Shown piece after piece: positions 1-43,468 of a DNA stretch of 43,468 nt. Where the stretch lies: IMG/VR virus record IMGVR_UViG_3300044941_000221, positions 1 through 43,468 of that record. The stretch is one strand, 5' to 3'. This stretch comes from a virus. Below the pieces are notes generated by a model. That model saw only the letters and a program-made list of their open reading frames with translations. It did no database searches and had not been told where the DNA came from. Position 1 is the stretch's first letter; each line of letters starts with the position of its first letter. The position numbers and the translations under genes were made by a program.

Positions 1-80
1 GTTTCTTTCGATCTCCTTCGTTACGCTGCCCTGGACCACGGTTTTCTTCCCATGCTTGAAAATACTCTGGTTTGGTTCGA
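1..80. repeat. Terminal direct repeat, left copy
   Basis: These 80 bases are identical to the last 80 bases of the window. A gene continues in frame when the two copies are merged, so this is either the overlap of a circular assembly or a short direct terminal repeat. The length and the coding continuity favour an assembly overlap. The true unit would be 43,388 bp. Confidence 0.95.
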
Positions 81-157
81 CAAAGATGCCACAGGTGATT
101 AGTTTTATCAACTTTGTGCCGACTACAGTAACCAGCTACGGGACATTCGCAATTCAT
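1..157 (-). CDS. N-terminal part of a glycosyltransferase-like gene that crosses the join
   Basis: The ATG at 157-155 overlaps the TGA of the preceding tail gene (ATGA), the usual coupling in this operon. The reading frame runs to base 1 and continues in the same frame at the other end of the window down to 42373, giving one protein of 390 residues. The first 26 residues hold a cysteine/histidine cluster (C-E-C-P near residues 3-6, then C, R-H and a further H and C) that resembles a small metal-binding knuckle. The rest of this piece is charged. The catalytic part is described under the 42373-43468 entry. Confidence 0.85.
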   Translation of the reverse strand, partial: MNCECPVAGYCSRHKVDKTNHLWHLCRTKPEYFQAWEENRGPGQRNEGDRKK

Positions 158-1353
158 GCTTCCACCAAAGTTACTTTGTAAACGATCCTGGGGCACGTCG
201 GCAAACAAAGAGTCTGACAACAAAACGGAATTTGCCCAAATTGCCCAGGTTCTCCACATGGGCCAAAGAAACACGATAAACGAAGGTACTTGTAAATTAG
301 AGAAATTGGTTCACAAGTGCTTTCGTCAAATTCTGGATACTTGATCCATGTCGTTTCTCCAGCATCGTAGTCGGGATTTTCCCATTGAAACGCAATAGCT
401 GCTGTTTGGTTGTCAACTCCATTAAGCATCTGCAACGCGAGAACACGAAACACCCGGTCTTCGTCGTCGAGAGTTATGCAATTAACCTTGATCGCAAAAG
501 TTGTTGAGCAAATTGTGGCGTTCTGACTAATCCATTCGTCTCGATTGTTTCCAAAGAGGTCTAAGTCTAGCTCAAAGTCATTAAGCGGACAATTTGGCTC
601 GCTTATGTCTGACTCAACAAGTTGAAAAATCGCTTTGAGCCTGTTTGGAAAACATTTAGTTTCCGGCTCGAATCTATCCTCTGGTTTTTCTCCTTTTAGA
701 CAAAAGCATCCGCATGGAAAGCAATCTAAATCGTCAATGGCTGTCACCCAATACTGCCAATTATCAAATGCTCCTTCAATAAATGAAAAGTTGCCTACTT
801 GCACTCCTCCCACGTTGTAGCACGGCTCTCCTTCATTTTCGATACACGTAGCTGCAACTGGGACCATACCGCCAAAACTGCCAAGAGAACCACGGAGCAT
901 CACTCCAGGCTGATAACAAGCAAATGCGTCTGCTTCATCTGCTGATGGACCTCCGTAGCCAGCACTAGGCCACGGGTGCTCGACACTTACTGGATCTCCA
1001 TCACCGTAGACTGTGATGCGAATGCGAGCGTTCGCAGTGTCCATGTTGAGAGGTTCGTACCAGACTTCGTAGGTGCTGGTCTGTGGATTGCCTGCACGGA
1101 CCTTATAGACGGACCTCGAACGCAATTCTTTCAAACGAAAATTCGCGATCCAGCTACCTTTGTCATGCTGCGGTTGGTGGCAAATTGTCGTTGCCAATGG
1201 ACCTGGATCCCCGTTATCAGTTACGTATTCATTCGTAAGGCTCCAGTCTCCATCTATGACATGCCAACGCCCGCTTGGGGGAGTTGCATCGACTCTCGCA
1301 AACGTATCATCACCGAGCTTGCAGTCTAAGCAGCAACATAACCTGGGAGCCAT
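154..1353 (-). CDS. Cysteine-rich distal tail protein, possibly lectin-like
   Basis: A 399-residue protein near the end of the late operon, touching the tail gene before it and overlapping the next gene by ATGA. It is unusually rich in cysteine (C-C-C at residues 6-8, C-G-C-F-C in the middle, several pairs near the C-terminus), which is rare for a cytoplasmic structural protein and suggests metal knots or disulfides in the mature virion. The segment from about residue 14 to 120 has the pattern of concanavalin/LamG-like beta sandwiches (a D-x-F start, then a G-x-W repeat). This suggests a sugar-binding or receptor-contacting tail part. No family is recognised with certainty. Confidence 0.55.
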   Translation of the reverse strand: MAPRLCCCLDCKLGDDTFARVDATPPSGRWHVIDGDWSLTNEYVTDNGDPGPLATTICHQPQHDKGSWIANFRLKELRSRSVYKVRAGNPQTSTYEVWYEPLNMDTANARIRITVYGDGDPVSVEHPWPSAGYGGPSADEADAFACYQPGVMLRGSLGSFGGMVPVAATCIENEGEPCYNVGGVQVGNFSFIEGAFDNWQYWVTAIDDLDCFPCGCFCLKGEKPEDRFEPETKCFPNRLKAIFQLVESDISEPNCPLNDFELDLDLFGNNRDEWISQNATICSTTFAIKVNCITLDDEDRVFRVLALQMLNGVDNQTAAIAFQWENPDYDAGETTWIKYPEFDESTCEPISLIYKYLRLSCFFGPCGEPGQFGQIPFCCQTLCLPTCPRIVYKVTLVEA

Positions 1354-2780
1354 TACGGTTCCTCCTCGCCTTCATTCCACGCTTCAAGTACGGCCGCGTA
1401 GGGATCGTCGTAGAGGTCGCATGTCCTGTTCGTTGCGCTCCAGTGGCAGGGAGTGTAAGTGAAAGGTGGCGCGTACGGATCGAGACTCGGAAACACTTTC
1501 TCATCGGCCCAACCGTAATAGCCGGTCATATTCGGTAGATCAAAGAGTTGCTTTGAGTGATCTACCACCTCAGCTTCTGTCCCGATCAGTGATTTGTTCA
1601 TCGAACAGGAAACACCGTAGATTCGAACATTTGCTACGGGCAAGCCTTTGTACGGTCCGTTCATCGCGACCTCGCAATCAAGAATCACATACTCGATCGA
1701 CCTGCCACCGCCACCTATATAGACTGATACGGGTGGAGTCGGCCAAGGTATTTCTTTTTGCAGCTTGTTCTGAAATCGCGACGAGGTTTCTCCGTTTTCA
1801 TAGGAAAACCTAGCATGGGTCAATCCTGCCGTGATTTCTTGCTCAACTATGCCTTGGAAGATTTGATCTAACGGCGATTCAAGTACCGCGTACCACGCTT
1901 GGGCCAAAGGAACCAAACCAGCGATTTTCGGATGGAAATGTTGAATGACCACCTTTTTAGGTTGCCCAGCTGCGGTCGAAGGCTCATCCCATGCCAACTG
2001 AGTGATCGGCGATGTTTGCTTTTTTGCATCCCACTTCAACAGCTCGACCTCCACTGGCAGTGTGATCTCGGGAGTGAAGTCCCATTTGAGCCGCTTTTCT
2101 GCGATCGCAGAATCAATACCGCTCCGACTGCCCGTCGCCTGAAGGTTTGCCGTCGTGGCTATACCGGTTCCTAGCTCGTAGACATAGGCCAGTCCCTTGA
2201 GTGCGAGCAGCTTTTCGATTGCACTAGCAAGACTTTCGTTCTGAAAAACAATGTTGGTCGGGATAGTGCTATCGGCGATCGTTACTGTTGGAGCATCCGG
2301 AGACAATGCGAACAGCTCCGCAAATATCTCGCCTAGCGTCCAAGGAGATCCGTTGTTTGTAGTCGACTCCTCGAAAATGAAATTATCAGATTCTTCGTCA
2401 ACAATCTCGATAATGACATTGAATCGGCGCTGAACCATAACATCGGATAGAAATTTTCTCGCATCCTTTAACGTCACTTCGACAACGGTATGGTCCATGC
2501 CGTCGGGAACCCGCGAAGATACGGGATAGTAGTCTTTGAACTCGTAGGATTCTTCCTCGGTCCATTGGTCGTCTTCAAAGATCCATTTTCGAATGGTAAT
2601 CGTCAGAGGCCCATTCTCCCCCATGATCTCGCTGGCGACTTCATCGCGAAACAAGAGAACGGCTTTCCCTGGATAGGTACCCCTTTCGGTCTCGATAAAG
2701 GTCCGAGCATCTCTAAAATCATCAGGATTTAAGGCTCGATGTTCCAGTATCTCCCAGGTGTAGGAAATCATATCTGCCAT
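1353..2780 (-). CDS. Tail protein, possible baseplate or hub component
   Basis: A 475-residue protein between the MuF gene and the cysteine-rich tail protein, with junctions of one base or so on both sides, so it is translated with them. It appears to be built of beta-rich domains and has no signal peptide or membrane segment. It ends in an acidic tail (G-E-E-E-P). Its place suggests a distal tail or baseplate-hub protein, but I recognise no hub signature. The C-terminal 60 residues contain two isolated cysteines and several aromatic residues, as in adsorption proteins. Confidence 0.5.
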   Translation of the reverse strand: MADMISYTWEILEHRALNPDDFRDARTFIETERGTYPGKAVLLFRDEVASEIMGENGPLTITIRKWIFEDDQWTEEESYEFKDYYPVSSRVPDGMDHTVVEVTLKDARKFLSDVMVQRRFNVIIEIVDEESDNFIFEESTTNNGSPWTLGEIFAELFALSPDAPTVTIADSTIPTNIVFQNESLASAIEKLLALKGLAYVYELGTGIATTANLQATGSRSGIDSAIAEKRLKWDFTPEITLPVEVELLKWDAKKQTSPITQLAWDEPSTAAGQPKKVVIQHFHPKIAGLVPLAQAWYAVLESPLDQIFQGIVEQEITAGLTHARFSYENGETSSRFQNKLQKEIPWPTPPVSVYIGGGGRSIEYVILDCEVAMNGPYKGLPVANVRIYGVSCSMNKSLIGTEAEVVDHSKQLFDLPNMTGYYGWADEKVFPSLDPYAPPFTYTPCHWSATNRTCDLYDDPYAAVLEAWNEGEEEP

Positions 2781-3787
2781 TACGCCACCATTGCCCCGTA
2801 GCGCCCACGGAATCCAAAACCCGGTTCTGGCTCAAATGGAATGTAATCAAGTCTGTGTTCAGATTTTTCGGGTGGGCGACCGGATTCCAGCCACAAAATA
2901 GCCTCTTGCACGCCTGCTGCCGCCGCTTGCTCCACGGTCATGAGTTGAACACCACAGCGACAATTGAAACCGTTTGGAGGGGTCCAGTAGTCCCAAAACG
3001 GATCGTCTCGACGGTAGATATTTGTTCCGCTCAATCCGAGCGATTCAAGAGCTAGGTGATTACTTCGCACTCTTGCGTCATGAATCGCCAGATAGGCCTG
3101 ATAGGGGAAGGCCTCCATCACGAGCGGATCGCGAGCGATCGTTTCTCTGCCGTCGCGAAAAGCGGATTGAACATTGGTTCGGTAGATCGTTTCGATTCGA
3201 GCATCGCCCAGGCCTGACTTCTCAAGAATTTCCCCAACGCGATTCTTAAACCCATCGAGGGAGGTACCGGTAGAAAGATCTTGGATTAATTCGTCACGGA
3301 CGCGTTCGATCGTATCGAGGGTGATCTCACCGGTAATCATGAACGCGTTTTGCTGGGCAACATTGCTTGCAAGATCCCACTGTTCTCGCGAAATGATATT
3401 CCTCTCCGATAGCCGCTTCATGGCATTGAGAATGATCGAAAACCGTGGCTCGAAATCGACTGGTTCCTGAGTTTCTTCTTGAAACCAGCTCGGCGGATTA
3501 CGATTCGATCGAATCCCTGTAGAGAATTCCTCGAGAAGCCAACCTGGGAATTGTTTGGCTACTTGATCTGCTCCCAAGATCCAGCTCGATAGCTTCGATG
3601 CTGTGAGATGAGAAATCAACATCGGTCGGTAGGCGTCGACAGCCCGTTGAATCATGGTCGGAATCGCGTTTGGCATGATAATGGCAGAATTTACCAAAGT
3701 TGAGGCAATGTCCTTTTGTACCAATGCGTAAAGCGATTGGGCCTCAAACAACGACTGCTGAAGAAGCGATTCCGAGATAGCAACCAT
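2780..3787 (-). CDS. Phage head morphogenesis protein, Mu gpF / SPP1 gp7 type
   Basis: A 335-residue minor head protein. The C-terminal third carries the MuF signature: Y-R-T-N then a run of helices, an H-D-A-R-V-R segment, a P-P-N-G-F-N-C-R-C motif and a following V-E-Q-A. In SPP1 and Mu these proteins bind the portal and travel with the DNA. The gene lies directly after the portal gene apart from one small ORF, the common MuF position. The N-terminal 170 residues are helical and specific to this phage. There is no toxin extension on this MuF protein; the conflict-type domains are on the portal instead. Confidence 0.85.
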   Translation of the reverse strand: MVAISESLLQQSLFEAQSLYALVQKDIASTLVNSAIIMPNAIPTMIQRAVDAYRPMLISHLTASKLSSWILGADQVAKQFPGWLLEEFSTGIRSNRNPPSWFQEETQEPVDFEPRFSIILNAMKRLSERNIISREQWDLASNVAQQNAFMITGEITLDTIERVRDELIQDLSTGTSLDGFKNRVGEILEKSGLGDARIETIYRTNVQSAFRDGRETIARDPLVMEAFPYQAYLAIHDARVRSNHLALESLGLSGTNIYRRDDPFWDYWTPPNGFNCRCGVQLMTVEQAAAAGVQEAILWLESGRPPEKSEHRLDYIPFEPEPGFGFRGRYGAMVA

Positions 3788-4215
3788 TAATCATCCTTTG
3801 TCAGATCGATCGGAGGTTTGTTCGGCATCGCCATCATTTCCCGATGCCCCTTCGCGACCCTTGCTGCTTGTTCATCCGTTAAACGGAATCGGGGATCGCC
3901 TCGGTAAGGCTCTTCCTGAGGCAGTGAACTTGTGCTTTCTGGCTTTACTTCATCCTGCGGATCGCTCTTTACCTCAGGAGAGGCTTCACCTGTAAATCGC
4001 ACGCCCGCTTTTCGAGCGGCGTCCATTCTCAGGGAATGCTTTTCTTCCAGCTCGACGAGTCGGGCTTTTTGTTCATCCGTCATAGGTTCTTCCAACTCGA
4101 TCATTTCTCGCAGTTGATCAAGGTTGATTGCATCAATCAACGCTTGGCCATCTTCGGAAAGCCCTACTTGTGTCGTGAGCGGAAATCGATTGCTGTCAGC
4201 AAGTTTAAGTTCCAT
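3787..4215 (-). CDS. Small acidic helical protein between portal and MuF genes
   Basis: A 142-residue protein that overlaps the end of the portal gene by 11 bases and abuts the MuF gene. Residues 25-75 are predicted helical and rich in Glu and Leu, the middle is a Pro/Glu/Ser linker, and the C-terminus carries a short helix followed by a D-L-T-K-D-D end. No family is recognised. It could be a scaffold or connector accessory. Because it follows an ORF ending in a zeta-toxin-like kinase, an antidote role is also possible, but nothing in the sequence resembles the epsilon antitoxin. Confidence 0.6.
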   Translation of the reverse strand: MELKLADSNRFPLTTQVGLSEDGQALIDAINLDQLREMIELEEPMTDEQKARLVELEEKHSLRMDAARKAGVRFTGEASPEVKSDPQDEVKPESTSSLPQEEPYRGDPRFRLTDEQAARVAKGHREMMAMPNKPPIDLTKDD

Positions 4216-7200
4216 CGCCTGTGCCCTTTGTTTTTTCGACCCATTGTTGCCCCATTAGCCCAATAGCCACATCATCCGGAATCTCTCCGGTCCTAAGCTT
4301 ATTGGCCAGGTCTTGCTCCATTGAGGTCTTGAATTCGCCTAATTTGCGATCTTCTTCTTCGATCCGAGACTCAAGATACTTGATCGCTTCATTTCTATCT
4401 TCGATCAGTCGTGTCTGACCTTTATCACTTGTATTATCGATTACCGATGTGTCAATATCCTTTCTTCTTTTCAACAATTCTAAAGTTGCTTTTCTCGAAG
4501 CTATATTCGCTTCCATCGCTATGGAAAGGGGAACCGTCCGAGGCATCTCTCCTCGTTTCAACGCATTCATCGCCCGTTCAATTACGCCACTCGTCGCACC
4601 GGAAACTCCTCTGTCGACAAAAACGTGCTGCGGAGTGAATCCAGCAGCAATCGCTTCATCGAGTTTCTTCTCGAGCTTCGGATAATTTGCGGAAGCTTGA
4701 TCAAGCACAATGGGATACTTTTTCACATCGAAATGGTTCTTCGTTGCGGTGCCTTTGCCGGATCCTCCTCCACCAGCCAAGATCAGCATTCTTCCATTTC
4801 CCTTGCCTTTGGTCTCCTTCAAAGCCTCTTTGTACAAACGATTGTTCAATTCTGCGCTTGCTTCATGTACCTCATGCGCATTTGTACCCCTGTATTGCGG
4901 GAATTGCGACCTCCAGTCGTCGGTATTGAGAATGACTCCTTCGAGCTTTCCATCTTTCCCTAGCCTTCCGTGGTTTTGGAGGTAGGATTTTCGATGCTCA
5001 GGCCAGTTTCGCTGAGCACTTCGCATTGTTGCTTTTTCAACAAACTGAGCCGTTTCTCGGTCTCTCTCCCACTTGTCTCCCTTCCAGATCATTCCGGAAT
5101 CTAGGCTGCGATCGCCGGTTTTTGGAACTCCCAGTGCTGCACGAATTGCTCCAAGCGTCTGCTCTTTGATCGCATCTCGCTCCTTTTTAGTTTTTGCGGA
5201 TGCAAGCAATGCAGCTTGGATTTGAATTGCCTCACTGACTGATCCGCGAATTCGAGAAAGTCGATCAAAATTAGATGCAGCACTTTCGGCTGCTTCAGCT
5301 CGTTTGGCGTTTTCATCAACTGCCAGGACGTTTCCTGCGTCAGTTACCCGTTCGGCTCGTCGCTTGTTGGCGACCGCTCGATAATCGTTTGCCTCTTGTT
5401 GCAACAGTCTAGAGACATAAGCCTCCAGTTCAACCTCTTGATCAAACGTCGATTGCTCTTCTTCGAATGCACCGAAGAGATCGAAACCGGTTTGGGTAAC
5501 CGATCCGGCTGAAGCCATCTTGCGAGCAGCGGTTTCAATTTCCCGATTGGTCCACTCGCGTTGATCGTTCGATTCTCGGTCCTCAAGCTTCTTGAAAAGC
5601 TTTTGCTGGAGCTCTGGATCCTTGAGGTGACGAGCAACCGCGATTGCCTTGTCTTCGTCCAGCCGTCCCTCGGTGACCATCTGAAACGGCTTGTCGGCCA
5701 AATCCTTCAAAATGGCCGCATCAGCCGCCACCTTGCCAGTCATCGAGATTCCTGCTTCCTTCAGGTGTTCGATGCTCTTCCCAGAATCGCGAAGATACTT
5801 GGCCGCATCGATCGCAGAGCCTCGCCCCTCGGCGATGTTCGCCAACGCCCCTCGAGCGCGTGCCTCCTGAGCCGATTCGGCCTGGATATATCGAACGTTG
5901 ATTTGGCCCGCGTTCAATCGCGTGGCTAGTTCATGCCTGTGGTGACCATTAACAACGAAGTCCTGACCCGTTTCTGGATCTCTCCAAACGAGAAGAGCCC
6001 CCGCCAACTCGGGATTCCACTTGTCAACGCCTTTCAACTCCGCTGTAACGCCTGTATCGTCAACCCCCTTAACCTTGTATTGGAACCGCTTTGGATCGAC
6101 CTTGAGGCTATCAACCGGAACGGTGTAGACGTCTTGGTTATTGGGGTTCTTTGGAGTCGCGTCATCTCGTTTCTTAGATTCAACCGGTTTACCGTGAAGT
6201 CGTTCGGCGATTTTCGCGACTAAAGAGGGTTTTGCGCCACCCGCTTTAATGTTGTACTCTCGTTGAAGGTCTCGCAGCTGCTTGGTCGTGAGAATCGATA
6301 GGTGCGAAGAGATCTCGCGCAAGGCTGACTCGGTTCGCTCTCCCTGAAGGACGGTTCGAATTTTGTCTTTGGCAGCCGCAACTGCCTCAGGGCTGTTCTT
6401 TTCGATGAACCGACCGTCTGGACCTCGTGGGTGATCGATTGCTTTCCAAGTACCCATCCGCTTTACTGGCTCGGAGTAGGCCTTTTCGAACATCTCTTCG
6501 GCATCATCGCCAAAGATGCTTTGCAGAATCTCGGCGATCGGTTCAGCGAAAAGATTTGGATCGATGTCCTTCTCATCTATGCGTACGGTGCTCATCAATC
6601 GCGAAGGGATTTGAAGCGATGGACTGCCGGGTGCAGCTAACTGCTGTACTGGCTGCTGACCTGATTGGAAACCTCCGGCTCCGGACTGTTGTTCCATCGC
6701 CACTTGCTCCAACGGCTTAAAGCAAATATCGAAGTCCAGTGCTTTTCCCCAATTCAGCATCACGAGCGGTTCTAAAGTGAAACGCAAATCACGAAAGATT
6801 TGAGTCACCCAAGAATCCAAACCAGAATAGAAAGCTGCGAGCGAGACCCGTTTTCCGGCCCAGCCACCGACGCCATCGGAACTGATCACGTCATCCGGAA
6901 TTTCCATTCCGATGCGGATCTCATCGTCCAGATCCTTGGGGAACTGCAAAATGTGAGCGGGGTTACTCGATACTGTTGCATCGTGGATCTCCCATTTCGG
7001 GTTGCCCATTGCATCCCTGGTTGTAGGATAGGTCACAGTTCCACCGGCGGCGCGTTGTTCGGCAATTTGGACGGCCAGATCGCGAGCCGCTACAGGATCG
7101 TTTTGTCCATCGATGTAGACTGACTCCTCAGGAAAGCCAATCTTCATGCCTCCGTAGGCATCCTTGTGCATGTAGAGTCGCCGAGTATCAAGCGCAGCAC

Positions 7201-7843
7201 CGTCGAGCCATTTGTCAGCCCAGGGTGAGTACGCGCCCAAGAGTACGGGGGTTCCGTAGTCTTCGCCCGCATCGGGATTGAAGCTGTGAAACCAACAATA
7301 GGGAAACGGTAGATCGACTTCTCCGCAATTTGTGATTCTCTTTACTCGAATCCCGTAGCGATCCCCTTTATCCTTCAGGAGCAAGACGTCTGAGGCGTGC
7401 CGAGGCAACAAGCGATCAATCTCTATAAGATTGTGCTCCGATAATCGAACCGTGACTTCTCCACCGCTCCAGCCCCAAATCTGAGCTTTGAGAATCTCAG
7501 GTAAGTAGTTAGTCCAGATCGTTTCGACCTGCCTTTGAACCCAAGCACCGACGGCAGGATTTCGCGACTTTACCCCGTGTACCCAGATCGGTTTACTACT
7601 CGAGTCGTAGCCTTTTTGGTAGGCAAGCTGAACGTTATTCAGAGGAGCCTGTCGCATAGCGAGGCACAATCGCACCTGCGGATCCAGCAGCATGGCATAG
7701 ATCGTATCAAAGCTAAACGGTGGCAGATCACGTGGTTGTTGAAACCACGTACGAACCATGGGCCGGTAACCTTTGGTGACCGGTTGGGTAGGTTGGTCCG
7801 AAGTTGGCCGCCTGGTGAACAGAGATTTGATTTTTTGCAACAT
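4205..7843 (-). CDS. Portal protein fused to SAP-like, ParB-like and zeta-toxin-like kinase domains
   Basis: A 1,212-residue protein, far longer than the usual 450-550 residues of Mu gp29/DUF935 portals. Residues about 20-470 match that portal family in style (R-M/L-C-L-A-M-R, W-G-W-S-G-G-E-V, W-F-H-S-F, then an E-I-P-D-D-V-I segment). Residues about 517-552 resemble a SAP/Rho-N helix pair. Residues 571-690 are ParB/Srx-like, with V-N-G-H-H-R-H at 631-637. Residues 690-960 are mostly charged helices. The C-terminus is a zeta-toxin-like P-loop kinase with Walker A G-G-G-G-S-G-K-G around Lys1030 and a V-F-V-D-R strand. A T-D-D-W-R...F-P-x-Y motif precedes the P-loop. ParB and zeta-like domains together are typical of the 'polyvalent' proteins of phages and plasmids; their fusion to a portal is the unusual point. 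The extension may sit inside the head at the exit vertex or be cut off during assembly. Confidence 0.85.
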   Translation of the reverse strand: MLQKIKSLFTRRPTSDQPTQPVTKGYRPMVRTWFQQPRDLPPFSFDTIYAMLLDPQVRLCLAMRQAPLNNVQLAYQKGYDSSSKPIWVHGVKSRNPAVGAWVQRQVETIWTNYLPEILKAQIWGWSGGEVTVRLSEHNLIEIDRLLPRHASDVLLLKDKGDRYGIRVKRITNCGEVDLPFPYCWFHSFNPDAGEDYGTPVLLGAYSPWADKWLDGAALDTRRLYMHKDAYGGMKIGFPEESVYIDGQNDPVAARDLAVQIAEQRAAGGTVTYPTTRDAMGNPKWEIHDATVSSNPAHILQFPKDLDDEIRIGMEIPDDVISSDGVGGWAGKRVSLAAFYSGLDSWVTQIFRDLRFTLEPLVMLNWGKALDFDICFKPLEQVAMEQQSGAGGFQSGQQPVQQLAAPGSPSLQIPSRLMSTVRIDEKDIDPNLFAEPIAEILQSIFGDDAEEMFEKAYSEPVKRMGTWKAIDHPRGPDGRFIEKNSPEAVAAAKDKIRTVLQGERTESALREISSHLSILTTKQLRDLQREYNIKAGGAKPSLVAKIAERLHGKPVESKKRDDATPKNPNNQDVYTVPVDSLKVDPKRFQYKVKGVDDTGVTAELKGVDKWNPELAGALLVWRDPETGQDFVVNGHHRHELATRLNAGQINVRYIQAESAQEARARGALANIAEGRGSAIDAAKYLRDSGKSIEHLKEAGISMTGKVAADAAILKDLADKPFQMVTEGRLDEDKAIAVARHLKDPELQQKLFKKLEDRESNDQREWTNREIETAARKMASAGSVTQTGFDLFGAFEEEQSTFDQEVELEAYVSRLLQQEANDYRAVANKRRAERVTDAGNVLAVDENAKRAEAAESAASNFDRLSRIRGSVSEAIQIQAALLASAKTKKERDAIKEQTLGAIRAALGVPKTGDRSLDSGMIWKGDKWERDRETAQFVEKATMRSAQRNWPEHRKSYLQNHGRLGKDGKLEGVILNTDDWRSQFPQYRGTNAHEVHEASAELNNRLYKEALKETKGKGNGRMLILAGGGGSGKGTATKNHFDVKKYPIVLDQASANYPKLEKKLDEAIAAGFTPQHVFVDRGVSGATSGVIERAMNALKRGEMPRTVPLSIAMEANIASRKATLELLKRRKDIDTSVIDNTSDKGQTRLIEDRNEAIKYLESRIEEEDRKLGEFKTSMEQDLANKLRTGEIPDDVAIGLMGQQWVEKTKGTGDGT

Positions 7844-7901
7844 CGGTCATTCCTCAAGTGAATCACCAACCGTCGCAGTTTCGCAACCGACAATATATCA
7901 G

Positions 7902-8381
7902 CTATTTTGGATTGTTAGATACCTTTTGCAAATACAGCTTAAAGGATTCGGTCTGCCGCTTTCTCGCGAGATTCTCATCGTCGAAGGCTTGCAGGAAAAG
8001 TTGATAGACTCGTTCGAAGTCGGTCGGATCATATTTGCCCTCCTCAATTGTCTTTTGTGCCCTGACGCGAGGGAGGTTTTCCCGCAATGCTATAATCTGT
8101 TCGTCTTTTAATTCGAATGGGTTGAGCCCAAACCAAAAGGCAATATCCGCTCGAATTCGGTTTTTTTGACTGAGCTTTTCGGACCATGCATCCAGAGCTA
8201 ACCAGATCTGCCAAGCTTCACTGACCGTTTCCACACCGATCGATTTTGCAAAGAACAAGAGCGATTTCGAGTCGAAAAGCAACCAGTTTCCTTTGAGCAT
8301 CTGAGTCCGGAGCTTGTCGCGGATCTCTTCTGCGCGAAGCAAGTCTACTTCGATCTGCTTTTCACCAATCTGGAGCTTCAT
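7902..8381 (-). CDS. Tail-associated helical protein of unknown function
   Basis: A 159-residue protein that overlaps the end of the preceding tail gene by four bases and lies 58 bases before the portal gene. It starts with a short beta segment (K-L-Q-I-G-E-K-Q-I) and is then entirely helical, with an A-D-I-A-F-W-F-G-L motif and many Trp and Phe residues. The size and style are like tail assembly chaperones, but it follows rather than precedes the tape measure gene. I do not recognise a family. Confidence 0.6.
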   Translation of the reverse strand: MKLQIGEKQIEVDLLRAEEIRDKLRTQMLKGNWLLFDSKSLLFFAKSIGVETVSEAWQIWLALDAWSEKLSQKNRIRADIAFWFGLNPFELKDEQIIALRENLPRVRAQKTIEEGKYDPTDFERVYQLFLQAFDDENLARKRQTESFKLYLQKVSNNPK

Positions 8382-10099
8382 TCTTCCTCCTCGATTTCTT
8401 CCTCGTCTTTAGTGGTGAGCTTCTGCGCATCCTCGCCAGTCACCTTACTTGGACGATGCTTGAGACGATAAGGAACGATCCAAAACGCTCGATACAGAGG
8501 TTGGCCGAACAAGTAACCAACTAGATGGGACTGAAATTTCATTTTGCCAGCCGGGACCAACGTTACATCGCCTACCTTGATCTTGCCCGGTGGCGGAATC
8601 TCGTAGCACACCCGCTCCGCGCCACCGATCCAGTAAATAATCATGCTGCCAGCGTAGCTTTCAATCCATCTTTCTATTCCCGCCTCGTCCGATGCTTCAA
8701 AGGTCGCATCCGCTTTCGATGCGTCAAATGTGCTGTAGCTCAACCCGTTTGGTCCCAGCGTAACCGATGCGCTCGACTTAGCTTCCTCGTGATATTTGAA
8801 GTGCGCTTCGAAATGTAACCAACTGTTGGCGGGTGGGGGGCAGGGATTGTAATACGGTGACAAACCCGTGGGCGTGTTGAATAGGACGTTCGACTGCCCA
8901 GCATGATTCCGAGGGTTGCCATCATCGCATAGATCCACGATTCGATCGTCTTGATGATTGTGCTTCAGTGCTGCAATACCGTAGTCTTCATTCAGATTCT
9001 GGAACGGTCCTAGGATCTTTACAGAATTGTCCCAGTTCGCCCAAGTGAATCCAAGAGGTTGAAACAGGCCTGAGAGACCCATCAAGGAAACGATGTTGGA
9101 ATTTTCCGGACCAATGGTGGTATACCGAAGATTGAAGGAAAACTGATTGCCAAAGAGATCTTCCTCTACGTCCAGACTCTCAAGCATTGTTCTAGCGCCG
9201 TTAACAAGAGCATAGCTCAATCTCGATTCCAAGATAGCGCGAAAAATAAGCCAAGCCGTAACGCGAGGTACTAATGGGCTGAGCGTGATCTGTGCAGAAA
9301 TGGTATTCGCTGAGGAAGCTATATTCCTTCGCGACATTCCCACACGGTGTTTTGCCTGAATATCAATTACGTTGGGTGGAAACGGGTTTGATGTTCGCTT
9401 CTCGGTGTCCACAATCACGAAGTCTGCTCGTCGTTTGTTGGCCGATACGCTCCAAGAAATCTCTCGTGAGAAGTTCTGAGGCTTTTGGAAGCGAACGTAG
9501 CTACGATAGTCATCGACACTATCGGGAATCTCTCGATTGTTGCGTGTCATCGTGATTTCGATGTAGCCAGTGATTCTCCGCGTGGTGTAACCGCTAGCAT
9601 CGATGTCGTACTGGATCGCGTAATTAAACGTTTTAACTCCGGTCACTCTCGGAGTAGATTCGCCATCGCATACGGGAATCGTGGTCTCGCATTCCCAGAC
9701 CAACTCCGCAGAAGCGGTATTTCCGACCGGGAGCCATTGCAGTACTCTGGGCTTTGGACCTCCAGAGATATCCTTTAGCGTCGATCCAGCCGAGGGACTA
9801 TTGATTTCGATGTAGCTGGGCGTAGGCCCAAATCCATCATGCTTGAAAATCAATTGCTTCCCTGGCTTGGAAAGCTTTTGCCGTATCGGATGAATGACCG
9901 GCCCAGCATAAAAGCTGCTATCGGTGTGCACGTTTCCGGGCGAAGCAGGCTCAGCCGCGATGAACGTCTTGGCTCGGATCTGGAATGTGGTTCCGACAAC
10001 GGTTGTTTCCGCTTCGTCATATTCGTAACGCTCGGTCACCTCGTACGAAGTGAGCTCATTGAACTCGTAGCCGTTGTAAATAATCGATGCGTTGGGCAT
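8378..10099 (-). CDS. Large beta-rich tail protein
   Basis: A 573-residue protein immediately downstream of the tape measure gene, the usual place of distal tail or tail-tip proteins. It is predominantly beta-strand by eye, has no membrane segments and ends in a run of acidic residues (E-E-E-I-E-E-E-E). Seven or more isolated cysteines lie mostly in the second half. No motif allows a precise assignment. A Dit-like or first baseplate component is the most likely role by gene order. Confidence 0.55.
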   Translation of the reverse strand: MPNASIIYNGYEFNELTSYEVTERYEYDEAETTVVGTTFQIRAKTFIAAEPASPGNVHTDSSFYAGPVIHPIRQKLSKPGKQLIFKHDGFGPTPSYIEINSPSAGSTLKDISGGPKPRVLQWLPVGNTASAELVWECETTIPVCDGESTPRVTGVKTFNYAIQYDIDASGYTTRRITGYIEITMTRNNREIPDSVDDYRSYVRFQKPQNFSREISWSVSANKRRADFVIVDTEKRTSNPFPPNVIDIQAKHRVGMSRRNIASSANTISAQITLSPLVPRVTAWLIFRAILESRLSYALVNGARTMLESLDVEEDLFGNQFSFNLRYTTIGPENSNIVSLMGLSGLFQPLGFTWANWDNSVKILGPFQNLNEDYGIAALKHNHQDDRIVDLCDDGNPRNHAGQSNVLFNTPTGLSPYYNPCPPPANSWLHFEAHFKYHEEAKSSASVTLGPNGLSYSTFDASKADATFEASDEAGIERWIESYAGSMIIYWIGGAERVCYEIPPPGKIKVGDVTLVPAGKMKFQSHLVGYLFGQPLYRAFWIVPYRLKHRPSKVTGEDAQKLTTKDEEEIEEEE

Positions 10100-11433
10100 T
10101 AGGGCACACCTCCTCCCATCGGAGGTGGATTCGGGGGAGGCATGTTAGGAAAGTTTTGACTCAGAAAGTCTCGCAATTGTTGATCAAATGGATGATTCTG
10201 ATTTGGATTTGGAAAGCCCATGAAATTCCGCATGGATTGCTGAACTCTGTAAGTTGCAAGCATAAAATTCCCCATCGCTATCGCATCATCCTTGGCATCG
10301 AGAGGTGTGAGGGCTGCTTTAATCACTTGCAACATTGCAACAACTTGTGCCCCCAAATCCATCCCAAGGGACATTCCGTCAACGATCTTCGTTAGAGCAG
10401 GCTCGGCTTTGATGAGTAATTGCAGAATTTGCGTCCAAAGCTTTTCCGTACTATCCTGGAATCGCGTATTGGCGTTCTCCAATCGGCCTAGTTGTGGCCC
10501 GATCGCCCTGGCTCTATCCGCCATATTGATAGTGGTGTTCGCCTGTGCTCTCGCCCGAGCTGCCGAGATGTCGCCCGAGAATCCTTCGAGCTCGTCTGCT
10601 GTCGATTTGAACGTCCGATGCAAGGCGTAAGTTGCCGCTACCAAGGCAACAAATGCCGCCACGGTAGCTGCAACGGGAATCGCGACCGCAGCCACTCCTG
10701 CTACGGCCGCACCGCCAGCCGCCGCCGCTCCTCCCGCTCCAGCCCCGGCTCCCGCAGTTGTTCCAGCCGCCCCCGCAGCTCCTGCGCTAGCCGCTCCTGT
10801 CGCCGCTCCTCGTAAACCAAGAGAGGTTGTCGTTCGTGTTAGCCATGCTCCGCCACGTGATTTGACTGCTTGGCCTAGCTTGCTCGCTGCCAACCGTTTG
10901 GCGAACTTGCTAGATCCTACTTTGCGAGCAACCCCAGCAATCTTTGATTTGGTCCGGGAAGCCATCCTTCGCACGGTCGGATTCTGCCATACCTTTGACC
11001 TGCGAACGCGTTGGAATACCGACTGCGCCCGTTTGGGTAGTCGCTGTTCGATCGCGTCGAGAATCTGTTCTGTTGCGGATCGGGTTTGCGTCGAATTCTG
11101 TGTGCCTGGTTGTTTCTCGTCCGGCTTGACTCGCTTTCCCCATTCTTGGATCGCCGTTTCTAATCGACGGGTGAACTCTTCCATCGAGTCAATGGAGATT
11201 GCATCGGAAGTGCGAGCTTCCGATGTTACTTCACCCGGCTTGGCTGTAGTCGGATCCACTTTTCGTGGATCGGTCTCGACTGTAGCAAGCGATTTTGTAG
11301 AACGGTCCGCGCGTGAGCTTGCTACCGTGGGAACGTCGGGATTGTGAACAGTGGGGAGTTGATTGGCTGGCGAAAGGCTTTGGCTCGTATCCGAGGTGCC
11401 ATCGACCAGCCGAATGACCATTTCCGCGGCCAT
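10099..11433 (-). CDS. Tail tape measure protein (short)
   Basis: A 444-residue protein between the tube and chaperone-like genes and the tail proteins. The first 110 residues are polar and Thr/Ser/Pro rich. Residues about 115-195 are basic helices (many R and K). Residues about 195-275 are an Ala/Gly-rich, then strongly hydrophobic segment, as in tape measure proteins whose hydrophobic stretch helps genome entry. The C-terminal part is helical and ends in a Pro/Asn/Gly-rich tail. It is short for the family; at roughly 0.15 nm per residue it would set a tail of about 65 nm. No peptidase or lysozyme domain is visible in it. Confidence 0.7.
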   Translation of the reverse strand: MAAEMVIRLVDGTSDTSQSLSPANQLPTVHNPDVPTVASSRADRSTKSLATVETDPRKVDPTTAKPGEVTSEARTSDAISIDSMEEFTRRLETAIQEWGKRVKPDEKQPGTQNSTQTRSATEQILDAIEQRLPKRAQSVFQRVRRSKVWQNPTVRRMASRTKSKIAGVARKVGSSKFAKRLAASKLGQAVKSRGGAWLTRTTTSLGLRGAATGAASAGAAGAAGTTAGAGAGAGGAAAAGGAAVAGVAAVAIPVAATVAAFVALVAATYALHRTFKSTADELEGFSGDISAARARAQANTTINMADRARAIGPQLGRLENANTRFQDSTEKLWTQILQLLIKAEPALTKIVDGMSLGMDLGAQVVAMLQVIKAALTPLDAKDDAIAMGNFMLATYRVQQSMRNFMGFPNPNQNHPFDQQLRDFLSQNFPNMPPPNPPPMGGGVP

Positions 11434-11443
11434 GGTTCCACCT

Positions 11444-11779
11444 CTACGTGGCTAAGATGGAATGGATTTGGGAATTGACCGCCGTCGACAACTGGATGAA
11501 TTGCGTATTCACGATCTCGTAGACCGCAAAAGCCGCATCGACCGTGCAGTTGTGCAAGCCAAGCTCGTGGAGCGTAGACGCGAAGGCCTGAAGGAACTGA
11601 GGAGTGGGAGACACGACTTTATCGTCACCCAACTTTCGCAATCCAAACTTGACCTCGAGTTCCTCCGCCGTGAGCTTGATTGTCAGAATGTCGTACTCCC
11701 AGCGGAAAACGCCTTCCGATGTTTGCACCTCAAACGCTCGTTTCCCGTTGTCGAGTTTAAGAACTGGGGTTTGATTCAT
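11444..11779 (-). CDS. Probable tail assembly chaperone
   Basis: A 111-residue protein between the tube gene and the tape measure gene, the canonical place of the tail chaperone. It begins with a beta hairpin (L-K-L-D-N-G-K-R-A-F-E-V-Q-T) followed by helices, as in several chaperone families. Only 10 bases separate it from the tape measure start, so there is no room for the usual long frameshifted second product. Confidence 0.55.
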   Translation of the reverse strand: MNQTPVLKLDNGKRAFEVQTSEGVFRWEYDILTIKLTAEELEVKFGLRKLGDDKVVSPTPQFLQAFASTLHELGLHNCTVDAAFAVYEIVNTQFIQLSTAVNSQIHSILAT

Positions 11780-11782
11780 GGA

Positions 11783-12325
11783 TTAAGTCTCCGTTCCGAA
11801 TTCGCCACCGACCGTGAACGATTCCCCTTGAACCCACTGCGACGGATAGTGTCGGAACATCACGGGGATGTCTCGGAGGTTGCTGTTGAAGGCTTGACGG
11901 ATCTGTTGCCCATCGGCAGCCACTGTTCTAGGAAGTGTGCGAGTCAAAGGAGTGATCGAAGCTTTGCCTGTGACTCCGTTTTGGTTAATTACTGAAGCGG
12001 TGAGAAGCGATGTTGCCACCAGGGGGCGTGCAATCCCGTGCTTCACATCCATCAAGCCGACGTAACCGCCATGAAGCGACGTCACAGCGTTCGCCCCTTG
12101 GTAAGGGTTCATAATGTCATGCATGGCAGCCGCGTCGGCTTCAAGAAACGTGACCATCGACGTCAAACCCGTCCCTCGATAGATTCCTTCCTGAGGTGCA
12201 TCTCCGAACCAATCTCCACTGATTAATCGCTTGAATATCTCTTGGCGGAACTCAATCCCGTTTTCGGTTTGGCCACAAACCTTCCCGTTGTAGACCAACA
12301 AGTATGAACCGGCGATAAACGACAT
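11783..12325 (-). CDS. Probable major tail tube protein
   Basis: A 180-residue protein of the size and beta-rich style of tail tube proteins (S-Y-L-L-V-Y-N-G-K-V at the start, a central D-V-K-H-G segment and a G-E-S-F-T-V-G-G-E-F end). It precedes the chaperone-like gene and follows the tail completion genes, as expected. No sheath-sized gene lies next to it, which argues for a non-contractile tail. Confidence 0.6.
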   Translation of the reverse strand: MSFIAGSYLLVYNGKVCGQTENGIEFRQEIFKRLISGDWFGDAPQEGIYRGTGLTSMVTFLEADAAAMHDIMNPYQGANAVTSLHGGYVGLMDVKHGIARPLVATSLLTASVINQNGVTGKASITPLTRTLPRTVAADGQQIRQAFNSNLRDIPVMFRHYPSQWVQGESFTVGGEFGTET

Positions 12326-12345
12326 AATGCTTTACTCCCTGAGGA

Positions 12346-12774
12346 TTAGGTGTGTAGTTGAATGCCCGACCGAGCAGGCGCATTGATTTTGTTTGCTTCG
12401 ATCAGGCAATCGACACAGTTACAGATCGATCGATCGTCCGTCGCAACCTCGTGATTCGTGAGGGTCGAGATCCCATGCCGTTTCGATTTAGTATCACAAG
12501 CAATTCGATATCTGAGACCACCTACTCCCTCGAATGGTCCTACGCGATCTCGGATCATCAAATGAACCTTCGCCTTAATGCCAACCATCGGAGGTTTGCA
12601 CGCACCGCATTTCGGACACGGGGAAAGAGAGTGTTCGATCTCCCATTCGAATTCTTCTCCATTCTCCGCACACTCTGGGTTCGCGCAAAACGCGAATTGC
12701 CTTTGCTTGATGGATCGCTCATCAGGGATTACGACTCCGCTAGCGTTGGGATTAAAAGGAACTGGCTTGATCAT
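12346..12774 (-). CDS. Zinc-ribbon protein in the tail module
   Basis: A 142-residue protein with two cysteine pairs of the rubredoxin/zinc-ribbon kind: C-A-N-P-E-C near residue 30 and C-P-K-C-G-A-C near residue 53. A further C-N-C-V-D-C lies near residue 121. The intervening part is beta-rich. It sits between the tail terminator-like gene and the tube gene, with a four-base overlap upstream, so it is probably structural or an assembly factor. A DNA- or RNA-binding role cannot be excluded. Confidence 0.6.
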   Translation of the reverse strand: MIKPVPFNPNASGVVIPDERSIKQRQFAFCANPECAENGEEFEWEIEHSLSPCPKCGACKPPMVGIKAKVHLMIRDRVGPFEGVGGLRYRIACDTKSKRHGISTLTNHEVATDDRSICNCVDCLIEANKINAPARSGIQLHT

Positions 12775-13355
12775 ATGGATCTGTGCATCGGTGGAGTTTG
12801 TACAACGTGTTGTATGCGACGGCAGCGACCAAAGTAGGCGGATCGAGCCATAGCGGTATAAGGTGTTGTTCCGTTTAGCGTCACTTTGTTTGCGTCATAG
12901 GTTTCGGTTGAAACCATTCGGGGTTTGGAATCTACGCGAGTCAACCTCAACAACTCAGTGAATGGATCGGAACCAGGTACCTGCTGTTCCATGTAGTGAT
13001 TGGTGAGTGAAAACAAGTCCAATTGCCAATCCAATACTTTGATTATCTGAGTAAGCAGCTGATTGACTCCCGTCAATTGATTCAGGAAAATCGATCGTCT
13101 ACGATCTCGAGGAACTGCCGTGGACCGAACAAGAACCAAAACTTGGACCGCATGTAGGGAATCGTGCACTCCTTCTGCTCTCTGGTGGTTTGGACCTGGA
13201 TCGCATCCGGCTGGAATGACGGCCACGTACCGATCCTTTGCAATTGCGGGAATCTGTTCGTCATATTCGCAATCGCATTCGACCTCAGATAGTTGAAGCT
13301 TTCCTCGGATCGTATCGCGGACCGCTTCGAGAAGTGCAACTTCGCCGTCAATCAT
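12771..13355 (-). CDS. Probable tail terminator / tail completion protein
   Basis: A 194-residue protein that overlaps its neighbours by four bases on each side. It starts with a helix (A-V-R-D-T-I-R-G-K-L) followed by strands with A-V-I-P-A-G-C-D, and in the middle has a positively charged helix. This is the size range and place of gp37-like or gpU-like proteins that cap the tail tube and join it to the head. The assignment rests on position and general build. Confidence 0.5.
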   Translation of the reverse strand: MIDGEVALLEAVRDTIRGKLQLSEVECDCEYDEQIPAIAKDRYVAVIPAGCDPGPNHQRAEGVHDSLHAVQVLVLVRSTAVPRDRRRSIFLNQLTGVNQLLTQIIKVLDWQLDLFSLTNHYMEQQVPGSDPFTELLRLTRVDSKPRMVSTETYDANKVTLNGTTPYTAMARSAYFGRCRRIQHVVQTPPMHRSI

Positions 13356-14179
13356 GCTGCCGCTCCTCCGCTCCGATCAAAATAGATCTGCAAAGCCCTC
13401 GGAATGATTTTTATCACAGTTGATTCCCAGCGTGCCTGCCATGCGCTGGGAATCTCTTTTGGTAAGAATGGTCGCGTGCGATTCTGATAGTCCGCGTAGG
13501 CCACATTCGAGCCCACAACGATCCCATCCGACAAGGCACGAAAGATCTGTTGATCACCTCCTTCCCCAGTAGGCTGTTGATAATCCGATCCATCAGGCGA
13601 AACCGTTCCAGGACTGAGCGAATTGAACAAAACGCCGGTATCTCGCAGCATGTCGACTTGTCGATTTCCAAAGACCTCGAGCTTTGTCCTCGCTCCCTCG
13701 GATTTGATCACATTCCAAGCGTGACCCGCCGCGATTTGCTTAGCCTGTGCAATATCGTAACGAGCTGCCATCGCGGCCAGCGTTTGCGAATACACTTTGT
13801 TCCATCGCTTTTGCTGTTGAGCGGTAAGGATGCCACCCTTTCCACCCACTCCCCTGGAATGACTGCGATCGAGCCCAGCTGCCTTCTTGAGAGCGGTTTT
13901 CTCTCCAGGTCCAAAGCGTCGACCGTAGGCCAAATAAGCTGGTGACAACGGAGGCCACTTGACGCCATCCTCTCCCACTCCCCCTCGAGATTTTCGAATA
14001 AAGTCTGCCTGGATGTCGGTTAAGGCCTGAAAGCCCAGAACGAAGAATACGCTCCGAGCGATCTGAAAGTTGTCGGGATGTCGACCGGTTAACATGGCCA
14101 CGAAAGAACGCAGTGCATGCCTCGCCTGCTCGCTCTTGCCTCGGAATACGATTTCAGTAGACACGGCCATCCCTCGCAT
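13352..14179 (-). CDS. Virion morphogenesis protein, Mu gpG type
   Basis: A 275-residue protein of the phage virion morphogenesis family. The typical block is seen early: F-I-R-K-S-R-G-G-V-G-E-D-G, then K-W-P-P-L-S-P-A-Y followed by arginines. Mu gpG acts in head or tail completion. A ~90-residue insertion separates this block from the D-T-G-V-L-F-N-S-L segment that normally follows soon after, so the protein is longer than most relatives. It overlaps the gp36-like gene upstream by 26 bases. Confidence 0.75.
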   Translation of the reverse strand: MRGMAVSTEIVFRGKSEQARHALRSFVAMLTGRHPDNFQIARSVFFVLGFQALTDIQADFIRKSRGGVGEDGVKWPPLSPAYLAYGRRFGPGEKTALKKAAGLDRSHSRGVGGKGGILTAQQQKRWNKVYSQTLAAMAARYDIAQAKQIAAGHAWNVIKSEGARTKLEVFGNRQVDMLRDTGVLFNSLSPGTVSPDGSDYQQPTGEGGDQQIFRALSDGIVVGSNVAYADYQNRTRPFLPKEIPSAWQARWESTVIKIIPRALQIYFDRSGGAAA

Positions 14180-14675
14180 ATCCCGCCATGTTGCGGTGCA
14201 GTGGAGTGACGATCTGAGAACTGGAGCCCTGCTTGACTCGGATCTTTCTTGCCGAGTGACGGCGATCGACGACTAGATTCGATAGCGTTGGGGCAAAGCT
14301 CTTGCCTACCAAAAGATTGCCATCTTCGTCAATCAACGACATGCGACCGTGCGCGATGTCATCGAGCAGCCCGTCTCGATCGACGATCTCCCGATATCGC
14401 ATTTCGATCGATTCTGGGATCGGATTGCCCCGCCGCGTGCAGAGTGTTCGGATCGCGACGATGGTCGCGTACTCTCGAATGACGGGAACCGTGGCAAGTG
14501 CGACCAAGGTAAACAGCTTTGCGAGCTTACCACCAACGAACCCAGTTCCGAAGACTACGCAAGAATTGACCAGATTCTCATCCTCGAAACCGTCATTATT
14601 GTGATCGGAGAACGCAACGATGCCCGCTTGACTCAATGCGTCCTGCATTTCTTGCGCTGAAGTAAGTGGGATCAT
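14154..14675 (-). CDS. Head-tail connector, gp36-like (DUF1320 type)
   Basis: A 173-residue protein. It has the pattern of gp36-like connectors: an initial strand and helix, a small hydrophobic helix with V-P-V-I-R-E-Y-A-T-I-V-A, R-T-L-C-T-R-R-G-N-P, then E-M-R-Y-R-E-I-V and a final D-I-A-H-G-R-M-S-L segment. It is the first gene after the intrinsic terminator behind the capsid gene, so its level is probably well below that of the capsid protein. A 35-residue basic C-terminal tail is additional to the family. Confidence 0.7.
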   Translation of the reverse strand: MIPLTSAQEMQDALSQAGIVAFSDHNNDGFEDENLVNSCVVFGTGFVGGKLAKLFTLVALATVPVIREYATIVAIRTLCTRRGNPIPESIEMRYREIVDRDGLLDDIAHGRMSLIDEDGNLLVGKSFAPTLSNLVVDRRHSARKIRVKQGSSSQIVTPLHRNMAGYARDGRVY

Positions 14676-14695
14676 TGCTGCGTTCCTGTGTGTAT

Positions 14696-14732
14696 AAAAA
14701 GCAAGCCGTGGAAGGGAACTTCGACGGCTTGC
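14696..14732 (-). terminator. Rho-independent terminator behind the major capsid gene
   Basis: On the minus strand a nine-base stem (GCAAGCCGT paired with ACGGCTTGC) with a further four-base inner stem is followed at once by TTTTT. It lies 60 bases behind the capsid stop codon and 20 bases before the next gene. It should make the capsid transcript by far the most abundant and lower expression of connector and tail genes. Confidence 0.85.
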
Positions 14733-14792
14733 CTGCCAATGTCGGTTGCGAAACTGCGACGTCTGGCTGTGGTTCTAACGGGCGATTGATGA

Positions 14793-15953
14793 CTAGAAAA
14801 TCAAATCAGCAAACGCAATCGCTGTGGGGACGTGAATGACTGGCATCGCGTTATCGAGGAAGTAAACCTCGGTGGCGGTCGGGTTGCTCTTCTTGACGTA
14901 CCAAGAGGAGAATCCGGTGCGAAGTGTTTCCGGTCCACCGTCGAATTCGGCTACAGGTTCGGATCCTTCGTAGATTGCGACCGTTCCATCGTCTGGTTCG
15001 AATCCGCAGAAGATGCCTTTACCGGCTGGAACAATTTGCTGTTCGCCATCATCGAGAACAACATGCTCGTCGGTGATGTAGAACGTGCATTGAGGCTGGC
15101 TGACAATCTTGGCAATCTTGACGTTCTTCATGGTGACAGCAACTTTGTTGTTGATGTCGACCTTCAAAGTTTCGAAGGGCGGATTGGCAATGCCCGCTAG
15201 TCCACGAATCTGATCGTTGTTGATAATCGCTGACCATACGTTCCCAGGCAAAATCCCTGCCCGTAGAGCCCCACCGCAAAGCTTTTGGAAACCGGTGTTG
15301 ATGCCGTCTAAATGATCGTTGATCTTAGTCGCAGGGTTCGCCCAGGAAGCCGTAATGATGTTGCCCGCTCCCAGCATGTTGAGCTGACCGAGGTTTCCAG
15401 CTGGGAGCTGGTTGGAAACGTTTTGGCCGGAAGTGAACGACCAATTGACGTCTTCGCCAGATTTTCTGGCTTTTAGTGTGGACCGAAGCGCACCAATCAG
15501 AGCTGCTTTCCGCCAGTTGGCAGCTTGTTGAGCTTTTACTCTCGTTTGCATCTCGATCATGCGTCGCCCCATCAAGTCGCGTTGAGCAGGATCGTTGATA
15601 AGTCCGAGATTGTGGAACGTTTCGGCCAAGAGCTTGATCGAATCGTACATTCGTGGATAGGTAAACGGAACAGTTTGAACGTCCTGCAAACCCGATTGTG
15701 CAGCCGCAGTTCCCGGAGCACGTCCTTTTGCCACGGTTCGACTGTTGTTGAAAACGTTGAAGGCTCCATTTCGACCATGCCCAAAGTTTAGTACGTTTAC
15801 CCCTTTCGCAATATCGTTCTCAGAGTCGAAAAGCGGATCGGAAGTATCGGCACCGTGATTGACACCGAAAAGGTTGAGAAGCCACTCGGATACCGCCGCT
15901 TGCTGGCTGATAACGTTGGTGAGGACTTGTGGAGCTAACAGTGGAAAGTACAT
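14793..15953 (-). CDS. Major capsid protein
   Basis: A 386-residue protein of the right length and place for an HK97-fold capsid protein, after the decoration protein and before the connector. The N-terminal 90 residues are typical of planctomycete-phage capsids (F-P-L-L-A-P-Q-V-L-T-N, then a V-P-F-T-Y-P-R-M-Y-D-S segment). A long central helix (residues about 120-155) fits the spine helix, followed by a beta-rich P-domain and C-terminal strand. A strong terminator directly behind the gene supports high expression. The assignment is from gene order and build rather than a named motif. Confidence 0.8.
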   Translation of the reverse strand: MYFPLLAPQVLTNVISQQAAVSEWLLNLFGVNHGADTSDPLFDSENDIAKGVNVLNFGHGRNGAFNVFNNSRTVAKGRAPGTAAAQSGLQDVQTVPFTYPRMYDSIKLLAETFHNLGLINDPAQRDLMGRRMIEMQTRVKAQQAANWRKAALIGALRSTLKARKSGEDVNWSFTSGQNVSNQLPAGNLGQLNMLGAGNIITASWANPATKINDHLDGINTGFQKLCGGALRAGILPGNVWSAIINNDQIRGLAGIANPPFETLKVDINNKVAVTMKNVKIAKIVSQPQCTFYITDEHVVLDDGEQQIVPAGKGIFCGFEPDDGTVAIYEGSEPVAEFDGGPETLRTGFSSWYVKKSNPTATEVYFLDNAMPVIHVPTAIAFADLIF

Positions 15954-16001
15954 AATCGATTCTCTTTCTTTTCTTCAATTCCTTGAATTCAAATCTGAAA
16001 A

Positions 16002-16844
16002 CTACGGAACGAGTTCGTAGCTCAACAAAACATCAATGTGGGTTGCGGTAGCGAGATTGGATCCCGTTTTTGCAATCGAGACTGGCGTGTTTGCATCGTT
16101 CGGCGCAAAGGACGCGCCGCCTGCTAGGATCGCCGCGTTTGCTGCACCAGCCCTTAACAATGTGTTTTGCGTCAAACCTGCAACAGCAGCTGCGAGAAGA
16201 TTGACGGAAGCGGTTGCCTGAGTGCCTCGAATGTCGACACTCGTTGCCGAGGCGGCGTTTCCACCAATCGCGATTAGTGACGCATCGATCAATCGGTAAC
16301 GCATACCGGGAACCGCTGGAAGTAGCTCAAAGCCTGCGTTGACTTGTGCAGTCGTAACGCGAGTGCGCAAAGCTTGGACCGTTGAAACCTGTGGATACTG
16401 GAGTTCGTCATCCAGGAGGAATCGACCTCTTAATTGTCGACGAATCGCAGCTTCGTCCGGGTGGCCGATGATCGATACGCCCTTGTAGAACAAGTTCTTG
16501 GTCTTGAGTGGGGCTTTAATCACCACGGGAGCAAATGCCTTCACCGATCGCCCGATGCCGTCGATCAGAGGAGTTTCTTCCTTCATGGGACCGATGAGGT
16601 TTTGAGTACCATCGGTCGCCGCAACATCGAATTCCTTTAGCTCACCGGTCGCGACAACTCGTCCCATGAGCAAACCAGGACGTAGAACCTTTGGCATGTT
16701 CGATCCCAAATCCGAAGCATCCGAAGATACATAGAAGTCCATATCGATTACTTCGGAGCGAGTTCCGCCCCAAATGAATTGATTGGTCTGCGATGAAGCG
16801 GATGCACCTACGCCTGGAGCCGCGAATCCTAAGTTCGATAACAT
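16002..16844 (-). CDS. Head decoration protein with a C-terminal extension
   Basis: A 280-residue protein. Residues about 50-130 match the style of lambda gpD-like decoration proteins: L-R-P-G-L-L-M-G-R-V-V-A-T-G-E-L, then a D-G-T-Q-N-L-I-G segment and a V-V-I-K-A-P strand. The C-terminal half (from about residue 155) is Ala/Thr/Asn rich and beta-like, as in capsid spikes, and is absent from gpD itself. It would bind the capsid lattice and present this extra domain outside. Confidence 0.7.
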   Translation of the reverse strand: MLSNLGFAAPGVGASASSQTNQFIWGGTRSEVIDMDFYVSSDASDLGSNMPKVLRPGLLMGRVVATGELKEFDVAATDGTQNLIGPMKEETPLIDGIGRSVKAFAPVVIKAPLKTKNLFYKGVSIIGHPDEAAIRRQLRGRFLLDDELQYPQVSTVQALRTRVTTAQVNAGFELLPAVPGMRYRLIDASLIAIGGNAASATSVDIRGTQATASVNLLAAAVAGLTQNTLLRAGAANAAILAGGASFAPNDANTPVSIAKTGSNLATATHIDVLLSYELVP

Positions 16845-16888
16845 GATTTAACCTCGATAATCCCCAAAATGAACTGGATTGTTGAATA

Positions 16889-18079
16889 CTACGACCGGCG
16901 CAGCATTTCCTTTTTCTGTTGCTTCAAGGCGTCGACGTCCGTCGGAGGATCCTTCGTCCACGTCTTCTTTGGATTGGCAGTACTGAGCCGCTTGATCTTT
17001 TCCGCTGGATCCCAGCACGCCCCTTCGGGAATCGATTCTCGGGACTCGATAAAATCGCCCAGTCGACCCGTCTGGATGGTGCCGTCCGTGCCAAGACTCA
17101 TTCGTTGAACGCCAAAAGCCTTAGATTTCTCCGCATGTTCAGCCGGAGTCATCCGACCGGATTGGAGCAGTGCGTCTAAGCGAGCCTTCAATTTGGCACG
17201 CTCCTCGGACAGGATTCGCTCCTCGAGCTGCTTTATTCGAGTGCTCATGGTCGCGACCGCTGGCGAAACCGGTTCGGGGTTACCTGGATCCACCACCTCG
17301 TTTGGATTCGATTCTTCGGCGGTTTGAGCCGCTGCATTCATCAAAGCGGTGTTCAGTCGATCAAGAAAGTTCTCAGTGTTCGTATCCGCAGGTAATGCGA
17401 TTTTTAACTTTGCTAATCCTGAGATCACCGACGAAAGCATGCTCGAAGATTCGGGAATGGCTGGATTCTCTTCAGGATTTAATTCGGAATTCGTTTCTTC
17501 GTCGATTGGTTGCGATTCTAGATCCATTTTTGCCTCAGTGGAAAGCCTGTACACAGTGTTTGGTTTGGTTGCCATCCGAATTATCGTTGGAGCTCTTCGA
17601 CTCGTTGACATCGCCGTGACGGCTGGCTGAAACGGTTTCTGCGAATAATCAACAGGCAGATCAACCAGATCGACGGAACCAATAATGTCGGAGTAAGTTT
17701 GGCCATGTCCGTCTTGCCATTCATCAAAAAGCACCGGTGAAATGAAAACCGCATTGGATTCAACAGCTTCTGTTGCCGTTTTGGTTAACGTTTCAACGAT
17801 GATTTCTGCTGATTTACCATCGTCCGATACTCGAAAGTCAACTAAATGACCTGCGGTTCTCTCGGATGATTCCTGCGTTGATAATCGCTTGATTGGTTGT
17901 AGGTTCTCAATGTCAGTTATTTCAGCATGGTTCCATCGCATCGGGATTCGGTACCCAGCATCCTGAACCCTCTTAACCGATTTTTGCCAATGCTTTAGTC
18001 GATCTGGAGTAACCACGATTGTTCCTTCGGGGCTCTCGTAGGTTCCTACCGCCAGCATTGATTTCTTGAACACACCCAT
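16889..18079 (-). CDS. Head maturation protease with scaffold domain, Mu gpI-like
   Basis: A 396-residue protein that opens the virion operon. Residues 1-150 have the pattern of Mu-like I proteases (a beta-rich start with V-V-T-P-D-R-L, M-R-W-N-H-A-E, a D-D-G-K segment and F-I-S-P-V-L-F-D). The second half is Glu/Pro/Asn rich and ends in a helical, charged coil, as in fused scaffold domains. Such proteins are packed in the prohead and cleave head proteins. The ATG at 18079 is the first of the operon; its upstream region holds phased TTGGAA repeats and an inverted repeat. Confidence 0.7.
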   Translation of the reverse strand: MGVFKKSMLAVGTYESPEGTIVVTPDRLKHWQKSVKRVQDAGYRIPMRWNHAEITDIENLQPIKRLSTQESSERTAGHLVDFRVSDDGKSAEIIVETLTKTATEAVESNAVFISPVLFDEWQDGHGQTYSDIIGSVDLVDLPVDYSQKPFQPAVTAMSTSRRAPTIIRMATKPNTVYRLSTEAKMDLESQPIDEETNSELNPEENPAIPESSSMLSSVISGLAKLKIALPADTNTENFLDRLNTALMNAAAQTAEESNPNEVVDPGNPEPVSPAVATMSTRIKQLEERILSEERAKLKARLDALLQSGRMTPAEHAEKSKAFGVQRMSLGTDGTIQTGRLGDFIESRESIPEGACWDPAEKIKRLSTANPKKTWTKDPPTDVDALKQQKKEMLRRS

Positions 18080-18376
18080 GAATTAAAAGCTACCAACGCA
18101 ATAGTTCATCGCAAGTGATTTGGAATTTTTGGAAAAAATGGAAAAAGATTCTCTGTTTTCGTTGTTGCGCTATTGCTTTAGTTGCGCAACGATGAATAAT
18201 AGCAGTGTGGGTTGAGGATTGCTGAGAGTGATCCTTGCCCCGGTCTCTTTGCGAGGTGCGATTCGGGGGACTTAAAACTGCGAACTGAGCACCTGCCCTC
18301 TGGCTTGGGCAAAATCGGAGTCGCGAATCCGGAGGCCTTTTTCTCTGAGATATTCAATTACCGAAAGGAAAAAAAC
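18080..18376. promoter_or_regulatory. Divergent control region between virion operon and plus-strand cassette
   Basis: This 297-base gap holds, in order: three 9-base phased repeats ending TTGGAA/ATGGAA (18117-18143); a GTTGCGC half-site (18164-18170) and a perfect palindrome GTTGCGCAAC (18181-18190) that together look like an operator; an AT-rich AATAAT at 18194 that could be a -10; and a stretch with pairable elements (AGGTGC 18254-18259 with GCACCT 18289-18294, TGCCC 18294-18298 with GGGCA 18307-18311) that may form a structured leader. A ribosome site AAAGGAAA precedes the next gene. An in-frame upstream start at 18212 exists but reads through this leader and is not likely used. Confidence 0.45.
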
Positions 18377-18742
18377 ATGGCTTACATGAACCAAGAAAAG
18401 AAGAGCAAGCTCGCTCCAGCCATCAAAGCAGTACTTAAGAAGTACAAGGCTAAGGGCAGCATTTCAGTACACAATCATGCAACTTTGATTGTTACTATTT
18501 CTGAGTCGCCGTTTGAAATCAAAGACGACTACATTCAGGTGAACGATTACTACATTGATCGAGACTACAGTGGCAAACTGGCAAGGTTTTTGAACGAACT
18601 GCGAGACGCAATGATGACTGGCAATCACGATAACAGTGATGTGATGACTGATTACTATGACGTAGGCTGGTATATTTCCATCAACTTCGGGAAATGGAAC
18701 AAGCCGTATCGACAATTAATTGAGGAAAAGGTGGCTGCATGA
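18377..18742 (+). CDS. Phage protein of unknown function (YMNQEKK type)
   Basis: A 121-residue protein. The start at 18377 is chosen because of a good ribosome site (AAAGGAAA) and because the protein then begins with M-A-Y-M-N-Q-E-K-K, a start shared, as far as I recall, by a widespread phage/plasmid protein family with no known function. The middle holds an S-V-H-N-H-A-T-L strand, and the second half N-H-D-N-S-D-V-M-T-D-Y-Y-D-V-G-W, also recurrent in that family. It overlaps the next gene by four bases (ATGA). Confidence 0.75.
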   Translation: MAYMNQEKKSKLAPAIKAVLKKYKAKGSISVHNHATLIVTISESPFEIKDDYIQVNDYYIDRDYSGKLARFLNELRDAMMTGNHDNSDVMTDYYDVGWYISINFGKWNKPYRQLIEEKVAA

Positions 18743-19236
18743 TTTACATCGATATGGACGGGTTAGTTGCGGATTTCGAAAACGGAATCCGCAGACTGTA
18801 CGGAAAAGATTTCGATTCGCTCTCGGAATCTGAACAGCATCAGTTTTGGAATTCCGATTGCGCCGCTCATCGGTTCTTTGCGAACCTCGATCCCATTCCT
18901 GAGGGTATTGCCCTCGTGGATGGGCTAATCAAAGCAGGTCGGAAGTTCAGCTTCATGACCTCGACCGGCGGCGGGAAAATGCACCTCAACATTGCTAAGC
19001 AGAAGCTTGACTTTCTGAGCTCTGTTGGGTTTGAGGAATTCCCCGTCGCATTTTGCTTGAATACCGCTTCGAAAGCTTGGTTTGCATCGAAGGACGGGAT
19101 TCTTATTGATGATCGCCAAAAGGTGGTCGATGCCTGGGAGCAGGCTGGAGGCATGGCCTACCTGTTCACCCTCGACAAGTGGGAGAGTTTGCTTGATGTG
19201 TTGCTTCAATGCCGCAACGATGATAGCATGCGTTGA
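18739..19236 (+). CDS. HAD-family 5'(3')-deoxyribonucleotidase-like protein
   Basis: A 165-residue HAD hydrolase with the nucleophile motif D5-M-D7-G, a T-S-T-G-G motif II and a late I-L-I-D-D-R metal-binding motif. The small cap and the N-terminal D-x-D-G-V/L-x-x-D-F pattern are those of the NT5C-like 5'-nucleotidases common in phages, which remove phosphate from deoxynucleoside monophosphates. It could adjust the nucleotide pool or salvage host nucleotides. It is translationally coupled to the gene before it. Confidence 0.8.
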   Translation: MIYIDMDGLVADFENGIRRLYGKDFDSLSESEQHQFWNSDCAAHRFFANLDPIPEGIALVDGLIKAGRKFSFMTSTGGGKMHLNIAKQKLDFLSSVGFEEFPVAFCLNTASKAWFASKDGILIDDRQKVVDAWEQAGGMAYLFTLDKWESLLDVLLQCRNDDSMR

Positions 19237-19238
19237 CG

Positions 19239-19532
19239 ATGACCGATCCAAATCGAGCAAAACGCGTTGGCAAGAATGCCCCCTGGCCGAAAGGTAAACC
19301 ACGTCGGGAACCAGATCCTCGCTGGAACAAGCTGCGCAAAAAGGCCAACGAAGCTCTCGAAACGGTTGATCGAAATTACGCTGCTGGAACGAACTACCGA
19401 TCAGGAGCCTATATCGCCGAGCTGTGTGGCGTGAACCGAGGAACAGTTTCGCGATGGCTCGCAGGAACGTCATATCCACCGAAGGAAGCGATCGATGTGA
19501 TCGAAAAGTGGTTGATTGAATTGGAAGTCTAA
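19239..19532 (+). CDS. Small basic HTH protein
   Basis: About 97 residues. The N-terminal third is very basic (K-R-V-G-K-N-A-P-W-P-K-G-K-P-R-R) and the C-terminal half has a helix-turn-helix: G-A-Y-I-A-E-L-C-G-V-N-R-G-T-V-S-R-W-L. It probably binds DNA and may regulate this cassette. A TTG at 19233 overlapping the previous stop is a possible alternative start; ATG 19239 is preferred. Confidence 0.65.
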   Translation: MTDPNRAKRVGKNAPWPKGKPRREPDPRWNKLRKKANEALETVDRNYAAGTNYRSGAYIAELCGVNRGTVSRWLAGTSYPPKEAIDVIEKWLIELEV

Positions 19533-19630
19533 AAAGTGTCAAGTCCCCGCAAGTCCCCGATTAAATCAACTGAATGTGTACGCTGTTTTGAATTGCATTA
19601 CTTACAACCATTCAAAGGAGCTTACAGAAA

Positions 19631-19885
19631 ATGAACGGCACTACAGAAGAGACCGTAAGACGAGTCTTGAGCGAATCAGTTCTGACAATTCCTCAGGCTC
19701 GAATCGACATCTTAAACGCGACCGGCATCAAGCCAGATACTGCAACTATTTGCAGGTGGATTCTCAGGGGGCGAAAGGGAGTCACGCTCGAAGCTGTCAA
19801 AGTAGGTAATCAATGGATTACCAGTATTGAATCTCTTAATCGCTTCATTATCGCCACAACTGAAAAGGCATTGAAATCCGATTAA
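19631..19885 (+). CDS. DUF1580-like HTH protein (planctomycete family)
   Basis: An 84-residue protein. The core L-T-I-P-Q-A-R...T-A-T-I-C-R-W-I-L-R-G-R-K-G-V-T-L-E-A-V-K-V-G matches the DUF1580 pattern, a small helix-turn-helix/recombination-directionality-like family known mainly from planctomycetes such as Rhodopirellula. A good ribosome site (AAAGGAG) precedes the ATG. Its stop codon overlaps that of the convergent HTH gene on the other strand. It supports the host assignment and may act as a local regulator. Confidence 0.75.
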   Translation: MNGTTEETVRRVLSESVLTIPQARIDILNATGIKPDTATICRWILRGRKGVTLEAVKVGNQWITSIESLNRFIIATTEKALKSD

Positions 19886-20148
19886 TTCTCCACCAAATCC
19901 AACGCCCGCTCCAACGCCCCATCATCCTCCCCGAACCTCGTCACCTCAAGCCATTGCACAAGCTGGGATTTGCGAATCTTACGCATCCCGTTGGGCATGA
20001 TGACCGACGGCAAACAACCATCCACAACCCAACGTCCGATCGTTTGCGGAGATCGGCCTAAAGCATCGGCTACGGTCGACAGGTGGAGAAACGGATCGTC
20101 CTTATCGGTATTGAGATCCGTCAATTTGTCGCGTTGTGATTTACTCAT
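19882..20148 (-). CDS. Small MerR/excisionase-like HTH protein
   Basis: About 88 residues. F-L-H-L-S-T-V-A-D-A-L-G-R-S-P-Q-T-I-G-R is a winged-helix DNA-binding start of the helix_turn_helix_17 type, followed by W-V-V-D-G-C-L-P and a wing with K-I-R-K-S-Q-L. It is coupled to the terminase large subunit gene (ATGATGA overlap with AAGGTGAG upstream). A late-gene regulator or a terminase-linked DNA-binding protein is possible. Starts at 20151 or 20148 are equally acceptable. Confidence 0.65.
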   Translation of the reverse strand: MSKSQRDKLTDLNTDKDDPFLHLSTVADALGRSPQTIGRWVVDGCLPSVIMPNGMRKIRKSQLVQWLEVTRFGEDDGALERALDLVEN

Positions 20149-21674
20149 CATCTCACCTTCTTTGCTGGAATAGGGCCACCCCACGTGCCCGTGGAGATCT
20201 TGCTAACGTAAGTCGCGTAACTCGTCGTATCGATTTGATCGGCCTCATCCTCTGGATCTCCGGTCCACCCTCGGTACTCCGACAACAAAGGCTTTAGCCA
20301 ATACTCATTCTCCGCGTCCAATACAGGAATGAATATCTTGCCCTGTTCGAAACGCGAAAGCATTCCTGAAGCAATGGCACGCTCTAGCTTGGCTCCCTCG
20401 CCATGGTCACCCATCCCTGGTAACACTGGACCAATCAACTCCGATTGACACGAACGAATTTCAGAGACTAACGCAGCGCCAAAGTGAGCATTTTCGACGT
20501 ACGCTTTCTGAACGTTCCAGGATCCTAATGTCTCGTTGATCTCTACTTTCAACAAGCCCCAATCGACCTGCTTGCGCCAAACGTATTGCAGGAACATGAA
20601 CTCGCTCAGGATCACTTGTCGATTGTCCTGTGCGATCGCCCAACGCTGGCAAATATCCCAGATCTGACAGACCGACCAAGAGGGCTTCTTTCCTCGCCTC
20701 TGTGCTGCGATCTCTTTCGATGTGCCTGCCGTATCAATGGTGGCAATCCTCCGAGTCACCGCAAACGGCATTTGGTAGACTCGGCGTTGGAACGAAAACT
20801 CAAAACAATCGTTCTTGATGTGATAGTATCGAATCCAAGACTCATCGATCTTGGAGCCCTCAGCGACTCGCCAGTTCCCTCCGAGAAGCCGATCTCGTTC
20901 GATCTTTGACAAACTAAGCAAACGAGCTCGATAGCCTGGATCCTTCTTCGTGAGAGCGGGGTTGTCATCAAGCGATGCCGAAATGAACGTTACGCTTAGA
21001 ATGTCATCGGATTTATAGTCAGGGAACAGCTCCAGCAGCTCCTCTTTCGTATCGGCCCAGTGGATTTTCTCCTCCGCATCTCGGATGAAGTACCGAAGTA
21101 CTCCGCTCCGCTCTGGAATCGCCAATCCGGTCTTATCGTCGATCCACCATGCAAGAAAATCGGCTAGCCATCCCGGCTCGGGATTGCATGTAGCTCGAAC
21201 GTATGGGCGGATCCCGCATGTGGAGCGGTTTCTCGAAAGCATGTAGAAAAACTGCGTCTCGGTAAAGTGCGTGAGCTCATCGAATCCGAGGTAACAAAAT
21301 TGATGCCCTTGATACTCGTACTTGGTTTTCTCATGCTGTAGATGCAAAAACGAGATGTTCGCACCGCTGGGAAATGTCGCGTCGAGCTCCTGACCTTCGC
21401 GCATTCGAGCCCCGAGAGCCCGATACATCTCCTGGCATTCGTCCCAAACACCTCCTTGGCCTTTTAACTGCGGATAAGTTCGGCGAAAGATCCCACCGCG
21501 GAATCCAGCGTTGTGAACGCGTCTCAGTGGCTCGTGAACGAGAAACCAGCTTTTGCCTCCTCCAGCTTGCCCACCATAGATAAGAATGTCCGCTTTGCTC
21601 TTAAAAGCTTCTAACTGCGGACCGGCCTGCGGTTCGATGCGCTTAGCTTCTGGCTTGGGAGGGGCTTCAATCAT
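20148..21674 (-). CDS. terL: Terminase large subunit
   Basis: A 508-residue packaging motor. The ATPase half has Walker A G-G-Q-A-G-G-G-K-S at 34-42 and Walker B with catalytic acid C-Y-L-G-F-D-E-L-T at 127-135, followed by a T-C-N-P coupling-like segment near residue 163. The nuclease half shows I-D-T-A-G with Asp314 and a late Asp near 482 (D-Q-I-D-T-T), the usual metal ligands. It translocates genomic DNA into the prohead through the portal and cuts it. It is separated from the small subunit by five fibre-like or structural genes. Confidence 0.95.
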   Translation of the reverse strand: MIEAPPKPEAKRIEPQAGPQLEAFKSKADILIYGGQAGGGKSWFLVHEPLRRVHNAGFRGGIFRRTYPQLKGQGGVWDECQEMYRALGARMREGQELDATFPSGANISFLHLQHEKTKYEYQGHQFCYLGFDELTHFTETQFFYMLSRNRSTCGIRPYVRATCNPEPGWLADFLAWWIDDKTGLAIPERSGVLRYFIRDAEEKIHWADTKEELLELFPDYKSDDILSVTFISASLDDNPALTKKDPGYRARLLSLSKIERDRLLGGNWRVAEGSKIDESWIRYYHIKNDCFEFSFQRRVYQMPFAVTRRIATIDTAGTSKEIAAQRRGKKPSWSVCQIWDICQRWAIAQDNRQVILSEFMFLQYVWRKQVDWGLLKVEINETLGSWNVQKAYVENAHFGAALVSEIRSCQSELIGPVLPGMGDHGEGAKLERAIASGMLSRFEQGKIFIPVLDAENEYWLKPLLSEYRGWTGDPEDEADQIDTTSYATYVSKISTGTWGGPIPAKKVR

Positions 21675-22258
21675 GGCGCATAGCGAACGTCTACCGAACC
21701 AGAAGCGAGCCTAGTCTTATTGGGAAGCGATCGCAAACCGAATCGATACTTTGCTGCTTTCTCGGTCAATGCTATCGAGGGAATGAAGGAAACAGCGTTC
21801 TCAGCTACTGTCAATTGAGCCTGTGTGTATTCGACAACGAAGCTTCGATCGGTGTTTTCGATCCTGAGGAGTAGATTCAGCGATTCGATGTTCACGGGAT
21901 TGTGATTAGCATCGAAGACATTGATCGTCACTGGTTGAACTTCGCCAACGAAGAGTTCGATCACTCCATCGATCGCGCGTCGATCGATTGAACTTAAAAC
22001 GGGAAGGATGATCGCAGCTCCATCGCTATCGAGCTGAAAGTAACCCTTCGATTCGCTCCAATTCGTTGGCTGGCCTGCCCCCTCAAAGAATCGCCACAGC
22101 GTACTTTTCGACTCGTCCAGAGTTGCTTGATATCTTCCTAGATTCGGTGCAGATTGCTCAACCAACTGAACTCTGTGCGTTATCCAGTCGGCCAGCGAAT
22201 ACCCATCCGGATAAGCGTAGAGTGTCTGGCCTGGTTGTCGGGTGAGTGATACTTGCAT
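21671..22258 (-). CDS. Structural protein of unknown role, upstream of terL
   Basis: A 195-residue beta-rich protein coupled to terL by ATGA. It begins with a strand rich in Thr and Tyr and ends with a beta-sandwich-like segment (I-N-V-F-D-A-N-H-N-P-V), suggesting an Ig-like or carbohydrate-binding fold. Together with the next gene upstream it looks like the short tail-associated modules found with fibre genes. No family is recognised. Confidence 0.55.
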   Translation of the reverse strand: MQVSLTRQPGQTLYAYPDGYSLADWITHRVQLVEQSAPNLGRYQATLDESKSTLWRFFEGAGQPTNWSESKGYFQLDSDGAAIILPVLSSIDRRAIDGVIELFVGEVQPVTINVFDANHNPVNIESLNLLLRIENTDRSFVVEYTQAQLTVAENAVSFIPSIALTEKAAKYRFGLRSLPNKTRLASGSVDVRYAP

Positions 22259-22260
22259 CG

Positions 22261-22617
22261 TTAAATCAGCCCCGCGTTAATCACGTCTGTTTTTGTTGGT
22301 AACACTGTGCTTGTCTCGATTGCCGTGAGTGTGGCCGCTCCAAATGCCACCGCGTCAAAATTAGCTGCTGTCACTTGCTCGACGCGAGGCAGACTCGGTT
22401 GCCCTGTTGCACTAAACAACCACGCGTTTTCGCCGATAGTGTCTCGGTGTGCAGCTATCGGAGCGATGGAATAATACCCGTTACCTCGGTCTGTGATGGT
22501 TGGTGACACAGCGTTAAATGTGCCCCCGTTTTTCGACAGGGTGGCGGTAATGGTTAGCCCGGCCACTCCGAAGTAGACGTTAAAAGCCCGTGTTGAGTTT
22601 TGCTGCACTGTTAGCAT
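22261..22617 (-). CDS. Small Ig-like structural protein
   Basis: A 118-residue protein, beta-rich with Asn/Thr/Gly (T-I-T-A-T-L-S-K-N-G-G-T-F-N, D-R-G-N-G-Y-Y-S-I), in the style of BppU or Ig-like domains that join fibres to baseplates. It ends with a short helical region. The start overlaps the end of the beta-helix gene by one base. Confidence 0.55.
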   Translation of the reverse strand: MLTVQQNSTRAFNVYFGVAGLTITATLSKNGGTFNAVSPTITDRGNGYYSIAPIAAHRDTIGENAWLFSATGQPSLPRVEQVTAANFDAVAFGAATLTAIETSTVLPTKTDVINAGLI

Positions 22618-23738
22618 TACACGCCCCCCGAAATAATTCTACCGATTGGAATGCCGCCTCCGCCTGCTGCTGGTTCGTCACCTGCACCAATGCCCCGCCC
22701 CCAATAAATGGACGTGTTTTTTATCCGATAATCGCCGTTGGCTGCGTCCACGAATTCGTCTGCGTCGCTACCTGATGTGTCGAAAATTTCATTCAGTGGC
22801 AAAGAATTTGCCGGACTTACGTTAGTCGTGTTTCGTAGTCTGGTGTTAGCTAATTCGTACCGGCCAAATGGCTGCGTAACTCCCGTTGTGCAGTTTGCAA
22901 TCATGCAGCCAAATACTGTTAGGCATGCCGTACCACCGCTGGATGCTGTTGGTAATTCGATAGCAATATTGCAATCAACGGCAGTTAAACGGTACGCGAA
23001 AAGTGATGTGTTTGCTGCGGAGGTGCCCGTTGCGGCTGGTCTAATACCAACCTGACAGCCAGACACAAAGATCGGACCAGACGGGGTGGCACCAGATAGG
23101 CCGACTCTCGGCCCGCTGGTTGCAGCGGGGTTGCCAATCACACGGATATTATTGGATAGTGGCGCAGTTGCTACTGCACTAAAGGACGTACCTGTACACT
23201 CAAACTCGCAATTAGCAAAGGCGGAGGTCGTCGAAACGGCAGTAGTAGCTGATGTTCCAGACGACGTATTTACGATCCGACACCAACGATAAGATCCACC
23301 AACGCTTTGTACGACAGAAGCATTTCCGCTCGGCCTCGTAATGACGAAAAATTCACAGTTGACGCATACACTCGTATTAAAAATGTTTTGATTAGTTTCG
23401 ATTACAGGATAGCCCGTAACATCTAGCGGCCCTTGGGCGCATATCCAGTCCGGATTATTAGGCGATAGTCGCACACCACTACTATTACAGCCAACGAAAG
23501 ATAACCGGCCTACACTCGTTTGCGTCGGTGCGTTGGTAAATAGTCCAGAGTTGAGCTGTTGCGTGTTGCTATACGTCCCTGGTCCAACGTATGCGACGAG
23601 AGAATCAACTGAAAAGTTAAAGCCCGTTATGATGCTCGACCAGTTGCCAGAGTTGAACAACGCTGCACGATTAGCCCACGATGTACCGTCACCTGATCCT
23701 GCTGATGTCGTGCTAAACCATCGTTCTATAATTGCCAT
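22617..23738 (-). CDS. Beta-helix tail spike or fibre protein
   Basis: About 373 residues, starting at the ATG at 23738 that overlaps the TAA of the gene before it (TAATG). After an N-terminal T-T-S-A-G-S-G-D-G-T-S-W segment, usual in right-handed beta helices, repeats rich in Asn, Cys, Gly and Thr run for some 280 residues (C-E-F-F-V-I, C-R-I-V-N-T, C-Q-V-G-I, C-N-I-A-I and similar rungs about 25 residues apart). It ends in a Gly-rich tail. A tail spike that binds or cleaves surface polysaccharide is likely; no catalytic motif is visible. Confidence 0.7.
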   Translation of the reverse strand: MAIIERWFSTTSAGSGDGTSWANRAALFNSGNWSSIITGFNFSVDSLVAYVGPGTYSNTQQLNSGLFTNAPTQTSVGRLSFVGCNSSGVRLSPNNPDWICAQGPLDVTGYPVIETNQNIFNTSVCVNCEFFVITRPSGNASVVQSVGGSYRWCRIVNTSSGTSATTAVSTTSAFANCEFECTGTSFSAVATAPLSNNIRVIGNPAATSGPRVGLSGATPSGPIFVSGCQVGIRPAATGTSAANTSLFAYRLTAVDCNIAIELPTASSGGTACLTVFGCMIANCTTGVTQPFGRYELANTRLRNTTNVSPANSLPLNEIFDTSGSDADEFVDAANGDYRIKNTSIYWGRGIGAGDEPAAGGGGIPIGRIISGGV

Positions 23739-24208
23739 TAGACAGCATCCTCCCAGGCTTGCATCCAAACAGCAGCGGCATCTCCATTCACCGTCATTCT
23801 CTCCGAAAACAAAGCCTTGGCGTTGACTAATCTTTGCTCGTCAAACTCTGCTTGAATCTGCTCCAATGTCGGCTCATCTGCATAACCTTCGATCTGCCAA
23901 CGAGGTTGTGTCACGCGACCTAACGCCTTAACACTATCCCGTACCAAATCGGGCCAACTACCTGCTACGGCTAGCTGGTCGATCATGCTTTGTCGCAGGT
24001 CATCACTGAGCGATATACCCACTGTAACGAGAGCTTGATACGCTGCTGCTAGGATTGGGTTATTTGTAGCTGCTGCTTGCAGCGTGCCGAGCACTAAGCC
24101 ACATGCTTCTAAACCAACAGCATTGATAATGTCAGCAACGATGACTTGCCTGTTAGTAGGTGTCGTGATTTGCTCAAGCAAGTAATCTAGTCGTTCTTGT
24201 GCTGTCAT
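23738..24208 (-). CDS. Fibre-associated helical protein
   Basis: A 156-residue, mostly helical protein (A-D-I-I-N-A-V-G-L-E-A-C-G-L-V-L-G and Q-A-E-F-D-E-Q-R-L-V-N-A-K segments) between two fibre-like genes, with one-base junctions on both sides. Its position suggests a fibre chaperone or a connecting protein. No named family is recognised. Confidence 0.5.
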   Translation of the reverse strand: MTAQERLDYLLEQITTPTNRQVIVADIINAVGLEACGLVLGTLQAAATNNPILAAAYQALVTVGISLSDDLRQSMIDQLAVAGSWPDLVRDSVKALGRVTQPRWQIEGYADEPTLEQIQAEFDEQRLVNAKALFSERMTVNGDAAAVWMQAWEDAV

Positions 24209-24771
24209 TATGAGTAGCTCACTTCTGTTATATTGTCACCGGTGTAAGTAAGAGTTTTTGTTAGTTGGATACCGGATGGTGTCGCACCAGAAAGCACGAC
24301 AGACGTTACTTTATCTCCGGTGTAGTTGATTGTCTTAGTGATCGTCGAATTGTTAGGGAGCGTGTAGACGATAGTAGAGATTCGGCCCGATGAGTAAGTA
24401 ATCGTGTACGGGAAAGATGCGAGTGATTTCGAAACAGTTTCAAACGAGTTGCCGATAGCAAGGGCAGCAATGGCTTGCCGAACTCGCTGGGCTGTCCAAG
24501 CCCGACGAGTTGTTGCTGTACCAGCTTCGGCTTCCGCTTGATCGATTGTTGGTGCTATCCATTCGCGGGCATCAGACAGACTAGAGTCTGTCGTATCAAC
24601 TTTCGTAGCCAGTGCTGCGGTTAGCTCAGCATTGGTCGGCACGCCAATCAGCACCGGCACATCACCAAACGGGATCGCTACGGGTAACGCTGTTGCGCCC
24701 GTGTCGTTGCCGAGAAGCGAGTTGGCGGCAATAGGGGTGATGCCATCGTCTGTGTTGATGCCTGGGATCAC
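24208..24771 (-). CDS. Tail fibre protein
   Basis: A 187-residue protein with the usual fibre segment Q-A-E-A-E-A-G-T-A-T-T-R-R-A-W-T and a following V-R-Q-A-I-A-A-L. The C-terminal 70 residues hold two similar beta repeats (T-K-T-I-N-Y-T-G-D-K-V-T-S and T-K-T-L-T-Y-T-G-D-N-I-T). It starts inside the end of the small-terminase gene. The beta-helix protein carries a similar S-G-A-T-P-S-G patch, which may point to shared origin. Confidence 0.75.
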   Translation of the reverse strand: MIPGINTDDGITPIAANSLLGNDTGATALPVAIPFGDVPVLIGVPTNAELTAALATKVDTTDSSLSDAREWIAPTIDQAEAEAGTATTRRAWTAQRVRQAIAALAIGNSFETVSKSLASFPYTITYSSGRISTIVYTLPNNSTITKTINYTGDKVTSVVLSGATPSGIQLTKTLTYTGDNITEVSYS

Positions 24772-25130
24772 TGCTCCGCCTTCCTTTCCCGGCCATCATC
24801 GGGGAAATACAAAACGACCTGGCCAGTCGTTTCGATCTTGCCTTCGAATTTTACTTCCCGGCCGAAACCGCGATCTTTGCCCTTTCGTTCCAACCACCAA
24901 GCAGCCGCTTTCCAGTTCTCGCTTACCTTCTTCTGAAGGCACATTTGAGCCAGATCGGTAGTCTTGAAGTCCGCCTCGTCAAATGCTTCCTTAATCCATT
25001 CGATCGAGTCGCGATACTTAGCTACTGTTTTTCGATCCAAATGGAGCTTCTGAGCAACAACGGTAACCATTCCGCCTGCTTCGGAAATTGCTTTGAGCCA
25101 AGCCTCTTTGTTATCCTCGGGATTGATCAT
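24768..25130 (-). CDS. terS: Terminase small subunit
   Basis: A 120-residue protein. An N-terminal helix-turn-helix (V-V-A-Q-K-L-H-L-D-R-K-T-V-A) is followed by a helical oligomerisation region and W-L-E-R-K-G-K-D-R-G-F-G-R, a pattern of terminase small subunits. The C-terminus has a short beta segment, then a charged tail. It would bind the packaging site and hand DNA to TerL. The two subunits are far apart here. Confidence 0.65.
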   Translation of the reverse strand: MINPEDNKEAWLKAISEAGGMVTVVAQKLHLDRKTVAKYRDSIEWIKEAFDEADFKTTDLAQMCLQKKVSENWKAAAWWLERKGKDRGFGREVKFEGKIETTGQVVLYFPDDGRERKAEQ

Positions 25131-25408
25131 GGTCCTATCGCCCCAGGACGAAAATTTCGATCCGTAATCATCCGCATGAACATCTCCCGATCCTTGTCGT
25201 GAGAGTCTGCGATCTTTTCAAGAGAACGCGATAACGTCGCAGCATTCTTTTCATATCCATCTTGGATCATCGTTAGGTGTGTCGGCACCAGCACAACAAT
25301 GCCATACCCAATGAAACCCAAAATACAGCACAACAGAATCGTTGAGATACCCTGTTGCCCGAGCCACGTAATAATTGTCTTTTTGGTGTCCTCATCAAAA
25401 AAAACCAT
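25127..25408 (-). CDS. Single-pass membrane protein, possible holin or spanin partner
   Basis: 93 residues from the ATG at 25408, chosen for its AGGAG ribosome site. After a short charged N-terminus there is one hydrophobic segment of about 24 residues (I-S-T-I-L-L-C-C-I-L-G-F-I-G-Y-G-I-V-V-L), then a charged helical part. It overlaps the small terminase start. It lies in the run of membrane proteins around the papain-like peptidase, so a lysis role is plausible. A long in-frame upstream extension overlaps the preceding gene and is rejected. Confidence 0.6.
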   Translation of the reverse strand: MVFFDEDTKKTIITWLGQQGISTILLCCILGFIGYGIVVLVPTHLTMIQDGYEKNAATLSRSLEKIADSHDKDREMFMRMITDRNFRPGAIGP

Positions 25409-25409
25409 T

Positions 25410-25895
25410 TCATCTCCTGAAAATACGGAGTCGTGGAAAAGAATAAATTCGCGTCTGAGGTGAGGGGCATACTCCTCCAGGGCAGTTTGAATAGATCGCT
25501 TTCGACTGCACAACCGATTCGGTCCTCGTCGAGCACACCGGCCCGATTTTATCGTGGATAGCATCATGTTCGACCAATAATTGTGCCGTAGATTTTCCCG
25601 CAATACTTACTTTATGATCGGTTGCCATGTGATCTTCGATCGTGCTTGGATGCGTCCAGCGAGCCTGATAGTTCTCCAACATCTTCTTTTGTTTTTCAGA
25701 TGCCTTCTGTGTCTGCAAGCGAAGATTGGATTCGACCGCGAGCAATCTACTGTCCAACTCGTCCAACTTTTGCCAAACGTCGCTGTGATAATTTGATGAT
25801 GGAGGAACAGCAACCGATTTCGTTGGCTGCTCAACCAGTGACCCAAAAATCAACCCTGCAATCGCGACCGCAACTAAGCTTGTCCAATTTCTCAT
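25410..25895 (-). CDS. Exported or anchored coiled-coil protein
   Basis: 161 residues with an N-terminal signal or anchor (S-L-V-A-V-A-I-A-G-L-I-F-G-S), then a coiled coil (residues 40-75) and a Cys-containing tail (C-P-G-G-V-C-P-S). The segment H-M-A-T-D-H-K-V-S-I-A-G-K-S-T-A is in the style of planctomycete phage proteins, with no known role. It overlaps the 72-residue gene before it by four bases. It is probably periplasmic or a spanin-like part. Confidence 0.5.
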   Translation of the reverse strand: MRNWTSLVAVAIAGLIFGSLVEQPTKSVAVPPSSNYHSDVWQKLDELDSRLLAVESNLRLQTQKASEKQKKMLENYQARWTHPSTIEDHMATDHKVSIAGKSTAQLLVEHDAIHDKIGPVCSTRTESVVQSKAIYSNCPGGVCPSPQTRIYSFPRLRIFRR

Positions 25896-26110
25896 TTAAC
25901 TTGTTCCTCTAAAGCTTTAATTCTTTGAATCGAATCCAGTACTCGATTCACACTTTCTGCGACTTTTTTCGATTCATCAATAAGCTGATCAACCCGCTGT
26001 TTCGTCGCTTCATACCCAGTCACCAATCGGTCATATTCACCCTTTACGTGCGATCCTACAATGACGCAAAACACAAGTAAGATCGGCAGCAAATAACGGC
26101 TTAGGTTCAT
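25892..26110 (-). CDS. Membrane-anchored coiled-coil protein, spanin-like
   Basis: 72 residues: a hydrophobic N-terminal segment (L-L-P-I-L-L-V-F-C-V-I-V-G) and then a single helix with heptad-like spacing to the end. This is the architecture of an Rz-type inner-membrane spanin, though no sequence motif proves it. It lies directly behind the peptidase gene. Confidence 0.55.
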   Translation of the reverse strand: MNLSRYLLPILLVFCVIVGSHVKGEYDRLVTGYEATKQRVDQLIDESKKVAESVNRVLDSIQRIKALEEQVK

Positions 26111-26114
26111 CGCC

Positions 26115-26960
26115 TCACCTTAAAATCGATCTCTTAGTAAAATCAAACTTGGACCGACGCGATCGAGGTGACTGCATATCCGACCGCCCCACCATCACGG
26201 TCCACTGATGCCGTAGCATTTGGTCTATAGCTCGCGGTGCCACGAAAGCGTAGCCCCGAATCCCCCAACGCATTGACCAACTATTTTTCATAAGTGCCCA
26301 CCAACCAGAACCTGACGATACGCCGACGTCGGAGTCCGGAACGTAGCCACAGAATACGACCGCGTGCCCACCCGGTCTGCCTGTTGGCCGAAACTCTCGG
26401 ATGCAGCCGCGAGAATCAGGGGTCATGAACGACCCCCATGGAATCCCGATTTGCACGATGCCGACTGCGGAGCCAATGAACTGTTTGATTTGGTCTGCCG
26501 ATCGCATTATGGTGTGCGACATCAGTTTGTAGACCGCATCTGCACGGCGGGCAGGCGTAAGGTACGCTCGGCCAGGGTAGACAGGTCGGTAAGGCTCGGT
26601 CTCTTTGCGGAGCCCGTCGCGAGCTGCTTTGGTGCCACCGCTGAGTGTCGAACCTTGATCGCCGTTGATGCCGTCTTTTTCTTGACTAGCAATGTACGCG
26701 TACATGTTGTCCAACTGCACGACTTCGCCTGTTGCAAACGTGTGGGCGAACTCCGCCGAACATGCGAGCGAAAAGCCTTGGCAGGCCCCCACGGACTGTT
26801 GATTCTCGACTCGAATGAATCCTTGGTCCGCCAGCGGGCTCGATCTAGGGTCCATCCTATCTGGCAACTCGGTAAGTGCGTACATGACCGCATCGACCTG
26901 AGTTTGTAGCAGCTCCTCGCGGTCTTCTTCTTCGATAGCGTAGCCAGTGAACTGATCCAT
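26115..26960 (-). CDS. Papain-like (C1) cysteine peptidase
   Basis: A 281-residue protein with the papain catalytic pattern in the right order: Gln54 as oxyanion residue six places before Cys60 (N-Q-Q-S-V-G-A-C-Q-G-F), His199 in P-G-G-H-A-V-V-F-C-G-Y and Asn226 in K-N-S-W-S-M-R-W-G-I-R-G-Y. It has no propeptide of the usual length and no signal peptide, and a basic tail of about 25 residues. It stands in a run of membrane or exported proteins directly before the packaging genes. It could cleave the proteinaceous host surface at lysis, act as an internal virion protease, or be an injected effector. No peptidoglycan hydrolase is recognised elsewhere. Confidence 0.85.
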   Translation of the reverse strand: MDQFTGYAIEEEDREELLQTQVDAVMYALTELPDRMDPRSSPLADQGFIRVENQQSVGACQGFSLACSAEFAHTFATGEVVQLDNMYAYIASQEKDGINGDQGSTLSGGTKAARDGLRKETEPYRPVYPGRAYLTPARRADAVYKLMSHTIMRSADQIKQFIGSAVGIVQIGIPWGSFMTPDSRGCIREFRPTGRPGGHAVVFCGYVPDSDVGVSSGSGWWALMKNSWSMRWGIRGYAFVAPRAIDQMLRHQWTVMVGRSDMQSPRSRRSKFDFTKRSILR

Positions 26961-26963
26961 GGC

Positions 26964-27488
26964 CTACCAACTCCTTGAGATTTGGCGCAGAAACTTAGCC
27001 GCTTCAGATTCCTTGCCCTGAAAAGTGCCGTCATCATTGCGAGGTAGCGACATGTGGAACGAAACGTCGAACGGCTTATTTGCGTTCGCCCGTGCGTTCT
27101 GAATCGCAGAATTCACAAACTGGTCTAACTGTTCATCATTGACGATCTGCTTGGACTCGACCCGTTTTGCAGCTTCTTCGAATGTTGCATTAAATGCTGC
27201 TTTCATGGACGGAAAAATCTGAGCCGTCGCTTTCTCGATCGATAACACTTCCGGTTCTGGATTGGGACTTGGATCCGGAGTCGCTTGATTCGATTTCCAC
27301 CAAATCAGCAAGACAATCAAGGCAATTGCCCATGGTAGAATTTGCCAAAAGATCGTCCAGTTCCACCACACAATCTTTGTTGGCTCGCTGGATTCCGTCT
27401 CGACTACGTGAGCAGGAGTCGCTTTAACCGGTCGCTTACGAACTAAAGTTGGCTTAGCTACTGATTTGCTAGTTGCTCGCTTAGGCAT
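26964..27488 (-). CDS. Single-pass membrane protein with basic N-terminus
   Basis: 174 residues from ATG 27488, which overlaps the TAA of the previous gene (TAATG). A very basic N-terminus (K-R-A-T-S-K-S-V-A-K), then a membrane segment rich in Trp, Ile and Leu near residues 45-70, a Pro-rich linker (P-D-P-S-P-N-P-E-P) and a helical domain. A cytoplasmic-in, outside-domain-out topology is likely. It belongs to the cluster with the peptidase; its role is unknown. Confidence 0.55.
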   Translation of the reverse strand: MPKRATSKSVAKPTLVRKRPVKATPAHVVETESSEPTKIVWWNWTIFWQILPWAIALIVLLIWWKSNQATPDPSPNPEPEVLSIEKATAQIFPSMKAAFNATFEEAAKRVESKQIVNDEQLDQFVNSAIQNARANANKPFDVSFHMSLPRNDDGTFQGKESEAAKFLRQISRSW

Positions 27489-27757
27489 TAATCCCACTCC
27501 ACAGGTTCAAGTTCCGATGCAACACTCTCAGGTTCAGTAATTTTTTTCGCATGCCAGTATTTCCACAGCAACCAAGCGAGTTGCAAAAGCAAAACAATCG
27601 TTGCGGGATCCAGCCCAACGAGACGATGATCGGCCTTGAAGATCCTAACCGCCGTTTCGTAATTGCCTTGAGATACCACCCATGCATTGGCCGATATCTG
27701 CCTCCCGATTTGCTTTTGCTCGCGGTTGAGGCGTCGGAATTTGCGTCGTGTGGTCAT
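27488..27757 (-). CDS. Small membrane protein
   Basis: 89 residues from the ATG at 27757, chosen for the GGAG site upstream. The N-terminus is basic (T-T-R-R-K-F-R-R-L-N-R-E). One hydrophobic segment (P-A-T-I-V-L-L-L-Q-L-A-W-L-L-W-K-Y-W) lies near residues 50-70, followed by an acidic tail. A holin-like role is possible. Confidence 0.55.
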   Translation of the reverse strand: MTTRRKFRRLNREQKQIGRQISANAWVVSQGNYETAVRIFKADHRLVGLDPATIVLLLQLAWLLWKYWHAKKITEPESVASELEPVEWD

Positions 27758-27770
27758 TCCGGATGCTCCG

Positions 27771-28112
27771 TTACGTAGACCCTTCCGTGTCTGTTGATTC
27801 AGAAGCAATCTCGGAATCCGGTGGAAGATTCACTGGCGTGATGTCGTCGGTTACTTCCTCGCGAACCGCCTTTCGAAGACGTGGGAAAGTTTGATCAACA
27901 TTTTCGGATAGCTTCGAAGGTTTTGCGACCTTTCGCGATCGCCATGACACAAACCATTGCTCCATCCTTTCTAGAGCAGAAACCTTTCCGGTTCCCGACT
28001 CCAATCGATCGTCAAAACGGATCAAACGTCGGAACTCCGACAAGTCCCCGTCGCACTGCTCGAACGCGTCGACCGCAATTCTCCGAATGGTTAAGTTGGA
28101 AATTTTGGACAT
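27771..28112 (-). CDS. Hypothetical protein
   Basis: 113 residues. A helical first half with R-R-L-I-R-F-D-D-R-L, then a basic middle (W-R-S-R-K-V-A-K-P-S-K) and an acidic, Ser/Thr/Glu-rich tail. Its first codons overlap two TTGGAA-type phased repeats on the opposite strand. No ribosome site is evident and no family is recognised. Confidence 0.5.
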   Translation of the reverse strand: MSKISNLTIRRIAVDAFEQCDGDLSEFRRLIRFDDRLESGTGKVSALERMEQWFVSWRSRKVAKPSKLSENVDQTFPRLRKAVREEVTDDITPVNLPPDSEIASESTDTEGST

Positions 28113-28185
28113 ACACGCGAGTGGAAAAAGAGGGCCTGGTTTCTAAGTACCAATGAAACCATACCGCCTTTGGAGCGTTGCGTCT

Positions 28186-28410
28186 TTAAGAATCTATCGT
28201 CAACCGGTCAGATGTCCGACTTTGGAAATTTTGGAACTTTTGGAAATTCCGGTAGAGGTCGTATCGACACCAGAGAACTTTGCGATTCATCTGGATTGCT
28301 GGAGGCGGTAACAGGCCAGCAAGCTTCCATCGTCGGATCGTTCGCACGGAAACGCCGAGCAGGACGGCCGTCTGTTTCGTGTCGAGCAGTAGATCTCTTG
28401 TTCGGTCCAT
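28186..28410 (-). CDS. AlpA/excisionase-like HTH protein
   Basis: 74 residues from ATG 28410 (GAGG upstream). T-K-Q-T-A-V-L-L-G-V-S-V-R-T-I-R-R-W is a winged helix of the MerR/AlpA kind. The C-terminus has an unusual triplet repeat (F-Q-K, F-Q-N, F-Q-S) produced by three 9-base DNA repeats. It lies at the border between early and late genes, so it may be a late-gene activator. Confidence 0.65.
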   Translation of the reverse strand: MDRTRDLLLDTKQTAVLLGVSVRTIRRWKLAGLLPPPAIQMNRKVLWCRYDLYRNFQKFQNFQSRTSDRLTIDS

Positions 28411-28477
28411 GATTGCCTCGGTTCGTTCCAACGTGGAAAATCGACTGACTTCAGAAGGTTGATTAGAAACGTTAGGT

Positions 28478-28687
28478 CTACGAAAAAACAGACCGCATCA
28501 CACACGCAAGTTCTCCAAGAATCCGTCTTTGCTGTTCCGGTATCGCTGCCATTTCGCTCAATCGTGTTAATTCCTCGATAACACCATTCATGCGATCTTG
28601 CAGTCCGTAAAGCTTAACTAATCGGCCATTTGGGTTGTCTGGCTTGGCAATGACTCGCGGCCAGTCGCCTGCTATTCCCGGTGCCAT
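28478..28687 (-). CDS. Small hypothetical protein
   Basis: About 69 residues starting at ATG 28687, preceded by AGAGGAA. A short basic start, then one long amphipathic helix (L-Q-D-R-M-N-G-V-I-E-E-L-T-R-L). No function is apparent. Confidence 0.45.
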   Translation of the reverse strand: MAPGIAGDWPRVIAKPDNPNGRLVKLYGLQDRMNGVIEELTRLSEMAAIPEQQRRILGELACVMRSVFS

Positions 28688-28840
28688 TGCTCGTTCCTCT
28701 GTAACATAAAAATCTGCCACATTGCCACCTTAAAATTGATTGCACCGAAGCCCCCGACAACGGTTATTTCATTTGTAAACATCCACCGCCGGGGTTCGGT
28801 GAATATGCATCAATACCACGTCTCAAATTACGCCAGAGGG

Positions 28841-29149
28841 CTAAACCAGTGGCTGAAAAATGTGCATCACGTTGTTTTCTGTTTGGATGTTCGCATTGCC
28901 CGACATGCCCGCTGCTTTAATTGCCTCTCGAATCTCTTTAAGTCTGGGCATCCGACGAATGCACGCCGTTGATGCTGACACGCTCAAATGGCGTTTCAAT
29001 TCGCCGTTTAACCCGCTGGGTTCTTCCGCCAGTAATACGCTAACGAAATTATTGCCGTATGCGCATTCCCATGCGCCTAAACACTTACCACCATTTGCCT
29101 CGATTTGCCGCTTAGCTAACTCTGGAAAAACTGTCTGGATAAATCGCAT
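28841..29149 (-). CDS. Hypothetical protein
   Basis: 102 residues with AAGG upstream of the ATG. It has C-L-G-A-W-E-C and a short helical C-terminal half. It lies directly behind the replication genes and ends 154 bases before the next gene; an unrelated reading frame on the plus strand is probably a shadow. Function unknown. Confidence 0.45.
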   Translation of the reverse strand: MRFIQTVFPELAKRQIEANGGKCLGAWECAYGNNFVSVLLAEEPSGLNGELKRHLSVSASTACIRRMPRLKEIREAIKAAGMSGNANIQTENNVMHIFQPLV

Positions 29150-29158
29150 AATTGCCTT

Positions 29159-29635
29159 CTAAGCACTTCGTTTTTGCCCAACTTTACTCAACGCCTCGCG
29201 TTCCAACTGAGAGATCTGTTTGTCACGCTCATCCTTCGAGATCGTTCCCGCGCAGTACTGGTCATAAAGTCGCATCACTTCTGCCATAAATGGCCCAAGG
29301 ATGGGTTCCGACTTGAACGATTCGCCTCGTCTGTGCGTTCGCTGGAAGTCATTTCGGACTTCAAGTCGTTTCGATTCCGATCGGTCTCGCATGACAACGG
29401 CGCGAATGTGCAAAACGAAGTTTTCCTTCTCGTATCCCGACGGAGCGGGAAGGGCTCCCGATGTCCACCGGCTCAAAACTCCAAATCCTTCTTCTAACGA
29501 GATTTGCTGGAGCGTCTTGGCCCAAACCGCCTTTGTCGCTTCGAAGCTGGGAGAAGCGATTTTAAGCCACTGGTGAACGCCGGGGAATGCGACGAATGCC
29601 GCATCCAAAAATTCCATTGCTTCGTTTTCCGTCAT
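29159..29635 (-). CDS. Replication-partner protein, helicase-loader-like
   Basis: 158 residues, overlapping the DUF1376-type gene by ATGA. It is all helical and starts with E-N-E-A-M-E-F-L-D-A-A-F-V-A-F-P-G-V. This build and place match the small proteins that stand beside phage replication initiators (helicase-loader or loader-inhibitor N-domains). No helicase gene is present in the window, so it probably serves to recruit the host helicase. The assignment is by position and build. Confidence 0.5.
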   Translation of the reverse strand: MTENEAMEFLDAAFVAFPGVHQWLKIASPSFEATKAVWAKTLQQISLEEGFGVLSRWTSGALPAPSGYEKENFVLHIRAVVMRDRSESKRLEVRNDFQRTHRRGESFKSEPILGPFMAEVMRLYDQYCAGTISKDERDKQISQLEREALSKVGQKRSA

Positions 29636-30414
29636 CGTGCCCCCCCAAACATTCGTTCCACAATCGCCTTCCCCTTCGCCGTTCCTGCTGACGGATCCTC
29701 GAGGGGGCTAGCTCTGGCTCTTCGATGGTCGCCGTTAGTGATCAAGTTCACGCAGTTGGTTCGGCTGGTGGAGTATTCAACAACCGCTATGGCTTCATCG
29801 GTTTCGAACCGTTCGAGTTCCTTGAGTTGACTTTGCTCGGTCCAAACATCCATCTTCCCGCTTTTGACAGCCTGCTTTTGTTTCCAGGATGTCCAGGCTT
29901 TTTGAAAACTGGGATTCATCCCGTGCTTCGAGAGCGAGAGTGGGTTTTCCGGTTTTGACGCCTCGCTCTCTCTCTCGGGAATGGGATTGGGAATGGGATT
30001 GGGAACAGAAGAGGGAGTGGGAGTGGGAGTGGGAGTGGGAGACTTGAGTTTTGCTACCCCTGTTTGCTTTGTTGTTTGCTCTGGATTTGCTTCAACTTTT
30101 GCTTGGCGGTTTGCTTGAGTTTTGCTACCTCCTTTGCTTGCGCACTTTTTCCTAATGTCCCTCAATTGACGAACCGTTTCGAGTCGCTGATTGACGTATC
30201 CGCCGTCCGTCTTGACGAACTTTTCCTCCAATACAAACCGGCCTGCGTCGGAGTTTCCCCCACACGCTCGAATGTGGCGATCAGACAACGGCCCGTTTGA
30301 CCACTGACAGCAAAGCAAGCGGATGTAGATGCCAACTTCTTCGGCGGACATGTGCATGGTGCCCCCCAGAAAATCATCGACGTAAAATTGAAACGCAGGG
30401 GCTTTACGCTCCAT
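29632..30414 (-). CDS. DUF1376-type replication initiation protein
   Basis: 260 residues. Residues 6-75 match the DUF1376/YdaU pattern: A-F-Q-F-Y-V-D-D-F-L-G-G-T, M-S-A-E-E-V-G-I-Y-I and R-L-L-C-C-Q-W-S-N-G-P-L-S-D. Then follow a basic linker, a Thr-Pro / Asn-Pro-Ile-Pro repeat stretch (residues about 125-150) encoded by strongly G-rich DNA on the other strand, and a helical C-terminal domain with a W-T-S-W-K-Q-K-Q. DUF1376 proteins stand in phage and prophage replication modules and are thought to bind the origin. It and the following gene make up the replication module. Confidence 0.75.
   Translation of the reverse strand: MERKAPAFQFYVDDFLGGTMHMSAEEVGIYIRLLCCQWSNGPLSDRHIRACGGNSDAGRFVLEEKFVKTDGGYVNQRLETVRQLRDIRKKCASKGGSKTQANRQAKVEANPEQTTKQTGVAKLKSPTPTPTPTPSSVPNPIPNPIPERESEASKPENPLSLSKHGMNPSFQKAWTSWKQKQAVKSGKMDVWTEQSQLKELERFETDEAIAVVEYSTSRTNCVNLITNGDHRRARASPLEDPSAGTAKGKAIVERMFGGAR
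29977..30039 (+). repeat. G-run tandem repeat (quadruplex-prone)
   Basis: Ten GGG runs on the plus strand, mostly spaced by three bases, form two repeat types (GGGATT/GGGAAT and GGGAGT). They encode a Thr-Pro and Asn-Pro-Ile-Pro linker in the replication gene on the other strand. This is a strong quadruplex-forming pattern. Confidence 0.8.
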
Positions 30415-30910
30415 CGCACATCTCCTGATTGTCTAGTTGTAATTGCGACTTCAACAACTCGCAGTCGCGACTGTACGCCGCTGACGCTGCTTTCCAGCTT
30501 GACTGAGCAACGTATGGCAACACTCTACCCACTTCGGAATCGTCAACGCCGCAGATGTCAGCGATCGTTTTGAAATGGTAGCTGCTAACTCCATATTTCC
30601 CAGGCAAGACTGCAATATCCCATCTGTAGGAAATCTCTTTAATGATCCAATAGATAGCTTCACTTGCGTCGATCTTGAAAAATTCGCGATTGCGACAAAT
30701 ACGGTACGATCGCAAAGTATTGTGTATCATTTTTTCGGTTTGTTCCACGGCCTCAACGAACATGGCAAACCTTAGGACAAACGGTGTTGGAACCCCAGTG
30801 GTATAAAGCTCTGCCGCTCTTGATTCTGGCAGTCGTGCCGTCATTCCAACTTTAACGATCCCAGGCATTGACTCATTTTCGAGAACATAGATAAATCCTC
30901 GCGTATCCAT
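30404..30910 (-). CDS. T5orf172-domain protein (GIY-YIG-like)
   Basis: 168 residues from ATG 30910, immediately behind the previous stop (TAG-CC-ATG). The start G-F-I-Y-V-L-E-N and then P-G-I-V-K-V-G-M-T-A-R-L-P-E-S-R-A-A-E-L match the T5orf172/MUG113 domain, a GIY-YIG-nuclease relative. The typical pair of strands with K-V-G-x-T is present. E-F-F-K-I-D follows at the expected distance. The C-terminal 70 residues are an added helical domain. It may act as a nuclease or as a DNA-binding domain; the longer upstream start is rejected because it lies inside the previous gene. Confidence 0.7.
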   Translation of the reverse strand: MDTRGFIYVLENESMPGIVKVGMTARLPESRAAELYTTGVPTPFVLRFAMFVEAVEQTEKMIHNTLRSYRICRNREFFKIDASEAIYWIIKEISYRWDIAVLPGKYGVSSYHFKTIADICGVDDSEVGRVLPYVAQSSWKAASAAYSRDCELLKSQLQLDNQEMCDGA

Positions 30911-30912
30911 GG

Positions 30913-31563
30913 CTAAGCCTCCACCCGTTTGAATGAAACTACCCATACCCACGGATTCGCGGCCCATGAACCGGGACCGTTGATTGATTCCCATAGATCG
31001 CAAAATGCGTATCGGTGTCCATGATTGACAGCCCATAATGCCATATCTTCGTCTTGACCACCGCGCCCCCAAGCTAGATCGCTGCGGTTTTCCGTTCCTT
31101 CCGCTTTCGCGTCCGCTTCGCTGAGGTCGTTTAATCTCTCGATACCGACCTCGGTGATCTCAAGTGTTAATCGCGATGCGCAACGCGGCATGTAAATAGA
31201 TGGACGCCATTTCCAGCCCTCCATCGACTTCCAATAAGGATCGGTAGCACGATAGACGTATCCAGGATACTCGTTCAGTTCTGGGCCTGTGTATTGCCAT
31301 GTCTCACGAACCCACAAACGATCCCCGACGGACCCGTACGGACACAGTAAAGGATTATTGCCCCAAAGTCGTTCTTTGGGCGCTCTAATTGTCCAAGACG
31401 CCCTAAGTCCGCCCACGTTCCAATATGGCTGGCCCTTATATGATGCGTCAGGTTGCGGTTTCACAATCCGCCGCGTTTGCGTTTTGCGTCCCTCCAGGAT
31501 CGCTCGGACCATCCGGCCGGAAAATAAAATCGGTCGCTCTTTCTTTTTCGCACATTGTTCCAT
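30913..31563 (-). CDS. ASCH-like phage protein
   Basis: 216 residues. The start P-I-L-F-S-G-R-M-V-R-A-I-L-E-G-R-K-T-Q-T plus R-R-I-V-K-P, then G-D-R-L-W-V-R-E-T-W, S-I-Y-M-P-R-C-A-S-R and a late N-P-W-V-W are a recurrent phage-protein pattern related to ASCH/PUA-like domains, which bind RNA or nucleotides. The role in phages is unknown. No signal or membrane part. Confidence 0.75.
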   Translation of the reverse strand: MEQCAKKKERPILFSGRMVRAILEGRKTQTRRIVKPQPDASYKGQPYWNVGGLRASWTIRAPKERLWGNNPLLCPYGSVGDRLWVRETWQYTGPELNEYPGYVYRATDPYWKSMEGWKWRPSIYMPRCASRLTLEITEVGIERLNDLSEADAKAEGTENRSDLAWGRGGQDEDMALWAVNHGHRYAFCDLWESINGPGSWAANPWVWVVSFKRVEA

Positions 31564-31589
31564 CTAATGACCTTCCGTTTCTCGGTCCG

Positions 31590-31805
31590 TTATTCCTGCA
31601 ATTTCTTGAAAGCGGCGTTGCCGATCTCCCTGACGATCATTGGTAGGTTATCCCTGCCATATCTTCGCCTGAGCTCCATTGCCGCTTCGTATTCCGCTTT
31701 GGTTCGAGACATCTTTGCCTCGAACTCTAATATGCCTGCACGCTCCTCGAAGAGCTCGACTAGCTCTGACTGTCCGTGTTGATCATCGGGAACATTTGTT
31801 TCCAT
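31590..31805 (-). CDS. Small helical protein
   Basis: 71 residues, starting inside the end of the previous gene (46-base overlap). Mostly a single charged helix (E-E-R-A-G-I-L-E-F-E-A-K-M-S-R). Unknown function. Confidence 0.45.
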   Translation of the reverse strand: METNVPDDQHGQSELVELFEERAGILEFEAKMSRTKAEYEAAMELRRRYGRDNLPMIVREIGNAAFKKLQE

Positions 31806-32170
31806 TGATCTGATAACCTTACATCGACTTCGAATACTGACAGCATGAAACGAGCTGCGGCTTCATTAGCCTGCTTGTGGCTTCCGCCCTCGTCCTTGAA
31901 TGCCATGGCAATGTTGCAATGCCATGTCCATGCAAGTTCCGAATCTACCTTCATTTGTGCGCGAATCACGTCTACCGCCTTTGCGATAGTTCCATCTTGG
32001 CTCGGCTTCGTATCGGCTAGTATCTTGGCCCATTTCCAAGCCAGTGAAGCGTGGTGACTCATCATTACTCCTCCGTTAGTTATTACCATCGAAGCAAAAA
32101 GCATAACTGCGGACAAATCTATAAACTCCTGCCTGACTTCGTATGTTGTTTGTTCCATGTTTTCCATCAT
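31760..32170 (-). CDS. Hypothetical helical protein
   Basis: 136 residues with AAGGA upstream of ATG 32170. A hydrophobic helix near residues 15-35 (A-V-M-L-F-A-S-M-V-I-T) and then Trp- and Ala-rich helices. The helix may be buried rather than membrane-spanning. No family recognised. Confidence 0.45.
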   Translation of the reverse strand: MMENMEQTTYEVRQEFIDLSAVMLFASMVITNGGVMMSHHASLAWKWAKILADTKPSQDGTIAKAVDVIRAQMKVDSELAWTWHCNIAMAFKDEGGSHKQANEAAARFMLSVFEVDVRLSDQWKQMFPMINTDSQS

Positions 32171-32176
32171 CGATCC

Positions 32177-32425
32177 TTACAAATCAAAAAGTGACTTTTG
32201 CGTTAGTTGCTCCGGTTTCGCAACTGTTAAAAACCCGTTATTCAAATTGAGCAATCCTTTATCTACGAGTCGCTCAAACTCTCGTTTCCAGTGTGTAGCC
32301 GATGCTTGTGGCCAATCGGCTCCAGCGCGACCGAGGTAAGCCAATTCGCTAGCGGCCTCATCAATAGCAAATGGCCCCCTCGCGCCGCGTATAAAGTCGA
32401 TCACATCCGCATCATCCTGCGACAT
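32177..32425 (-). CDS. Small winged-helix-like protein
   Basis: 82 residues with a 14-base overlap with the gene before it. Helix-strand pattern F-A-I-D-E-A-A-S-E-L...W-K-R-E-F-E-R-L-V-D-K-G-L-L-N-L-N-N-G-F suggests a small winged helix. It may bind DNA. Confidence 0.5.
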   Translation of the reverse strand: MSQDDADVIDFIRGARGPFAIDEAASELAYLGRAGADWPQASATHWKREFERLVDKGLLNLNNGFLTVAKPEQLTQKSLFDL

Positions 32426-32738
32426 GGTATCGACCTAAAATCAAATTCCAGACGCGAGACAATAAGTTCGCCGATTCCTTTTCCTTCCAATCAGTGTCAA
32501 GTCGAGGATTCAAGATTCTTGCCTCGCGTGTGACTTCAACAACATAGACCTTGGATCCTTCTTCGAGTGAGTCTGCGTCTCTCGTCTCTATGCTGACAAT
32601 GCCGCTCCCGACCGTGTTAGCCAAGGCATGTTGGCGGACGGCTGCGAAAAAGTTGACATTGCCGTATGAATCCCATTCGGTAATCGGTGTAGGTCTAGCA
32701 TCGTACAGATTTATTACAACTCTTGCTTGCCTATTCAT
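32412..32738 (-). CDS. Hypothetical protein
   Basis: 108 residues, beta-rich in the first two thirds (V-V-I-N-L-Y-D-A-R-P-T-P-I, K-V-Y-V-V-E-V-T), coupled by a four-base overlap to the gene before it. No function recognised. Confidence 0.45.
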   Translation of the reverse strand: MNRQARVVINLYDARPTPITEWDSYGNVNFFAAVRQHALANTVGSGIVSIETRDADSLEEGSKVYVVEVTREARILNPRLDTDWKEKESANLLSRVWNLILGRYHVAG

Positions 32739-33022
32739 CGCCGCACCTCCTCGTAAACGCTAACGTTCTTACCGCTGATCGTGCATCGCCGTTGCCCGAC
32801 AATGACGATTACGCCCATTTTTTGTAAATCGCTTGCGCGTCTCCGAACGGTTTCGCATTGAGCGTAGTCGTTCGGGCAAGCGTGCATTGCAGCCTCTTTG
32901 GCTGTCGCCTTACCCAGACTGCGCAGAGCGCATAGGAATTGCTGACATCGCCGATTCAAACGCGGAAGAATATCTTCCGCAGCTGCGATGCTGGTCTCTG
33001 GATCATTCATCCGATGTAACAT
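32735..33022 (-). CDS. Winged-helix protein, phage type
   Basis: About 95 residues from ATG 33022 (GGAG nine bases upstream). M-N-D-P-E-T-S-I-A-A-A-E-D-I-L, then a C-Q-Q-F-L-C-A-L-R-S-L-G-K-A-T helix and R-R-R-A-S-D-L-Q-K-M-G-V-I are a usual pattern of small phage winged-helix proteins. It could regulate early genes. The longer start at 33085 would run through a block of palindromes and is rejected. Confidence 0.6.
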   Translation of the reverse strand: MLHRMNDPETSIAAAEDILPRLNRRCQQFLCALRSLGKATAKEAAMHACPNDYAQCETVRRRASDLQKMGVIVIVGQRRCTISGKNVSVYEEVRR

Positions 33023-33058
33023 TGCTTCAACTCCGTCAGTCCGTGCAAATCTATAAAA

Positions 33059-33148
33059 CCACGCGGCACATCGCCCAAAAACCATTGGCGACGTTCGGCC
33101 TGATCAGGCCCACCGCGTGGAACGTCTAGCCTATGACTTCTAGACGTT
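33059..33148. repeat. Cluster of nested inverted repeats
   Basis: Four inverted repeats lie in 90 bases: CCACGCGG (33059-33066) with CCGCGTGG (33113-33120), enclosing TCGCCCAA (33071-33078) with TTGGCGA (33085-33091) and the perfect palindrome GGCCTGATCAGGCC (33097-33110); then AACGTCTAG (33121-33129) with CTAGACGTT (33140-33148), which covers the stop codon of the SMC-like gene. A branched DNA or RNA structure is possible. No T-run follows on either strand, so it is not a simple terminator. Confidence 0.7.
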
Positions 33149-34634
33149 GCGTTCCTGGCTCAAACTCTTTGGCTTCAATCTGCGAACTAGCAGAGTTTTC
33201 AGCCGTCAAAACCAGGACTTTTCGCAGCTTGGCATGCTCGTGAATCACCGACCTAGCAATCGGATCGAGACCTTCAAAAGCTTCTTGCGGCAGTACAACA
33301 ATTCCTTGGCTGCCCAACTGATCGACAGCAATATCGATTGCCAGCTTCCATCGCTCACCATGGCTCAAATCCGAAAAGTAAGTCGCTCCACGGTTCGTAT
33401 CTAGAACCAGTCTTCCATGCTCTACTCGCAAGATATTGCATGTTCTTCCGACTAACTCCGATAGAACGTCATCTGTGGCCCTTGCAGCGTTCCGTAACTC
33501 AATCGCTGTCTTTCGGTGTTCGGCTGCCTTGTGCTTGATTCTGCGAGCTTCTTCCATTTTCGATGCTGCCTTTCTCGCAATAGCTGCCGCTTCAATTCGA
33601 GCTTGAATTACCCGAACGCGATCTTGAGCTTGTTCGACTTCCTCGGCCTCAATTCTCTGAGGCACGACACTTGCAACTTTCGTGAGCTCTTCAACTTCGA
33701 CCTGATCGTTTAAGGCCTCTTCTAGACGGCTAGTTACGTCTTTCAAAACGTTTGCCTCTTCACTCAATCTCTGTTTGGCCAATCGCAAATGACTTTGTAG
33801 TTCCGCAATTTGCTGTTCCATGACCCCGACCTCTCGGTTAAGAACTTCACATTCCTGCTCGCTTTGGAGCTTCTTATCACGCAACATGCAGATCCGATCG
33901 TCCAAGCCCTCAGCTAGTCGTTTGATTCGCTCTTGTGCTGCTCTCGAATTGTCAGCCGCCTTTTCAGCTTGAGCTTTCCTTTCTTGCAAAGTGCTCAAGA
34001 TTTGTGCGGCCTCCATAAGCTCTTTCTGGAGTGCGTGCGAATCCTCAATAACTTCATCTGCCTGCTCCGCCACATCACAAAGCCCCCGTGCTTTACCCTC
34101 CTGGTATTCCGCCGCATCCTCTTCTTTCCTAGCCTGCTTTTCGATGTCACGCTTAATACGATCCGCCATCGTGATCCAGTCTTCGGCATCCGCCGCTGTA
34201 GGACTCACAATGTCCTCGAACCGATCCTTGCCTCCCAATAGCTTGTAGAACTCCGAGATGCTAGGCTCTGAACCCGTGAGACTTACTAAGGCCTTAATTC
34301 GCTTAGCATCCGCCGCATCATCACTCTTGAGACCAGGATCTACGAGCTCGGCAATGGAAAGCTTACCCTCGAGCGTTTCGACTTCGAGTTCTCCCAGTCT
34401 GCGAGTTGACCGGCCAACCGTAATAGTAGCCCCCAGTCCCGAGACTGACCCTTTCAGAGCTCCATCTCGCACCGATAACTTTCCCTTGCCATTAGCAAGC
34501 GACTCGACCGCCTCCAAACTATTGCTTTTTCCGACGCCATTCCGACCGGACAAAACAACCAAACCACCCTCTTCGGGTACTGGGATGACCAGTCGCTCGA
34601 CCGGACCAATGTTTTCAATTTCGATTGTCGACAT
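33126..34634 (-). CDS. SMC/Rad50-like ATPase
   Basis: 502 residues. Walker A G-R-N-G-V-G-K-S at 30-37, an N-terminal E-I-E-N-I-G-P-V strand, a long coiled-coil middle (residues about 155-390), an L-S-H-G-E-R signature and a Walker B-like I-V-V-L-P-Q-E-A-F-E-G-L-D in the C-terminal lobe. It lacks the C-x-x-C hook of full Rad50, and the coil is short. It stands in the recombination operon with RecT and the exonuclease, so it most likely helps process DNA ends, as RecF/SbcC-like partners do in other phages. Confidence 0.8.
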   Translation of the reverse strand: MSTIEIENIGPVERLVIPVPEEGGLVVLSGRNGVGKSNSLEAVESLANGKGKLSVRDGALKGSVSGLGATITVGRSTRRLGELEVETLEGKLSIAELVDPGLKSDDAADAKRIKALVSLTGSEPSISEFYKLLGGKDRFEDIVSPTAADAEDWITMADRIKRDIEKQARKEEDAAEYQEGKARGLCDVAEQADEVIEDSHALQKELMEAAQILSTLQERKAQAEKAADNSRAAQERIKRLAEGLDDRICMLRDKKLQSEQECEVLNREVGVMEQQIAELQSHLRLAKQRLSEEANVLKDVTSRLEEALNDQVEVEELTKVASVVPQRIEAEEVEQAQDRVRVIQARIEAAAIARKAASKMEEARRIKHKAAEHRKTAIELRNAARATDDVLSELVGRTCNILRVEHGRLVLDTNRGATYFSDLSHGERWKLAIDIAVDQLGSQGIVVLPQEAFEGLDPIARSVIHEHAKLRKVLVLTAENSASSQIEAKEFEPGTQRLEVIG

Positions 34635-34636
34635 AA

Positions 34637-35557
34637 TTACTTAGGAACCTCTACAGTCTCAGTGGTGGTAATGGTTTCAAACCCGTGCATCTCAGCTAGC
34701 TTGCTAGTAAGCTTGCTCGTTTTGTTCGTGTGTTCGATCGACTCAACCGGCTGGCTGTCGATCGTCATAAAATCGTGGTCGGCTTCTTGGTCTGCCTTCA
34801 GCGCTCGAACGGCTTCGGTATCATCCACGACGCACCAGCCGCGATTGATCGCATAATGAAGCGCTGTCTTCATCGCTTGCTCAACCGGCCAAGCGTGCCA
34901 AGGGCTTGATTCTTTGGCCCAATCGTTACCCGGCTTTTCCGCATAAATAAACGAATCGGAAGTGTCACGGCGGGCGTGAATAAGCTTCTTTGCGACCCAT
35001 CCGGTACACAGAACCTTACCGCTATCCAGCTTGCGAACCACAACCACAACGCCACGTAGCTCTGAGTCATTCGTAGGTGGATTGTCCAAGTCGCGAGACT
35101 CAACCACGACATCGCCACTTTCCTCAACCTTTAGCTTGTCGCTGTAGCTGATCGGTATCGCAACCATGTGCATCCCGGCCCGATTCGCCAGGGCATTAAC
35201 ACCCCGGTGAGAAAGTTGGTATTGCAACTGCGGCTCTTCGCCTTTTCGCGGTCGCCTTGGAATCGCATAGGCCAATGCTGTCGAACCCGTGCTTGGCATG
35301 ATCCCAGTCAAAGCACTGATCGCAATAACTTTTGCCACGCTCTGCAAAGTGCAAGCATAAAACTCTTCTGGCTTCTTTGCCGCCGCTGCTGATGCGCTCA
35401 ACGCCACGGCAATTCGCCCAGTCGCTTCCTTAGCTCGCTCCTCCCCTACCCAATCCTTGAGCATTGACAAAGCTAGGTTAGTGCTCGCTTCGCGGAATGC
35501 TGCCGCTGGTGACTTTTTTTGCAATTGTGGTTTTGTTGGTGATTCTGCTGTGCTCAT
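34637..35557 (-). CDS. RecT-family single-strand annealing protein
   Basis: 306 residues from ATG 35557, which overlaps the exonuclease stop (ATGA). The middle has the RecT pattern: G-I-M-P-S-T-G-S-T-A-L-A-Y-A-I-P, Q-L-S-H-R-G-V-N-A-L-A-N-R-A and later A-M-K-T-A-L-H-Y-A-I. It anneals strands exposed by the neighbouring exonuclease in phage recombination and concatemer formation. The N-terminal 30 residues and C-terminal 45 are probably disordered. Confidence 0.85.
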   Translation of the reverse strand: MSTAESPTKPQLQKKSPAAAFREASTNLALSMLKDWVGEERAKEATGRIAVALSASAAAAKKPEEFYACTLQSVAKVIAISALTGIMPSTGSTALAYAIPRRPRKGEEPQLQYQLSHRGVNALANRAGMHMVAIPISYSDKLKVEESGDVVVESRDLDNPPTNDSELRGVVVVVRKLDSGKVLCTGWVAKKLIHARRDTSDSFIYAEKPGNDWAKESSPWHAWPVEQAMKTALHYAINRGWCVVDDTEAVRALKADQEADHDFMTIDSQPVESIEHTNKTSKLTSKLAEMHGFETITTTETVEVPK

Positions 35558-36444
35558 TTCTTGCCCTTCTTTGGTTTGCTGACTCGTAAAACTCGGAAAT
35601 CGCATGGCTCAACTGTGTAGCCCTTACGATGTTGGCTGTAGTAGCTAATGGACCGGCCAGTGACTGGACACACTCCTTCTTCCGCGTCTCCGAGCTCGAG
35701 AAGCAGGTTCTTGTCGATGTTCTTTAATTGCGACTCCAGAGCCTTGATTTCTTCTTTGATCACTTCTCTAGAGCTGAGCAGGTCGCCGCAATGCTCTGGC
35801 AGAACCACGACTTTATTAGGCGTTTTTCGCAGTCGCTTCACGACTTCGAACGATGCCTTATCACGGCTTGGCTCGACCCCCTGAACAATGTGACGCTCCC
35901 ACCAATCGCTCAGGATGTTACCGATCTGCTGATGCGCTAAGGGTGATGTCGCAATCTCATACTTGACTACGCCACGCCCAGGAATCAACGCGAACAGGTA
36001 GCCAACGTCGGCCCCGGTGCAAATCAATTGAGCATGCACTTGAACTAAGTAGTTGTCGGGTACATGGTCTGTGCCTTCGTCCCCCCAATCCCCGTAAACA
36101 GGACCAACAAGGCCGGTCGTCTTTGCCTCAACCGGCCTTTCCGTGTTGACCGTGATCGCATCGCATGTCGATATTAGGGGAAGACCAATCGCTGGAACAC
36201 TGACGTTGCGTTCCAGCTTTCCCAGCTCTGCCTCCGCAACATCGAGAACCGCAGCTTCGAAACTGTTACCTAGTCTCGTTGCATCGTTGCCTTCCCAGGC
36301 TTCTACACGTCCCGTCTTGTCGGCCCATATGTCCCACTGACTAGACCACGGCGATATACCAAGAATGGCTGCCACCTCGGAAGCTCCGATTGCCTTTCGT
36401 CGTTCTTCAAGCCATGCGGCTCGGTCAGTTTGAACACTGCTCAT
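35554..36444 (-). CDS. YqaJ-type recombination exonuclease
   Basis: 296 residues. G-A-S-E-V-A-A-I-L-G-I-S-P-W-S at the start is the YqaJ/lambda-exonuclease hallmark; then G-N-S-F-E and the later E-A-K-T-T (the E-x-K metal motif) with an intermediate D-A-I. Paired with RecT as a two-gene recombination system. The C-terminal 90 residues are a charged helix region with a C-P-V-T-G-R knuckle. Confidence 0.85.
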   Translation of the reverse strand: MSSVQTDRAAWLEERRKAIGASEVAAILGISPWSSQWDIWADKTGRVEAWEGNDATRLGNSFEAAVLDVAEAELGKLERNVSVPAIGLPLISTCDAITVNTERPVEAKTTGLVGPVYGDWGDEGTDHVPDNYLVQVHAQLICTGADVGYLFALIPGRGVVKYEIATSPLAHQQIGNILSDWWERHIVQGVEPSRDKASFEVVKRLRKTPNKVVVLPEHCGDLLSSREVIKEEIKALESQLKNIDKNLLLELGDAEEGVCPVTGRSISYYSQHRKGYTVEPCDFRVLRVSKPKKGKK

Positions 36445-36704
36445 GCTGCCACCTCTCTAGCGTGGTGGAGGATGATTTCCATATCGCCAAAAAGGTACTC
36501 GGTTTCATGCCATACACACGAACCATGGTGAACTTGCTTAAACGATTCTTCCCCGCCAAACAGTTCCATGATGGATTTTCTCGCTTGTTGCGGAACGCTG
36601 TGGACATGGACCTTCACGTTTGCGTGGAGCGGTATCCGCTCGAAGAGATTCGCAATCTTTCGAAGCTCGATCGCGAGCAATTGGTTAGAAGTAAGATCGC
36701 TCAC
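36441..36704 (-). CDS. Hypothetical protein
   Basis: 87 residues, coupled by ATGA-type overlaps to csrA upstream and the exonuclease downstream. Helix in the first third (I-A-N-L-F-E-R-I-P-L), then His-rich strands (V-K-V-H-V-H-S-V-P). No family recognised; its tight coupling suggests a role in the same early operon. Confidence 0.5.
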   Translation of the reverse strand: MSDLTSNQLLAIELRKIANLFERIPLHANVKVHVHSVPQQARKSIMELFGGEESFKQVHHGSCVWHETEYLFGDMEIILHHAREVAA

Positions 36705-36892
36705 GCTGCACCCCCTTCCTGCTCCTTACGAAGCTGCCTGATCGCTTCGTAGACTTCTTCGCGATGCACGGGAACACTGTTCGGCGCGTCGATTCCGAGG
36801 CGAACCTTATCGCCCCGGATGTCCACCACTCGGATGATGATCTCATCGCCAATCCGAATACTCTGGTCGGTTTTTCTAACTAAAACTAACAT
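36701..36892 (-). CDS. csrA: CsrA-type RNA-binding regulator
   Basis: 63 residues from ATG 36892, seven bases behind AGGAG; earlier in-frame starts are too near this site or lie outside it. M-L-V-L-V-R-K-T-D-Q-S-I, G-D-E-I-I-I-R-V-V-D, then a P-x-x-V-P-V-H-R-E-E-V-Y segment are CsrA, including the arginine near residue 44 that contacts RNA. CsrA binds GGA loops in mRNA leaders and blocks translation. Four GGA motifs stand within about 30 bases upstream of its own start, so it may control itself. It probably redirects host or phage mRNAs early in infection. Confidence 0.9.
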   Translation of the reverse strand: MLVLVRKTDQSIRIGDEIIIRVVDIRGDKVRLGIDAPNSVPVHREEVYEAIRQLRKEQEGGAA

Positions 36893-36971
36893 TTCCATTC
36901 TCCTAGGTTCCGAAACTTCCCCACCCGCCACAGTTGACGGGTGAGGAACAAAAACTCCCTGCCACGGGAAA

Positions 36972-37045
36972 TCGGGGGAGCGGGAATCGAACCCGCGTAG
37001 ATCGGCTTATGAGACCGATGGTTGATCCATCACAACTTCCCCCCA
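36972..37045 (-). tRNA. tRNA-Met-like gene, anticodon CAT
   Basis: A 74-base cloverleaf on the minus strand. Acceptor stem TGGGGGG with TCCCCCG (G-T pairs at both ends) and discriminator A; D-arm GTTG with CAAC around an eight-base loop containing GG; anticodon stem TCGGT with GCCGA and loop CTCATAA; variable loop TCTAC; T-arm GCGGG with CCCGC and loop TTCGATT. CAT could mean elongator Met or lysidine-modified Ile. Odd points are A instead of U at position 8, a U-G first pair and two bases between D- and anticodon stems. No CCA is encoded. Confidence 0.8.
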
Positions 37046-37106
37046 CTAAAAGCCCGACCGGTCACGCCCAACCGATCGAGCCAACACGCCTGACACAGGC
37101 AGTGTG

Positions 37107-37367
37107 CTAACTCCCAGCCAAAGCTTGGCGGGCCTCTATGGTCACTGGATTGCTAGGCTTGCGTCCGCCGGGATCCGCTGCGGCCCATTTGCCCTCAGCA
37201 ACACGATCGTTGTCAGTGAAATCGCCCCTGCTGATGGCTCTGTAAGTGGCCCTTGCGCACTTTTCGTGACACTTGCGAATCACCCTGCCATAAAGCGGTT
37301 TCATACATGCGTAACAAAGGCCTTCTTTGTCACACTTGCTAATCCTCAATTTGGCTTCCCGATTCAT
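37107..37367 (-). CDS. Zinc-ribbon protein A, putative switch regulator
   Basis: 86 residues from ATG 37367 (AAGGTGG upstream). C-Y-A-C-M-K-P-L...V-I-R-K-C-H-E-K-C is a four-ligand zinc knuckle, followed by a basic, Gly-Arg-Lys-rich end (G-G-R-K-P-S-N-P). It diverges from a second, similar zinc protein (B) across 200 bases full of inverted repeats. The two look like distant paralogues. It may be the first gene of the early operon and a regulator; no CI/Cro-like gene is present. Confidence 0.65.
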   Translation of the reverse strand: MNREAKLRISKCDKEGLCYACMKPLYGRVIRKCHEKCARATYRAISRGDFTDNDRVAEGKWAAADPGGRKPSNPVTIEARQALAGS

Positions 37368-37578
37368 GACAACCCACCTTGTGACGTTGATCTTTACTCT
37401 CATGAATGCACCCCAAAGTTCCGAAGTAACCATCCATGACTGACGCAAGTATTGCTTTGTAATTGCGTTGTGTCAACAGTTATGTTTATAGTTTTTACAA
37501 CGAACGATTCGATTAAAGACACAAGTCTTTTTGCAGCAAGGACTTGCGGTTGACGAAAAATTGTCAAGAATCGTTGAC
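37368..37578. promoter_or_regulatory. Divergent promoter/operator region of the zinc-ribbon genes
   Basis: A plus-strand promoter can be seen: TTGCGT (37463-37468), 18 bases, TATAGT (37487-37492). Inverted repeats: CAAGTC (37522-37527) with GACTTG (37541-37546), and TGTCAA (37562-37567) with TTGACA (37574-37579), the latter covering the first base of the ATG of gene B. Further TGTCAA/TTGAC half-sites occur near 37471 and 37551. The pattern suggests repressor binding at several sites. Confidence 0.5.
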
Positions 37579-37944
37579 ATGGACTTGCTAAAACTTCGAC
37601 AGCATCTCAAATCAATCATTCTCGACCTGCAATCAGTGCTAGCCGAACTAGAGCCGACGGCTGTCGATCGACCAGAAGAACCAGCGCGAACAACTTGCCC
37701 TGTTTGTGCAGAAACATTGGGTGATGGAACGCGAATCGTTCGTGGAGTCCATGAACGTTGCTATCAAAGACTGCGACGCGAGTGTCGTCTTGCTGACGCG
37801 GAATTGTCCGGCATTCTCCTTCCCAAGGAAAAGACCGGTCGGAAGACAAAGATTAACCTCGATGAAGTGCTCTTGAATGCGAAAAGCATTGAAGCGTTGG
37901 CCGTCCAGAAAACCACCGAACACCGCAAGAAATCCAAATCCTAG
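37579..37944 (+). CDS. Zinc-ribbon protein B, putative switch regulator
   Basis: About 121 residues from ATG 37579 (a TTG at 37531 is in frame, but no clear ribosome site decides). A helical start (K-L-R-Q-H-L-K-S-I-I-L-D-L), then C-P-V-C-A-E-T-L...R-I-V-R-G-V-H-E-R-C, the same C-x2-C...H-x2-C knuckle as protein A, then basic residues and a G-R-K-T-K end. The last part is highly basic. It seems to be a paralogue of protein A with an added helical domain. Confidence 0.65.
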   Translation: MDLLKLRQHLKSIILDLQSVLAELEPTAVDRPEEPARTTCPVCAETLGDGTRIVRGVHERCYQRLRRECRLADAELSGILLPKEKTGRKTKINLDEVLLNAKSIEALAVQKTTEHRKKSKS

Positions 37945-37953
37945 GAGATCCGG

Positions 37954-38577
37954 ATGCCCGAGAAACCAAAGATCCAGATCAAGCAAACGCCTGAATGGTA
38001 CGTGATGGGAACAGATGGAGTGACCTACGGACCATTCGAGATTAGCCAAATATCTGACTACATCAAACAGGGAAGGATCACAGCAGATACCAGAGTTCAG
38101 CATCCTAAACATACTGGTGGCGTCTGGGAGTTCGCCTCCAAGGTATCATTCCTGTCGCAGTTTTTTCGAGCACCATCGCCTCCACAGCAGCAAATCGACC
38201 TATCTCAGGTTCAGTCTCGAGTTGCATCGAAGAGCGATACCTCAGGTAAATTCATGGATCTTTTCGATTTGTCCTTTAAACGATTTGCAACGCCCTGGGT
38301 CGTTAGGATATTGTGGGTCCTATTTTTAGTTTTATGGCTAGTCATCGATGTTCTTTTACTTCTGACAGTGTTTTCATCGTTTCTTGTTTCAATCAAGGAG
38401 GCGTTTAGCGGAGACCCTGATCGCTTGGTAGCTATGATTCCCTCTTTGATGATTTTGGCTCCAGTATTCCTGATCTACAAAGTTGGATCGCTTTTGCTTT
38501 TCCGCCTAGCGTGCGAAGGTCTGATCATCATCTTCGACATCCGCAACCAACTGATTCTGCTCCGAGAATCGCGGTAG
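37954..38577 (+). CDS. GYF_2-like membrane protein with DUF4282-like part
   Basis: 207 residues, nine bases behind gene B (AGGAG upstream). The N-terminus W-Y-V-M-G-T-D-G-V-T-Y-G-P-F-E-I matches a GYF_2 domain, followed by a linker and two hydrophobic spans of about 20-30 residues (L-W-V-L-F-L-V-L-W-L-V-I-D-V-L-L and M-I-P-S-L-M-I-L-A-P-V-F-L-I-Y). GYF_2 next to DUF4282-like membrane parts is frequent in planctomycetes. As a gene likely expressed in the lysogen it may act in superinfection exclusion, but this is inference. Confidence 0.6.
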   Translation: MPEKPKIQIKQTPEWYVMGTDGVTYGPFEISQISDYIKQGRITADTRVQHPKHTGGVWEFASKVSFLSQFFRAPSPPQQQIDLSQVQSRVASKSDTSGKFMDLFDLSFKRFATPWVVRILWVLFLVLWLVIDVLLLLTVFSSFLVSIKEAFSGDPDRLVAMIPSLMILAPVFLIYKVGSLLLFRLACEGLIIIFDIRNQLILLRESR

Positions 38578-38679
38578 GACACACCCAAGGGGCACGCCGC
38601 TTACATACCCGCTTAGATATCGATAGCAACAGTTACCACTGAGGATAGCAAGTTTCCTGCAAGTGCTTACTTGACAACA

Positions 38680-39342
38680 TTATGGGTCACGACGGGCAGC
38701 GTCAAATTGGTAAGATATGGTTCCTTCCACGGGATCTAGTAGTTTTGTGAAATTGTCCAGCCCTCGTGCAGACACATAGGCGAAACACTGAATTCTTGCA
38801 TTGGGAAACGATTCTTTCACCTTAACGTAGGATCCAATGAAAGTTTCGCCTCGTGTTACAACATCGTCTACCAAGGTGATTGAAGTTGCATTTCCATAGA
38901 GCAAGGTTTACTTCGTATCCACCGACATTGTGTTTACGTGGTCAATAGCGTTTGCGCGTGAACCCCTAGGAGAGTAAGCAGATTTTACAACGGGAGTGTG
39001 GCGAATTAGGCACGGGCAAACTGCTTCTCCAAGTCCATGCTTTACAAGAGAGTCACAGATGTTGAAGGGAACCCAAAGCCCTCCAGCAACTCTTGGGGAG
39101 CTGCTGGGGACAGGAACTAGAATTGTCGATTTGTTCAAGAACTCAGAAATGAATGGAAATTCTTGCCTTAGTTCAACAATTCTTTGGGCTACATATGGGA
39201 TTATGCGTCTACCACCAACAAACCCATCACGTTTAATCGCGTCGACATTGCTGGCCGCTTTTATTCGGTCAGCGTCGCCATTTCTACGTTTTGAGTCGTA
39301 GGTTAGGATCGAGCAGAATCGAACACTAGAGGGAAACGGCAT
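38680..39342 (-). pseudogene. ComF-like phosphoribosyltransferase with one in-frame stop
   Basis: An originally 220-residue protein overlapping the DprA-like gene by 17 bases. The stop TAA at 38910-38908 is followed two codons later, in the same frame, by the P-R-T-ase signature (I-T-L-V-D-D-V-V-T-R-G-E-T-F). The first part carries V-P-V-P-S-S-S-P-R, C-L-I-R-H-T-P and S-P-R-G-S-R, as in ComF-like PRTases. So a single nonsense base change, a sequencing or assembly error, or readthrough separates the two halves. If real, the PRTase lacks its PRPP-binding loop. PRTase-DprA pairs are found as neighbours in several genomic islands. Confidence 0.75.
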
Positions 39343-40003
39343 CGCACCTCAACGGAACAAACTGTAGTAACTCTTCCACGCCCAACTTGTCACACGAAAT
39401 TGGCGATGCACCATACTTCATTAATTCTGTTGGCCATTTCAGCGATTTATCACCAAGGATTTCTTCACTAATGAATAACGGCCTACCGAGCCGAAGCGAT
39501 TCCCAACCTTGATGTAGCGATCCGCTTTCGTCAGCAGCTTCAACAATCAAAGTTGCATCAGCGATCAAAGCCATCGTTCGGTTGCGCTGTGGGAAGCAAG
39601 ACGGATAGGTGCGACTTCCTATTGGAAACTGAGAAATCAAAAGATGTTCTTCGGCAATCAAGTTTTGAAGTGCTTGGTGCTTAGCCGGATAACACTTATC
39701 GATTGGCGTGCCAATAATCGCGATGGTTCGACCATTGGCCTGGATACATCCGTCATGTGCAGATTTATCCACTCCCTCTGCAAGACCGCTTACAACCACA
39801 ACGTTTTCTGCAGCAAGCATACGAGCGAACGTATACGCTCGCTGGGAACCGGCCTTAGAAACTTTTCTAGAACCTACTATCGAAACCCGAGGCCCTCCCC
39901 GAAGAATCGACACATCGCCCTTCACAAAAAGCTCAGCGGGAGCATTCTTGGTCTCAACATCATTTAATGGGCCAAGAAGACCTGTTGCGGTGTATCTTTT
40001 CAT
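39326..40003 (-). CDS. DprA/Smf-like protein
   Basis: 225 residues, Rossmann-like. V-S-I-V-G-S-R-K-V-S, V-V-V-S-G-L-A-E-G-V-D-K-S-A-H, then I-A-I-I-G-T-P-I-D-K-C-Y-P and F-P-Q-R-N-R-T-M are the DprA core. It lacks the winged helix and the SAM-like domain of full DprA (typically about 360 residues). DprA binds single-stranded DNA; in phage or island settings the short form with a PRTase may have a different role, possibly in nucleotide-linked defence. It begins the accessory module upstream of the PRTase. Confidence 0.85.
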   Translation of the reverse strand: MKRYTATGLLGPLNDVETKNAPAELFVKGDVSILRGGPRVSIVGSRKVSKAGSQRAYTFARMLAAENVVVVSGLAEGVDKSAHDGCIQANGRTIAIIGTPIDKCYPAKHQALQNLIAEEHLLISQFPIGSRTYPSCFPQRNRTMALIADATLIVEAADESGSLHQGWESLRLGRPLFISEEILGDKSLKWPTELMKYGASPISCDKLGVEELLQFVPLRCDAVSL

Positions 40004-40133
40004 ACATGGATACTACTGGCAGAAAGAAAAAAACGCAAACTTAATCACCGGTCAAATCGATACCAAAATTTTTTCCCATCGTTAAGGTCAGTTTTGGTTA
40101 GCACGTATCTCCCTAAAATTTAGCCTAGTCGGT

Positions 40134-40436
40134 TTATTTGACAATCTTCCACCCCTCAGGCATCGGCCTGCCATGTGGCCACATCACACACCCGGCTCGC
40201 TCATCACGTTTGAACCAGAGAATTGAGAACCTCGCAGCCTCCTGTGGCTTGACCTTTCGAGCGATGATCAAGAAATCTCCATTCGGCTCAGCAATTAGGA
40301 CATCCGCATAGTAATTTCGAATTCGCACTTTCCAACCTCGATCGAGTGCACGTTTCGCGTACTCCCTCGCCCGATCCCACTTGCAAGCCACAATTTTACG
40401 CTCAATCTCATCTCGTTTCGCAATCACTTCCCACAT
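40134..40436 (-). CDS. Hypothetical protein
   Basis: 100 residues, basic at first (A-K-R-D-E-I-E-R-K-I), then mixed helix and strand with W-K-V-R-I-R-N-Y-Y-A-D-V. W-P-H-G-R-P-M-P-E-G-W near the end is a recurrent motif in phage proteins of unknown role. Little can be added. Confidence 0.5.
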   Translation of the reverse strand: MWEVIAKRDEIERKIVACKWDRAREYAKRALDRGWKVRIRNYYADVLIAEPNGDFLIIARKVKPQEAARFSILWFKRDERAGCVMWPHGRPMPEGWKIVK

Positions 40437-40692
40437 TCTCCGCTTGCCTTTCTAATGTTCGGGTAACCACATTCTGATCTATTTTTCCTGTTGAGCAGAT
40501 TTTGCTAGCGTCACTGACACCTTTGGTCCGCGATGTTTTTACCAGGAAAATTCCTAGGTATTCTCCGAGTCGGATTGTGGAAAGCTTGTTCATGGAATCC
40601 GGTAACCGCTTGACCGAGAAGATTTATCCGCCTAGCATGAAGGGAACCTCCTAGCGAAAACTCCCTGCCACTTGTTTTCAATAGGATGCAAA
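40437..40692. other. Intergenic region before the excisionase-like gene
   Basis: A 256-base gap between divergent genes. It contains AAAACTCCCTGCCAC (40657-40671), an exact copy of a 15-base sequence at 36951-36965 near csrA. Possible promoters for both neighbours, but none stands out. A 61-codon minus-strand frame (40408-40593) lacks a good ribosome site and overlaps the next gene. Confidence 0.4.
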
Positions 40693-40962
40693 ATGAGTGA
40701 GTTACCCGCACTGGATCACGTCTACACGATCCAAGAATTGGCGGACCATCTTAAGGTTTCGCCCTACACAGTCGCGTCTCTAATCGACTCTGGTCGGTTA
40801 AAGTCGCTGCCTAATCTTTCGGCCAGCACAAAGAAAAGAATCAGGCGGGTAACTCATTCTGCTTTGCTTGAGTTCCTGAGCCAGGAAGCAGAGCCAAAGC
40901 ATCGAAAAAAGGAATTGCCATTGCCTCCACCGTCGCAACGAAGGTTGAAGTTAGCCAAATGA
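40693..40962 (+). CDS. Excisionase-like HTH protein
   Basis: 89 residues from ATG 40693 (AGGA six bases upstream). Y-T-I-Q-E-L-A-D-H-L-K-V-S-P-Y-T-V is a HTH_17 winged helix, followed by V-T-H-S-A-L-L-E-F-L and a basic Pro-rich tail. It faces the integrase gene convergently and is the best recombination directionality factor in the window. Confidence 0.7.
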   Translation: MSELPALDHVYTIQELADHLKVSPYTVASLIDSGRLKSLPNLSASTKKRIRRVTHSALLEFLSQEAEPKHRKKELPLPPPSQRRLKLAK

Positions 40963-41018
40963 CAGGTAGTTGTGATTACGGGAGTGGCAATTCACTATTG
41001 CCGATCGCCACATCAAAT

Positions 41019-42065
41019 TTATTGTTTCGTCCTTTCGACCGCAATCCTAACAGCCTCCAATCGCATCGGATCGTCACAAGCATCGAGGTGCGAATACACC
41101 TTTGCTACCATCGTGGAATCCTTGTGACCAAGTAATGCAGCCACGGTGGGCATTGAAGCCCCATGCAATAGTGATTCAGTTGCAAAGGTATGCCGATAGG
41201 CATACATCACCAAAGATGGATCGAGTTTCAATTCGACCTTCATTCTAGAAAACCGCCGCACAAGCCCATCTTTCTTCCAGGCTTCTCCAGTTGGAGAGCG
41301 AAACAAAGGTCCACTCGGTCGAGAGTGAGAGAGAATCGAAACCAGAGTCTTCAAACAGGGCGAGGGCCTAACGATTAACTTTTTGCCGGTTTTCTTTCCC
41401 GTCTTATGACGGGCGAAAACCCAATCCCCATGGTTGGTCACGTGTTTGGCAGTAAGCTCGCGAATCTGTACTGGCCGGACCCCTGAATGCCATAGCGCAA
41501 TTAACACCAGACCAAAAGGCCTACGGTTCTTCCTGCCGGTCCTGGTTGCCTTAACGCATCGTTCGTGAGTAGCTCGGTCTATAAGCACAATCCGAGGTTC
41601 CGGCGTTTCGGAACGATGAAGGAGAATGTCGGAGGCTGGTATCCATCCTTGCAGGTGAGCCCATCGGTACGCACGAAGCACAAATTGGGCCGCGTCACGC
41701 TTCCGAGCCACCGACCAAGTGTATTCCTTCACGCCCCGCTTTCGTTTCGTATTGAGCCATTTGTCGAGCTCAAGGCAGGTTACATCTCTGAGTCGTCGCG
41801 TAGGTCCGAAATGGTTAGCAAACGAAGAGAGGAGTGATACTGCTTTTTGGTATCGTTCTTTGGAGGCCTGGATTTCGTAGAAGGCCAACCAACGTTCAAA
41901 GATCGCTTCGACGGTGGCATCTTGATGTTTGTAGTCCGCCATGGCACGCATCCGTTCCCACAAATCAAAGGCTGTTTGTTCGACCGGATCAAGACGGATG
42001 TTTGCTCCACGATCATCCTTGATGTACCAGCACTTCCTTGCCTTCCAAAAAAACGGTTTCTTCAT
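41019..42065 (-). CDS. int: Tyrosine integrase
   Basis: 348 residues from ATG 42065, with GAGG nine bases upstream; a start ten codons earlier is possible. An N-terminal arm-binding-like domain, a core-binding helical domain and a catalytic domain with Arg in H-S-G-V-R-P (residue 197), the R-H-T-F box with Arg291, His314 in L-L-G-H and the nucleophile Tyr324 in V-Y-S-H-L. The first box-II His is Tyr (Y-A-Y-R), a known tolerated change in some subfamilies. It should act at the tRNA-Arg-like attP upstream. Confidence 0.9.
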   Translation of the reverse strand: MKKPFFWKARKCWYIKDDRGANIRLDPVEQTAFDLWERMRAMADYKHQDATVEAIFERWLAFYEIQASKERYQKAVSLLSSFANHFGPTRRLRDVTCLELDKWLNTKRKRGVKEYTWSVARKRDAAQFVLRAYRWAHLQGWIPASDILLHRSETPEPRIVLIDRATHERCVKATRTGRKNRRPFGLVLIALWHSGVRPVQIRELTAKHVTNHGDWVFARHKTGKKTGKKLIVRPSPCLKTLVSILSHSRPSGPLFRSPTGEAWKKDGLVRRFSRMKVELKLDPSLVMYAYRHTFATESLLHGASMPTVAALLGHKDSTMVAKVYSHLDACDDPMRLEAVRIAVERTKQ

Positions 42066-42150
42066 GCTTGGTGTCCTCAAAAAGTAGGGGAGCAAGCTTA
42101 CCCAGGAAAGATGACACGTCAGGTCACTTAGTACGGGTCAAGAAAAGTTT

Positions 42151-42170
42151 AGTATCAATTTTGGTATCAG
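42151..42170. repeat. Direct repeat, left copy flanking attP
   Basis: AGTATCAATTTTGGTATCAG; a one-base-shorter copy lies at 42358-42376. Each contains GTATCA twice. They flank the attP-like core at 52 and 94 bases and may be integrase arm-type sites or DNA-bending sites. An inverted relation (AGTATC with GATACT) is also seen here. Confidence 0.6.
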
Positions 42171-42221
42171 ATACTAAACGGAGCTGACGCCGAAGATAGG
42201 TTTCATCAAGGAAAAACCTAG

Positions 42222-42264
42222 TACCCCCGGCAAGGTTCGAACTTGCGACCTCAGCTTTAGGAAA
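42222..42264 (-). other. attP core: 3' half of tRNA-Arg(CCT)
   Basis: On the minus strand, TTTCCTAA...AGCTG is the anticodon loop and 3' anticodon stem of a tRNA with anticodon CCT, followed by a 5-base variable loop, the T-arm GCAAG-TTCGAAC-CTTGC and the acceptor strand CGGGGGT with discriminator A. The 5' half of a tRNA is missing: the bases before the loop (CTC) do not pair with AGCTG. Such half tRNAs in front of an integrase gene are typical attP cores, so the phage probably integrates into a host tRNA-Arg(CCT) and restores it. Confidence 0.8.
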
Positions 42265-42357
42265 GAGGCTCCCAAGTGAATATCCTCAAAATTCACTGGA
42301 GTTTCTACTTTGTGCACCGTGGAAAACTTGTTGAAATTGCCACGTCACGCAGCCGAT

Positions 42358-42376
42358 AGTATCAATTTGGTATCAG
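42358..42376. repeat. Direct repeat, right copy flanking attP
   Basis: AGTATCAATTTGGTATCAG, one T shorter than the copy at 42151-42170. It overlaps the stop codon of the glycosyltransferase-like gene. Probably an integrase or accessory-protein binding arm. Confidence 0.6.
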
Positions 42377-43468
42377 TGTCTAACCCATCGAGATCTGCTG
42401 TATTGCCACTCTGGCCCCTCTAGGGAATCTCGAAAAGCTGGGGTTGCGTATTCGATCGCAATTCCAAGGTTCTCTGCTATCCATCGCTGACCAAAAAACC
42501 AATCTTCATTGTGCCAGTTTTGCTTGTGATTGCGATGGAACAGTATCGGAGAATGAACGATGTTTAACTTAATGCCATGATGACGCATTAGCGCGGGAAC
42601 TGCATAGTCCCACATCGCATGCCCAATCGCAAACGGGAAATCGTCCGGAAGTAACATTGCTTGCTTCGGGGTGAAACTGAAGGCATCCAGACCATAGCGG
42701 AACTCCGTGACAACGTAGGGGCTTTCTATGTCGTAATTCCATCGCACCCCCACAAATTGCGTTGACTCATCGACCTGTAACCAATCGTTAGATCCTCGTA
42801 GTTCACAATCGGAGTTGATTAACAAAACTGCTCTGTCGAGTTCGACGGCTGTTCGTGCTAACTCTTGGATACGTTGCGTTGGGTAAGCGAAGCATGTCGC
42901 GACCTCATTCGACGATATGAACTCGACCGTCGGAAAATGCTCTTTCAACACGGCAATCTCTTCGTCGGTATTCTTTGCAAACACCTGCAATCCAAAACGT
43001 TCCCAAGATTGAACGCACTTTTGCTGATTTTCCAGACTGTGCCTATTGGGGGACAAGGCAGTTATGGCAACAATGTCGTTTCTCTTAGCGTTCTCCACAT
43101 TCCTGAGATTGTAAATGTTCATTACCTCGGTGAGCTCGAAGTTGTCCTTACCAAGCTTTTTGTTGACTGCTGACTTCAATCGCCATTTCCACTCGAACGA
43201 TACCGTCTTGCCTGGATGATTAGATTGTAAAAACGACTCGTAAAAGCTCTTGCAATCGCAACCATAACTAGGAATTCCACGAGACCATTCACACAGATCA
43301 TCAAAACTATGCACTTTTCCAAAGAGATCGTCCCAGAGTTGACGGCCTTTGACCGCTAGTTCCTCACGACTCTGAACAACACGGTATCGTTTCTTTCGAT
43401 CTCCTTCGTTACGCTGCCCTGGACCACGGTTTTCTTCCCATGCTTGAAAATACTCTGGTTTGGTTCGA
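42373..43468 (-). CDS. Glycosyltransferase-like protein crossing the window join
   Basis: The main part of a 390-residue protein whose start is at 157 across the join. A GTG at 43314 is in frame but the true start is the ATG overlapping the tail gene. Residues about 140-390 are of GT-A-like build: I-V-A-I-T-A-L-S-P-N at the first strand, then a long helix, V-L-L-I-N-S-D-C-E-L (a D-x-D-like acidic site) and later F-A-I-G-H-A-M-W-D-Y and H-S-P-I-L-F-H-R-N-H. It is the last gene of the virion operon, ending against an attP arm. It may modify the virion or the host surface. Certainty about the enzyme class is limited. Confidence 0.6.
   Translation of the reverse strand, partial: RTKPEYFQAWEENRGPGQRNEGDRKKRYRVVQSREELAVKGRQLWDDLFGKVHSFDDLCEWSRGIPSYGCDCKSFYESFLQSNHPGKTVSFEWKWRLKSAVNKKLGKDNFELTEVMNIYNLRNVENAKRNDIVAITALSPNRHSLENQQKCVQSWERFGLQVFAKNTDEEIAVLKEHFPTVEFISSNEVATCFAYPTQRIQELARTAVELDRAVLLINSDCELRGSNDWLQVDESTQFVGVRWNYDIESPYVVTEFRYGLDAFSFTPKQAMLLPDDFPFAIGHAMWDYAVPALMRHHGIKLNIVHSPILFHRNHKQNWHNEDWFFGQRWIAENLGIAIEYATPAFRDSLEGPEWQYSRSRWVRH
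43389..43468. repeat. Terminal direct repeat, right copy
   Basis: Exact copy of bases 1-80; see the left copy for its interpretation. Confidence 0.95.

Follow-up and report, generated by a model that had tools for sequence, protein, structure and literature searches.

Tyrosine-integrase elements that target tRNA genes are said to carry a 3′ tDNA fragment and to use, among others, an anticodon subsite termed 'A', as Williams reportedly set out in 2002. In phages of the lambda type, attP comprises a core plus arm-type sites. The Islander survey lists 3760 islands with 3′ fragments, 2083 of them anticodon-centred (PMC4383910). tRNA-dependent lysogeny involves a core about 10 bp long and requires the phage to supply a tRNA of matching isotype (PMC10865867).

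Here we analysed a stretch of 43,468 nucleotides (the window), which is an entire virus record (IMG/VR IMGVR_UViG_3300044941_000221). The site considered here is almost certainly the attP of a temperate phage of Pirellula-like planctomycetes, whose integrase would rebuild tRNA-Arg(CCT) on insertion. It is a textbook attP of a tRNA-rebuilding tyrosine integrase: the mechanism is well known, and the phage and its host group are little sampled. In keeping with Islander elements (PMC4383910), attP starts its 3′ tRNA half at the anticodon loop, insertion restores the target gene and the far end bears the displaced half; unlike in those elements, the host is a Pirellula-like planctomycete, the target is tRNA-Arg(CCT) and the integrase has remote relatives only. 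With tRNA-dependent lysogeny the locus shares a tyrosine integrase that integrates at a tRNA gene, but the tRNA is rebuilt here and is not rebuilt there (PMC10865867). In the literature searched no planctomycete prophage at tRNA-Arg is described, an absence that is not proof, and we found few temperate phages described for the host phylum.

The half tRNA and the molecule that carries it

Matches to terminase, tape-measure and head-decoration proteins identify the window as phage DNA. Its first 80 bases (1–80) are 100% identical to 43389–43468, and a late gene on the minus strand (42373–43468; glycosyltransferase-like by eye, with no Pfam match) runs across the ends to about position 157. The record thus closes into a 43388-bp circle, which has the half tRNA within it, as a single-copy attP, rather than at a host junction. 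The record could instead be an integrated prophage with flanking DNA, the core being attR and everything beyond 42265 belonging to the host, much as the same core is attR in the related contig L002. We consider this very improbable, since the overlap and the spanning ORF join 42373–43468 to the late genes, in an order also seen in L035. Elsewhere on the circle, 4205–7843 (minus strand) encodes a protein of 1212 aa in which a zeta-toxin-like match falls close to the C-terminus.

Read on the minus strand, 42265–42220 is CTTTCCTAAAGCTGAGGTCGCAAGTTCGAACCTTGCCGGGGGTACT. Positions 42222–42263 parse as tRNA positions 32–73 of a tRNA-Arg(CCT), from the anticodon loop through the discriminator base, and are identical at 42/42 bases to host tRNA-Arg(CCT) (L036/L016, L037/L010). 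The loop TTCCTAA (42257–42263) holds the anticodon CCT at 42259–42261 and is followed by the 3′ anticodon stem AGCTG, the variable AGGTC, a perfect T arm (GCAAG-TTCGAAC-CTTGC), the acceptor strand CGGGGGT and A73 at 42222. ARAGORN and Rfam detect neither a 5′ half next to the core nor a complete tRNA at it, and nothing resembling a 5′ half precedes it; the attP contains a 3′ tRNA fragment only. The core is present once in the window and has 0 matches across 100 shuffles. The initial annotation had proposed just such a 3′ half lacking its 5′ partner, at 42222–42264 (43 bases). Its identification and its site hold, and its limits have moved: the best estimates are 42222–42263 (42 nt) for the tRNA half and 42220–42265 for identity to host DNA. 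The only tRNA found in the window is a phage-encoded tRNA-Met(CAT) at 36972–37045 on the minus strand (Rfam, 37.9 bits).

Integrase, arm-type repeats and proposed mechanism

A tyrosine integrase of 348 aa, with an ATG start, is encoded beside attP on the minus strand (41019–42065; Pfam Phage_integrase 3.9e-13, phrog_1 integrase 1.3e-26), its start at 42065 lying 157 bp from the core. R197, K221, R291 and H292 are invariant in the alignment, and Y324 is in place. Among 50,697 annotated phage records it has remote relatives only, at 24–37% identity. A scan of viral contigs with this single integrase as query returned no relative, and the related viral integrases considered below were recovered with the family alignment as query instead. 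Converging on the integrase gene is a candidate excisionase on the plus strand (40672–40962; HTH_17 1.9e-9, phrog_2907 excisionase 2.5e-5). Also near it, on the minus strand at 38680–40003, a DprA-like gene (ShosA, 8.9e-67) adjoins a phosphoribosyltransferase-like gene (ShosT) that is interrupted by one in-frame TAA at 38908–38910; this is a ShosTA-like defence or toxin-antitoxin pair, perhaps disabled or affected by a sequencing error.

The core is flanked by tandem TGATAC repeats. The int-side putative arm-type pair, TGATACCAAAATTGATACTA, occupies 42150–42169 (minus strand) and recurs in the same place in relatives. The distal pair, TGATACCAAATTGATACTA, lies at 42357–42375 (minus strand), where it is bordered by the late gene that crosses the circular junction, and has equivalents in the same place in L002 (TGATACCAAATTGATACC) and L015 (TGATACCGTTTTGATACC). 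The pattern TGATACCAAA(A)TTGATACTA has exactly two sites in the window, one either side of the core, compared with 0 sites in 100 shuffles and none expected by chance. As in a lambda-type attP, repeated arm motifs thus stand on either side of the core with int beside one arm, but each putative arm here is one tandem pair with a period of 11–12 bp.

The following sequence of events may be proposed. The adjacent tyrosine integrase would bind the TGATAC repeats on both arms and recombine the 7-bp anticodon-loop sequence of the phage with its identical counterpart in the tRNA-Arg(CCT) gene of the host. The phage-borne 3′ half would thereby be placed behind the host promoter and 5′ half, leaving an intact tRNA gene next to int (attL), and the host 3′ half, displaced, would mark the opposite end of the prophage (attR). 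Excision is probably directed by the small HTH protein.

Host tRNA, integration junctions and probable point of exchange

An exact scan of bacterial genome contigs gave a single match; it lies in a MAG of Pirellula sp. (L003), and at the matched core ARAGORN identifies a complete tRNA-Arg(CCT). Exact 40-mer matches occur in 2 of 241 genomes of the family Pirellulaceae, one being the same MAG (G002) and the other G084; two further genomes match within 3 mismatches. At the sequence level the phage fragment is identical to the 3′ part of the host tRNA: over the 42-nt core, tRNA-Arg(CCT) of G002 and of G084 agrees with it at every base, and throughout 42220–42265 attP has the same bases as the attL/tRNA locus in Pirellula sp. 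Prado168 and in G084 (blastn, 46/46). Across the 28 best loci, where scorable, other genomes differ by 2–9 bases over the core, mostly in the T arm and acceptor, and the anticodon loop TTCCTAA is constant. The initial annotation had anticipated that planctomycete genomes would yield a tRNA-Arg(CCT) sharing the core, and the identical 3′ half in the L003 MAG and G084 bears this out. Its Watson-Crick 5′ strands, CAGCT and ACCCCCG, were incorrect: the corresponding host strands are CGGCT and GCCCTCG, which rely on G-U pairs with the phage-type half. The phage-borne 3′ acceptor strand has to base-pair with a 5′ strand supplied by the host, from which a narrow host range can be predicted for the phage. 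The likely host, named by the identity of the tRNA half, is a Pirellula-like planctomycete.

The extent of this identity also bears on tRNA-dependent lysogeny, in which integration would destroy the host tRNA and a phage tRNA would substitute for it. The window does have a phage tRNA gene; its isotype, however, is wrong (Met, CAT), and the core, at 46 bp rather than about 10 bp, reaches past position 73, so that the gene is rebuilt through that position. We give this possibility almost no weight.

Both junction types were found in relatives, a rebuilt tRNA beside int (attL) and a displaced fragment at the far end (attR), and together with the circle they agree with the Campbell model. These examples are relatives of the window phage, the integrase at attL being 50% identical and the gene beside attR 58%; of the exact window phage no integrated copy was found. 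The attL is in Pirellula sp. Prado168 (L003/L016), where a complete tRNA-Arg(CCT) is followed, about 145 bp beyond, by the start of an integrase 50% identical to that of the window, in keeping with the earlier suggestion to look for prophages at this tRNA with related integrases. The attR is in L002 (IMG/VR, 25.9 kb), whose late genes are colinear with those of the window, mainly at 67–93% amino-acid identity. After the late genes come the attP-bordering gene (58%) and the distal arm repeat; the core follows, and beyond it lies unrelated DNA with no integrase. No empty attB with a shared right flank emerged: neither the right-flank host genes of L002 nor those of L015 matched any other host locus compared.

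Two further genomes carry traces of such elements. In G104, the tRNA-Arg(CCT) on one contig is cut off by the contig end inside the core, and another contig has the 3′ half only, beside a relative of the attP-bordering gene; base changes particular to G104 (TTCGAGC, CTGGG) are present in both core copies, which an attL/attR pair would be expected to show. In G084, an 82-residue integrase remnant, 40% identical, lies beside tRNA-Arg(CCT). This element appears decayed and overwritten, as there is no displaced core copy in 80 kb around the tRNA (L010–L013) and only one core pattern match in the entire genome. The overwriting genes are IS-like: transposase genes of this type come after the truncated integrase (L010:11041–16267) and suggest a reused integration hotspot. 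Among the phage contigs, L034 (9806–12733) has a copy of the attP-bordering gene, 73% identical, followed by another gene, with neither an att core nor int after it. L101 and L107 (IMGVR_UViG_3300017666_000010 and _000007), from one sample, each carry part of a terminase 97% identical to that of the window and overlap by about 37 bases; judged from these sequences, they are probably pieces of one prophage.

The presence of another tRNA gene in the phage (Met, 36972–37045) would be in line with a decayed or truncated phage tRNA gene with no role in integration. This reading is contradicted by the attL and attR junctions of relatives integrated at the same tRNA. Further arguing against it are the 42/42 identity to a chromosomal tRNA, the cut at the anticodon loop and the position between arm repeats next to int, and we judge it highly unlikely.

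Counted along the tRNA, identity to the host begins at position 30 for the window and at position 32 for L002 and L015, which is the 5′ edge of the anticodon loop or two bases before it in three phage-host pairs and fits a crossover there. We infer strand exchange over the anticodon loop, at 42257–42263, a length of 7 bp that matches the overlap region of such integrases (PMC8371274); anticodon-centred sites are one standard class of integration sites (PMC4383910). There is no mismatch inside the core to map the switch point, and with the entire 42-nt half identical the crossover could in principle fall anywhere. Exchange further 3′, in the T loop or at the acceptor end, would make the long shared stretch merely ancestral tRNA sequence, and Islander includes T-stem-region as well as anticodon-centred sites (PMC4383910). 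Counter to this, in the window, L002 and L015 the 5′ end of the half falls at tRNA position 32 or two bases earlier, halves in related loci likewise parse from the anticodon loop, and nothing would preserve the 5′ 30 bases of the half if the crossover were downstream. We therefore think a more 3′ exchange unlikely, and favour the anticodon loop.

Related integrases and possible exchange of tRNA targets

Among 17 loci with related integrases in planctomycete genomes, 11 lie no more than 1.5 kb from a complete tRNA, which is tRNA-Pro in 9, tRNA-Arg in 1 and tRNA-Val in 1. In a tree of 17 sequences, the window groups with L016 as an Arg pair, with support, and the rest of the clade is at tRNA-Pro. 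Eight related viral integrase loci share one layout (arm pair, tRNA 3′ half, arm pair, int), with the half 178–227 bp from int. Four loci, closely similar to one another, carry a Val(GAC) half, two carry Pro(CGG) and one Pro(GGG); the remaining half, whose loop parse is less clean, is probably Cys(GCA). Arm motifs vary among the loci (TGATAC, GGCACC, GGCAAC, GTCCCC), and the motif TGGCACC can be shared by loci with different tRNA targets.

The common layout, with TGGCACC recurring across different targets, suggests a conserved chassis with exchangeable targets. Specifically, the attP chassis of this integrase clade may have stayed fixed, as a tRNA half from position 32 with an arm pair on each side and int beyond one of them, while the half itself was exchanged over evolution among Arg(CCT), Val(GAC), Pro(CGG), Pro(GGG) and probably Cys(GCA), a proposal to which we give even odds. 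If true, retargeting would proceed by a swap of the tRNA half and of core-binding specificity, with arm recognition kept. The sister attPs offer a natural series in which to follow changes of tRNA target by integrases. At the locus itself, exact sequence identity ties an uncultured phage to a Pirellula-like host and provides a testable integrase/attP/attB set for planctomycetes.

Other orientations were also seen near related integrases. In L019 (1270–1343), a complete tRNA-Pro(CGG) has its 5′ rather than its 3′ end towards the integrase, and L023, L027 and L031 carry tRNA-like 3′ halves in reverse orientation.
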